DNA from: Streptomyces afghaniensis 772
GTDB taxonomy: Bacteria > Actinomycetota > Actinomycetes > Streptomycetales > Streptomycetaceae
DNA length: 42,768 nt
NCBI GenBank assembly: GCA_000415505.1
Contig: KE354159.1
Span: 1 to 42,768 of the forward strand
Direction: 5' to 3'
Under the pieces are notes generated by a model, which had not been told where the DNA came from, made no database searches, and worked only from the letters and a program-made list of their open reading frames with translations. Below, piece by piece: positions 1-42,768 of this stretch. The position numbers and the translations under genes were made by a program. Numbering within the stretch: the stretch's first letter is position 1; every line of letters starts with the position of its first letter.

Positions 1-793
1 CCAGCTGGGCCTGGAGGTCGGCCGGGTTGGGGCGCGCCGTGGGGTCCATCTGCATACAGGACTCGATGAGCGGCCGCAGCTCGTCCGGGAGACCCTCAGG
101 TCCGGGCCTCGCGCAGCAGCATGAAGACGGTCTCCACCGGGTTGGCGCCGTGGAAGGGCGGGTGTCCGGTGGCGGCGAAGACCAGCATGGAGCCGAGGGA
201 GAAGACGTCGCTCGCGCCCGTGACGCTGCGGGAGTCCTTGGCCTGCTCGGGGGACATGTAGGCGGGCGTGCCGACGGCGACGTTCGTCATCGTCAAACGC
301 GTGTTCGAAACTCCCGACGCGATACCGAAGTCGATCACCCGGGGTCCGTCCTCGACGACGAGGACGTTCGACGGCTTGAGGTCCCGGTGCACCAGCCCGG
401 CACCGTGGATGGACTGGAGCGCCTCGGCCACACCCGCCGCCAGCCAGCGCACCGCCTGGGCCGGCAGCGGCCCGCAGTCGTTCACTATCTCTTCGAGGGA
501 GGCGCGGGGACGTACGCGGTGGCGAGCCACGGCACGGCGCGCGCGGGTCGGCGTCCACGACCGCGGCCGTGTAGAAGCCCGGAGACCGCGCGGGCCGCCT
601 CCACCTCACGCGTGAAGCGGACCCGGAACAGCTGGTCCTCGGCGAGCTCCGTGCGGACGGTCTTGATCGCCACGCGCCGGCCGGACGCCGAGCGCGCGAG
701 ATAGACCAGCCCCATGCCGCCGGCACCCAGCCGTCCCAGCACCTCGAACGGCCCGATCCGCCGCGGATCGTGCTGCGTCAGCTGATCCACCAC
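1..793 (-). pseudogene. Serine/threonine protein kinase, multiply frameshifted and cut by the window edge
   Basis: This is a Hanks-type kinase catalytic domain that would phosphorylate Ser/Thr on unknown proteins. The glycine loop LGRLGAGGMGLVYLA and the VAIKTV lysine are read from about 730 to 650. The catalytic loop HRDLKPSN, the DFG-equivalent DFGIAS and the [10 protein letters not shown] activation segment follow in another frame (about 410 to 240). A third frame near the window start reads GLPDELRPLIESCMQMDP, the end of the kinase fold. About five one-base indels separate these pieces: near 580, in the CG run near 540, in the CCC run near 505, and two near 100-115. GTG at 793 is the likely start, with GGAGG upstream. 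Any C-terminal sensor part lies outside the window. It is either a true pseudogene or a victim of homopolymer errors like its neighbours. Confidence 0.8.
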
Positions 794-1006
794 TCTGCCT
801 GCCACCTCCCCGTACGAGCCGCGCCAAGCCACATGTTCCACGCGACCCCGTGCAGCGTCTCACCACCGCACCGCCATGGCGGCACGCACCCCGATTCTTC
901 CTGGCCGGAGCCCTGGTTGCGAACCCGGTGACAATTGGGATGTCTCCGGACACAGCAGAGCAAATAACGACCAAACAATGCCTGCTCAGCCCTGATCCAG
1001 CCCTGC

Positions 1007-1730
1007 TCAGCGGTGCAGCAGCGCGAAGGACGCCCCCTGATTGTCCGTGACGACGGCGACCGTCCCGTACGAGGTGTCGAAGGGCGGGGCCTGGATCCGT
1101 CCGCCGAGCCGGGTGACGTCCTCCAGCGCGGCCGGTACGTCCTCGACGGCGAAGTGGACGAGGAAGTGGGGCGGCATCTCGGCCGGGAACACGTCGGAGA
1201 CCGGGGCACGGCCGAAGTCGGGGTCGGCGTCCGGCCCGAACAGGGCCTCCTGGAAGAGATCGCCGTAGAAGGCGTTGGCCGCCTCGGTGTCCCGGGCGTA
1301 CAGCTCGGCCCAGGCGAAGGTGCCCGGCTCGTGCCGCCTGCCGAAGCCGGGGTGCTCGTACGGCTGCCACAGGGCGAAGACGGCCCCTCCGAGTCGGTGA
1401 CCAGGGCGGTGACGCCCAGCTCGCCCGCCGGCACCGGCGCCGAGACGACCTCGCCCGCCGGCCGCCCGGATACCGCCGGACCAGGGCAGCCGCGTCCGGG
1501 GTCGCGAAGTACACCGTCCAGACGGTGGGCAGCCGGCCGTCCATCTTGCGGACCAGCGCGGCCACGGGTTCACCGTCCTCCAGCGCCTGCGCGAAGGGGC
1601 CGAACCAGTCCTCGAAGGTCCACCCGAAAAGTTCACCGTAGAACCGCTTGCCCGCCTCGACGTCGGGAAGCTGCGCGTCCACCCAGCAGGGAACGCCCTC
1701 TGCGTTCACCGATGCCCTGTTTTCGGCCAT
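1007..1730 (-). pseudogene. VOC (glyoxalase/bleomycin-resistance fold) family protein, frameshifted
   Basis: If repaired this would be a soluble protein of about 241 aa with two VOC modules, the layout of many Streptomyces VOC proteins of unknown substrate. The N-terminal module begins GVPCWVDAQLPDVEAGKRFY. The C-terminal module reads GTFAWAELYARDTEAANAFY and ends DNQGASFALLHR. The modules lie in different frames. Between about 1385 and 1475 the reading passes through three frames: the stretch PAGELGVTALVTDSEG is in the third. Two probable one-base insertions and one deletion in G/C runs account for this. The ATG at 1730 is supported by the conserved N-terminal module. It is transcribed away from the TetR gene. 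No catalytic role can be assigned. Confidence 0.8.
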
Positions 1731-1843
1731 GCCGACAACGTAACCGCGACTGCCACAGCCCGCAGACCAGGCACACCAGCCCCCGCACTCCCTTACACCC
1801 CATTTGCAGTCGGCCGAATCGCGCCCCGATCACGCCTCGGTAA

Positions 1844-1860
1844 GCTGACGGCATGACAGG
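1844..1860. promoter_or_regulatory. Degenerate copy of the catabolic palindrome over the TetR start codon
   Basis: GCTGACG-GCA-TGACAGG. The left half matches the regulon consensus at 6 of 7 bases and the right half at 4 of 7. It spans the ATG of the TetR gene, similar to the close placement of other sites. It would suit weak autoregulation but may be chance. Confidence 0.25.
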
Positions 1861-2500
1861 ACAAGTGCGTACCGTCGACGGCCGCGTGGCCGGTAGGCGC
1901 GGGCAGGCGACCCGGCAGAAGCTGCTCGACTGCCTCAGCGAGATGCTCAGCTCCTCCCCGTACCGGGACGTCAAAGTCATCGATGTCGCCCGGAAGGCGG
2001 GCACTTCGCCCGCGACCTTCTACCAGTACTTCCCGGACGTCGAGGGCGCCGTCCTGGAGATCGCCGAGCAAATGGCGACCGAGGGCGCCGCGTTGACCGA
2101 ACTCCTCAAGGGCCGCTCCTGGGCCGGCAAGGCCGGCTGGCAGACGGCGCAGGAACTCGTCGACGGGTTCCTGGAGTTCTGGCGCAAGAACGACGCGATC
2201 CTCCGGGTCGTCGATCTCGGCGCCGCCGAGGGCGACAAGCGCTTCTACAAGCTCCGGATGAAGATCCTCAACTCGGTGAACAACTCCCTCGCGGACTCCG
2301 TCGCCGAGCTCCAGGCCAAGGGCCGGGTCGACAAGGACGTGAACCCCGCGGCCGTCGCCGGTTCGCTGGTCGCGATGCTCGCGGCAGTGGCCTCCCACCA
2401 GAAGGGCTTCTCCTCCTGGGGCGTGAAGCAGGCCGAACTGAAGCCGAACCTCGCGCTGTTGGTGCACCTGGGCGTCACGGGCAGGAAGCCGACGAAGTAG
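1853..2500 (+). CDS. TetR-family transcriptional regulator
   Basis: A 215-aa repressor-type protein. The N-terminal helix-turn-helix is clear at residues 18-65 (RGQATRQKLLDCLSEML, then VARKAGTSPATFYQYFPDVE). The remaining ~150 residues form the helical ligand-binding and dimerisation domain, whose family gives no ligand. It has its own promoter region divergent from the VOC gene and ends at a strong hairpin. It is the only TetR gene in a window where ten copies of a TetR-like palindrome precede acyl-CoA catabolic genes, so it is the best local candidate for the regulator of that set. This is inference, and a regulator elsewhere in the genome is equally possible. A degenerate version of the palindrome overlaps its own start codon. 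Confidence 0.92.
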   Translation: MTGQVRTVDGRVAGRRGQATRQKLLDCLSEMLSSSPYRDVKVIDVARKAGTSPATFYQYFPDVEGAVLEIAEQMATEGAALTELLKGRSWAGKAGWQTAQELVDGFLEFWRKNDAILRVVDLGAAEGDKRFYKLRMKILNSVNNSLADSVAELQAKGRVDKDVNPAAVAGSLVAMLAAVASHQKGFSSWGVKQAELKPNLALLVHLGVTGRKPTK

Positions 2501-2548
2501 CCCGACCCGCCGGCACCGGCCCTTTTCCCGCACCCAAGTCCTGTCTGG

Positions 2549-2582
2549 CAGGCGGCGGTCCACCCGAGTGGACCGCCGCCTG
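2549..2582. terminator. Bidirectional hairpin terminator between convergent genes
   Basis: A perfect 15-bp inverted repeat (CAGGCGGCGGTCCAC, loop CCGA, then its complement) lies 48 nt after the TetR stop and 31 nt before the stop of the convergent nitroreductase-like gene. There is no long T run, as is usual in Streptomyces. The position and stem strength suit a terminator serving both genes. Confidence 0.8.
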
Positions 2583-2613
2583 TTGCGCTTTCTGCCGGCC
2601 TGCGCTGTGCGCC

Positions 2614-3084
2614 CTACCGCCGTACGATCCTGAACAAGCGGATCTCCCGCTCCACCCGGGCCTGATACGCCGCGTACGGCGGCCAGAACGCCAGCACCGC
2701 CTGCCAGGCCGCCGCCCGCTCCGCCCCCTCCAGCAGCCGGGCCGTGACCGGGATGTCCTGGCCCTTCCAGCTGACGCGGGCCTCGGGGTGCGCGAGCAGG
2801 TTGTGGCTCCAGGCGGGGTGCCCCGGTCGCCCGAAGTTGGACCCGACGAGGATCCAGCTGTCCCCGCCGTCCTCCGGCATACAGGCCAGCGGCGTACGAC
2901 GGGGCAGGCCGCTCTTCGCCCCCGTCGAGGTCAGCACCACACCCGGCAGGAGTTGGGCGCTGAGCAGCACCTTTCCGCGCGTGAGCCGGTGCACGGCCCG
3001 GTCCAGGGCCGGGAAGACGTACGGTGCCACGCGCGCGAACCCCCGCGTGGCGGACACCCTCTGCACGATCCGCACGCCTGTCAT
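2614..3084 (-). CDS. Nitroreductase-family deazaflavin (F420)-dependent oxidoreductase
   Basis: A 156-aa split-barrel protein of the Ddn/FGD-like family (DUF385). These use reduced F420 (sometimes flavin) to reduce quinones, enones or nitro compounds. Family hallmarks are visible: the GAKSGLPRRTPLACMPEDG segment at about 55-73, the GSNFGRPGHPAWSHNLLAHP motif at about 81-100, then a VSWKGQDIPVTARLLEG strand pair and a C-terminal WPPYAAYQ. Its start ATG overlaps the stop of the acyl-CoA dehydrogenase upstream by 4 bp (ATGA), so the two are translationally coupled and probably act in one pathway. Because that partner is preceded by a regulon palindrome, this gene likely belongs to the same control. 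The substrate is unknown. Confidence 0.88.
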   Translation of the reverse strand: MTGVRIVQRVSATRGFARVAPYVFPALDRAVHRLTRGKVLLSAQLLPGVVLTSTGAKSGLPRRTPLACMPEDGGDSWILVGSNFGRPGHPAWSHNLLAHPEARVSWKGQDIPVTARLLEGAERAAAWQAVLAFWPPYAAYQARVEREIRLFRIVRR

Positions 3085-4268
3085 CGGCCGGCCTCCTCGA
3101 AGACGTGCGCCACGTCGGCGGCGTGCGCCCGCAGCCGGTGCACCGGCCCGAACAGCAGCTCGTCGCCCGCGGCACGCTTGAAGTACAGGTGAACCTCGTG
3201 CTCCCAGGTGAAACCGATGCCGCCGTGCAGCTGGATCCCCTCTGCGGCGGCCGAGCGCAGGGCCTGGAGGGCCTGGGCGAGGGCGAGCCCGCCGGCCGGC
3301 TCCCCCCGGCCCTGCCGGGCGGCGGCCCAGGCCGCGTGGTACGCCGCCGAGCGGGCCGCCTGCACCTCGACGTACACATCGGCCAGCCGGTGCTTGACCG
3401 CCTGGAAGGAGCCGACCGGCCGCCCGAACTGCTCGCGCTGCCCGACGTACTCGACGGTCCGCTCCAGCACCCGGTCGGCGGCCCCCACGGCCTCGGCGGC
3501 GAGACAGGCGGCCACGGTGTCGCCGAGCCGGGCGAGGGCGGGGAGGGCGTCGGTGTCCGCGCTGCCCAGCAACTCAGCGAGTGTTTCCCGCAGTTGAAGG
3601 CGACCCTGCGGACGGGTCGCGTCCAGTGCGGTCTGCCGTACGCGGGTGAGGCCGGCCGCGTCACCGCGCACGAGGAAGAGCAGGACACGGGAGCGGGCGA
3701 ACCCGCCGGTGTGCGCGGCGACCACGAGCAGTCGGGCACTGTGTCCGTCGAGGACCTGGTCGGCCTGCCCGTACAGCCGCCAGCCGCCGTCGGCCCGCCG
3801 GGCCTGCACGCCCCCGGCCGCCGCCGCCGCCCACTCCCCGCGCGGGTCCAGGCCGGTGAGCCCGAGGGCGGTGGCGAGGGCGGGCCCCGGCACGGCGAGG
3901 GCGGCGGTGAGCCCGCCGGAGGCGATACGCGGGAGGAGGTCCGCCCGCTGGGCGTCGGTGCCGAGGGCGAGCAGCAGCGGGGCTGTGAGGGCGGCCGTGG
4001 CGAGCAGGGGCGAGGGGGCGAGGGCCCGTCCCGTCTCCTCGCAGGCCAGGGCCAGCTCGGTGACCGAGCAGCCGACACCGCCGTAGGGCTCGGGCAGGGC
4101 CAGTCCGGGCAGGCCGAGCTGTTCGGCGAGGGCGGTCCACAGGGCCGGGTCGTGTCCGGCCGGGGTGTCGACGGCGGCCCGCAGTTCCTCGGGGCCGCAC
4201 CGCTTGTGGAGCAGTTCGCGCAGGGTGCGGCGGATCTCGTCCTGTTCGGGGGTGAAGCGGGCGTCCAT
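3081..4268 (-). CDS. Acyl-CoA dehydrogenase (non-canonical, ChsE/FadE-type subunit)
   Basis: A 395-aa FAD flavoprotein of the acyl-CoA dehydrogenase family, expected to insert an alpha-beta double bond into an acyl-CoA. The N-terminal helical domain starts FTPEQDEIRRTLRELL. The C-terminal domain contains REQFGRPVGSFQAVKHRLAD (about 300) and LHGGIGFTWEHEVHLYFKRA (about 350-370). This GIGFTWE-type ending, without a C-terminal QI(Q/H)xxIIAERxLGLP motif, resembles the subunits that work as heteromers in actinobacterial steroid degradation. A partner may be one of the other dehydrogenases in this window, such as 30961-32109. It is transcribed divergently from the thiolase-like gene, with one palindrome just before its start and one before the thiolase. 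Confidence 0.92.
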   Translation of the reverse strand: MDARFTPEQDEIRRTLRELLHKRCGPEELRAAVDTPAGHDPALWTALAEQLGLPGLALPEPYGGVGCSVTELALACEETGRALAPSPLLATAALTAPLLLALGTDAQRADLLPRIASGGLTAALAVPGPALATALGLTGLDPRGEWAAAAAGGVQARRADGGWRLYGQADQVLDGHSARLLVVAAHTGGFARSRVLLFLVRGDAAGLTRVRQTALDATRPQGRLQLRETLAELLGSADTDALPALARLGDTVAACLAAEAVGAADRVLERTVEYVGQREQFGRPVGSFQAVKHRLADVYVEVQAARSAAYHAAWAAARQGRGEPAGGLALAQALQALRSAAAEGIQLHGGIGFTWEHEVHLYFKRAAGDELLFGPVHRLRAHAADVAHVFEEAGR

Positions 4269-4286
4269 GGGGGTAGCACCTCCGCA

Positions 4287-4303
4287 TCTGACGGAGCGTC
4301 ATA
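4287..4303. promoter_or_regulatory. Regulon palindrome, site 1 (acyl-CoA dehydrogenase side)
   Basis: TCTGACG-GAG-CGTCATA, two 7-bp arms with a 3-bp spacer, one of ten such sites in the window. It ends 19 bp upstream of the dehydrogenase ATG at 4268, where a bound repressor would block transcription start. Confidence 0.75.
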
Positions 4304-4357
4304 TTAGGGCCGAGGGGCGGGGAAGCCCAGAGCTCTGCCGCTCCCCCGGCGGTGTTA

Positions 4358-4374
4358 TCTGATGTACCGTCAGA
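4358..4374. promoter_or_regulatory. Regulon palindrome, site 2 (thiolase side), abutting the start codon
   Basis: TCTGATG-TAC-CGTCAGA, ending three bases before the ATG at 4378. It occupies exactly the place of a Shine-Dalgarno sequence and no purine-rich RBS is present, so the transcript is probably leaderless and the operator covers the promoter start region. Confidence 0.8.
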
Positions 4375-4377
4375 TTC

Positions 4378-5547
4378 ATGGTTGCCCGGAGGAAAGTGGC
4401 CGTCGTGGGCGTGGCCCTCTCGGACTGCGGCCGCGTGGACGACGCGACCCCGTACGCGCTGCACGCCCAGGCGGCCCGGCGCGCCCTGGCCGACGCGGGC
4501 CTGGACCGGTCGCTGGTCGACGGCTTCGCCTCGGCGGGCCTGGGCACCCTGGCCCCCGTCGAGGTCGCCGAGTACCTGGGCCTGCGTCCGACCTGGGTCG
4601 ACTCCACCTCCGTCGGCGGCTCCACCTGGGAGGTGATGGCGGCCCACGCGGCGGACGCGATCACGGCCGGGCACGCGCGCGTGGTGCTCCTCGCCTACGG
4701 CTCGACGGCCCGGGCGGACGTGCGGGCGGGCCGTCGCACCGGAACGCTGTCCTTCGGCACGCGCGGCCCCCTGCAGTTCGAAGTCCCCTACGGCCACACC
4801 CTGATAGCCAAGTACGCCATGGCCGCCCGCCGCCACATGATCGAGTACGGCACGACGATCGAGCAGCTGGCGGAGGTGGCGGTCCAGGCCCGGGCCAACG
4901 CGGCCCTGAACCCGGAGGCGATGTTCCGCACCCCCGTCACGGTGGACGAGGTCCTGGCCGGCCCGATGATCGCCGACCCCTTCACCAAGCTGCACTGCTG
5001 CGTGCGTTCCGACGGCGGGGCGGCGGTGCTGCTGGCGGCGGAGGAGTACGTGCGGGACTGCCGTACGTCGCCGGTGTGGGTGCTGGGCAGCGGGGAGCAC
5101 GTCTCGCACGCGGCGATGTCCGAGTGGGCGGACTTCACGGTGTCCCCGGCGGCGGTGAGCGGACGGCTGGCCTTCGAGCGGGCGGGCGTACGGCCGGACG
5201 AGATGGACTTCGCGGAGATCTACGACGCGTTCACCTACATGACCCTGGTGACGCTGGAGGACCTCGGCTTCTGCGGGAAGGGCGAGGGCGGGGCGTTCGT
5301 GGAGAAGGGCCGGCTGCGGGTCGGGGGCGGCGGCCTTCCGGTGAACACCGACGGGGGCGGGCTGTCGGCCCAGCATCCGGGGATGCGGGGGTTGTTCCTG
5401 CTGGTGGAGGCGGTGCGGCAGTTGCGCGGGGAGGGCGGGGAGCGGCAGGTGCGGCGGGGTGCCGACGGGGCGCTGCCGCGGCTGGGGGTGGCGTCGGGGA
5501 CGGGTGGGTGGTTCTGCTCTTCGGGGACGGTGGTGCTCGGGGTGTGA
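4378..5547 (+). CDS. Thiolase-like protein (SCP-x/Ltp2 type, probable retro-aldolase or lipid-transfer protein)
   Basis: A 389-aa thiolase-fold protein. It starts with the thiolase strand VARRKVAVVGVALSDCG and ends CSSGTVVLG. Where true thiolases carry the nucleophilic Cys, it has DSTSVGGSTW (residues 75-84), so it is unlikely to do ordinary thiolysis. The HPG at 333-335 and EIYDAFTYMTL near 280-290 are typical of the Ltp2-like group. Members of that group pair with a DUF35 protein and cleave side chains by retro-aldol reaction in steroid catabolism. A DUF35 gene lies downstream at 7660. The ATG at 4378 is the only sensible start and follows the operator directly. The aldolase role is inferred from family and context. 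Confidence 0.88.
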   Translation: MVARRKVAVVGVALSDCGRVDDATPYALHAQAARRALADAGLDRSLVDGFASAGLGTLAPVEVAEYLGLRPTWVDSTSVGGSTWEVMAAHAADAITAGHARVVLLAYGSTARADVRAGRRTGTLSFGTRGPLQFEVPYGHTLIAKYAMAARRHMIEYGTTIEQLAEVAVQARANAALNPEAMFRTPVTVDEVLAGPMIADPFTKLHCCVRSDGGAAVLLAAEEYVRDCRTSPVWVLGSGEHVSHAAMSEWADFTVSPAAVSGRLAFERAGVRPDEMDFAEIYDAFTYMTLVTLEDLGFCGKGEGGAFVEKGRLRVGGGGLPVNTDGGGLSAQHPGMRGLFLLVEAVRQLRGEGGERQVRRGADGALPRLGVASGTGGWFCSSGTVVLGV

Positions 5548-5660
5548 CCACGGGCCCGACTCCGCCCGTGGGCCGCTGCTGTCGCGGGGGGGGAGAGAGC
5601 AGTCCGATCTCCCCCCAATGGCCGTTCCCAACCGCTCGGAGGGGTGGTTACCGTCCGGCC

Positions 5661-7037
5661 ATGGACGAGCTGACCAGGATCTTCCAGCGCGCCGCCGAGC
5701 ACGCCGCCGCGTACCGCCGCTCGCTGCCCGAGCGGCCGGTGGCGCTGCCCGTCGACCATGCGGCACTGCGCGCGGCGTTCTCCCGCCCCTTGAACCGCTC
5801 GCCCGCCGACCCGCTCACGGTGGTCGACGAGTTGGTGGCCGCCGCCGAGACCGGACTCGTCGCCACCGCGGGGCCGCGGTTCTTCGGGTTCGTCGTCGGC
5901 GGGGCGCTGCCCGCGGCCACCGCCGCGGAGATCCTGGCCGCCGGATGGGACCAGAACGCCTTCAACGCGGCTCTCTCGCCCGCCGCGCTCGCCGCGGAGG
6001 AGGCGGCGGGTGGCCGGCTGAAGGACCTGCTCGGCATTCCCGCCACGGCGTCCACCGGGTTCGTCACCGGCGGACAGGCGGCCAACACCGCAGGGCTCGC
6101 GGCAGCCCGGCAGCATCTGCTCACCGAGGCCGGCTGGGACGTCGGACACAAGGGGCTGGGTGGCGCCCCGCGCCTGCGGGTGGTCGCGAGCGAGGAGCGC
6201 CACGCCACCGTCGACCGCTCGCTGCGGCTGCTCGGCCTGGGCACCGACTGCCTGGAGACGGTCCGCACCGATGGACGCGGCGCCCTGGACACCGACGACC
6301 TGCGCCGCGTGCTGGCGTCCGAGCCGGGCACGCCTGCGATCGTGTGCGCCCAGGCCGGCAACGTGAACACCGGCGCCTGCGACGACCTCCGTACCGCCTG
6401 CGCTCTCACCCACGCCCACGGCGGCTGGGTGCACGTCGACGGCGCCTTCGGCCTGTGGGCGGCCGCGAGCCCGGCGACCCGCCACCTCGTCGACGGCGTC
6501 GAGCTGGCCGACTCCTGGGCCTGCGACGGCCACAAGTGGCTGAACGTGCCCTACGACTGCGGCTACGCCTTCTGCTCACGCCCCGCCGTCCACGCCGCCG
6601 CCCTGTCGTACACCGCCTCCTACCTCACCCGGGCCGGCGGCACTCCGGCCGGCGGCGCCGACTTCACCACCGAGTCCTCCCGCCACGCCCGCGGCTTCGC
6701 CACCTGGGCGGCGCTGCGCGAACTCGGCCGTGACGGCGTCGCCGCGCTCGTGGACCGCTGCTGCCTGCTCGCCCGCCGCTTCGCCGACGGCCTGTCCGCG
6801 GCGGGCTTCGAGGTGGTCAACGACGTGGTACTCAACCAAGTCCTCGTCGGCTTCGGCGACGACGCCCGCACCGACCACGTCGTGCGGGCGGTCCAGGACG
6901 ACGGCACCTGCTGGATGGGCGCCACCACCTGGCGCGGCCGGCGGCTGATGCGCATCTCGGTGTCCGGGCACAGCACGACCGAGGCCGACGTCGACCGGTC
7001 GGTCGCGGCGATCGTGCGGCTCGCACGGGCCTCGTGA
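5661..7037 (+). CDS. Pyridoxal-phosphate-dependent group II decarboxylase/aminotransferase-like protein
   Basis: A 458-aa fold-type I PLP enzyme of the aromatic-L-amino-acid/glutamate decarboxylase family. The PLP lysine is K292 in ACDGHKWLNVPYDCG. The cofactor-stacking His region is EERHATVDRSLRLLG, and the Asp of HVDGAFGLWAA pairs with the pyridine nitrogen. The N-terminal FFGFVVGGALPAATAAE and TGGQAANTAGL segments are also family-like. It most likely decarboxylates an amino acid, but the substrate cannot be read from the sequence. It lies 113 bp after the thiolase gene and has no palindrome of its own, so it may be a bystander in the catabolic region. The start is ATG at 5661. Confidence 0.88.
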   Translation: MDELTRIFQRAAEHAAAYRRSLPERPVALPVDHAALRAAFSRPLNRSPADPLTVVDELVAAAETGLVATAGPRFFGFVVGGALPAATAAEILAAGWDQNAFNAALSPAALAAEEAAGGRLKDLLGIPATASTGFVTGGQAANTAGLAAARQHLLTEAGWDVGHKGLGGAPRLRVVASEERHATVDRSLRLLGLGTDCLETVRTDGRGALDTDDLRRVLASEPGTPAIVCAQAGNVNTGACDDLRTACALTHAHGGWVHVDGAFGLWAAASPATRHLVDGVELADSWACDGHKWLNVPYDCGYAFCSRPAVHAAALSYTASYLTRAGGTPAGGADFTTESSRHARGFATWAALRELGRDGVAALVDRCCLLARRFADGLSAAGFEVVNDVVLNQVLVGFGDDARTDHVVRAVQDDGTCWMGATTWRGRRLMRISVSGHSTTEADVDRSVAAIVRLARAS

Positions 7038-7114
7038 TCGGGGCGTGCCGCTGTGCGAGGGCTTGGCCCTCACACCGTGTCAGCCGCGAGGTGACCCTCT
7101 CCTCGCAACCGCTG

Positions 7115-7154
7115 CAGGGCTTGTTGCCGCCACTCAGGGCTTGTTGCCGCCACT
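7115..7154. repeat. Perfect 20-bp tandem duplication upstream of an operator
   Basis: CAGGGCTTGTTGCCGCCACT occurs twice back to back (7115-7134 and 7135-7154), ending two bases before regulon site 3. It is probably a slippage duplication. It doubles whatever sequence lies just upstream of the operator and may include promoter or activator contacts. Confidence 0.95.
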
Positions 7155-7156
7155 TA

Positions 7157-7173
7157 CCTGACGTACCGTCAGA
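7157..7173. promoter_or_regulatory. Regulon palindrome, site 3 (DoxX/DUF35 operon)
   Basis: CCTGACG-TAC-CGTCAGA, 37 bp upstream of the chosen DoxX start at 7211. It uses the same TAC spacer as site 2, which supports a common regulator for the thiolase-like gene and this operon. Confidence 0.8.
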
Positions 7174-7210
7174 TCCCGGTCTCGAGCGGCGGCAACGCGG
7201 GAGCATGGGC

Positions 7211-7660
7211 ATGGACACGATCTGGCTCACCGGAGCGGAATGGCTGGCCGTGCTGCGGGTCGGGCTCGGGCTGTGGTGGCTGGAGAGCTGGCGGCACAAG
7301 GACCGCAAGGCCTGGTTCGAACGCGGCACCGGCATCACCTGGGCGACCGGGATAGCCGCCGAGCACCGCTGGAGCGCCGTACGGTCGGGCTTCGACACGG
7401 TCGTCGCACCCCACCCGCGGGTGATGGCGTACGTCGTCGTCTACGCGGAACTCGCGCTCGGACTGGGCCTGATCACCGGCTTCCTCACCCCGATCGCCCT
7501 GGTCGGCGGTTTTCTCCTCAACGCCCTCTACTTCACCCTCATGATCCACGAAGTCGCCGAGCAGGGGCAGAACTCGATGATGGCGCTGATGTCGGTGGTC
7601 GGGCTGTTCGGGATGTCCTGGCAGACCTGGTCGCTGGACAGCGCGCTGGGGCTGTTCTGA
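7211..7660 (+). CDS. DoxX-family integral membrane protein
   Basis: A 149-aa protein with about four hydrophobic segments (WLAVLRVGLGLWWL, VMAYVVVYAELALGLGLITG, TPIALVGGFLLNALYFTL, SMMALMSVVGLFGMSW). This pattern fits the DoxX/DoxD family, small membrane subunits linked to thiosulfate:quinone oxidoreductases and other redox complexes. ATG at 7211 is preferred over 7205 because GGGAG then sits seven bases upstream. It follows operator site 3 and its stop overlaps the DUF35 start (ATGA), so it is co-expressed with a CoA-catabolic partner. It may handle electrons or membrane delivery of a hydrophobic substrate. This is speculative. Confidence 0.82.
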   Translation: MDTIWLTGAEWLAVLRVGLGLWWLESWRHKDRKAWFERGTGITWATGIAAEHRWSAVRSGFDTVVAPHPRVMAYVVVYAELALGLGLITGFLTPIALVGGFLLNALYFTLMIHEVAEQGQNSMMALMSVVGLFGMSWQTWSLDSALGLF

Positions 7661-8091
7661 TGGCCGGGCGGTTCGACCTGCCCGAGCCGGACGCCTTCAC
7701 CCGGACCTACTGGGACGCGGCCGCCGAGGGCCGGCTGCTGATCCGCCGCTGCCGGGCCTGCGGACGGGCCCACCACTACCCGCGCGAGTTCTGTCCCCAC
7801 TGCTGGAGCGAGGACGTCGCCTGGGAGCCCGCGAGCGGCCGCGCCACCCTCTACACCTGGTCCGTCGTCCACCGCAACGACCTGCCGCCCTTCGCGGAAC
7901 GCACTCCGTACGTCGCCGCCGTGGTCGACCTCGCCGAGGGGCCGCGGATGATGACGGAGGTCGTGGGGGCGGCAGAGTCGCCGGCCGGGGAACCGCCGGC
8001 CGGGGAACTGTCCGCCGGGGCGGAACTGGAGGTCGCGTTCCGGGAGGGGATCCCGGTGTTCCGGATCGTGCGGAGCGCGATCGGCGGGTGA
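7660..8091 (+). CDS. DUF35 OB-fold protein with zinc ribbon (thiolase/aldolase partner)
   Basis: A 143-aa protein with an N-terminal rubredoxin-like zinc ribbon (C31-x2-C34 and C45-x2-C48 in CRACGRAHHYPREFCPHC) followed by an OB fold (ATLYTWSVVHRN, PYVAAVVDLAEGPRMMTEVV). DUF35 proteins act as acyl-CoA-binding partners that activate Ltp2-like aldolases, thiolases or FadE-type enzymes. It is coupled to the DoxX gene by an ATGA overlap. The likely functional partner is the thiolase-like protein at 4378, which has the same operator. The PAGEPPAGELSAGAE segment near 108-122 is a low-complexity linker. Confidence 0.9.
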   Translation: MAGRFDLPEPDAFTRTYWDAAAEGRLLIRRCRACGRAHHYPREFCPHCWSEDVAWEPASGRATLYTWSVVHRNDLPPFAERTPYVAAVVDLAEGPRMMTEVVGAAESPAGEPPAGELSAGAELEVAFREGIPVFRIVRSAIGG

Positions 8092-8122
8092 ACGGCGCCG
8101 CCCCACGCGCTTGAATGGCCCC

Positions 8123-8764
8123 ATGGCCCCCATACGCGACCGGTCCCTGACCGGCCCCCTCCCGGAAATCCACGGCCACGGCCTCCACCTGCGCCCCTGG
8201 GACGCCGCGTCCGCCTCCGACGTCGAGACGTGGCTGCGCGGCATGAACGACCCGGAGTTCCGGCGCTGGAACACCCCGCTGAGGCTGGTCACGGACCGGA
8301 CGAGCGCCCTGGAGTCGCTGCTCGCACGGGCCCAGAGCGCGGCGGAGGGCACGTCCATGTCGTTCCGGGTCGCGGACGCCCGCAGCGGCGCGGCACTGGG
8401 CCACATCGGCGTCAACGAGATCAAGTACCACCTGAAGGTCGCCCGCGTCGGCTACTGGGTGCTCCCCGAGGCCCGCGGCCAGGGCGTCGCCACCCGGGCC
8501 CTCCTGCTCGCCGCCCACTGGGCCCTCACCGAACTCGGCCTGCACCGGCTGGAACTGGACCACGCCGTCGGCCACGACGCCTCGTGCCGGATCGCCGGGC
8601 GGTGCGGGTTCGCGTACGAGGGGACCCTGCGCGGGGCGATCTTCGAAAAGGACCGGCACGACGCGTTCCGGGACGCCCACCTGCACGCACGGCTGGCGAC
8701 GGATCCCGCACCGGACGCGGTTCGGGAACTGGGCGTTGATCAGGACCCGGCCGCGGATCGGTAA
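8123..8764 (+). CDS. GNAT-family N-acetyltransferase (RimJ/RimL-like)
   Basis: A 213-aa acetyl-CoA-dependent transferase. It contains the LHLRPWDAASASDVETWLRG opening typical of RimJ-type enzymes. The acetyl-CoA pyrophosphate loop is PEARGQGVATRALLL (about 119-133), followed by HRLELDHAVGHDASCRIAGRCGFAYEGTLRG. The likely substrate is an N-terminal amine of a protein or a small molecule, which cannot be told apart here. ATG at 8123 is chosen because the conserved domain begins soon after it. It has its own upstream spacing and no palindrome, so it is not part of the catabolic regulon. Confidence 0.9.
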   Translation: MAPIRDRSLTGPLPEIHGHGLHLRPWDAASASDVETWLRGMNDPEFRRWNTPLRLVTDRTSALESLLARAQSAAEGTSMSFRVADARSGAALGHIGVNEIKYHLKVARVGYWVLPEARGQGVATRALLLAAHWALTELGLHRLELDHAVGHDASCRIAGRCGFAYEGTLRGAIFEKDRHDAFRDAHLHARLATDPAPDAVRELGVDQDPAADR

Positions 8765-8835
8765 CCCGATGTGAGCCGAGGGCCCGGGGGCGTAATTCGG
8801 AGGTGCCGACCAGGGCGCGGGCGGCACCATGAGAC

Positions 8836-9710
8836 ATGCGCACCGACGACTGGCACCTCACCCAGGACCTCGACACCTTCCTGACCCGGGCCGGCGCCTT
8901 TCTCCACTCCCAACCGGCACTGCACACGCTCCCGTTGACCGTCACGAACAACCTGCGCACGCGCGGCCCGCACGTCTACGGCGACGGAGTGCCGGAGTTC
9001 GGCACGCTGGAACAGGACGGCGCGGTCCGGGCGACGTTCTTCCGCACGCCACCGCACCGGCTGAACCTCACCGTCCTGACGGCCGAGGAGGCCGATGCGC
9101 TGGCCGCACGGCTGGCCGCCCTCGGGCAACGCCTGCCCGGCGTGCACGCCGACCGCGACACCGCCGCCGCGTTCGCCGAGGCCTGGCAGCGGCACACGGG
9201 CGCCACGGCCATCCTCCGGGAGCGCAACCGGCTCTACCGGCTCGGCACCCTGACCGTGCCCCGTCCCGTGCCGCCCGGCGGCCCCCGCATCGCCGGTGAG
9301 GCGGACCGGGAGCACCTCATCCGCTGGCACGACGAGTTCGTCGCAGCCGTCGGCTCGGGCGTCTTCCGGGACGCCGCCGAGTGGGCGGACGCCCGTATCG
9401 AGCAGGGCGGCATCACCTTCTGGGAGACGCCCGACGGCACCCCCGCCGCCATGGCCGGAACGACCCCTCAGGTCGCCGGCCAGATCCGCGTCGCCCCGGT
9501 CTACACCCCGCCCACCTGCGCGGCCGAGGCTACGCGGGCGCCGCCACAGCCGAGGTCAGCCGTGCCGCCCTGGCCGCCGGAGCGCAGGAGGTGCTCCTCT
9601 TCACGGACCTGTCGAACCCGACCAGCAACGGCCTGTACCAGCGGATCGGCTACCGGCCGGTGGCGGACTTCGCGGTGTACGACTTCACGGGACCGGCCGT
9701 ACCCGCTTGA
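8836..9710 (+). pseudogene. GNAT-family acetyltransferase with one frameshift
   Basis: If repaired this is a protein of about 291 aa. An N-terminal GNAT-like module is followed by a C-terminal catalytic GNAT domain whose acetyl-CoA loop reads RGRGYAGAATAEVSRAALAAG. It ends DLSNPTSNGLYQRIGYRPV, the classic GNAT terminus. The break is near 9513, where the C run in ccgcccacctg is one base short: the upstream frame ends with VAPVYTPP and the next frame resumes with HLRGRGYAG. Both halves keep intact domain sequence, so an error in the C run is more likely than decay. The start is ATG at 8836. The substrate is unknown. Confidence 0.85.
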
Positions 9711-9756
9711 CCTTGCCACGGTGACAAGGCCTTCACTGTGCCGAGGAGGTGGTCCC

Positions 9757-10399
9757 ATGTTGAAGGATCTCCAGTGCCTGGAGGACAGCAACTCGTCCGT
9801 GCGGCTGCGGGCGGCGCTGGCCGTCGGCACGGACCCCGACCCGCGGTTCATCGGCAAGCTCATCGAACGGTGCGCGGTCGAGCCGGAGTTCTTCGTCCGC
9901 GACATGCTCACGTGGGCGCTCACCCGCCACCCGGCGTCGACGACGGTCCCCGAGCTTCTCGGAGAACTCCGCTCGGAGCGTGCGCAGGCACGGAGCCAGG
10001 CGTTGCACACGCTGTCCAAGATCGGGGATCGGCAGGCGTGGCCGGCGATCACACGGGCATTGTTGACCGACACCGAGGACGAGGTGGCCCGGAGCGCCTG
10101 GCGGGCAGCGGTCGTTCTCGTGCCGGAAGGCGAAGAGCCGGAACTGGCCGGCGTGCTGGCGACACAGCTCGGGCGCGGTGAGCGTGCGACGCGGCTGAGC
10201 CTCAGCCGGGCGCTGATCGCGCTCGGTGAGGTGATCACGCCGGCCTTGCGCGACGCGATGACGGACCCCGACCCCCGCCGTGCGTGCGCACGCGCTCGCC
10301 ACGGAACGGCTGTTGCGCGACCCGGATGCCGGCTTCGAGAGCGCGATCGAGGAGGCGAAGCGCGTCGTGGCTCTCGGCACGACCCGCCGGGAAGGGTGA
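9757..10399 (+). pseudogene. HEAT-repeat protein with a frameshift near its end
   Basis: This encodes a helical-repeat scaffold of about 214 aa built from ~30-residue HEAT/PBS-lyase-like units (SSVRLRAALAVGTDPDPRFI, ARSQALHTLSKIGDRQAWPA, DEVARSAWRAAVVLVPEGEE, ERATRLSLSRALIALGEVIT). The frame is lost near 10274, where a run of five Cs should probably be four. The corrected frame reads VRAHALATERLLRDPDAGFE and stops at 10399, seven bases before the MerR gene. A GAGGAG-type ribosome site lies upstream of ATG 9757. Its immediate neighbour is a MerR protein whose sensor is also HEAT-like, so the two probably act together, perhaps as regulator and interacting scaffold. No enzymatic residue is seen. 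Confidence 0.82.
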
Positions 10400-10405
10400 C
10401 GGTAG

Positions 10406-11410
10406 GTGTTGATCGGTGATGTGGCACGGCGGTCCGGGGTCAGCGCCCGCATGCTCAGGCATTACGAGTCGCTCGGCCTGGTGCGGCCGACGGGCCGTAC
10501 CGATGCCGGCTATCGCGAGTACTCCGGCGAGGACGTCCGGCGGATCTTCCACATCGAGAGCCTGCGGTCACTGGGGCTGTCGCTGCGTGAGGTCAAGCGC
10601 GCGCTCGACGATCCCGGCTTCACGCCATCGGAGCTCGTCGACGACCTCGTGCGCCAGACGCGGGAACGCATCGCGGCCGAGACGGAGCTGCTCACGCGAC
10701 TCCACAGGATCGGTGCCGCGGAACCCGCAGGCTGGGAGGACGTCCTCCGGGTCGTCGCGCTCCTGCAGGGGTTGGGGTCGAAGAGCGCGGGGGCGCGTCA
10801 ACGCGCGGCCCTGTCCTCGGTCGACGAGGTTCCGGTGCCGGTGGAAGCACTGGTCGAGGCAGTGCTGGGCGAGTCGGACCCGAACGTCGCCGGAGCCCTC
10901 CGGTGGGCTTTGGCGCACTCGGGCGACGGCGGACTGGCGCTGCTGGCGCAGGGCCTCGGCTCACCGGCCGCCGAGGTGCGCAAACGCGCCGTCCAGTCCA
11001 TCGCCGAGATTCCGGGCGGTGAGGCGACCGCACTGCTGCGGGACGCCCTCGCGAACCCCGACGTCGCGGTCCGCAGGTATGCGGCTTCGGCACTCGGGGC
11101 ACGTGGGGTGGCCGACGCCGTCCCGACGCTCATCGACATGATCGTCGAGGAGGCGAACGACGTCGACGCGGCCGATGCGCTGAGCGCGCTGGCGAGTCGT
11201 CCCGCGTTGGCGGATCGGATCGCCACCGGACTCGTCGGCCGCCTCGCCCACGACACCGTCGACTCCTCCGCACGCCGACGGCTGACCCAGGCGCTCGCGG
11301 ACATCCCGGGAAGCACGGCGTCACGTGCCCTCGCAGAGCTGTCCCATGACGAGGACCGTGCCGTCGCGCTCACTGCCGAGTACATCCTCGGGATACGCGA
11401 CGCCCGATGA
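10406..11410 (+). CDS. MerR-family regulator fused to HEAT repeats
   Basis: A 334-aa protein. Residues 1-70 form a complete MerR winged helix (IGDVARRSGVSARMLRHYES, then YREYSGEDVRRIFHIESLRS), followed by the dimerisation helix to about 110. Instead of a metal- or drug-binding tail, residues ~120-330 are a run of HEAT repeats (VAGALRWALAHSGDGGLALL, AEVRKRAVQSIAEIPGGEAT, VAVRRYAASALGARGVADAV). MerR proteins twist promoters with long spacers. Here a protein-protein surface probably receives the signal. It starts with GTG (10406) and is co-transcribed with the upstream HEAT protein, 6 bp away. The pairing of two HEAT proteins is the unusual point. Confidence 0.88.
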   Translation: MLIGDVARRSGVSARMLRHYESLGLVRPTGRTDAGYREYSGEDVRRIFHIESLRSLGLSLREVKRALDDPGFTPSELVDDLVRQTRERIAAETELLTRLHRIGAAEPAGWEDVLRVVALLQGLGSKSAGARQRAALSSVDEVPVPVEALVEAVLGESDPNVAGALRWALAHSGDGGLALLAQGLGSPAAEVRKRAVQSIAEIPGGEATALLRDALANPDVAVRRYAASALGARGVADAVPTLIDMIVEEANDVDAADALSALASRPALADRIATGLVGRLAHDTVDSSARRRLTQALADIPGSTASRALAELSHDEDRAVALTAEYILGIRDAR

Positions 11411-11436
11411 CGACGCGCGCGCCGGCCCAGGTCCGT

Positions 11437-12101
11437 TCACGGCCACAGCAGTTCCCGCGTCCACTCCTCCCCTGTGCTCCGGTAGCGGAGCCGTACGTGC
11501 CGCCGTGCCGCGTCTCCCTGGAAGAACTCCACCTCGTCCGGCCGCAGCCGGTACAGGGTCCAGGACGCCACGGGAGCCTCCGGCTCGTTCCGGGCCCGCT
11601 CCCACGCCGCCTCGGACGCCCGCGTCAGCTCCTCCACGGAGCCCAGGATCTCGCTCTGGCGGCCGGTCAGCGCCGCGGCCAGGGCGCCCGTCGAGCGGGC
11701 GTGGAGGTCGCCCTGGGCCTCCTTCGACGGGGCGGCCGACACCGGGCCGCGGACCCGTACCTGCCGGCCCAGGACCGGCCAGTAGAAGCAGAGCGCGGCG
11801 TACGGACGGGCGCTGAGGTGGCGGCCTTTGCGGCTCCCGGCGTGGGACGCGAAGGACCAGCCGGTCTCGTCGGCGCCGTGCAGCATCACGATCCGTACGT
11901 CGGGCAGGCCGGACTCGTCGGAGGTCGCCAGCGACACGGTGTGCGGCTCGGTCTGCCCGGCCGCCACCACCGCCGCGAACCACTCGGCGAAGAGCGGCAG
12001 CGGGGTGTCCGGGGCGGTCGTCGGGTCGAAGGGGGCAGTTGAGTGACCTGCGGGTCCCAGACCCGCAGTGACCTCAGCAGCTCGTGAAGATCCGTTGCCA
12101 T
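11437..12101 (-). pseudogene. Pyridoxamine 5'-phosphate oxidase-family protein with one frameshift
   Basis: Repaired, this is a flavin-binding split-barrel protein of about 221 aa closely resembling PdxH. Visible signs are TVSLATSDESGLPDVRIVML, the FASHAGSRKGRHLSARPYAA region, FYWPVLGRQVRVRGPV, and the C-terminal RLRYRSTGEEWTRELLWP. PdxH oxidises pyridoxamine or pyridoxine 5'-phosphate to PLP using FMN. This copy may be a paralogue rather than the housekeeping enzyme. The break is near 12030, where ctgcccccttcg carries five Cs and six would keep the frame. The N-terminus (MATDLHELLRSLRVWDPQVT) starts at ATG 12101. It lies 28 bp after the next minus-strand split-barrel gene, so the two are probably co-transcribed. 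Confidence 0.84.
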
Positions 12102-12128
12102 GCCCCGATTGTCACCCCGGAGGGCGTC

Positions 12129-12554
12129 TCACACCTGCCCGAGGTCCGACGACACCCACCGCTCCGGCCTCATCCGCAGCACCAGCTGTTCTCCGTGGTT
12201 CTTCCAGGAGAAGTCGACGTAGCCGTCGACCTTGTCGGCCGGCAGGTAGCGCGCCGACATCTCGCGGAGCTGGTCGAGGGTGGCGGGGGCCGTGTCGACG
12301 ACCGGGCCCTCCACCGACACGTACCGGATCGTCGGCTCCAGCCGGTCCACCATCAGGGAGAACCGGCCCGCCGCGCTGATCAGCCCGTACTTGCGGGAGT
12401 CGAGGGCCGTCAGGATCCAGATGTCGCCGCCGGGCTCGTACTGGTACCAGATGGGCACGGTCAGCGGCGCACGGCCAGGCCCCGCGTCGACGGCGAGTGC
12501 GGCGATGTGGGGCTCGGCCAGGAACTGTTCGCGCTCTTCACGGGTCAGGGCCAT
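12129..12554 (-). CDS. PPOX-class (split-barrel) flavin/F420-dependent protein
   Basis: A 141-aa split-barrel protein of the PPOX class. The N-terminus REEREQFLAEPHIAALAVDA, the strand PLTVPIWYQYEPGGDIWILT and the helix segment SRKYGLISAAGRFSLMVD match small actinobacterial PPOX proteins that bind F420, FMN or haem. Many reduce hydrophobic substrates with F420H2, but this one lacks features that decide the cofactor. AAGGAG lies nine bases before the ATG at 12554. It is probably transcribed with the PdxH-like gene downstream. Confidence 0.87.
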   Translation of the reverse strand: MALTREEREQFLAEPHIAALAVDAGPGRAPLTVPIWYQYEPGGDIWILTALDSRKYGLISAAGRFSLMVDRLEPTIRYVSVEGPVVDTAPATLDQLREMSARYLPADKVDGYVDFSWKNHGEQLVLRMRPERWVSSDLGQV

Positions 12555-12804
12555 TCCGGTCTCCTTCGCGGGGCATTCCGGTCTCCGCCGACGTCATCTC
12601 TGCGTCGACGTCCTCTCAACACCGGCTCCAGGGGCGGGTGTTCCGCCGCGAGGGCCAATTCGTCAGGAACGATCACCGGCTCGTCACAACCGGACCCGCT
12701 ACGCCACCGGCTCCACCCCGTCCCCCTACAGCCGTGACCAATCCGAAACCAATTCCGGTCTTGACCGAGACCCATCAAGCGGGCCCGTGGCTACGCTCCC
12801 GCTC

Positions 12805-14004
12805 ATGGCCGACTCCGCACCCCCCACACACTCCCCGGCACACCCCGCACCCGACCGCCCCGTCTACGTCATCGGCGGCGGCCCCGGCGGACTGTCCGCC
12901 GCGTACGCGCTGCGGGCCCGGGGCATACGGGCCGTCGTCCTGGAGAAGTCCGACCGCGTCGGGGCGTCCTGGCGTGGCCACTACGACCGGCTGCACCTGC
13001 ACACCACCCGTCGCCTGTCGTCCCTGCCCGGGCTGCCGATGCCGCGCCGGTTCGGGCGGTGGGTGTCCCGGGACAACGTGGTGCGGTACCTGGAGAAGTA
13101 CGCCGAGCACCACCGGCTCGAGATCGTCACCGGCGTCGAGGTGTCCCGCATCGAGCGCGCGCCCGACGGCACCGGCTGGCTGCTGCACGCCACCGGGGGC
13201 CGGGAACTGACCGGTGCGGCGGTCGTCGTCGCAACCGGCCACAACCACACGCCCCGCGTGCCCGACTGGCCCGGCCGCGACACCTACACCGGCGAGTTGC
13301 TGCACGCCTCCGCCTACCGCAACGCCGAGCCCTTCGCGGGCCGCGAGGTCCTGGTCGTGGGCGCCGGCAACACGGGCGCCGAGATCGCCGTGGACCTGGC
13401 GGACGGCGGCGCCCGGGTACGGCTGTCCATCCGCACCGTCCCGCACATCGTGCGCCGCTCGACCGCCGGATGGGCCGCGCAGTACTCGGGCGTCATGGCC
13501 CGGCACCTGCCGGTCGGCCTGGTCGACCGGATGGCCCGGCAGCTGGGCAGACTGAGCGTGCCCGATCTGTCCGCCCACGGCCTGCCGCGCCCCGACACCG
13601 GCCTCTACACCCGGGTCACCGAGGGAGCCGTACCCGTCCAGGACGTCGGTCTGATCGACGCCGTGCGCAAGGGCAGGGTGCAGGTCGTCGCGGCCGTGGA
13701 GGGCTTCGAGGACGGCAAGGTCGTCCTCACCGACGGCACCCGCCTCTCCCCGGACGCCGTCGTCGCGGCCACCGGCTACACCCGGGCCCTGGAGGACCTC
13801 GTCGGCCACCTCGGCGTACTCGACGCCCGCGGTAAGCCGGTCACCCAGGGCCCCCACAGCCCGCGTACCGCCCCCGGCCTGTACTTCACCGGCTTCACCA
13901 ACCCGATCAGCGGCATGTTCCGCGAGATGGCGATCGACGCAGTGAAGATCGCGAAGGCCATCGCGCGGGACGGTTCGGGGAGGGCGTCGCGACTGCCGGG
14001 CTAG
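12805..14004 (+). CDS. Flavin-containing monooxygenase (NAD(P)H-dependent, FMO/YUCCA-like)
   Basis: A 399-aa two-dinucleotide-domain flavoprotein. The FAD Rossmann motif is VIGGGPGGLSAAYALRARG (about residues 16-34) and the NADPH motif is VLVVGAGNTGAEIAVDLA (about 182-199). A final ATGYTR motif (about 322-327) precedes the FTGFTNPISGMFREMAIDA tail. Such enzymes hydroxylate or oxidise N, S or carbonyl centres in small molecules. The Baeyer-Villiger fingerprint FxGxxxHxxxWP is not seen in full, so an N/S-monooxygenase or a YUCCA-type activity is more likely. The start is ATG 12805. It stands alone, with a 250-bp upstream region and a secreted-protein gene converging on it. Confidence 0.88.
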   Translation: MADSAPPTHSPAHPAPDRPVYVIGGGPGGLSAAYALRARGIRAVVLEKSDRVGASWRGHYDRLHLHTTRRLSSLPGLPMPRRFGRWVSRDNVVRYLEKYAEHHRLEIVTGVEVSRIERAPDGTGWLLHATGGRELTGAAVVVATGHNHTPRVPDWPGRDTYTGELLHASAYRNAEPFAGREVLVVGAGNTGAEIAVDLADGGARVRLSIRTVPHIVRRSTAGWAAQYSGVMARHLPVGLVDRMARQLGRLSVPDLSAHGLPRPDTGLYTRVTEGAVPVQDVGLIDAVRKGRVQVVAAVEGFEDGKVVLTDGTRLSPDAVVAATGYTRALEDLVGHLGVLDARGKPVTQGPHSPRTAPGLYFTGFTNPISGMFREMAIDAVKIAKAIARDGSGRASRLPG

Positions 14005-14063
14005 TACGGCACCGCACGGGCGGGCGCGGGGACACCAGAGGCGATGAGGGCGTCTCGGGCGGA

Positions 14064-14366
14064 CTAGGCCGAGAACGACCCCGCGCCGCCCGGCACATGC
14101 GTCCCGTACCCGGGCTGTACCACCAGTGAGGGGCCGAGACAGAACGGGTTGCCGTAGACCTTTACCGGCTTGTCCGTGAGGTTCGACAGCACATGGGCGG
14201 CTGTGGGCAGTTGCCGGCAGCCCGCCGGGTCCCGGTAGACGTCCAGCGGCTGCGCCTCGGTGGAGAAGACCACGACGTCACCCGACGCCGCAGCCTGCGC
14301 GGCCCCTGCCAGACCCATCACCGAACAGGCCGCGACCAGGGAAACAAGAATGGCTTTCGCTCGCAC
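14064..14366 (-). CDS. Small secreted protein of unknown function
   Basis: About 100 aa with a Sec signal peptide: basic start RAK, hydrophobic core AILVSLVAACSVMGLAG, then the cleavage-like AAQAAASG. The mature part (about 75 aa) has two cysteines (AGCRQLP and PFCLGP) that could form one disulfide, and ends in a Gly-rich tail PGYGTHVPGGAGS. GTG at 14366 is chosen because AAAGG lies six bases upstream. The ATG two codons earlier would touch that RBS. No known family is recognised. A structural or extracellular-inhibitor role is possible but unsupported. Confidence 0.72.
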   Translation of the reverse strand: MRAKAILVSLVAACSVMGLAGAAQAAASGDVVVFSTEAQPLDVYRDPAGCRQLPTAAHVLSNLTDKPVKVYGNPFCLGPSLVVQPGYGTHVPGGAGSFSA

Positions 14367-14582
14367 GATCATCCTTTGCCACTGACGCTCCCGCTCCGAT
14401 CGCGGGCTCGCTCCAGTGCTATCGCGCATACACCTTCACGGCCCATCCGATCCAATCCCGTTCACCCGATCAGCCCACACGTCCGGGCTCGGTCTGTGCG
14501 TCGGGCACTTCCGGCCCACCCGCTCCCGGCGTGCGCGGACGTCCGGCGCGCCCGGCGGCAACTTCTCCCGCTCACAACCATT

Positions 14583-14599
14583 CCTGACATCACGTCAGT
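14583..14599. promoter_or_regulatory. Regulon palindrome, site 4
   Basis: CCTGACA-TCA-CGTCAGT, the distal of two sites before the ADP-forming acyl-CoA synthetase. It starts 25 bp before site 5, about two and a half helical turns. Confidence 0.72.
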
Positions 14600-14607
14600 T
14601 CAGATAA

Positions 14608-14624
14608 TCTGACAGAGCGTCAGT
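14608..14624. promoter_or_regulatory. Regulon palindrome, site 5
   Basis: TCTGACA-GAG-CGTCAGT, 32 bp upstream of the ATG at 14657. With site 4 it forms a double operator, which suggests cooperative or stronger repression of this operon. Confidence 0.78.
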
Positions 14625-14656
14625 TAGCGGCTGTCTCACAGGAGCGGGCGGAAACG

Positions 14657-16883
14657 ATGCTTGGATCGACCCACGGCACCCTCACCACCGACTCCCGCCG
14701 GACCCGGGCCATCGCCTGTGGCGAGCGGTCCGGGCCCGCCGTGCACGGCAGGCCGGCCCGGACGGGAGACCTCGACGTCAGCGGGCGTCCGCTGCACGCG
14801 GACGTGCCCGACCTGGACCGTTTCTTCCGCCCGCAGTCCGTCGCCGTGATCGGCGCGTCCGACGCCGAGGGGCGCCCGAACACCGGCATCACACGGCAAC
14901 TGGCCGACTGGGCGGAACGGGTCGGGGCCCGGCTGTATCCGGTGCATCCGAGCCGCCCGGCCGTCTTCGGCATGCCCTGCTGCCCTTCCGTCGCCGGCCT
15001 GCCCGAGCAGGTCGATCTGGCCGTGGTGCTGGTCGGCGACCCCCTCCCGGTGGTCGAGGAACTGGCCGAGGCCAAGGCACGGTTCGCGGTCGTCTTCGCC
15101 TCCGGGTTCGCGGAGACCGGGCCGGAGGGCGAGGCCGCCCAACGGCGACTGACCGCCGCCGTCGGGCGGTCCGGGATGCGGCTGCTGGGCCCCAACACCA
15201 ACCTCAACGCCTTCGAGCGGTTCCGTGCCGACCTTCAGGGCCCGGCGATCGCGCTGATCACCCAGTCCGGTCACCAGGGCCGCCCCGTCTTCGCCCTCCA
15301 GGAACTCGGCATCCGGCTCTCCCACTGGGCGCCCACCGGCAACGAGGCCGACCTGGAGAGCGCCGACTTCCTCTCCTACTTCGCCGAGCAGCCCGAGGTC
15401 GGCGCCATCGCCTGCTACCTGGAGGGGCTGAAGGACGGCCGCTCCTTCCTGCTCGCCGCCGACCGGGCCGCCCGGCGCGGCGTGCCGGTCGTCGCGGTCA
15501 AGGTGGGCCGCACCGAGACCGGCGCCCGCACGGCCGCCTCCCACACCGGCAAACTGACGGGCGCCGACGCCGTGGTGGACGCGGCCCTGCGCCAGTACGG
15601 CGTGATCCGCGTCGACGGGCTCGACGAACTCCAGGACACCGCCACCCTGCTGGCCCGGGCCCGCCCGCCGCGCGCCGACGGGGTCGTCGTCTACTCGATC
15701 TCCGGCGGCACGGGCGCGCACGTCGCCGACCTGGCGACGGAGGCGGGCCTGCGGCTGCCGGTCCTGTCCGAGGCCAAACAGGCCGAGCTGCACCAGTGGA
15801 TACCCGAGTACCTGAGCGTCGCCAACCCCGTCGACAACGGCGGTCACCCGGTCGGCGACCAGCGCGGCCGGAAGATCATCGACGCGATCCTCGACGACCC
15901 CGAGGTGGGCGTGCTCGTCTGCCCGATCAGCGGGCCGTTCCCCCCGCTCAGCGACCGGCTCGTCCGGGACCTGGTGGAGGCGGCGGAGCAGACGGACAAG
16001 CTGGTGTGCGTGGTGTGGGGCTCGCCGGTCGGCACCGAGCCGGCCTACCGCGAGGTCCTGCTCGGCTCCTCCCGCGTGGCCACCTTCCGCACGGTCGGCA
16101 ACTGCCTCACCGCCGTCCGCGCCTACCTCGGCCACCACCGCTTCACGACCGGCTACCGCTCCCCCTTCGACGAGGCCCCGCGCACCCCCTCCCCTCCTAC
16201 CGCAAGGCCCAGGCGCTGATGCGGCCCGGCGAGCAGCTGAGCGAGCACGCGGCGAAGCAACTGCTGCGGGCGTACGGCATCCGCGTGCCGCGCGAGCAGT
16301 TGGTGACCAGCGCGGCGGCGGCCGTCCGGGCGGCGGGGCTGGTGGGCTACCCGGTGGTGATGAAGGCCTCGGGCGCCCGGATCGCCCACAAGACCGAACT
16401 GGGCCTCGTGAAGATCGGGCTCACCTCGGCGAGCCAGGTCCGCGACGCCTACCGGGAGCTGACCGACATCGCCCGCTACGAGGAAGTCCCGCTGGACGGC
16501 GTACTGGTCTGCCAGATGGTCGAGCACGGCGTCGAGATGGTCGTCGGTGTCACGCACGACGACCTGTTCGGGCCGACCGTGACCGTCGGGCTCGGCGGGG
16601 TCCTCGTCGAGGTCCTGCGCGACACCGCCGTAGGGGTGCCGCCGTTCGGTGAGGAACAGGCGCGGGACATGCTCGACGGGCTGCGCGGGCGGGCGCTGCT
16701 CGACGGGGTCCGGGGCGGCCACCGGCGGATCTGGACGCACTCGTCGAGGTCGTCCTGCGCGCCCAGCGCATGGCACTGGAACTCGGGGACCAGCTGGCCG
16801 AGCTGGACATCAACCCGCTCATGGTCCTGCCCCAGGGGCAGGGCGCGGTGGCGCTGGACGCGCTGGCGGTGTGCAGCCGATGA
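14657..16883 (+). pseudogene. ADP/NDP-forming acyl-CoA synthetase (acetate-CoA ligase family), two frameshifts
   Basis: Repaired, this is a single-chain enzyme of about 742 aa that makes an acyl-CoA from a carboxylic acid, CoA and ATP. The CoA-binding domain begins LDRFFRPQSVAVIGASDAEG (about residue 53). The succinyl-CoA-ligase-like domain contains ALITQSGHQGRPVFALQELG and ISGGTGAHVADLATEAGL. The ATP-grasp domain runs LSEHAAKQLLRAYGIRVPRE through GYPVVMKASGARIAHKTELG. Frame breaks are near 16190 (a C run one base short) and near 16715 (ggccggcc probably reduced to ggcggcc). After the second, the frame resumes DLDALVEVVLRAQRMALELG and stops at 16883. The stop overlaps the enoyl-CoA hydratase start, and two operators precede it. 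Confidence 0.86.
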
Positions 16884-17695
16884 CGGACCCCGCCGTTCCG
16901 CACACGGGTGACCACGTCCGGCACACGACGGGCGACCACGTCCTGTCCATCACCCTCAACCGGCCCGAGGCCCTCAACGCCCTCACGCCCGCCCAGCGGG
17001 ACGAGATCGTCCGGCTGCTGTCGGAGGCGTCCGCGTCGGCGGACGTACGAGCGATCGTGCTCACGGGAACGGGGCGCGGCTTCTGCGCCGGCGCGGACCT
17101 CCGCGCCACCGCCACCACGACCGCCGCACCCGCCGCCGGAGATGTCGCACGCACCCTCCGCACCGGCGCCCAGCGCCTGATCGCCGCCGTCCTGGACTGC
17201 GAGAAGCCGGTGATCGCGGCGGTCAATGGCACGGCGGCCGGGCTCGGCGCGCATCTGGCGTTCGCCTGCGACCTGGTCCTGGCCGCCGAATCGGCCCGCT
17301 TCATCGAGGTGTTCGTACGACGCGGCCTGGTACCGGACGCCGGCGGTGCCTACCTCCTCCCCCGTCTCATCGGCCCGCAGCGCGCCAAGGAGCTGATGTT
17401 CTTCGGCGACGCGCTCACGTCGGCCGACGCGGAGCGGCTGGGGCTGGTGAACCGGGTCGTCCCGGACGCCGACCTGGACAAGACGGCCCGTGCCTGGGCC
17501 GAACGCCTCGCCACCGGCCCGACCCGCGCCCTCGCCCTGACCAAGCAGCTCGTCAACGCCTCCCTCGACGCCGACCGAGCCACCGCCTTCGCCGCAGAGG
17601 CCGCCGCGCAGGAGATCAACATGACGACGGCGGACGCACAGGAGGGCGTACGGAGCTTCGTGGAGCGGCGGAGCCCCGCGTACCGGGGCCACTGA
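16880..17695 (+). CDS. Enoyl-CoA hydratase/isomerase (crotonase family)
   Basis: A 271-aa crotonase-fold enzyme, expected to hydrate trans-2-enoyl-CoA. The oxyanion-hole segments are FCAGADLRA (about 73-81) and NGTAAGLGAHLAFACDL (about 115-131). The first catalytic Glu position aligns with the GLGAHLAF stretch, where Glu is not seen. The second region reads FVRRGLVPDAGGAYLLPRLI with Asp in the place of Glu. The protein may therefore be an isomerase, hydrolase or thioesterase variant rather than a classic hydratase. ATGA overlap with the synthetase upstream couples them in one operon under sites 4 and 5. Confidence 0.9.
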   Translation: MTDPAVPHTGDHVRHTTGDHVLSITLNRPEALNALTPAQRDEIVRLLSEASASADVRAIVLTGTGRGFCAGADLRATATTTAAPAAGDVARTLRTGAQRLIAAVLDCEKPVIAAVNGTAAGLGAHLAFACDLVLAAESARFIEVFVRRGLVPDAGGAYLLPRLIGPQRAKELMFFGDALTSADAERLGLVNRVVPDADLDKTARAWAERLATGPTRALALTKQLVNASLDADRATAFAAEAAAQEINMTTADAQEGVRSFVERRSPAYRGH

Positions 17696-17725
17696 CCGCA
17701 CATGGGTCACCGACCACCCTTCCCA

Positions 17726-17742
17726 TCTGACGATGCGTCAGC
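17726..17742. promoter_or_regulatory. Regulon palindrome, site 6, next to the flavin reductase start
   Basis: TCTGACG-ATG-CGTCAGC, ending four bases before the ATG at 17747. As at site 2, there is no room for a Shine-Dalgarno sequence, which points to a leaderless transcript. Confidence 0.8.
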
Positions 17743-17746
17743 TTGA

Positions 17747-18382
17747 ATGGCAGGTGTGATGGGACAAGCAGGAATGGCCGAAGCCGCCGTCCGCTACCTC
17801 AGGTCGGTCCGCACACCCGCCCCGCAGCCCGTCGAAGCGCTGCCGCGCCCCGATCTGAGGTGCGTCGGCGAGGACGAGCGCGCTCCTGTCGACCCGGCGG
17901 AGTTCCGCCGCGTCCTGGGAAACTTCGCGACGGGCGTTGCCGTGATCACGGCACCACCGGCGGCCACCACCCCCGGCAACGCCCCCGCCGGCTTCGCCTG
18001 CCAGTCCTTCACGTCCCTCTCCCTCGACCCGCCGCTGGTCGCCTTCATGGTCGGCCGCAGGTCGACGACCTGGCCGCGTATCGCCCGGGCCGGGGTGTTC
18101 TGCGTGAACGTCCTGGGAGCCCACCAGACCGAACTGTGCCGCGCCTTCGCGGTGAGCGGCGCGGACAAGTTCGCGGGGGTGGCGTACGACGCGGCGCCGG
18201 TGTCCGGCTCGCCGCGCCTGTCGGGTGCCGTCGCCTGGATCGACTGCGCGATCCACGCCGTCCACACCGGCGGGGACCACCTCATCGTGGTCGGCCGGGT
18301 GGACGCCCTCGGCACGGCGGCGGACGATCCGGAGGGACCGCTGCTCTTCCACCGTGGGCGGTTCGCGCGGCTGTCGGACTGA
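17747..18382 (+). CDS. Flavin reductase-like, FMN-binding split-barrel protein
   Basis: A 211-aa protein of the HpaC/HsaB flavin-reductase family, which supplies reduced FMN or FAD to a two-component monooxygenase. The domain starts PAEFRRVLGNFATGVAVITA (about 45-64) and contains GFACQSFTSLSLDPPLVAFM, the usual flavin-phosphate region. It continues to GGDHLIVVGRVDAL and LLFHRGRFARL. No monooxygenase gene of the matching large-subunit type is in the window, though acyl-CoA dehydrogenase-fold oxygenases exist. ATG 17747 follows the operator by four bases. In-frame GTG 17756 and ATG 17759 are alternatives that would leave a slightly longer leader. Confidence 0.88.
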   Translation: MAGVMGQAGMAEAAVRYLRSVRTPAPQPVEALPRPDLRCVGEDERAPVDPAEFRRVLGNFATGVAVITAPPAATTPGNAPAGFACQSFTSLSLDPPLVAFMVGRRSTTWPRIARAGVFCVNVLGAHQTELCRAFAVSGADKFAGVAYDAAPVSGSPRLSGAVAWIDCAIHAVHTGGDHLIVVGRVDALGTAADDPEGPLLFHRGRFARLSD

Positions 18383-18405
18383 GTCGGCGGGCACCACCGT
18401 AGGGG

Positions 18406-18912
18406 TTATGCCTGTCCCCGTGCCCGGTGCCGTTTTGCGTACGACCAGGTCACCGCGGTCATCAGGGCCGGGATGGCGAACAGCGGGGCGAAAGCGAACC
18501 CCCAGACGGTCTGTGCCGTACCGCTCGACATGTACGTCTGGCTCTCGACGGTGAAAGCGACCACGAGTTGCCACAGTGCCACCAGGACCAGGACGCCCGA
18601 GCCGGTCCAGGCCAGCGGGGCGAGGACCCTGGGGTGCAGGGGCCTCCATCGGTCGCTGACGAGCAGCAGCGGAAACAGAGCGGCCAGCTCAGTGAGCACG
18701 GAGAGGCCGATGACGTATGCGATGCCCCAGCCCGGGATGTCGAAGACGTCGCGCAGCACTCGGTCGCTGTAGCCCACATGGACGCCGGATGCCATGGCGA
18801 TGCGCCACAGGCCGGACGGGACCGCGCACAGAGCGATGGCGTGGGCGGCGCGGCGAGCCCAGACAGGCGCAGGTGCGGAGGCGGCGGGGAGAGGGGCGGT
18901 CGCTGTCGTCAT
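18406..18912 (-). CDS. Small integral membrane protein, unknown function
   Basis: About 168 aa with four likely transmembrane helices: ARRAAHAIALCAVPSGLW, YVIGLSVLTELAALFPLLLV, GVLVLVALWQLVVAFTV and TVWGFAFAPLFAIPALMTAV. The C-terminus is basic (KRHRARGQA), consistent with a cytoplasmic end. No signature motif is recognised; similar Streptomyces proteins are annotated only as hypothetical. Its stop lies 23 bp from that of the convergent flavin reductase. Two ATGs (18912 and 18921) are possible, neither with a strong RBS. Confidence 0.7.
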   Translation of the reverse strand: MTTATAPLPAASAPAPVWARRAAHAIALCAVPSGLWRIAMASGVHVGYSDRVLRDVFDIPGWGIAYVIGLSVLTELAALFPLLLVSDRWRPLHPRVLAPLAWTGSGVLVLVALWQLVVAFTVESQTYMSSGTAQTVWGFAFAPLFAIPALMTAVTWSYAKRHRARGQA

Positions 18913-19061
18913 GACCCACATGCTGGCCCTGGACATGGCGGCCACGCTTCGTCCGCTACGGCGAACCGTATCCGCCCTGCGGATGAGGGGGCACCCGCTG
19001 AGGGAGGACCTCACCTTCAACAGCCGCTCCGTCGTCGAGAAGGGCTTCCGGTCGGCACGGA

Positions 19062-20174
19062 TCAGGGGACGGCCAGCCGCCACAGTGACGTGACCTCGGC
19101 GGCCCGCGCGGCGTGCAGCGGATCGTGCCTGTCACGCACGCGGGCGTGGCGCGGGCGCGTGTCCAGACGGTCGACGATCCGTAGCCCCGCCGCCTCTATG
19201 GCGGTCAGCAGCTCGGCCCGGGTGCGCAGCCCGAGGCGCTCCGCCAGGTCGGACAGGACGAGCCAGCCCTCACCGCCCGGTTCCAGCCGGCCGGCGAGTC
19301 CGTCGAGAAAGCCGTGGAGCATGCCGCCGCCCGCGTCGTAGACGCCGAGATCGAGGTCGGAGGCGGGACGCGCGGGAATCCAGGGCGGGTTGCAGACGAC
19401 GAGGTGCGCGCGCCCTTCCGGGTACAGGTCTGGCCCGGCGACGCGGACCGTCCCGCCGAACCCCAACCGCCGTACGTTGTCCCACGCACACGCCCGCGCC
19501 CGCGCGCTGACGTCCGTGGCCACGACCTGCCGGACACCCCGCCGGGCCAGGACGGCGGCGAGCACACCGGTGCCCGTGCCCAGGTCGAACGCCGCACACA
19601 CGCCAGGGGGCAACGGCGCCCGCGCGACCAGGTCGACGTACTCACTCCTCGTCGGCGCGAACACCCCGTAGTGCGGGTGGATCCGAGCGTTAAGCGCCGG
19701 TACGTGCACACCGTTCTCCCGCCACTCCCGGGCACTGATCACGCCCAACAGCTCGGTCAGGGCGACGGCCACCGGACCATCGGACGGCCCGTACGCCTCG
19801 ACACACGCCCGGCTCACATCGGGCGCCCGGCGCAGCGCCAGTGTGTGGTCCTCCTCCAGCAGGACGAGCAACTTCCCGAGCACGCGCGCGCGGTGGGCGC
19901 GGAACCGGCGGTACAGGCGAAAGGACTCGGCCGGCGTCCCTGCCGCACCGGGCGCGGCACGACCGATCCGACGGTCCATCGCGCGCAACAACTGCCGCGC
20001 GTTGTAATAATCCCCGCGCCACAACAACGCGGTGCCCTCGCAGGCCAGACGGTAGGCGACGGCGGCCCTCATCCGGTCGTCGGCGACGACGACCCGACGG
20101 GGCAGGGGCAGCCCGGACTCAGAGTGCCAGCGGGCGGAACGGGCTTGAGCCTCGATCCAGCGGATCGTGGACAC
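19062..20174 (-). CDS. Class I SAM-dependent methyltransferase (RsmC/PrmC-like NPPW type)
   Basis: A 370-aa protein. The N-terminal ~150 residues are a helical, Arg-rich extension with no clear family. The C-terminal domain has SAM motif I FDLGTGTGVLAAVLARRG (about 193-210), the acidic VVATDVS strand, and the substrate motif VVCNPPWIP (about 257-265). NPPW/NPPY enzymes methylate exocyclic amines of bases or the glutamine of release factors, and the size and extension resemble rRNA guanine methyltransferases. The real target cannot be decided here. It starts with GTG at 20174, with GAGGAG six bases upstream. Confidence 0.86.
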   Translation of the reverse strand: MSTIRWIEAQARSARWHSESGLPLPRRVVVADDRMRAAVAYRLACEGTALLWRGDYYNARQLLRAMDRRIGRAAPGAAGTPAESFRLYRRFRAHRARVLGKLLVLLEEDHTLALRRAPDVSRACVEAYGPSDGPVAVALTELLGVISAREWRENGVHVPALNARIHPHYGVFAPTRSEYVDLVARAPLPPGVCAAFDLGTGTGVLAAVLARRGVRQVVATDVSARARACAWDNVRRLGFGGTVRVAGPDLYPEGRAHLVVCNPPWIPARPASDLDLGVYDAGGGMLHGFLDGLAGRLEPGGEGWLVLSDLAERLGLRTRAELLTAIEAAGLRIVDRLDTRPRHARVRDRHDPLHAARAAEVTSLWRLAVP

Positions 20175-20901
20175 GGCAAACTCCTCGGAAGGTCGAGCGT
20201 GAACGAACCTGCGACGTCACGACGACCACGTCACCGAGAACCATGCCGAGCGTCATCAACGGACCTTCCGAGAGGCGAGTCGGGTGATCCCAGGATAGGC
20301 CCAGCCCCTGAACCCACCCACCGATACCACCGCTCGGCCCACCCACCGATCGCCGCTTGACCCACCCGGCGTGCATGCGAGACGCAACCGCGCACACCCC
20401 ATCGTCGAGCGACCACTCAGCCGACCCACGAGGCCCGACGGCCCCTGGCCACCCGCCTCTCCGGGCCGCCCGCTCGCTTCTTCCACGTGCTGGAACGGCC
20501 TGGATCAAGGGTGGCTCGCAGGGCCATCGCCGAAGGCGACGCGAAGCGCCCTTGAGGCAGGCCGTGGAAGCACGACACTGACCAGGAAGCCGGCGGCTTC
20601 GACGGTTCCGTAGAAACGTACGGGACGAGAAATCCCCTCCACGTCCTGGCAGAAAGATGCCACGTGGCTTCGACAGCGTGAACTGGCCCGCATGTCAGTG
20701 GGTTTCGGCTCCACTTGCCGACCGGTGTTTTTCAGCTGCGAGTCGACGGACGGAAGCCGCGACCCGGATCCTGGCCCGCCTGGCCCGCTCTCGGCCAGGC
20801 AGGATCCGAGCCGCCGCCAATATCCCTGAGCTCCCTTGCCCCGTACTGCGCAGCCAGTCCCGAGCCTCAACGAACAGGTGCCTGATCGCTACGCTCACGG
20901 C
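20175..20901. other. 727-bp stretch without a supportable gene
   Basis: No frame here has a recognisable domain or convincing start. It contains an 11-bp inverted repeat, CTCGGAAGGTC at 20184-20194 and its complement at 20262-20272, with a 67-bp spacer, just upstream of the methyltransferase start. Near 20523-20535, TCGCC-GAA-GGCGA is a short hairpin. The base composition is slightly lower in GC than the neighbouring genes. It may be the promoter region of the divergent genes plus degraded DNA. Confidence 0.5.
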
Positions 20902-21228
20902 ATGACTGAGTTTGTACAGGTGTCGACCGCCACGCCGGAACGTCAGCAGGCTGTAGAACTCGCCAAGGGAGCAGTCCAGGGGCGGCTTGCCGCCGGTTCG
21001 CAGATCATCGGCCCGGTGGGGTCGGTGTTCTGGCACCTGGGCGAGTTCGGTGAAGGGGAGGAGTGGCGGCTGCTGGTCACCACGACGCGCGAGCGCTACC
21101 CGGAGCTGGAGAAGTATCTGCTCGAGAACCACCCGTGGGACAATCCCGAGCTGCTCGCGGTGCCGATCGCCAACGGAGCACCCCGGTGTCTCCAGTGGAT
21201 CAAGGACAGCGTCGCCCCGGCGAACTAG
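20902..21228 (+). CDS. cutA: CutA-like divalent-cation tolerance protein
   Basis: A 108-aa protein of the CutA1 family: small trimeric proteins with a ferredoxin-like fold, named for copper tolerance in Escherichia coli but with an uncertain true role (PII-like signalling or metal binding). The helix ERQQAVELAKGAVQGRLAAG, the strand SVFWHLGEFGEGEEWRLLVT, the TTRERYPELEKYLLENHPWD segment and ELLAVPIANGAPRCLQWI all match the family. The start ATG at 20902 fits the usual length. Its stop codon and that of the convergent XRE gene share the same CTAG, leaving no room for a terminator. Confidence 0.9.
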   Translation: MTEFVQVSTATPERQQAVELAKGAVQGRLAAGSQIIGPVGSVFWHLGEFGEGEEWRLLVTTTRERYPELEKYLLENHPWDNPELLAVPIANGAPRCLQWIKDSVAPAN

Positions 21229-22532
21229 GCCGTGGCCCTCTTCAGCACGTCCTGAACGACGCCCAAACCCTGGTGCTGCCGCAACTGGTCCAGCACCGGG
21301 GCAAGGCGCTGCCGGGGACGCACGGAAGCGACTCCGATGGACAGGTCCAGGGCGCGGTTCGTCACGGCCGCGGCCTCCTCCACCTCGCCGGCTGCCAGGT
21401 AGGCGTCGGCCAGCCATGACAGGTACAGGGCCTTGTCTCGAGCGTGGTGGTCGTCGTACCGGTCGAGCGCCCGGGTGAGCACCGGTACAGCCCGCAGAGG
21501 ACGGCGAAGCTCTGTCCAGCAGCGGCCGGTCATGATGTCCAGCTCGGTCTCGTCGACCCAGGCCGCCCAGTCCCGCTCAGGCTCTCCGTTCTGCCGCTCG
21601 TCCAGGGCATACCTTGCGGCGTCCAAAGCCTGTTCGACACGGTGTGGCTGGCCCGCGATGGCACAGGCCCAGGCCATCCGCTCGTGGAGCAGAGCGCGCA
21701 CGCTGGACGGAGTGGTGGGGGTGATGGTGGAGCAGCTGGTTGCGGCCATCTCGACCGCCACGTTCCGGTCAGCGGCCTGATAAGCGAGGAACGCGTACGC
21801 GTTGGCGAGGAGATCGGCGTCGCCTGCTTCACGGGCGGCGTGCTGACTCTCCTCGTACAGGCTCTCGGCCTGAGTCTGCTGTCCCCCGTCGAAGGCTGCC
21901 CAACCGGCCTGTTGGGCCTGCTCGGCGAGCAGTGAGACGGTGCCACGGCGAGACTCCGGGGTGAAGACGGAGTCCCGCAGGAGGGCCTTGGTGGCCTGGT
22001 ACTCGCCCAGGTAGACGCGGTAGGTGTCGCCACCGCCCAGCGTTTCGTCGAGACGCCGCAGCCGGGCCGCGCGGCGCCGCATCCGTACGACGTCCTCCAC
22101 GGAGACGTGCTTGGGCTCCGGCGGTCTCGTCAGGGCGGGGAAAGCAGCGGCCAGGCCCGTGGAGGTGGCGGCTTGGAGGACGGTTCTGCGGCGCAAGCTC
22201 GGTGGTCCCATCTGTGGGTCGTTCGCGTGCGCGGGAAGCTCGCTGCTCTCCCACGGGCGGGGAGCAAGGCCGACCATGTGCCCAGGGATACGCAACGCGT
22301 CCGCGATCTGCAAGATCTTGTCGAATGTGGTGATCGTGCCCTGTCCCTTGGCGAGCGTGCCGACCCGATCCGGCTTGATGTCGCACTCAGCGGCGATGCG
22401 GGAGTAGCTGATCCCCGCATGGCTTTTCGCCCGCCGGAACACCGTCCCGAAATCGTGTGTCTCCAGCGCTCGGCGCATCTCCTCGTCGTTGAGGAGCTCC
22501 CGGGGCAGCGCGGTCGGTGGCTCTTGAATCAT
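21225..22532 (-). CDS. XRE-family helix-turn-helix regulator with TPR-like C-terminal domain
   Basis: A 435-aa regulator. The helix-turn-helix lies at about residues 28-80 (FGTVFRRAKSHAGISYSRIA, DRVGTLAKGQGTITTFDKIL). A TAT-like stretch SLRRRTVLQAATSTGLAAAF follows, and then a long helical TPR-like repeat region (AFDGGQQTQAESLYEESQHA, ALDRYDDHHARDKALYLSWL) that probably binds a ligand or peptide signal. Streptomyces proteins of this layout control secondary metabolism and development. It is divergent from the RiPP accessory genes, with a perfect 15-bp palindrome and two hairpins between them, so it is the likely cluster regulator. ATG 22532 is the conserved start. Confidence 0.88.
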   Translation of the reverse strand: MIQEPPTALPRELLNDEEMRRALETHDFGTVFRRAKSHAGISYSRIAAECDIKPDRVGTLAKGQGTITTFDKILQIADALRIPGHMVGLAPRPWESSELPAHANDPQMGPPSLRRRTVLQAATSTGLAAAFPALTRPPEPKHVSVEDVVRMRRRAARLRRLDETLGGGDTYRVYLGEYQATKALLRDSVFTPESRRGTVSLLAEQAQQAGWAAFDGGQQTQAESLYEESQHAAREAGDADLLANAYAFLAYQAADRNVAVEMAATSCSTITPTTPSSVRALLHERMAWACAIAGQPHRVEQALDAARYALDERQNGEPERDWAAWVDETELDIMTGRCWTELRRPLRAVPVLTRALDRYDDHHARDKALYLSWLADAYLAAGEVEEAAAVTNRALDLSIGVASVRPRQRLAPVLDQLRQHQGLGVVQDVLKRATA

Positions 22533-22582
22533 GCGTGCACTTCCTGCTCGCCTGAGTCTGCGGCATGTTTCCTGGGGGCCTG

Positions 22583-22597
22583 TACCCATCATGGGTA
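22583..22597. promoter_or_regulatory. Perfect 15-bp palindrome in the divergent promoter region
   Basis: TACCCAT-C-ATGGGTA lies 51 bp from the XRE start and 117 bp from the accessory gene start. It is the natural candidate operator for the XRE regulator or for a shared repressor of both promoters. Confidence 0.6.
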
Positions 22598-22617
22598 TAC
22601 CGCGCCACGGGAGGTGC

Positions 22618-22653
22618 GCTCTTCGCGAGAAATCCATTCTGGACGCGAAGAGC
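22618..22653 (+). promoter_or_regulatory. Leader hairpin 1 ahead of the RiPP cluster
   Basis: Perfect 10-bp arms GCTCTTCGCG (22618-22627) and CGCGAAGAGC (22644-22653) enclose a 16-nt loop. This lies in the probable leader of the accessory gene at 22714 and could act as an attenuator or RNA-stability element. Confidence 0.5.
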
Positions 22654-22686
22654 CCCGGCGGCCACCGTCCCGTTGGACTGCCGGGG
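22653..22686 (+). promoter_or_regulatory. Leader hairpin 2, sharing a base with hairpin 1
   Basis: CCCCGGC (22653-22659) and GCCGGGG (22680-22686) form a 7-bp stem that begins on the last base of hairpin 1. The two stems sit in tandem just before the GAGGAG ribosome site of the gene at 22714. Confidence 0.4.
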
Positions 22687-22713
22687 CATGGACGACCGTG
22701 AGGAGTCGCCACC

Positions 22714-23270
22714 ATGCGCGAGTCTCAGCAACTCGCCCCCGGTTCTGATGACTTGGAGGAACATCCAGCGCCTGCCGCTGCGGCGGACCATGAGCGTGCG
22801 GTCTTGGTCGAGGACTGGTTACTGGCCGCAGCTCCCGACGTCCAACAGGCACGGTGGGAATGGAGCGAGGGCGGGTTGACCCTCCTTCGCTGCGGCGAGT
22901 TGCTCACCGCCATCCGCTTGCCCGGGACCCTCGTCCGAACTGCTGCCGCGAGCAGCGACCCGACCGAGGTGGGCACCTATCTGGCCGAGGTCATCGACGG
23001 CGGCCCCGTCATCGCCTCGCGCGGCCGCTACTACCCCCTGGTGCTCCCGAGCGCGGGCGTGGCCTGGCAGCACCCGGACGCCGAGTGTCTGGCATGGGGC
23101 ACTTGGCTGGGAGTTCCGCCCGTCACAGAGACAAACTGCCACAACCCCATGGCGTACTGGATGTCCCGATGCGAAGGCCGGGCGAGCTGTGTGACGCCGA
23201 GGCCGTCTTGCATCTCGTTCGGCTCGCCCAGCATCGGCATTCAGGGCAGGAGACCGGCGATGGGAATTAG
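22714..23270 (+). pseudogene. RiPP-cluster accessory protein of unknown function, one frameshift
   Basis: Repaired, this is a protein of about 186 aa. It is acidic at the start (SDDLEEHPAPAAAADHERAV) and then forms an alpha/beta domain (GGLTLLRCGELLTAIRLPGT, GTYLAEVIDGGPVIASRGRY, AWQHPDAECLAWGTWLGVPP). The frame shifts near 23160, where a G seems missing from tactggatgtcc. The resumed frame reads VPMRRPGELCDAEAVLHLVR and stops at 23270. Without the shift the reading runs Cys/Ser/Arg-rich and into the next gene, which is implausible. GAGGAG lies eight bases before ATG 22714. I know this protein type only as a companion of DUF6415 genes in Streptomyces RiPP loci. Confidence 0.65.
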
Positions 23271-23634
23271 CCATGCGTCGCCGTTCAACGCAGACGAAAT
23301 CCGACGACGATGCGAGGAAGCGCTGTGGGGGCCCAGTGGTCCGCTAGCTGAACAGCGGGCCCTTCTCCAGGAGATGGAGGGCTATGTACGGCTTCTGGCG
23401 CCCAAGCTCGCAAAGCTCATGCCGCGGATGCCGGACAACATGCAGGGCACAGCGCGCATCGTCCTGAGGTATTCGGACGAACTCCTCGGCGATGAGGCGC
23501 CGTCGACTGATCTGGCGACGCGGTTGCACGACGCCGCCGTGAACGCGCGAGCACTGCTAGGCCTGCTTGAAAGGCCCGGTGAGCTCGCGCCCGAAACTGA
23601 GGGATCGGACCAAAACCCGGCACGCAGCACATAG
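23260..23634 (+). CDS. DUF6415-like accessory protein of natural-product loci
   Basis: A 124-aa, mostly helical protein (NADEIRRRCEEALWG, AEQRALLQEMEGYVRLLAPK, LATRLHDAAVNARALLGLLE). It resembles DUF6415, a family found with XRE regulators and RiPP or other natural-product genes in Streptomyces and of unknown function. ATG 23260 overlaps the stop region of the repaired upstream gene by 11 bp, supporting co-translation and the frameshift repair. There is no signal peptide or catalytic motif. It might be a small regulatory or adaptor protein. Confidence 0.7.
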   Translation: MGISHASPFNADEIRRRCEEALWGPSGPLAEQRALLQEMEGYVRLLAPKLAKLMPRMPDNMQGTARIVLRYSDELLGDEAPSTDLATRLHDAAVNARALLGLLERPGELAPETEGSDQNPARST

Positions 23635-23738
23635 CGCAGCCTCACTGACCCCGGCGCCGGGCCCACGTCCCCCTGTCGGTCTCGGCGCCCCATCACCGCG
23701 ACTAGGCGGATTCGACCACTGCGACACAGAGGAGAAGC

Positions 23739-24035
23739 ATGTTCGTTCACTCCGACCGTCTGCCCACGAGCCCGGCGATCCCGCAGGGACTCAGCACACC
23801 CCGCCCGTGGGGCATCGGCCGCATGGCGCCCTACCCCACCATCGCCCCCGACTACGCCCGCGCCGAGCTGGACCCCGCCACCCAGACCGCCGTGTTCTAC
23901 GACGGGGCCGGCCAGGTCATGGAGATGGGCAAGCACAACACGTCCACCGGCACCAGCCCGTCGACCGGCACCAGCCCGGACGGTGGCAACCAGGGCGCGA
24001 CGGACACCGACACGAGCGCCGACAGCGACCAGTGA
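23739..24035 (+). CDS. ATP-grasp-modified RiPP precursor (graspetide family)
   Basis: A 98-aa precursor. The leader includes the family motif RPWGIGRMAPYPTIAP (residues 22-37) and ELDPATQTAVFYDGAGQVMEMGKH (43-66), which in TIGR04186-type precursors directs the ATP-grasp ligase. The core, from about residue 67, has two tandem STGTSP hexads (69-74, 75-80), then DGG (81-83) and an Asp/Thr/Ser-rich tail to residue 98. Thr/Ser hydroxyls and Asp side chains are the expected crosslink partners, and D81-G82 is a favoured aspartimide site for the methyltransferase. GGAG precedes the ATG. Its stop overlaps the ligase start (GTGA). Confidence 0.9.
   Translation: MFVHSDRLPTSPAIPQGLSTPRPWGIGRMAPYPTIAPDYARAELDPATQTAVFYDGAGQVMEMGKHNTSTGTSPSTGTSPDGGNQGATDTDTSADSDQ
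23943..23978 (+). repeat. 18-bp tandem duplication in the RiPP core
   Basis: Codons for STGTSP repeat back to back with 17 of 18 bases identical (tcc versus tcg at the first Ser). The duplication doubles the potential hydroxyl donors of the core. Confidence 0.9.
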
Positions 24036-24979
24036 GTGATCCGCGTCCGGTGTTGGTCGTCACCAGCCTGCACGACCCCACCTCCGACGTGGTGATCAGC
24101 GAGCTGCACGACCGGGACATCCCGGTCGTGCGGCTCGACTCGGGGGACTTCCCCGCATCACTGTCGGTGGAGGCAGAGATCACCGAACACGGCCTGAGAG
24201 GCCGCCTCCTCACCCCCAGCCGCACCGCGGACCTGGCCCACATCCGCGCCCTCTACTACCGTCGGCCGACCGGATTCAGCTTTCCGCACCTCGACGAGCA
24301 GGACGCCCGGTTCGCCGTCACCCAGGCCCGGTACGGGCTCGGGGGAGTCCTGGCCTCGCTGCCGGGTTGTCTCTACGTCAACCACCCGCACCGCATCGGG
24401 GACGCCGAGTTCAAACCGGCCGGGCTGACTGCGGCCGCGGCCGCGGGGTTCCTGGTCCCGCCCACCCTCATCACCTCCAGCCCCGACGCTGCCCGGGAGT
24501 TCATCAAGCAGCACGGCTCGGTCATCTACAAGCCGCTGCACAACCCGGTCTATCGAGTCGACGGCGTCTCGTCCGTCGTCAAGGTCGCCGAGGTGTCCGC
24601 AACGGACATCGATGACGACGTAGCGGGCACGGCGCACCTCTTCCAGGAGCGGATCCCCAAGGTCGCCGACGTCCGGGTGACCGTCATCGGCGCAGACGTG
24701 TTCTGCGTCCGTATCGACTCCGACCTCCTCGACTGGCGCACCGACTACAGCCGGCTGACCTACACCCCTGTGGAAGCACCACCGGGGATCCGGCCGGCGC
24801 TCCACCGCTACATGAACCGCTTCCGCCTGGTCTTCGGAGCTTTCGACTTCTGCGTGGGCGAGGACGGCCGATGGTGGTTCCTGGAATGCAACCCGTCCGG
24901 CCAGTGGTACTGGCTGGAAACCGAAACGGGTCTGCCCATGCGCGCAGCCCTGGCGACACTTCTGGAGAGGAAGACGTGA
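24032..24979 (+). CDS. ATP-grasp ribosomal peptide maturase (graspetide ligase)
   Basis: A 315-aa ATP-grasp ligase of the SAV_5884 type (TIGR04187). It activates Asp/Glu carboxylates of the precursor as acyl-phosphates and joins them to Thr/Ser hydroxyls or Lys amines, giving ester or amide macrocycles. The ATP-binding core has VIYKPL with K167, the central strand VADVRVTVIGADVFCVRIDS (about 211-230), and the metal-binding end FLECNPSGQWYW with E285 and N287. The N-terminal region (residues 1-120) is the leader-peptide recognition part. It starts with GTG overlapping the precursor stop and ends overlapping the methyltransferase start, so all three are translationally coupled. Confidence 0.93.
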   Translation: MSDPRPVLVVTSLHDPTSDVVISELHDRDIPVVRLDSGDFPASLSVEAEITEHGLRGRLLTPSRTADLAHIRALYYRRPTGFSFPHLDEQDARFAVTQARYGLGGVLASLPGCLYVNHPHRIGDAEFKPAGLTAAAAAGFLVPPTLITSSPDAAREFIKQHGSVIYKPLHNPVYRVDGVSSVVKVAEVSATDIDDDVAGTAHLFQERIPKVADVRVTVIGADVFCVRIDSDLLDWRTDYSRLTYTPVEAPPGIRPALHRYMNRFRLVFGAFDFCVGEDGRWWFLECNPSGQWYWLETETGLPMRAALATLLERKT

Positions 24980-26094
24980 CCGATCACGCACAGCTCCACC
25001 AGCAGCTCCTCGACAGTTTGACGGCGACCGGCTGCCTGCGCACGGAGTCCTGGAAGCGCGCCGCCGCGGCAGTCCCCCGGCACGAATTCCTGCGCGGCGG
25101 TTTCTTCCGGCGCGCGATCGGCACGGACTTCACCGCGTGGGAGCCCGTACGGGAAGGCGACGCAGGCTGGCTGGAGGGCTGCTACGCGGACGAGACGCTG
25201 GTGACCCAGATCGCCGGCACGATCGTGCCGGAAGACATCCGCGGCCGGATCACACGCGAACCGACCAGCTCCAGCACATTGCCCTCTCTCGTGCTGCGCA
25301 TGCTGGAGGACCTCCAGGTCGAGGACGGGCACAAGGTGCTGGAGATCGGCACCGGTACCGGTTACTCGACCGCCGTGCTCTGCGCCCGGCTCGGCGCAGG
25401 GAACGTCACCTCGATCGAGTACGACCCGCACGTGGCGGCGCGGGCCCGGACAGCGCTCGGCCACCTCGGGACATACCCCACACTCGTCACCGGCGACGGC
25501 CTCCTCGGCCACGGCGCGGGGGCGCCGTACGACAGGATCATCGCCACATGCGGCGTACGCACCGTGCCCGAGGCATGGATCGAACAGACCCGGCCCGGTG
25601 GCCTGATCCTGGTGACCGTCGGCGGTTGGCTCGGCTCCTCGGAGCTCGCGCGCCTGACGGTCCACGAGGACGGTACGGCGTCCGGCCCGCTGCTGGGCGG
25701 CGGGGTGAACTTCATGCTCGCGCGGCCGGAGCTGCCGCCGCCGCTCGGCCTGCTCCCCAACCTCGACGAGGGCAAAGAGCGGGAGACCGTCACCGGGGCC
25801 GACATGCTGAACAACTGGACGAGCCGCTTCGTCGTGCAGCTCGCCGTACCTGGTGCCCAGCGCCTGAACCTGGAACGGGACGGGCACACCGAGGACGTGC
25901 TCGTCGAAACTGCGTCCGGCTCATGGGCCGCCGTATATGAGGACGGCGGTCAGTGGCTCGTCCGCCAAGGCGGGCCAGACTCTCTCTGGGACGCCGTGGA
26001 GGAGCTGTTCGGCCGGTGGCGCGCCGCCGGTGCACCACCGCTGGAGCAGTTCACCGTCCATGTCACCCCGGAGGGCCAGACGATCCGCTGGTGA
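24976..26094 (+). CDS. PIMT-like O-methyltransferase of the ATP-grasp RiPP system
   Basis: A 372-aa SAM enzyme, protein-L-isoaspartate methyltransferase-like over its first ~220 residues (VPRHEF at 34-39, SAM motif VLEIGTGTGYSTAVL at 121-135, DRIIATCGVRTVPEAW). It carries a ~150-aa C-terminal extension, the TIGR04188 arrangement. In fuscimiditide-type loci such an enzyme methylates a core Asp, which then cyclises to aspartimide. It starts with GTG 24976, overlapping the ligase stop (GTGA). The extension is beta-rich (HTEDVLVETASGSWAAVYED) and probably grips the crosslinked peptide. The role is inferred from family and order. Confidence 0.92.
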   Translation: MTDHAQLHQQLLDSLTATGCLRTESWKRAAAAVPRHEFLRGGFFRRAIGTDFTAWEPVREGDAGWLEGCYADETLVTQIAGTIVPEDIRGRITREPTSSSTLPSLVLRMLEDLQVEDGHKVLEIGTGTGYSTAVLCARLGAGNVTSIEYDPHVAARARTALGHLGTYPTLVTGDGLLGHGAGAPYDRIIATCGVRTVPEAWIEQTRPGGLILVTVGGWLGSSELARLTVHEDGTASGPLLGGGVNFMLARPELPPPLGLLPNLDEGKERETVTGADMLNNWTSRFVVQLAVPGAQRLNLERDGHTEDVLVETASGSWAAVYEDGGQWLVRQGGPDSLWDAVEELFGRWRAAGAPPLEQFTVHVTPEGQTIRW

Positions 26095-26116
26095 TCCGTC
26101 CTGCCGGTCCCGCCCT

Positions 26117-26482
26117 TCACCGGTCGGGCGCGACGAACTCGGGCTGGTCGAGCAGGCGCAGCCAGCTTCCGTCAGGCTGGCGCCGGACCACCTGCGCCCG
26201 GGCGCCGGCCCCGTCCTTCGGCGGGGTCGAGGTGAGGGCGATGTCGCCGCTGACCAGAGTCGGCAGCGGTTGTTCCGGCTCGAAGCGGGGGCGGCCCGCC
26301 AGCACCTTTTCCCACAGCACACGGATCGCCTCCCGGCCCACCGTCTGCTCGCCGGGCGGGTAGGCCAGCACCGCGTCCTCTTCGTAAAGCGCGGCGACCC
26401 CGGCCGCGTCACCGGCGTTGGAGCGCTCGACGAACAAGCGGGTGATGTCTTCGGGTCGCATGGCCTTCTCGTACTCCGGCAC
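26117..26482 (-). CDS. SnoaL-like/DUF4440 nuclear-transport-factor-2-fold protein
   Basis: A 121-aa single-domain NTF2-fold protein. The helix ITRLFVERSNAGDAAGVAAL, the strand YEEDAVLAYPPGEQTVGREA and the final WLRLLDQPEFVAP are typical of stand-alone SnoaL-like domains, which act as cyclases, isomerases or ligand-binding proteins. No catalytic pair is certain. It is divergent from the LysR gene with a 105-bp region between, so LysR may control it. The start ATG at 26482 lies in the usual domain position. Confidence 0.85.
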   Translation of the reverse strand: MPEYEKAMRPEDITRLFVERSNAGDAAGVAALYEEDAVLAYPPGEQTVGREAIRVLWEKVLAGRPRFEPEQPLPTLVSGDIALTSTPPKDGAGARAQVVRRQPDGSWLRLLDQPEFVAPDR

Positions 26483-26541
26483 GGGTACCTCCTGACGTCG
26501 GGCTTCGGTGCTTCGGTGCTTCCAGCCTGGTCGGCCGCCGA

Positions 26542-26569
26542 CCAGAAGTCCAACAGATGGTTCTTCTGG
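26542..26569. promoter_or_regulatory. Inverted repeat between SnoaL-like and LysR genes
   Basis: CCAGAAG (26542-26548) and CTTCTGG (26563-26569) form 7-bp arms separated by 14 bp, 18 bp before the LysR ATG. LysR proteins often bind such interrupted repeats in the shared divergent region, so this is a candidate operator. Confidence 0.5.
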
Positions 26570-26587
26570 AAACTAGAATTGCCAGTC

Positions 26588-27478
26588 ATGGAAATGAGGC
26601 AGCTGGAGTACTTCGTCGCAGTCGCCGAAGAGCGGAACTTCACGCGAGCGGCCGAGCGCGTGCACATCAGCCAGTCCGGTGTCAGCGCTCAGATCCGCCG
26701 GCTGGAACGCGAACTCGGCGCCGAGCTGTTCCACCGGTCGGCGCGCACCGCCACCCTCACTGTCGCGGGCAAGGCCGCGCTCGAACACGCCCGCGCCGCG
26801 CTCGCCGCAGCCGAAGCGGTCGGCCAGGCGGTGGGTGAGGTCACCGACCTGATCCGGGGCCGGCTCACGGTCGGGATGGTCATCGGCTGCACCGTCACGC
26901 CGCTGTTCGACGCCCTCGCCGCCTTCCACCGGGCCCATCCGGGTGTGGAGATCTCCCTGCTGGAGGACAACTCCGACCGGCTCGTCGAGGGCGTACGCGC
27001 CGGCACCATCGACCTGGCTCTCATCGGGACGGCGACCGCCACCCCGGACGGGCTGAACGCGCTGACCATCATCAGCGAGCGGCTCGTCACCGCGGTTCCG
27101 GCCGGGCACCCCTTGGCGGAACAGCGGCGGGTCACTCTGCGCGACCTGACCGCCCACCCCCTCGTGTGCATGCCTCCCGGTACGGGACTGCGCGCGGTGT
27201 TCGACCATGCCTGCGCCGCGCAGAGCCTCCAACCCGCGATCGCACTGCAGGCCAGCTCCGCGGATGCCATTGCCGACCTCGCCGCCCGCGGGCTCGGCGT
27301 CGCCGTCCTCAGCGAGTCGATGGCCGCGAACCACCGCGACCGGCTCACCGCCCGCACCATCGACGACGTCGAGACGTCAGCGTTGCTCGCCCTGGTCTGG
27401 AAGAGCCCGCACAGCCCCGCCCTGCGTGAGTTGCTCCTGCACAGCCGCCAGGCATTCACGGAGCCCGACCCCACGTAA
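26588..27478 (+). CDS. LysR-family transcriptional regulator
   Basis: A 296-aa LysR protein. The winged HTH is at residues 1-60 (MRQLEYFVAVAEERNFTRAA, HISQSGVSAQIRRLERELGA), and the C-terminal effector domain begins about 90 (RGRLTVGMVIGCTVTPLFDA). Effector-domain signatures include LPTSPLFDALAAF-like helices and LAARGLGVAVLSESMA near the end. It probably controls the divergent SnoaL-like gene or the MFS transporter, and its ligand is unknown. The start is ATG 26588; ATG 26594, two codons later, is also possible. Confidence 0.9.
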   Translation: MEMRQLEYFVAVAEERNFTRAAERVHISQSGVSAQIRRLERELGAELFHRSARTATLTVAGKAALEHARAALAAAEAVGQAVGEVTDLIRGRLTVGMVIGCTVTPLFDALAAFHRAHPGVEISLLEDNSDRLVEGVRAGTIDLALIGTATATPDGLNALTIISERLVTAVPAGHPLAEQRRVTLRDLTAHPLVCMPPGTGLRAVFDHACAAQSLQPAIALQASSADAIADLAARGLGVAVLSESMAANHRDRLTARTIDDVETSALLALVWKSPHSPALRELLLHSRQAFTEPDPT

Positions 27479-27499
27479 GCGAGGCTCGAGAGCCCGCTC

Positions 27500-28816
27500 T
27501 CAGGCCATGGCCTCCACCCCCGCCCCCCGCCGCCGGATCACCAACGCCATCAACGCCGCCACCGCACACAACGCCCCCGACGCGTACCAGACCACGTCGT
27601 ACGACCCGAACGTGTCGCGGGCGACGCCGCCGAGGAAGGCGACCAGGGCCGCGCCGACCTGGTGGGAGGCGAGGACCCAGCCGAAGACGATCGCGCTGTC
27701 CTCGCCGTACTGCTCGCGGCACAGGGCGAGGGTGGGCGGGACGGTGGCGACCCAGTCGAGGCCGTAGAAGACGATGAAGAAGATCATCGGGGGCTGGACG
27801 CTGGGTGTGACCAGGAGCAGGGGCAGGAAGAGGAGGGAGACGCCCCGCAGGGAGTAGTAGACGGCGAGCAGGCGCCGGGCTTCGAAGCGGTCGGTGAACC
27901 AGCCGGAGGCGATCGTGCCGACGACGTCGAAGACACCGATGACCGCGAGCAGCGAGGCGGCGGTCGTCAGGGGCATGCCGTGGTCGTGGGCGGCGGGCAC
28001 GAAGTGGGTCTGGATCAGGCCGTTCGTCGAGGCGCCGCAGATCGCGAAGGTGCCGGCGAGCAGCCAGAACGGGCCGGTGCGCGCGGCCGAGAACAGGACG
28101 GTCACGGCCCGGCGGGCGGCGCCCGGGACCGGTGCGGGCTTCGGCACGAACTCGGTCGCGCCGTACGGCTTCTGGCCCACGTCCGCGGGGTGGTCGCGCA
28201 GCAGGAGCCAGACGAACGGGACGACCGCGAGGGCGGCGAGCGCGACCGTCACGGCCGCCGGGCGCCAGTCGTGCCGCTCGACGATCCAGGACAGCAGGGG
28301 CAGGAAGATCAGCTGTCCGGAGGCGGACGCGGCGGTGAGGATGCCGCTGACCAGGCCGCGCCGCTCGGTGAACCAGCGGTTGGTGACGGTCGCCGCGAAG
28401 GCCAGCGCCATGGAGCCGGAGCCCAGGCCGACCAGCAGGCCCCAGCACAGCATCAGTTGCCAGGCCGCCGTCATCCACACCGTGAGACCCGAGCCGAGCG
28501 CGATGACCGTCAGGGCGACCGCGACGACCCGGCGGATGCCGAAGCGGTCCATCAGGGCCGCCGCGAACGGCGCCGTCAGACCGTACAGCGCGAGATTGAC
28601 CGAGACGGCGGCGCCGATGGTGCCGCGCGACCAGTCGAACTCGTCGTGCAAGGGATCGATGAGCAGGCCCGGCACGGAACGGAAGGCGGCCGCGCCGATG
28701 ATGGTCACGAAGGTGACGGCGGCGACGAACCAGGCCCGGTGCACACGGATACGGCTGCCGCGGCCCGGCTTCGGCGGCTGCCGTGCGACTGCTGCGGCTT
28801 CGCTTGTCTGGGTCAC
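27500..28816 (-). CDS. MFS transporter (oxalate:formate/monocarboxylate antiporter-like)
   Basis: A 438-aa membrane carrier with about 12 transmembrane helices. The first half has FVAAVTFVTIIGAAAFRSVP and the loop-2-3 motif region AALMDRFGIRRVVAVALTVI. The mid-protein TASGWFTDRFEARRLLAVYY-like loop repeats this in the second half (ASGWFTDRFEARRLLAVYYS). Such proteins exchange small organic acids. GTG at 28816 is preferred because GGAAG precedes it. An ATG at 28849 would add 11 residues. It is divergent from a GlxA-type regulator 72 bp away, which probably controls it. Confidence 0.87.
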   Translation of the reverse strand: MTQTSEAAAVARQPPKPGRGSRIRVHRAWFVAAVTFVTIIGAAAFRSVPGLLIDPLHDEFDWSRGTIGAAVSVNLALYGLTAPFAAALMDRFGIRRVVAVALTVIALGSGLTVWMTAAWQLMLCWGLLVGLGSGSMALAFAATVTNRWFTERRGLVSGILTAASASGQLIFLPLLSWIVERHDWRPAAVTVALAALAVVPFVWLLLRDHPADVGQKPYGATEFVPKPAPVPGAARRAVTVLFSAARTGPFWLLAGTFAICGASTNGLIQTHFVPAAHDHGMPLTTAASLLAVIGVFDVVGTIASGWFTDRFEARRLLAVYYSLRGVSLLFLPLLLVTPSVQPPMIFFIVFYGLDWVATVPPTLALCREQYGEDSAIVFGWVLASHQVGAALVAFLGGVARDTFGSYDVVWYASGALCAVAALMALVIRRRGAGVEAMA

Positions 28817-28887
28817 GACATAGAGCTTCCGGCCTGCGACAGGCTCCATCGAGTGGCCCGGAGGACATCATTCGCTAGGATCGGGCC

Positions 28888-29922
28888 ATGACATCGGCCA
28901 CCCCGTCCCACCCCGACCCGGCCGCCGGCTTCCGTCCCCACCGCGTGGTCGTCCTCGCCCTCGACGGGCTGCTCCCCTTCGAACTGGGCATCCCGCACCG
29001 CATCTTCGGCCGCCCCAAGGACGCCCTGGGACGGCGCCTGTACGAGGTCGTGACCTGCTCGGTCCGGCCGCCGGGCCCGGTCGAGACGGACGCCGACTTC
29101 GCCATCCACGTCGCGCACGGCCCCGAGGCGCTGGCCGAGGCCGACACGGTGGTCGTCCCGGCGTCGTACGAACTCGGCCCGGTCTACGACGAGGGTGTGC
29201 TGACCGACGAACTGGTTGCGGCCCTCGCCCGCCTCCGGCCCGGCACCCGGCTGGCCTCCATCTGCACCGGCGTCTACGTCCTCGCCGCCGCCGGTCTCCT
29301 CGACGGCCGCCCCGCCACCACCCACTGGGCCGACGCCGCGCGCCTCCAGCGGCTCTTCCCCAGGGTCGAGGTCGACCCGGACGTGCTGTTCATCGACGAC
29401 GGCGACGTGCTGACCTCCGCGGGCGTCGCGGCCGGCATCGACCTGTGCCTGCACATGGTCCGCCGGGACCACGGCGCCGCCGTCGCCAACGACGTGGCCC
29501 GCCGTACGGTCGTACCGCCGCACCGCGACGGCGGTCAGGCGCAGTACATCGAGCGGCCGGTGCCCGATCCGCAGCAGGCCTCCACCACCACCGCCCGCGC
29601 CTGGGCCCTGGGCCGTCTCCACGAGCCGATCCAGCTGCGCGACATGGCCGCCCAGGAGGCCATGTCGGTCCGCACGTTCACCCGCCGCTTCCGCGAGGAG
29701 ACCGGCGTCAGCCCCGGCCAGTGGCTCACCCAGCAGCGCGTGGAACGGGCCCGGCACCTGCTGGAGACCACCGACCGGTCCGTCGACCAGGTGGCCCGCG
29801 ACGCGGGCTTCGGTACGGCCCAGTCGATGCGCCAGCACCTCCAGGCGGCGCTCGGTGTCACGCCCACGGCCTACCGTCGGACCTTCCGGACCGCCAGGGA
29901 CAAGGGGGCCGTCAGAACGTGA
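28888..29922 (+). CDS. GlxA-type AraC regulator (DJ-1/PfpI-like sensor plus AraC HTH)
   Basis: A 344-aa regulator. Residues 18-190 are a DJ-1/PfpI class I amidotransferase-like domain (VVVLALDGLLPFELGIPHRI) with the nucleophile-elbow Cys C126 in LASICTGVYVLAAAG. Residues ~230-335 are the AraC DNA-binding domain with two HTH motifs (IQLRDMAAQEAMSVRTFTRR and SVDQVARDAGFGTAQSMRQH). It likely senses a small metabolite and activates neighbouring genes, most simply the divergent MFS transporter. Its 3' end overlaps the convergent alcohol dehydrogenase by 11 bp. Confidence 0.9.
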   Translation: MTSATPSHPDPAAGFRPHRVVVLALDGLLPFELGIPHRIFGRPKDALGRRLYEVVTCSVRPPGPVETDADFAIHVAHGPEALAEADTVVVPASYELGPVYDEGVLTDELVAALARLRPGTRLASICTGVYVLAAAGLLDGRPATTHWADAARLQRLFPRVEVDPDVLFIDDGDVLTSAGVAAGIDLCLHMVRRDHGAAVANDVARRTVVPPHRDGGQAQYIERPVPDPQQASTTTARAWALGRLHEPIQLRDMAAQEAMSVRTFTRRFREETGVSPGQWLTQQRVERARHLLETTDRSVDQVARDAGFGTAQSMRQHLQAALGVTPTAYRRTFRTARDKGAVRT

Positions 29923-30961
29923 GCACCCCGCGCGCCACCCGCCCCGCCTCCGCGTCCGCCGCCGCCTTCTCGAAGTCCTCGACCGGGTAGGTCCGGGTGA
30001 CGAGTTCGTCGAGCAGCAGCCGGCCCTGGCGGTACAGCTCGGCGTACAGGGCGATGTCCCGCTGGGGGCGGGAGGAGCCGTAGCGGCAGCCCAGGATGGA
30101 CTTGTCGAGGTACATCGACGAGACGCGGAAGGACGCCTCGGCCGTGGCCGGCGGCACCCCGAGGAGGACCGCCTGGCCGTGCCGGTCCAGTGCGTCGATC
30201 GCCTGGCGGATCAGCTCCACCCGGCCGACGCACTCGAAGGCGTGGTCCGCGCCCGTGGGCAGGATGTCCCGCACGCCCTCCGTCGAGGTGAGGAAGTCCG
30301 TAGCGCCGAAGCGGCGTGCCACCTCCTCCTTCGCCGGGTTGGCGTCGACGGCCACGATCCGCAGGGCGCCCGCGAGCCGCGCCCCCTGCAGCACGTTCAG
30401 GCCGATGCCGCCCGTCCCGATCACCAGGACACTGTCGCCGCGGTCCACCCGCGCCCGGTTCAGCACGGCGCCCACCCCCGTCAGCACCCCGCACCCGATG
30501 AGCGCCGCCGACGCCATGGGGACGTCCTCGGGGATCCGGACCGCCTGTACGGCCTTCACGACCGTGCGCTCCGCGAACGCCGAGTTCGCGGCGAACTGGT
30601 GGACCGGCAGACCGGCGTGACGGAACGGCCGGCCCGGACGGCCGATCGCCTGCCGGCACATCGTCGGGCGCCCCCGGTCGCACTCCGCGCACGTACCGCA
30701 GTTCGCGAGCGTGGACAGGGCCACATGGTCACCGGGCTCCACATGTGTGACGCCACCACCCACCGCCTCCACGACCCCGGCACCCTCATGGCCCAGCACC
30801 ACAGGAACCGGGAACGGTATGGTCCCGTCCACCACCGACAGATCGCTGTGACACAGCCCCGCCGCCGAGATCGCGACCCGCACCTCACCCGGCCCCGGCT
30901 CCCGTACCTCCAGATCCGTGACGACCCGGACCTGCTTCCCGTCGAAGATCACGCCTCGCAT
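29912..30961 (-). CDS. Zinc-dependent alcohol dehydrogenase (MDR family)
   Basis: A 349-aa medium-chain dehydrogenase that oxidises an alcohol to an aldehyde or ketone with NAD(P)+ or an NDMA-like/mycothiol system. The catalytic zinc residues include C38 in GLCHSDL and H60-E61 in LGHEGAG. The structural zinc is held by CGTCAECDRGRPTMC, and the nucleotide fold reads VLVIGTGGIGLNVLQGARLA. The start ATG at 30961 overlaps the stop of the acyl-CoA dehydrogenase upstream (ATGA), so they form an operon and probably act in succession, the dehydrogenase product after hydration being oxidised here. This is inference from order. Confidence 0.9.
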   Translation of the reverse strand: MRGVIFDGKQVRVVTDLEVREPGPGEVRVAISAAGLCHSDLSVVDGTIPFPVPVVLGHEGAGVVEAVGGGVTHVEPGDHVALSTLANCGTCAECDRGRPTMCRQAIGRPGRPFRHAGLPVHQFAANSAFAERTVVKAVQAVRIPEDVPMASAALIGCGVLTGVGAVLNRARVDRGDSVLVIGTGGIGLNVLQGARLAGALRIVAVDANPAKEEVARRFGATDFLTSTEGVRDILPTGADHAFECVGRVELIRQAIDALDRHGQAVLLGVPPATAEASFRVSSMYLDKSILGCRYGSSRPQRDIALYAELYRQGRLLLDELVTRTYPVEDFEKAAADAEAGRVARGVLTF

Positions 30962-32109
30962 CACGCGGCTCCTTTGGGCTCCCTGGGCAGGCCGAGCACC
31001 CGCTCGGCGATGATCGTGCGCTGGATCTGGTCCGAGCCGCCGTAGATCGTGTCGGCCCGGGAGAAGAGGAAGAGGTGCTGCGCCGCGTCCAGTTCGTACG
31101 GCGACGCCACCGACCAGTCCGCCGGACCGGTGCTCGCCGCGGCGCCCCGCACCAGCACCGCCAGCTCCCCGAGCCGCTGGTGCCAGCCGGCCCACAGCAG
31201 CTTGGCCACGCTCGGGGCACCCGCATCGCCCGAACCGCCCAGGGTGCGCAGGGCGTTCCAGCGCATGGTGCGCAGCTCGGCCCACTGCCGTACGAGCCGT
31301 TCCCGTACGACGGGATCCGCCGCCGCGCCCGACTCCACGGCCGCCCGCACCACGCTGCCCAGCTCCTCGGCGAAGCCGATCTGCTGCGCCAGCGTGGACA
31401 CGCCCCGCTCGAAACCGAGAAGACTCATGGCGACGCGCCAGCCGTTGCCCGCACCGCCGACGACTTGCTCCGCGCGCGCCCCGTCGAAGAAGACCTCGTT
31501 GAAGTCGCTGGTCCCCGTCAGCTGCCGGATGGGGCGGACCTCGATCCGGCCCGGCTGGTCCATGGGGACGAGGAGGAAGGTCAGTCCGTGGTGCCGCTGC
31601 GAGCCGGGCTCGGTGCGGGCGAGCACGAAGCACCAGTCCGCCTCGTGCGCGAGTGACGTCCAGATCTTCTGCCCCGTGACGCGGTAGGTACGGCCGTCCG
31701 CCTCGCGCACGGCCGCGGTACGGACACCGGCCAGGTCCGAGCCGGCGCCGGGTTCGCTGTAGCCCTGGCACCAGAGTTCCTCACCGGCGGCGATGGGCGG
31801 CAGGAAGCGGGACTTCTGCTCCTCGGTGCCGTGTGCGAGGAGCGTGGGGGCCAGGAGGTTCTCGCCGATGTGCCCGGAACGCGGGAGCGCGCCCGACCGC
31901 GCGTACTCCTCGGCCCAGACGACCTGTTGGGTGAGCGTGGCGGTGCGATTGCCGTACCCGCCCGCACCCCACCCGATCCCGATCCAGCCGGCTGCCCCGA
32001 GGGTGCGCTCCCAGGAGCGTCGGTCGCTCGCCCCCTCGGCGTGTGCGGCGAGCCAGTCCCTGGCCTCGCCCCGAAAGTCCTCGTCTTCACGCGCGAACTC
32101 GAAATCCAC
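30961..32109 (-). CDS. Acyl-CoA dehydrogenase (canonical catalytic subunit type)
   Basis: A 382-aa FAD enzyme. The N-terminus EFAREDEDFRGEARDWLAAH, the FAD-contact segment EELWCQGYSEPGAGSDLAGV, TGQKIWTSLAHEADWCFVLA, and the C-terminal IYGGSDQIQRTIIAERVLGL are complete. The last motif is the standard active-site ending absent from the GIGFTWE-type subunits. It may dimerise with itself or pair with the dehydrogenase at 3081. It is translationally coupled to the alcohol dehydrogenase and lies downstream of the SDR gene, separated by a Streptomyces repeat. Confidence 0.92.
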   Translation of the reverse strand: MDFEFAREDEDFRGEARDWLAAHAEGASDRRSWERTLGAAGWIGIGWGAGGYGNRTATLTQQVVWAEEYARSGALPRSGHIGENLLAPTLLAHGTEEQKSRFLPPIAAGEELWCQGYSEPGAGSDLAGVRTAAVREADGRTYRVTGQKIWTSLAHEADWCFVLARTEPGSQRHHGLTFLLVPMDQPGRIEVRPIRQLTGTSDFNEVFFDGARAEQVVGGAGNGWRVAMSLLGFERGVSTLAQQIGFAEELGSVVRAAVESGAAADPVVRERLVRQWAELRTMRWNALRTLGGSGDAGAPSVAKLLWAGWHQRLGELAVLVRGAAASTGPADWSVASPYELDAAQHLFLFSRADTIYGGSDQIQRTIIAERVLGLPREPKGAA

Positions 32110-32147
32110 GGTTGCCGCCTTGGTTCGATGACTGGGCTTGAGATGAG

Positions 32148-32220
32148 GCCCCTAAGGGGCGCGGGGAACTGCGCGACAAGCCCCCACGCACCTGCAGCCG
32201 CCGTACAACCGCCACCCCCC
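32148..32220. repeat. Common Streptomyces intergenic palindromic repeat
   Basis: GCCCCT-A-AGGGGC (32148-32160) is followed by GGCGCGGGGAACTGCG, CGACAAGCCCCCACGC and a C-rich tail. I recognise this composite as an abundant Streptomyces intergenic element. It forms a hairpin and lies between the SDR stop and the acyl-CoA dehydrogenase start, where it could terminate part of the transcription from the SDR promoter. Confidence 0.75.
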
Positions 32221-32223
32221 GAG

Positions 32224-33141
32224 CTACTGGGCGTTCGGCCGCTCCCCTTCCCGCGCCGCCCGCTCCATCTCCCGCACCCGTTCCAGCATCGGCATCGGAT
32301 CCACCCCCACCGACCCCGGCAACGCCTCCGCGATCCGCTCCGGCGTCCACGCACCGCCCTCGGCGTACACGGCCCGCAACTCCTTCGGCTGCGCCCACAC
32401 CGCGATCTTCGCCCCGGCGGCGGTATACACCTGCCCCGTGATCCCCTGTCGACAGGCCTCGTCGGACAGCAGATACACCACCAGCGCGGCGACATCCTCC
32501 GGCTCCCCGATCTCCGCCAGTTCCATCGGCACACCCGCCGACATCCGTGTACGCGCGACCGGCGCCACCGCGTTCGCGGTCACCCCGTACTTGTGCAGCC
32601 CCAGCGCGGCGCTCCGCACGAGCGAGATGATCCCGCCCTTGGCCGCGCTGTAGTTGGCCTGCGACACCGACCCCTGGTGGTTGCCGCTGGTGAAGCCGAT
32701 CAGCGTGCCGGCGCGCTGCCCCCGCATCACCGCCGAGGCGGCCCGGAACACGGTGAACGTGCCCTTCAGATGTGTCGCGACGACCGGGTCCCACTCCTCC
32801 TCGGTCATGTTGAACAGCATCCGCTCCCGGAGGATCCCGGCCACGCAGACCACCCCGTCGAGCCGTCCGTACGACGACAGCGCCACGTCGACGACCCGCT
32901 GCCCGCCCGCCATCGTGGAGATGTCGTCGGCGACGGCGACCGCGTCCCCGCCCGCCGCCTCGATCTCCTTGACCACGGCCTCGGCGACCGCACTGGTCGG
33001 GGAGGCGCCGTCGACCGCCACGCCGTAGTCGTTGACGACGACCTTCGCTCCCTCGGCCGCCGCCGCGAGCGCGACCGCCCGGCCGATGCCCCGGCCGGCG
33101 CCGGTGACGGCGACGACCTTGCCTGCCAAGAAGTTCCCCAC
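32224..33141 (-). CDS. Short-chain dehydrogenase/reductase (SDR)
   Basis: A 305-aa NAD(P)-dependent oxidoreductase, likely acting on a beta-hydroxyacyl-CoA or steroid-like ketone. The cofactor motif TGAGRGIG is at 14-21, the catalytic YSAAK follows QAN near 170, and the catalytic Ser is in IGFTSGNHQG. A ~45-aa C-terminal tail (ALPGSVGVDPMPMLERVREM) goes beyond the usual 250-aa core, as in actinobacterial MFE-2/HSD17B4-like enzymes. GTG at 33141 is chosen because FLAGKVVAVTGAG begins there. It shares its divergent promoter, with two palindromes, with the cyclase gene. Confidence 0.9.
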   Translation of the reverse strand: MGNFLAGKVVAVTGAGRGIGRAVALAAAAEGAKVVVNDYGVAVDGASPTSAVAEAVVKEIEAAGGDAVAVADDISTMAGGQRVVDVALSSYGRLDGVVCVAGILRERMLFNMTEEEWDPVVATHLKGTFTVFRAASAVMRGQRAGTLIGFTSGNHQGSVSQANYSAAKGGIISLVRSAALGLHKYGVTANAVAPVARTRMSAGVPMELAEIGEPEDVAALVVYLLSDEACRQGITGQVYTAAGAKIAVWAQPKELRAVYAEGGAWTPERIAEALPGSVGVDPMPMLERVREMERAAREGERPNAQ

Positions 33142-33167
33142 GCCCGGCCCCTTCCCGTCCCACGGTT

Positions 33168-33184
33168 TCTGACGGACCGTTAGG
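33168..33184. promoter_or_regulatory. Regulon palindrome, site 7 (SDR side)
   Basis: TCTGACG-GAC-CGTTAGG, 26 bp before the SDR GTG start. Its left arm is perfect; the right arm has two changes. Confidence 0.68.
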
Positions 33185-33200
33185 TTTCGCGGACTCCAGA

Positions 33201-33217
33201 TTCTACGACCCGTCAGA
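33201..33217. promoter_or_regulatory. Regulon palindrome, site 8 (cyclase side)
   Basis: TTCTACG-ACC-CGTCAGA. The right arm is perfect and the left arm degenerate (4 of 7). It lies 29 bp before the cyclase ATG and 33 bp from site 7, so the pair probably works together. Confidence 0.55.
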
Positions 33218-33246
33218 TACGGGAACACAAGCCCCGAGGAGGACTC

Positions 33247-34173
33247 ATGTCGCTGCCGGACGCGTTCCACGACATCGCCAAGCGCGTGAACAACTGGGGG
33301 CGTTGGGGAGCCGCAGACGAGCTCGGCACGCTGAACCTGATCACCGACGAGGTCGTCCGGGAGGCCGCGGCGACGGTCCGCACCGGTCGCCGGATCCCGC
33401 TCGCGCTGCCCCTCACGCGCGACGGCGTCCAGACGGGGATGATCCCGGGGCGGATCGACCCGCTGCACGTCATGGTGCAGATCAACCAGGAGCTCTTCGG
33501 CCCGGGCACCGTCGCGTGCAGCGACGACGCCGTGACCATGGGACTCCAGGCGGCCACCCACTGGGACGCGCTGCCGCACGTCTCGCACTCGGGCAGGCTC
33601 TACAACGGCCGCCCCGCGCACTCCATCACCCCGCACGACGGTGCCGAGTTCAGCGGCATCGACAAGGTCCGGCACCTCGTCTCGCGCGGAGTGCTGCTCG
33701 ACGTCGCCCGGGCCCGGGGCACGGAACGGCTCGACGGCGGGCACGCCGTCACGCCCGAGGACCTGGACGCGGCCGAGGAGCTGGCCGGTACGCGCGTGCG
33801 GGCCGGCGACATCGCGCTCGTACGGACGGGACAGGTCCAGCTCTGTCTGGCCGGGGACCGGCACGGGTACGCGTATCCGTCGCCGGGGCTGTCGATCCGG
33901 ACGCCGGAGTGGTTCCACGCGCGCGATGTCGCGGCGGTCGCCAACGACACCCTCACCTTCGAGGTGTTCCCGCCCGAGGTCGAGGATCTGTGGCTGCCGG
34001 TGCACGCCCTCCACCTTGTGGAGATGGGGATGCCGCAGGGCCAGAACTGGGATCTCGAAAAGTTGTCCACAGCCTGTGGAGAAACGGGCCGCTACGCGTT
34101 CCTGCTGGCGGCGACACCTGAGCCGTTCACCGGGGCGACCGGCTCTCCCGTGGCCCCGGTCGCCGTCCTGTAG
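33247..34173 (+). CDS. Cyclase-family (kynurenine-formamidase-like) metal hydrolase
   Basis: A 308-aa protein of the putative cyclase family (PF04199), metal-dependent hydrolases acting on amides, lactones or cyclic products. The metal-binding motif appears as ATHWDALPHVSHSG (about 98-111), the variant of HxGTHxDxPxH. Later residues LPVHALHLVEMGMPQGQNWD complete the fold. It probably opens a ring or hydrolyses an amide or lactone in the catabolic pathway. An AGGAGG-like ribosome site precedes ATG 33247. Divergent from the SDR under sites 7 and 8. Confidence 0.86.
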   Translation: MSLPDAFHDIAKRVNNWGRWGAADELGTLNLITDEVVREAAATVRTGRRIPLALPLTRDGVQTGMIPGRIDPLHVMVQINQELFGPGTVACSDDAVTMGLQAATHWDALPHVSHSGRLYNGRPAHSITPHDGAEFSGIDKVRHLVSRGVLLDVARARGTERLDGGHAVTPEDLDAAEELAGTRVRAGDIALVRTGQVQLCLAGDRHGYAYPSPGLSIRTPEWFHARDVAAVANDTLTFEVFPPEVEDLWLPVHALHLVEMGMPQGQNWDLEKLSTACGETGRYAFLLAATPEPFTGATGSPVAPVAVL

Positions 34174-34699
34174 GCCGGCACACCAGGCCCACACACCACG
34201 CCGACACGCCGGGCCGGCGCGCCTGGCCGCCCCCCAAGCCGCCGGCCAGGCCGCCGCCCCCACCTGAAGCTGGATGGCGGCGCCGCGCTGCTCGCCCCGA
34301 GCACGGCAGCGCGCGCCGCCACCCGACTCCGGCGCTCCCGCCCCGGCTCCCGTGGCCCTGACAGGGAGCCGACGCCGAATCACGACTCACACTCGCCGAG
34401 GGCCGCCGTCGCAGGCCCTCGCCGTCCCCTCACGGCGAATCGCTGCCCACAAGCGTGAGCAAACGGTCACCACCCGTCAACACCCGTCCGGTGTTTTGTT
34501 GCTTTTGCGGCCTTTACCATGGGCGCGCACGGAAGCACATCCCGGCGCATCGCCGCATGCCATGACGAAAGCGGCGGACCCGCCGTGCGACCGTGCCCCG
34601 GCCCCGCCGCAACACCGCGCGGCATGTGCCGCCGTACACCACACCTCGTCCGCCACGCGGTCGGCAGTCACGCAACAGGGCGCCCGGAGGACCCCGGCC
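34174..34699. other. 526-bp gap after the cyclase gene
   Basis: Contains GC-rich low-complexity sequence (34180-34330) and a weak hairpin, AACACC-CGTCC-GGTGTT (34479-34495), followed by a T-rich stretch. No gene is supported. It lies before the 3' end of the convergent anti-sigma gene. Confidence 0.5.
34479..34507 (+). terminator. Weak T-tailed hairpin
   Basis: AACACC (34479-34484) and GGTGTT (34490-34495) around a 5-nt loop are followed by TTGTTGCTTTT. It is the only T-tailed hairpin here and may end transcription from the cyclase side. The 300-bp distance makes this uncertain. Confidence 0.35.
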
Positions 34700-35194
34700 C
34701 TACACCGCCTCGTACGCCAATCCCTCCACGGCGGCCCCGCCGCCGTACGCCACCGCGCCGCCCCCGCACGCCGCCGCGACCTCGGGGGACTTCGAACACC
34801 GGTCCAGTTCGCACCAGATGCGCTTGCCGGTGCTCTCGACGCTCCAGCCCCAGCGGTCGGCGAGACCGTCGACGAGGGCGAGACCCCGGCCGCCGGTCGC
34901 GTCGTCGTCCGCACACCGGGGTACGGGGGCCCGGCCGCTGCGGTCGGCGACCTCCAGCCGGACGGTGGCCTCCTCCGTCACCGCGTGCGGCAGGGACAGC
35001 CGCAGTACGGCGGGCCGGCCCGTGTGCACCACGGCGTTGGTGACCAGCTCGGAGACGAGCAGGATCAGTGTCTCGGCGAGCGGCTCGTCGGCCTGTATGC
35101 CCGACCCGACCAGGCGGGAGCGGGCCCACCGCCGGGCCCGCCCCACCTCTGCGGGGTCGGGCCGGATCTCCAGCTGCACTTGAAGCACCTGCAC
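34700..35194 (-). CDS. HATPase (anti-sigma-factor-like) ATP-binding protein
   Basis: A 164-aa protein with a GHKL/HATPase_c fold of the RsbW/SpoIIAB-like kind abundant in Streptomyces. The helix LAETLILLVSELVTNAVVHT contains the N-box Asn for ATP-Mg. The G-box-like ATGGRGLALVDGLADRWGWS closes the ATP lid, and the strand ESTGKRIWCELD follows. Such proteins bind sigma factors or phosphorylate STAS anti-anti-sigma factors; a STAS protein is at 41123, but the two are not adjacent. The Gly/Ala-rich C-terminus (ACGGGAVAYGGGAAVEG) is unusual. GTG at 35194 is the first of three possible starts. Confidence 0.88.
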   Translation of the reverse strand: MQVLQVQLEIRPDPAEVGRARRWARSRLVGSGIQADEPLAETLILLVSELVTNAVVHTGRPAVLRLSLPHAVTEEATVRLEVADRSGRAPVPRCADDDATGGRGLALVDGLADRWGWSVESTGKRIWCELDRCSKSPEVAAACGGGAVAYGGGAAVEGLAYEAV

Positions 35195-35387
35195 CGCTCA
35201 CACCATCCGAACCGGCGGACACTTAGGCTCGCGCCTCACGAGGGCCACGATCGTAGCCATTTTCTGCATGGCCAGAACAACGGCCGGGACAAGGATCACG
35301 GAACGTGAATCCCTTGTGGGACAGCATGGTTGACGTACAGTCACCCCAACAAGCGCTTCGGGCATATTCCAGCGCGAAGGAGTACCC

Positions 35388-35513
35388 GTGCGGCATACTG
35401 TGCGACGCTCGCTGCAGGGAGTCGAACAGGCGGCGCCACGGGGTCGTACCGCGCTCAGAACCACTCGCATCTCACACAAGGTACCGGAGCCCGCAGTCGA
35501 CTCCGGGCCGTGA
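35388..35513 (+). CDS. Candidate small basic protein (41 aa)
   Basis: GTG at 35388 follows AAGGAG by five bases, the best ribosome site in this 428-bp gap. It encodes a 41-aa, Arg-rich peptide (RHTVRRSLQGVEQAAPRGRT, then ALRTTRISHKVPEPAVDSGP). No family is recognised and codon use is only partly Streptomyces-like. It may be a real small regulator or a leader peptide. The rest of the gap holds no gene. Confidence 0.4.
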   Translation: MRHTVRRSLQGVEQAAPRGRTALRTTRISHKVPEPAVDSGP

Positions 35514-35622
35514 CGAGTCACTCCGAGGACACAAGCCGATATCAACGCTCCGTGATCACGGGATGCCACGATCCGCGACATCTCCGCGGGCATATTCGGT
35601 GACACCGCAGCCAGGCGGCCTA

Positions 35623-36510
35623 TCAGGCCGCTCCGGTCGCCAGAGCGGCCGCGAGAGCCTCCTCACTCTCCGTGATTCCGCCCGCACGCTGGGTTCGAAC
35701 CCATGCGCGTTTGAGATGGAGATGGACCTCGGACTCCCAGGTGAAGCCCATGCCGCCGTGCACCTGGAGACAGTCGCGGGCGCCGCGCACGGCGGCTTCG
35801 TCGGCGAGCAGCCGGGCGGCGGCGATGTCGACCGGGTCGGCGGTGACGGCCGCCGCGTACACCGCCGCGCGGGCCGTCTCCGACCGGACCAGCATCCCGG
35901 CGCACAGGTGTGCCACCGCCTGGAAGCTCCCGACGGGCCGTCCGAACTGTTCGCGCGCCCGGGCGTGTTGCACCGCCAGTTCGCAGACGCGGGCGGCCGT
36001 GCCGAGCTGCTCGGCGGCGGTGAGGAGGACGGCGACGGGATCCGGTTGCGCTGCCGTGCCGCCGGGCACGCGGTGCAGGGGCGTCAGCGGGTCGAGGGAG
36101 CGCATCGGCACGGCGCCGGTGGCGTCACCGCGTACGACGTCGGCCTGCGCCGGCCACTCCACGAGCCCGCCGTCCACGGCCGTGACGACCGTCTCCCCGG
36201 TGGCGGCTCCCGGCACCGCACCGGCGGCGAGATGGGTGGCGGCCAACGGCCCCGGCAGCAGCACCCGCCCCGCCTCCTCGAACACCAACACCGCCTCCGG
36301 CAGCCCGAGTCCCACCCCGCCCTCCGCCTCCGGCAGCCGCAGCGCGAAGAACCCGGCGTCGCCGAGGGCCCGCCACAGCTCCCGGTCGAGCCGCGCGGGC
36401 CCCTCGGCGGCGGCCCGCAGTGCCGCCCCGTCGAAGTGCCGCGCCAGCAGCTGCCGCATGCCGTCCCGCAACGCCCGCTGGTCGTCCGTCAACCGGAAGC
36501 GCACGGTCAC
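35623..36510 (-). CDS. Acyl-CoA dehydrogenase, short partner subunit
   Basis: A 295-aa, shortened acyl-CoA dehydrogenase. It keeps the N-terminal helices (RFRLTDDQRALRDGMRQLLA, GVGLGLPEAVLVFEEAGRVL) but lacks the middle FAD-binding beta domain present in its ~380-aa relatives. It ends with QVHGGMGFTWESEVHLHLKR, the GIGFTWE-type. Its start GTG overlaps the stop of the full-length dehydrogenase (GTGA). A short and a full-length pair translated together matches the alpha2-beta2 FadE/ChsE heterotetramers of steroid-side-chain degradation. Start 36510 was chosen for this overlap. Confidence 0.9.
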   Translation of the reverse strand: MTVRFRLTDDQRALRDGMRQLLARHFDGAALRAAAEGPARLDRELWRALGDAGFFALRLPEAEGGVGLGLPEAVLVFEEAGRVLLPGPLAATHLAAGAVPGAATGETVVTAVDGGLVEWPAQADVVRGDATGAVPMRSLDPLTPLHRVPGGTAAQPDPVAVLLTAAEQLGTAARVCELAVQHARAREQFGRPVGSFQAVAHLCAGMLVRSETARAAVYAAAVTADPVDIAAARLLADEAAVRGARDCLQVHGGMGFTWESEVHLHLKRAWVRTQRAGGITESEEALAAALATGAA

Positions 36511-37640
36511 CGTCCCTTCGGCAGGCCGAGGATCCGCTCGGCGATGATGCTGTGCTGGATCTGCGAGGTGCCGGCCGCGATGGTGTACGACAGGGAGGAG
36601 AGACGGTCGAGCGTCCAGGGGCGGTCCAGGTCGAGGCAGTCGGCGCCCAGTACCTCGGCGGCGGCGTCGTAGAGCTCCTGGCGGGCGTGCGAGTACCGCA
36701 GCTTGAAGACCGAGCCTCCGACGCCCGGCACTCCCCCCGACGCCTGAGCCGCGCTGACGTTCCACTGCGTCAGCCGCCACAGCGCCCGGAACTCGGCGTT
36801 GAGCCTGCCCAGCCGGCGCCGTAGCACCGGGTCGTCCCAACGGCCGTTCTCGCGGGCCTCGACCGCCAGTTCGCCGAGGACGCGGCGGCAGGCGACGACC
36901 TCGCCGGCGAAGGCCGTGCCGCGTTCGAAGGACAGCGTCACCATGGTCACGCGCCAGCCGTCGTTCTCGTCCCCGACCCGGTTCGCCACCGGCACCCGCA
37001 CCTCGTCGAGGAAGACCTCGGCGAACTCGGCCGACCCGGCGAGCGTGCGCAGCGGCCGTACGGTGATGCCGGGCGCGTCCATGGGCAGGGCCAGCCAGGT
37101 GATGCCCCGGTGCCTGGGCGCCTCGGGGTCGGTGCGGACCAACAGCTCGCACCAGTCCGCGACTTCCGCGTGGGAGGTCCAGATCTTGGAGCCGGTCACG
37201 ACGTAGTCGTCGCCGTCGCGCCGGGCGCGCGTGCGCAGGGCCGCGAGGTCGGAGCCGGCGTCCGGTTCGCTGAAGCCCTGGCACCAGACCTCCTCGCCGC
37301 GCAGGATCGGCGGCAGCCAGCGCGCCCGCTGCTCGTCCGTGCCCTCGGCGGCGATCGTCGGCCCGGCGTGCAGCAGCCCCACGAAGCCCGCGCCCACGTA
37401 GGGCGCGCCCGCCTGCTCGGTTTCCTCCAGGAAGATCAGCCGGGTGGTCGGGGAGGCGTCCCAGTGGACGTCGGCGTAACCGGCGTCGTGGAGCCTGCGC
37501 TGCCAGCCGAGGTCGTACGCCCGCCGCCCGGGCCAGTCGTCGGGGGACGGCTCGGGCGGGAGTCCGGGGAGCGTTTTCGCGAGCCACTCCCGCAGCCGGG
37601 CCCGGAACTCCTCCTCCTCGGGCGTGTCCGACAGGTCCAT
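36507..37640 (-). CDS. Acyl-CoA dehydrogenase, full-length partner subunit
   Basis: A 377-aa FAD enzyme with all three domains. N-terminus DTPEEEEFRARLREWLAKTL, flavin contact EEVWCQGFSEPDAGSDLAAL, TGSKIWTSHAEVADWCELLV, and the C-terminal AAGTSQIQHSIIAERILGLP. It should form a heteromer with the short subunit encoded immediately downstream and carry the FAD-binding half of the active site. It is coupled to the amidohydrolase upstream by ATGA and is therefore under the double operator at 38863-38906. Confidence 0.92.
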   Translation of the reverse strand: MDLSDTPEEEEFRARLREWLAKTLPGLPPEPSPDDWPGRRAYDLGWQRRLHDAGYADVHWDASPTTRLIFLEETEQAGAPYVGAGFVGLLHAGPTIAAEGTDEQRARWLPPILRGEEVWCQGFSEPDAGSDLAALRTRARRDGDDYVVTGSKIWTSHAEVADWCELLVRTDPEAPRHRGITWLALPMDAPGITVRPLRTLAGSAEFAEVFLDEVRVPVANRVGDENDGWRVTMVTLSFERGTAFAGEVVACRRVLGELAVEARENGRWDDPVLRRRLGRLNAEFRALWRLTQWNVSAAQASGGVPGVGGSVFKLRYSHARQELYDAAAEVLGADCLDLDRPWTLDRLSSLSYTIAAGTSQIQHSIIAERILGLPKGR

Positions 37641-38836
37641 CAGCGGTCGAGGTCCAGGTCCAGCATCCGGATGGCGTTGCCCCGCATCAGCTTGTACACC
37701 GTCTCGTCGTCGAGGCCCTTCACATGGTCGAGGGCGACCTCCTTGGTGTGCGGGAAGGTCGAGTCGACGTGCGGGTAGTCCGTCTCGAAGGTGGCGTTGT
37801 CGCGGCCGACGACGTCGATCGACGCCACTCCGTGCTTGTCGCGGAAGAAGCAGCAGAAGATCTGCCGGTAGTAGTACGTCGACGGCGGCTCGGGGATCGT
37901 GTCGCGGACGCCGCCCCAGGCGCGGTGCTCCTCCCAGACGTCGTCGGCGCGCTCCAGGGCGTACGGGACCCACCCCATCTGGCCTTCGGAGTAGGCGAGT
38001 TTGAGCTGCGGGAACCTCACCAGCACTCCGCTGAAGAGGAAGTCCATCATCGAGGCCATCGCGTTGTTGAAGCTGAGCGAGGCCTGGACTGCGGGCGGGG
38101 CGTCCGGGGAGGCGGCCGGCATCTGGGACGAGGACCCGATGTGCATGTTGACGACCGTCCCGGTCTCCTGGCAGACCGCGAAGAACGGGTCCCAGTAGCC
38201 GGAGTGGATGGACGGCAGCCCGAGGTGGGTGGGGATCTCGGAGAAGGTGACGGCCTTCACCCCGCGCGCGGCGTTGCGCCGGATCTCGGCGACGGCCAGC
38301 CCGACGTCCCACAGCGGAATCAGGCACAGCGGGATGAGCCGCCCGCCGCTGTCGCCGCACCACTCCTCGACCATCCAGTCGTTGTAGGCGCGCACGCAGG
38401 CCAGGGCGACCTCCTTGTCGTGCGCCTCGGCGAAGGTCTGGCCGCAGAACCTCGGGAAGCTCGGGAAGCAGAGGCTGGCCTCGACATGGTTGAGGTCCAT
38501 GTCCTTCAGCCGCTCCTTGGGGTCCCAGCAGCCGGGCCGCATCTCCTGGCGGGTGATGCCCTCCAGGGTCATCTCGTCGCGGTCGAAGCCGACGGCGGCG
38601 ATGTTGCGCTTGTACGGGAACTTCAGGTCCTCGTAGATCCACCAGTCGGTGGGCGGGCCGTCCGGATCCATGGTGATGCGGTACTTGCCGCCGATGTAGG
38701 CGAGTTCACCGATCCCGGCGGTCAGCGCCCTGGGTCCGCGGTCGCGGTACTTGGCCGGCAACCAGGTGTCGAAGAGGTGGGCGGGCTCGATCACGTGGTC
38801 GTCGACGCTGATGATGCGGGGCAGTTCGGTGGCCAT
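37640..38836 (-). CDS. Amidohydrolase 2-family metal-dependent hydrolase
   Basis: A 398-aa TIM-barrel hydrolase of the amidohydrolase_2/ACMSD-like family. The first strand SVDDHVIEPAHLFDTWLPAK carries the DxH metal pair in the form DDHV. Later histidines occur in VVNMHIGSSSQM and the Asp in FETDYPHVDSTFPH. Many such proteins accompany acyl-CoA dehydrogenases in Actinobacteria and may decarboxylate or hydrolyse ring-cleavage intermediates. The exact reaction is unknown. It leads an operon with two dehydrogenase subunits and is preceded by operator sites 9 and 10. Confidence 0.9.
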   Translation of the reverse strand: MATELPRIISVDDHVIEPAHLFDTWLPAKYRDRGPRALTAGIGELAYIGGKYRITMDPDGPPTDWWIYEDLKFPYKRNIAAVGFDRDEMTLEGITRQEMRPGCWDPKERLKDMDLNHVEASLCFPSFPRFCGQTFAEAHDKEVALACVRAYNDWMVEEWCGDSGGRLIPLCLIPLWDVGLAVAEIRRNAARGVKAVTFSEIPTHLGLPSIHSGYWDPFFAVCQETGTVVNMHIGSSSQMPAASPDAPPAVQASLSFNNAMASMMDFLFSGVLVRFPQLKLAYSEGQMGWVPYALERADDVWEEHRAWGGVRDTIPEPPSTYYYRQIFCCFFRDKHGVASIDVVGRDNATFETDYPHVDSTFPHTKEVALDHVKGLDDETVYKLMRGNAIRMLDLDLDR

Positions 38837-38862
38837 GGGTCCCCTCCGCCGGACGGTACTTA

Positions 38863-38879
38863 TCTGATGCAGCGTCAGA
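38863..38879. promoter_or_regulatory. Regulon palindrome, site 9 (amidohydrolase side)
   Basis: TCTGATG-CAG-CGTCAGA, 26 bp from the amidohydrolase ATG. It is identical in both arms to site 2. Confidence 0.8.
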
Positions 38880-38889
38880 TAGCATCCCA

Positions 38890-38906
38890 CCTGACGACCC
38901 GTCAGC
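38890..38906. promoter_or_regulatory. Regulon palindrome, site 10 (acyl-CoA synthetase side)
   Basis: CCTGACG-ACC-CGTCAGC, 20 bp before the synthetase GTG start and 27 bp from the start of site 9. The two form a double operator for the divergent genes. Confidence 0.8.
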
Positions 38907-38926
38907 CAAGGAGCCAGGGGGCAGCC

Positions 38927-40429
38927 GTGAACGAGACCCCGCACGCCCTGAGTTCGTCCCGCACCCTGTGGGAGCTGGTCGCCCGCCGCGCCGCTCTCAC
39001 CCCCGACCGCCCGCTCTTCCTCCAGGACGACCGTGTGCTCACCTTCGGCGCCCTGCCTACGCGCGCCGAGCGAGTCGCGGCCGGGCTGTACGGCATGGGT
39101 GTACGCCCCGGCACGGTGGTCGCCTGGCAGCTGCCCACCCGTATCGAGACGGCCCTGCTCTCCTTCGCGCTGGCCCGCCTCGGCGCCGTGCAGACCCCGG
39201 TGATCCCCCTCTACCGGCACCGCGAGGTCGGCTTCGCGCTGCGCGAGTCGAAGGCGGAGTTCTTCGCGGTGCCGGGCGAATGGCGGGGCTTCGACCACAC
39301 GGAGATGGCACGGCGGCTCGGCGCGAGGGGCGTCTTCGAGGCGTACGACGACCTGCCCGAGGGCGATCCGTCCGTGCTGCCTCCCCCGCCCTCCGACGGC
39401 ACCGCGGTCCGCTGGATCTACTGGACGTCCGGCACGACCTCGGCCCCCAAGGGCGTGCTGCACACGGACCGTTCCCTGCTCGCGGGCGGTTCCTGCCTCG
39501 CCCACGCGCTGCGCCCCTCGGCGGACGACGTGGGGTCGATCGCCTTCCCCTACGCCCACATAGGCGGGCCCGACTACACGGTGATGCTGCTGCTGTACGG
39601 CTTCCCGGCGGTGCTGTTCGAGCAGTTCGCGCTGCCGGACGCGCTGGCGGCGTTCCGCGCGCACGGGGTGACGATGGCGGGCGGGTCGACGGCGTTCTAC
39701 TCGATGTTCCTCGCGGAGCAGCGGAAACAGCCGGGGGTTCCGGTCGTCCCCTCACTGCGGCTGCTGGCGGGGGGCGGGGCGCCCAAGCCGCCGGAGCTGT
39801 ACCACGCCGTCGTACGCGAGATGGGCGTGCAACTCACCCACGGCTACGGCATGACCGAGGTGCCGATGATCACCATGGGGTCGCCGGACGACCCGCCCGA
39901 GCTGCTGGCGACGACCGAGGGACGGCCGCCGGAGGGGATGGAAATACGGATCGTGGAGGGGGAGGTGCGGTTGCGCGGGGAGGCGGTGTGCCGGGGATAT
40001 CTGGACCCGGGGCAGACGGCCGCGGCCTTCGACGAGGACGGCTTCCTGCGCACCGGCGACCTCGGGCGGCTGACGGAGACCGGACACCTCGTCCTCACCG
40101 GCCGGCTGAAGGACGTGATCATCCGCAAGGGCGAGAACATCTCGGCCCAGGAGGTCGAGGACCTGCTGCACCGGCATCCGGCGGTCGGGGACGTGGCGGT
40201 GATCGGGCTGCCGGACGCGGCACGCGGGGAGCTGGTGTGCGCGGTGGTGGAACAACCCCCGGGGACCGAGGCCCTGACGCTCGCGGCCGCGACCGCCTTC
40301 CTGCGCGCCGAGGGACTGTCCGTGCACAAGCTGCCGGAGCGGCTGGAGGTCGTGGACGCCCTTCCGCGGGGCGAGACCCTGCGGAAGGTGCTGAAGTACA
40401 AGCTGCGCGAGCGCTATTCGGGCACGTGA
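38927..40429 (+). CDS. Acyl-CoA synthetase (AMP-forming, ANL superfamily)
   Basis: A 500-aa adenylating ligase that activates a carboxylic acid to its CoA thioester. The ATP-binding motif reads YWTSGTTSAPKGVLHT (about 165-180). GYGMTEVPMITMG is the A5 region, TGDLGRLTETGHLVLTGRLKD the A7-A8 hinge, and the catalytic Lys lies near the C-terminus in GETLRKVLKYKLR. The protein is likely the first step of the pathway, in contrast to the ADP-forming enzyme at 14657. GTG at 38927 is chosen because AAGGAG lies upstream. It is divergent from the amidohydrolase operon. Confidence 0.92.
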   Translation: MNETPHALSSSRTLWELVARRAALTPDRPLFLQDDRVLTFGALPTRAERVAAGLYGMGVRPGTVVAWQLPTRIETALLSFALARLGAVQTPVIPLYRHREVGFALRESKAEFFAVPGEWRGFDHTEMARRLGARGVFEAYDDLPEGDPSVLPPPPSDGTAVRWIYWTSGTTSAPKGVLHTDRSLLAGGSCLAHALRPSADDVGSIAFPYAHIGGPDYTVMLLLYGFPAVLFEQFALPDALAAFRAHGVTMAGGSTAFYSMFLAEQRKQPGVPVVPSLRLLAGGGAPKPPELYHAVVREMGVQLTHGYGMTEVPMITMGSPDDPPELLATTEGRPPEGMEIRIVEGEVRLRGEAVCRGYLDPGQTAAAFDEDGFLRTGDLGRLTETGHLVLTGRLKDVIIRKGENISAQEVEDLLHRHPAVGDVAVIGLPDAARGELVCAVVEQPPGTEALTLAAATAFLRAEGLSVHKLPERLEVVDALPRGETLRKVLKYKLRERYSGT

Positions 40430-40441
40430 CGCCCGGTGCGG

Positions 40442-40954
40442 CTACTCGGGGACGGTGAAGTAGCGGGCGAAGGCGGGGACGACCTCGGCCTCGCCGACCT
40501 TGCCGTCACCGTCCGCGTCGAGCGTGGCGGCGGCCGTGCCCGCGATGTCCTCGGGGACGCCGAGGCACTTCAGGACGCGGGCGGCCTCCTCGACCGTCGC
40601 CGCGCCGTCACCGTCGGTGTCGGCGACGTCCAGGGCCGCGTGCAGGAAAGGACGGGCGATCTCGGCGAACCGGTCGGGGTTGTCGCGCAGTCGCTTGACC
40701 GCGCCGTTGACGAACTCCTCGCGCGTGATGCGCTGGTCGCCGTCGCGGTCCGCAATCCCGGCCATGCCCTGCCAGAAGCCCTCGGCGCCGCCGTACAGCG
40801 CCTGCCCCTTGTCGGACCGGGCCGCCACGGCGAACTCCGTGAGCAGCGCCTTGGCCGCGCCGTAGAAGTCCTCGCGGTCGATGTAGCCGTTGCCGTCCTG
40901 GTCGAAGGTGGCGAACCGGGCGGCGATCCTGCGCTCGTACTCGCTGCTGACCAT
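40442..40954 (-). CDS. EF-hand calcium-binding protein (calerythrin/CabD-like)
   Basis: A 170-aa soluble protein with four EF-hand loops: DQDGNGYIDREDF, DRDGDQRITREEF, DTDGDGAATVEEA and DADGDGKVGEAEV. Loops 1, 2 and 4 have full DxDxDG-type calcium ligands; loop 3 ends in Glu-Glu-Ala and may bind weakly. Streptomyces has several such calcium sensors or buffers. AAAGAGA precedes ATG 40954. Its stop is 12 bp from that of the convergent synthetase. Confidence 0.92.
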   Translation of the reverse strand: MVSSEYERRIAARFATFDQDGNGYIDREDFYGAAKALLTEFAVAARSDKGQALYGGAEGFWQGMAGIADRDGDQRITREEFVNGAVKRLRDNPDRFAEIARPFLHAALDVADTDGDGAATVEEAARVLKCLGVPEDIAGTAAATLDADGDGKVGEAEVVPAFARYFTVPE

Positions 40955-41122
40955 GTCTCTTTCAGGCCGCCTTACGTCGGGTGGGGTGCTTCTCGCTCGG
41001 AGCGTACGACGGAGGGGGCCGTTCGGGCGCGGGAAAACGTCGCTTGTGCCAAGACCGGGGGAATTCCGGGACAACAGCGTGTCGGAACGGCAACACTCGC
41101 CCTACCGTGCGTCACCGGCCGC

Positions 41123-41503
41123 TCACGCGGACAGGGGTTCCCCCTCGTCGCCCAGGGCCGCGTCCACATCGCCGTAGACGTCGAACAGCCTGCGAACGCC
41201 CAGCGCGCCGAGCACCCGGTTGACATGAGACCCGTCGGCCGCGCCCCGGGCGGGCAGCACCAGCCGAAGCCGGCCCTGGCAGGAGCGGATCAGCCGACGG
41301 GCGGCGATGAGCACGCCGACGCCGCTGGAATCGCAGAAGAACACCTCGGACAGGTCGAGGACAAGACAGTGGTGCCCCTCGGCCACCGCGTCGTGCACAC
41401 GCTGACGCAGCACCGGCGACGTCACCAGATCCAGCTCGCCCGACACCTGGAGCACGGCCCATTCGCCCTGCTCGCCGCCGGTCACTTTGAAGGTCACCAC
41501 CAC
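41123..41503 (-). CDS. STAS-domain anti-sigma-factor antagonist
   Basis: A 126-aa single STAS domain of the SpoIIAA/RsbV type. The phosphorylatable Ser is in FFCDSSGVGVLIAARRLI (about residues 55-72), preceded by the LVLDLSEV strand. It presumably binds an HATPase anti-sigma factor when unphosphorylated, freeing a sigma factor. The nearest HATPase gene is at 34700 and is not adjacent. The ATG at 41503 fits the STAS start. Confidence 0.9.
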   Translation of the reverse strand: MVVTFKVTGGEQGEWAVLQVSGELDLVTSPVLRQRVHDAVAEGHHCLVLDLSEVFFCDSSGVGVLIAARRLIRSCQGRLRLVLPARGAADGSHVNRVLGALGVRRLFDVYGDVDAALGDEGEPLSA

Positions 41504-41864
41504 GCCCTTCGATCGCCAAAACGGAAGCAGTCCCTACGCTTCCTTGCAGCGCGGCTGCCCAGCGGCCGTTCCCTGAAACACAACCCGAAAAACGGATCCC
41601 CCGGAGATGAGGCTTGTTTTAGTCGACTTCGTTCCTGTTCGATCCTCTTCAGTCGGGTCTGATCAGAGGACGGCCGGGTAGGCGCGGTCCGACAGCATCC
41701 GTCGCGAGCACCGGCGATCCCCTACCACCTGCGGCCGGTCAGGGGGCGCACATTGCCACAAAGGGGCGTGCGCTACCGGACGTGCCGACTACATTCGGGG
41801 AGACGTCGGACACAGGCTGGACAGAGCACGGGCGCGGGACACGAGCAGGGGGTGAGAGGGCCGC
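41504..41864. other. 361-bp gap upstream of the sigma factor gene
   Basis: A divergent promoter region between the STAS gene and the sigma-factor gene. It has a lower-GC patch at 41600-41660 (CTTGTTTTAGTCGAC and neighbours), where promoters may lie, but no confident -35/-10 pair, palindrome or small ORF. GAGAGG at about 41852 is the ribosome site for ATG 41865. Confidence 0.5.
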
Positions 41865-42446
41865 ATGGCGAAAAAGGACGTACCGCCTCGCTGGGACCGC
41901 AAGATGCAGCAGCGGCTCGCCCGCGGGGAGGCCGCCGCCCTCGGTGAGCTCTACGACCGGTTCGCCTCCCTCGTGCACGGCCTCGCCCACCGCGTACTCG
42001 GCGACGAGCGCGCCGCCGACGGCATCACACGCGAGGTCTTCGTCCACGTCTGGGAGCATCCGGACACCTACGACCCCAAACAGGGCCCCCTGCGCACCTG
42101 GGTCGCCACGCTGACCCACCGCCTGGCCGTCCAGCGCCTGCGCGCCACCGAGACCGCCGCGCTCGCCCGCGAGGGCTCCGGCACCCCGGAGGAACTGGAG
42201 CACAAGGTGCGCCGGGCCTCGGTCGCCGCCCGCGCCGACTACATCGTCCAGTCCATGCCGGTCCCGCTGCGCTCGGCCCTGGAGCGGGCCTACTTCCAGC
42301 GCCGCGACTACCGCCAGACCGCCACCGACCTCGGCATCACCGAGGACGAGGCCCGCCGCCGCCTCCGTCTGGGCCTGCAACTGTTGTCCACCGCCCACGA
42401 ATCCGAGGCACCCGGCACTCCGCCCGGATACGGGGGTGCGGTGTGA
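41865..42446 (+). CDS. ECF-like RNA polymerase sigma factor
   Basis: A 193-aa sigma-70-family factor. The region-2 helices begin LARGEAAALGELYDRFASLV and include HRVLGDERAADGITREVFVH for core binding and -10 recognition. The region-4 HTH is in LRSALERAYFQRRDYRQTAT and DLGITEDEARRRLRLGLQLL. The length and the linked zinc-finger gene fit an ECF sigma under anti-sigma control. The stop overlaps the anti-sigma start by GTGA, so the two are made together in fixed ratio. Confidence 0.92.
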   Translation: MAKKDVPPRWDRKMQQRLARGEAAALGELYDRFASLVHGLAHRVLGDERAADGITREVFVHVWEHPDTYDPKQGPLRTWVATLTHRLAVQRLRATETAALAREGSGTPEELEHKVRRASVAARADYIVQSMPVPLRSALERAYFQRRDYRQTATDLGITEDEARRRLRLGLQLLSTAHESEAPGTPPGYGGAV

Positions 42447-42768
42447 ACGGGCCGGACCGGTTCGAGGCGTACGACGGCGACGACGAGGAAGCGGGGCGCC
42501 CGCCGCGGATCCCCGTGCCCCGGGCCTCCGTCGAGGACAGCGGGCTGCCGTTGCCCGCACTGGAGGAGCCCGGTGACGCGACGGAGCCGCCGCCCGTACG
42601 GCCCGTGTTCGAGCACCCCGTGCTGAAGGCCCTGCTCGGGGCCTGGGCGCTGGCCGCGTGCTCGGCGGAGGAGGCCACGGCCGTCGAGGAGCACCTCGGC
42701 GAGTGCGGGGCGTGTGCCGACGAGGCCCGGCGGCTGCGCGAGGCGGTCGAGCTGCTGCAACGCCCCGA
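42443..42768 (+). CDS. Zinc-finger (zf-HC2-type) anti-sigma factor, partial
   Basis: The 5' part of the anti-sigma factor for the sigma gene just upstream. After a 50-residue acidic/Pro-rich N-terminus, the anti-sigma helix reads AEEATAVEEHLGECGACADE with the His-x3-Cys-x2-Cys pattern of ZAS domains that hold zinc and, in some cases, respond to redox. The gene runs off the window. Start GTG 42443 overlaps the sigma stop. Whether a membrane or sensor domain follows cannot be seen. Confidence 0.88.
   Translation, partial: MNGPDRFEAYDGDDEEAGRPPRIPVPRASVEDSGLPLPALEEPGDATEPPPVRPVFEHPVLKALLGAWALAACSAEEATAVEEHLGECGACADEARRLREAVELLQRP

Follow-up and report, generated by a model that had tools for sequence, protein, structure and literature searches.

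Results

Gene organization of the locus

The window, a 42,768-nucleotide stretch of DNA from Streptomyces afghaniensis 772, contains a three-gene run in the order precursor, ligase and PIMT-like methyltransferase. Two GTGA overlaps couple the genes, one at 24032-24035 between precursor and ligase and one at 24976-24979 between ligase and methyltransferase, as an earlier note on this DNA had described. A regulator and two further genes lie upstream.

21225-22532, minus strand: divergent HTH-TPR regulator of the NsdA family, possible cluster regulator (NF053720, 240 bits, cut-off 75, on a longer 496-aa frame)
22714-23270, plus strand: uncharacterised gene A, frame-disrupted near 23160 (apparent frameshift)
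23260-23634, plus strand: uncharacterised protein B, 124 aa
23730-23734, plus strand: AGGAG ribosome-binding site of the precursor
23739-24035, plus strand: precursor peptide, 98 aa, ATG 23739 to TGA 24035 (TIGR04186, 85.4 bits, cut-off 25; PF14408 Actino_peptide, 66.3 bits, cut-off 25)
23805-23837, plus strand: leader motif PWGIGRMAPYP, residues 23-33, common to relatives, presumed ligase recognition site
23922-23936, plus strand: EMGKH junction, residues 62-66
23934-24032, plus strand: core, residues 66-98, HNTSTGTSPSTGTSPDGGNQGATDTDTSADSDQ, with predicted pairs and the loop Asp81-Gly82
24032-24979, plus strand: ATP-grasp graspetide ligase, 315 aa, GTG 24032 to TGA 24979 (TIGR04187 GRASP_SAV_5884, 429 bits, cut-off 350)
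24976-26094, plus strand: aspartyl methyltransferase of 372 aa, PIMT-like and with a C-terminal domain, GTG 24976 to TGA 26094 (TIGR04188, 453 bits, cut-off 380)

The cluster belongs to a described graspetide family

All three gene products passed the NCBIfam cut-offs for this system, and TIGR04186 matched in none of 14 control genomes. Indeed, the features that the earlier note had read from the letters, namely the PWG...RMAPYP and EMGKH leader motifs, an SAV_5884-type ATP-grasp ligase and a PIMT-like methyltransferase with a C-terminal extension, were all recovered. The methyltransferase carries a GTGTG motif and WRAAGAP (WXXXGXP) near its C-terminal end, and its predicted fold aligned with 1dl5 to the end of both chains. 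The predicted fold of the ligase is ATP-grasp, as in the solved graspetide ligases MdnB, MdnC, CdnC, AMdnB, PsnB and PruB, which act on other precursors and give other ring patterns. For each enzyme, the structure alignments covered the window together with 14 loci from a set of 16; loci with missing or broken frames were omitted (L036 and L037 for the methyltransferase, L036 and L042 for the ligase). The precursor, ligase and methyltransferase frames are all open, with dN < dS against four relatives where compared.

These observations of family, genes, motifs, predicted folds and conservation support the reading of the cluster as a graspetide system with an aspartimide-forming PIMT homologue, from which we infer the crosslinking and methylation chemistry. 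We are highly confident in assigning the cluster to the SsfA type of group 13 graspetides ("graspimiditides"), and in the order of steps proposed below. The ligase at 24032-24979 rules out an imiditide proper, in which a two-gene cluster installs the aspartimide as sole modification, and the "graspetide/imiditide" label first given to the locus is refined to graspimiditide. Four products of group 13 have been characterised and more than 1,000 clusters predicted (PMC13001092). Streptomyces swartbergensis encodes an identical core, and the window core is very close to the SsfA type; the product is therefore not of a new kind, and the cluster is one more predicted graspimiditide in an already described peptide family.

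Upstream neighbours

The S. swartbergensis contig has no counterpart of the window block 20279-23730, and on this ground the regulator and gene B were rejected as core parts of the cluster. The regulator, previously called XRE, is a divergent HTH/TPR protein, with its start at 22532 rather than 22533, and possibly regulates the cluster. Copies 73% and 62% identical to it nevertheless lie near the clusters in L036 and L043, and weaker relatives (25-32%) occur in other loci. Gene A, the unknown protein of the earlier note, is present with a broken frame and has relatives near related clusters. Protein B had been called DUF6415-like, a label without support since it gave no Pfam match at E<=0.01, and besides the window's own copies a single homologue was found among the loci searched (L055, 45%). 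Protein B is probably not an essential part of the cluster.

Core composition and predicted connectivity

The window core contains six Ser, eight Thr and no Lys, with four Asp in its C-terminal arm. Because Lys is absent, esters are expected instead of amide links, which narrows the "ester or amide" crosslinks anticipated earlier. Thr70, Thr72, Thr76 and Thr78 face Asp97, Asp95, Asp91 and Asp89 in two arms around a 10-aa loop containing Asp81-Gly82, and the predicted pairs are Thr78-Asp89, Thr76-Asp91, Thr72-Asp95 and Thr70-Asp97. In shuffles of the window core alone, four mirror pairs were reached in 6.5% of cases, and in 56% with parity kept; therefore, the pairing pattern of this core is not evidence by itself.

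Related cores came from a scan of 208 loci, partly from the same genomes, of which 55 lacked a precursor matching the search motifs. There were 154 precursor matches including the window, one of them without the anchor, and the other 153 collapsed by sequence to 118 distinct cores. Half of these (59/118) have Pro at core position 9 (P9); their arms are conserved, whereas the loop between them ranges from 8 to 16 residues. All but one of the P9 cores (58/59) terminate exactly one residue past the last Asp, and that residue is always Gln; the exception, L198, is apparently frameshifted in the loop. The ending recurred in fresh sequences, with 43 of 44 P9 cores outside the set where it was first noticed ending in DQ. 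In the sampled genomes, the 58 distinct intact P9 cores were spread over five genera, all in one family. The window core has both features by which we define an SsfA-like subgroup with a putative side-to-end ester, namely Thr at core position 3 and a single residue following the last Asp.

Thr68 (core position 3) is retained in 59/59 P9 cores without an Asp partner in the mirror register. When registers were scored with Thr=1 and Ser=0.6, Thr3 stood opposite one place past the last residue in 54 of the 59, the other five taking another register. Among the 59 non-P9 cores, 53 have an acid opposite position 3, also with Thr-only scoring; this rule is broken by six cores whose position 3 is Arg. 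Thr-only scoring placed the non-P9 tails at 0 (36 cores), 4 (14) and 2, 6 and 8 (one each), a spread due to ties. In the window peptide, a fifth ester would probably link Thr68 with the terminal carboxylate, that of Gln98. With Thr68 opposite this carboxylate, the five esters of SsfA, which has four Asp, would be explained.

In the sister-group (D-end) cores, T5 occurs with D-3 in 5/7 T5 cores versus 0/37 others, and K/R5 with E-3 in 10/15 versus 3/29, both in line with the mirror register. On the ligase tree (51 rows), each association left 4 independent pairs on well-supported branches (mean 2.6 and 1.9 the same way, 0.0 opposite), so neither is significant; when either acid at -3 (E or D) was counted with T5, the means were 2.4 the same way and 0.3 opposite. 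When position pairs in 44 D-end cores were ranked by mutual information, none of the first three was a mirror pair, and mirror pairs made up 3 of the top 15.

Discussion

The characterised system nearest to the window is SsfA/SsfB/SsfM of Streptomyces sp. F-3, a group 13 graspetide sharing its gene order, leader junction, Asp81-Gly82 and four C-terminal Asp; SsfA is known here from printed coordinates rather than a sequence. GluC and trypsin cut SsfA at the EMGKH junction (PMC10787088, section 2.1). The L037 precursor of S. thermovulgaris fits each SsfA coordinate found (97 aa, GluC site after 62, trypsin site after 65, Gly77-Thr78, Asp81-Gly82-Asn83, Ser89) and likewise has four Asp and no Glu in its last 12 residues, so that by coordinates L037 appears to be the SsfA orthologue. 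The window precursor is 72% identical to it, with 98 aa and a loop of 10 rather than 9 residues. Beyond about residue 233, the reading frame of the L037 methyltransferase no longer follows the family.

Amycolimiditide from Amycolatopsis cihanbeyliensis shares with the window nested esters, a 10-aa aspartimide loop and a precursor-ligase-PIMT cluster, and has four links; this comparison is by description and not core alignment, since our literature search did not find the core sequences of amycolimiditide or albusimiditide. Fuscimiditide from Thermobifida fusca likewise has a 10-aa loop, nested Thr-Asp esters and a loop aspartimide, but only two links. In imiditides/pamtides, a PIMT homologue with an extra C-terminal domain also modifies one Asp; in contrast, these have no ATP-grasp ligase, and their substrates are linear or zinc-folded peptides.

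Very likely, the peptide and the two enzymes yield an ester-linked hairpin in which one loop aspartate is then altered. The ligase would bind the PWG...RMAPYP leader, phosphorylate core carboxylates using ATP and join them to Thr hydroxyls as esters, so that a nested hairpin results from the four Thr-Asp esters and probably the fifth at the Gln98 carboxylate. The methyltransferase would recognise the completed hairpin and methylate Asp81 in the 10-residue loop, and the methyl ester would collapse onto Gly82 to form an aspartimide. By analogy to SsfM, AmdM and ThfM, this may hydrolyse mainly to isoaspartate. Further genes would take care of leader removal and export. The aspartimide expected earlier from fuscimiditide and amycolimiditide is thus upheld at the level of the family, with the refinement that the relative SsfA(BM) was isolated as an isoAsp/Asp mixture and not as a stable aspartimide (PMC10787088, section 2.1).

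How many esters close the hairpin, and from which hydroxyls, allows other answers. The four Thr-Asp pairs alone may form, leaving Thr68 and the C-terminus free as in amycolimiditide, whose four links are nested (PMC12291112, PMC13001092). The C-terminal arm holds just four Asp, and the literature we found postulates a side-to-end ester once, as a suggested fifth ester of SsfA (PMC10787088); that paper was among the matches listed by a search on the side-to-end link or C-terminal Gln, and a second such search returned none. However, SsfA lost 90 Da and took up five methanols (PMC10787088), and the constant P9 ending and unpartnered Thr68 also argue against four esters, an outcome we consider a serious but less probable contender. 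It is unlikely that another residue, such as Ser69, supplies the fifth hydroxyl or that the links are not nested. The Ser and Thr content of the core would allow it, Ser69 is invariant (58/58 P9 cores) and experiments did not settle how SsfA is linked (PMC10787088), but the P9 cores never vary at Thr68, 72, 76 and 78, in contrast to positions 73, 75 and 79, and the links of both fuscimiditide and amycolimiditide are nested.

A decaying or silent cluster without product is more improbable still. Gene A is disrupted, and no sigma-70-type promoter pattern was found in 23400-26300 (0.1 expected) by a scan that fits Streptomyces poorly; against this stand the three open genes with dN < dS. Moreover, the window differs from the relatives that look decayed, L181, with the loop Asp lost and a ligase frame of 215 aa, and L036, whose ligase frame spans 147 aa and which gave no match for the methyltransferase.

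Returning to the fifth ester from Thr68, we rate the chances as about even that the whole Pro9 clade forms five-ester hairpins with the base closed by an ester between Thr3 and the C-terminal carboxylate of the invariant Gln, the ligase systematically activating the C-terminus besides Asp side chains. If true, the connectivity of Thr3 to the C-terminus and of Thr/Ser5, Thr7, 11 and 13 to Asp -2, -4, -8 and -10 would hold for SsfA too. Linking aspartimide RiPPs to function has been called a "bigger challenge" in a 2026 review (PMC13001092). The purpose of the loop modification could be probed with natural variants among relatives, in which Asn-Gly replaces Asp-Gly or, where the ligase of the cluster is also broken, the loop Asp is absent. 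The comparative layout makes two points precisely testable: the ring connectivity of SsfA-type peptides, and the peptide C-terminus as an acyl donor for a graspetide ligase in a side-to-end ester.

An intact graspimiditide gene cluster

The earlier note proposed a complete graspetide unit here, and in substance this was correct: an intact precursor, ligase and methyltransferase set was found, with all three products above the curated NCBIfam cut-offs. Both GTGA joints that it described, precursor/ligase and ligase/methyltransferase, are present in the DNA, from which the following features were read.

23739-24035: precursor gene, 98 codons, AGGAG upstream
24032-24979: ATP-grasp protein, 315 aa, GTG start within a GTGA overlap with the preceding stop
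24976-26094: methyltransferase, 372 aa, GTG start within a GTGA overlap with the preceding stop

The precursor matched TIGR04186 at 85.4 bits (cut-off 25), the ligase TIGR04187, of the SAV_5884 type, at 429 bits (cut-off 350) and the methyltransferase TIGR04188 at 453 bits (cut-off 380), in agreement with the Pfam families Actino_peptide, MvdD pre-ATP-grasp and PCMT, respectively. In its available text, a review of graspimiditides covers fuscimiditide, amycolimiditide, albusimiditide and SsfA(BM), the product of SsfB and SsfM acting on SsfA, and describes two to five esters and a methylated loop Asp, with surveys, three in number, that predict 1326, 962 and 1432 clusters (PMC13001092). Group 13 graspetides are said in the accessible part of PMC13097080 to co-occur with a PIMT almost always, and that of PMC8939145 counts 717 occurrences of TIGR04188 near ATP-grasp genes versus 433 of the C39 peptidase/ABC transporter. 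The available text of PMC12291112 gives the fuscimiditide links as Thr7-Asp18 and Thr3-Asp22, together with loop sizes, and calls the native protease of graspimiditides not known. The window cluster is a further member of this already known kind of system, close to a characterised one.

TIGR04186 matches occurred in 287 of 392 sampled genomes of the genus Streptomyces, to which the nearest named relatives assign the window, and in none of 14 control genomes; a class-wide sample including genomes of the genus gave 34/246, and the window precursor as query matched 134 of 394 sampled family genomes. The window genome itself, a draft assembly of 9.85 Mb in 1724 contigs, holds another graspetide-like locus (L209, contig C489, about 2000-3188, minus strand), with a precursor at 41.9 bits to TIGR04186 ending in TTTSTAGSKTHFDD, a ligase of 33-35% identity and no methyltransferase homologue matched within the 8 kb examined.

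Conservation and genomic context

In S. swartbergensis (L033) the cluster lies between the same flanking stretches, and its 33-residue core is exactly that of the window, with one nucleotide differing. The ligases share 295/315 residues and the methyltransferases 337/372, with dN/dS of 0.035/0.238 and 0.048/0.161, respectively; the corresponding values against L034, from Streptomyces sp. XY006, are 0.126/0.639 and 0.139/0.501. XY006 carries two P9-type clusters (L034 and L040; type defined below) with differing loops.

The L033 contig has both flanks of the block at 20279-23730 but lacks the block itself, which comprises a CutA-like gene, a regulator and genes A and B; part of it (20889-22649) matches another relative locus, L036. 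By these comparisons, the neighbourhood upstream of the cluster is variable. Regulator copies near clusters are 73% identical in L036, 62% in L043 and 25-32% near many others, and a role of this divergent NsdA-family regulator in controlling the cluster is plausible. Gene A (22714-23270) resembles its L036 counterpart in one frame until about 23160, and by eye the similarity resumes in another frame up to the stop at 23268-23270, an apparent frameshift that is either real or a draft-assembly error. Its uncharacterised relatives stand beside several related graspetide clusters (L036, L039, L041, L055, L061, L063, L079, L151, L186, L198 and L212, some being one locus under different ids).

Mirror layout of the core peptides

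The 154 hits yielded 118 distinct anchored cores, numbered from the His just behind the leader as position 1 (in the window His66, the last residue of EMGKH and the first of the core at residues 66-98); negative positions were counted from the C-terminus. Selection solely by Pro at position 9 gave 59 P9 cores, including that of the window, and 59 others. All 59 P9 cores have Thr at positions 3, 7, 11 and 13, and all 58 intact ones have Asp at -2, -4, -8 and -10 and Thr (44) or Ser (14) at position 5. Thr13 and Asp-10 are separated by 8, 9, 10, 11, 12, 15 or 16 residues; therefore, each arm keeps constant positions relative to its own chain end and the loop changes. The loop contains Asp-Gly in 52/58 intact cores, the remainder having Asp-Arg (three), Asp-Ser (one), Asn-Gly (one) or no loop Asp (one). 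Both enzyme frames are open in the Asn-Gly locus (L059/L210), with 316 aa for the ligase and 374 aa for the methyltransferase; at Asn-Gly the same succinimide can arise spontaneously. The locus lacking the loop Asp (L181) has a ligase frame of 215 aa, and ligase frames are also broken in L036 (147 aa, methyltransferase unmatched) and L042 (152 aa), reflecting decay or draft-sequence errors.

Each of the four Asp is matched with Thr or Ser in the register 13/-10, 11/-8, 7/-4 and 5/-2, and Thr3 then faces the place just beyond the C-terminus. The chain ends one residue after the last Asp, always with Gln, in 58/59 P9 cores, which are not 58 independent observations because related cores share ancestry; the seven loop lengths are a better guide than this count. 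The sole P9 core without the DQ end is that of L198, which is apparently frameshifted within its Gly-rich loop. None of the 59 non-P9 cores ends in Gln; 53 of them have Asp as mirror partner of position 3 and the other six carry Arg at position 3. Their tails past this partner comprise 0 (44), 2 (1), 4 (7) or 8 (1) residues, a split that depends on scoring, as Thr-only scoring divides the tails differently. Thus, the tail varies where Thr3 has an Asp partner and is fixed where it has none.

Relation to SsfA and predicted ring connectivity

According to the available text of PMC10787088, SsfA(B), formed by SsfB, is 90 Da lighter than SsfA and takes up as many as five methanols, and the five carboxylates fall within the last 12 residues; because these hold only four Asp and no Glu, the C-terminal carboxylate was suggested as the fifth. 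The same text states that the authors could not determine the ring connectivity, that Asp81 becomes an isoAsp/Asp mixture and that SsfM requires the fully cyclised peptide. The S. thermovulgaris precursor (L037), 72% identical to that of the window, fits every SsfA coordinate found there (97 aa, Glu62, Lys65, Gly77-Thr78, Asp81-Gly82-Asn83 and Ser89) and likewise has Asp88/90/94/96 and no Glu in its last 12 residues. From this match to coordinates in PMC10787088, whose available text prints no sequence, we infer that it is probably the SsfA orthologue. Against this, the L037 methyltransferase frame (7250-8368) no longer follows the family beyond about residue 233, apparently through a frameshift in this contig, which carries the SsfA-like precursor. 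The window core differs from that of L037 mainly by its loop, which is one residue longer.

Because the tail is fixed where Thr3 is unpartnered and SsfA carries five esters, an ester between Thr3 and the C-terminal carboxylate is proposed, predicted as Thr68-Gln98 in the window. Across all cores, the best number of mirror Thr-acid pairs averages 3.75. Shuffled cores average 2.78, none of the 60 means exceeding 2.90, and shuffles that preserve odd/even alternation average 3.20, with 3.31 as the highest mean. The window core by itself reaches its four pairs in 6.5% of shuffles, or 56% with parity kept, and mutual information did not single out the mirror pairs. Position 5 covaries with -3 among the 44 D-end cores that form a sister group (loci L123, L023 and L122 are examples): Thr goes with Asp in 5/7 and Lys or Arg with Glu in 10/15, as if an ester had been swapped for a salt bridge or amide; in a tree-aware test, the independent changes were too few to prove this covariation. 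The testable prediction of connectivity is what raises the interest of this cluster.
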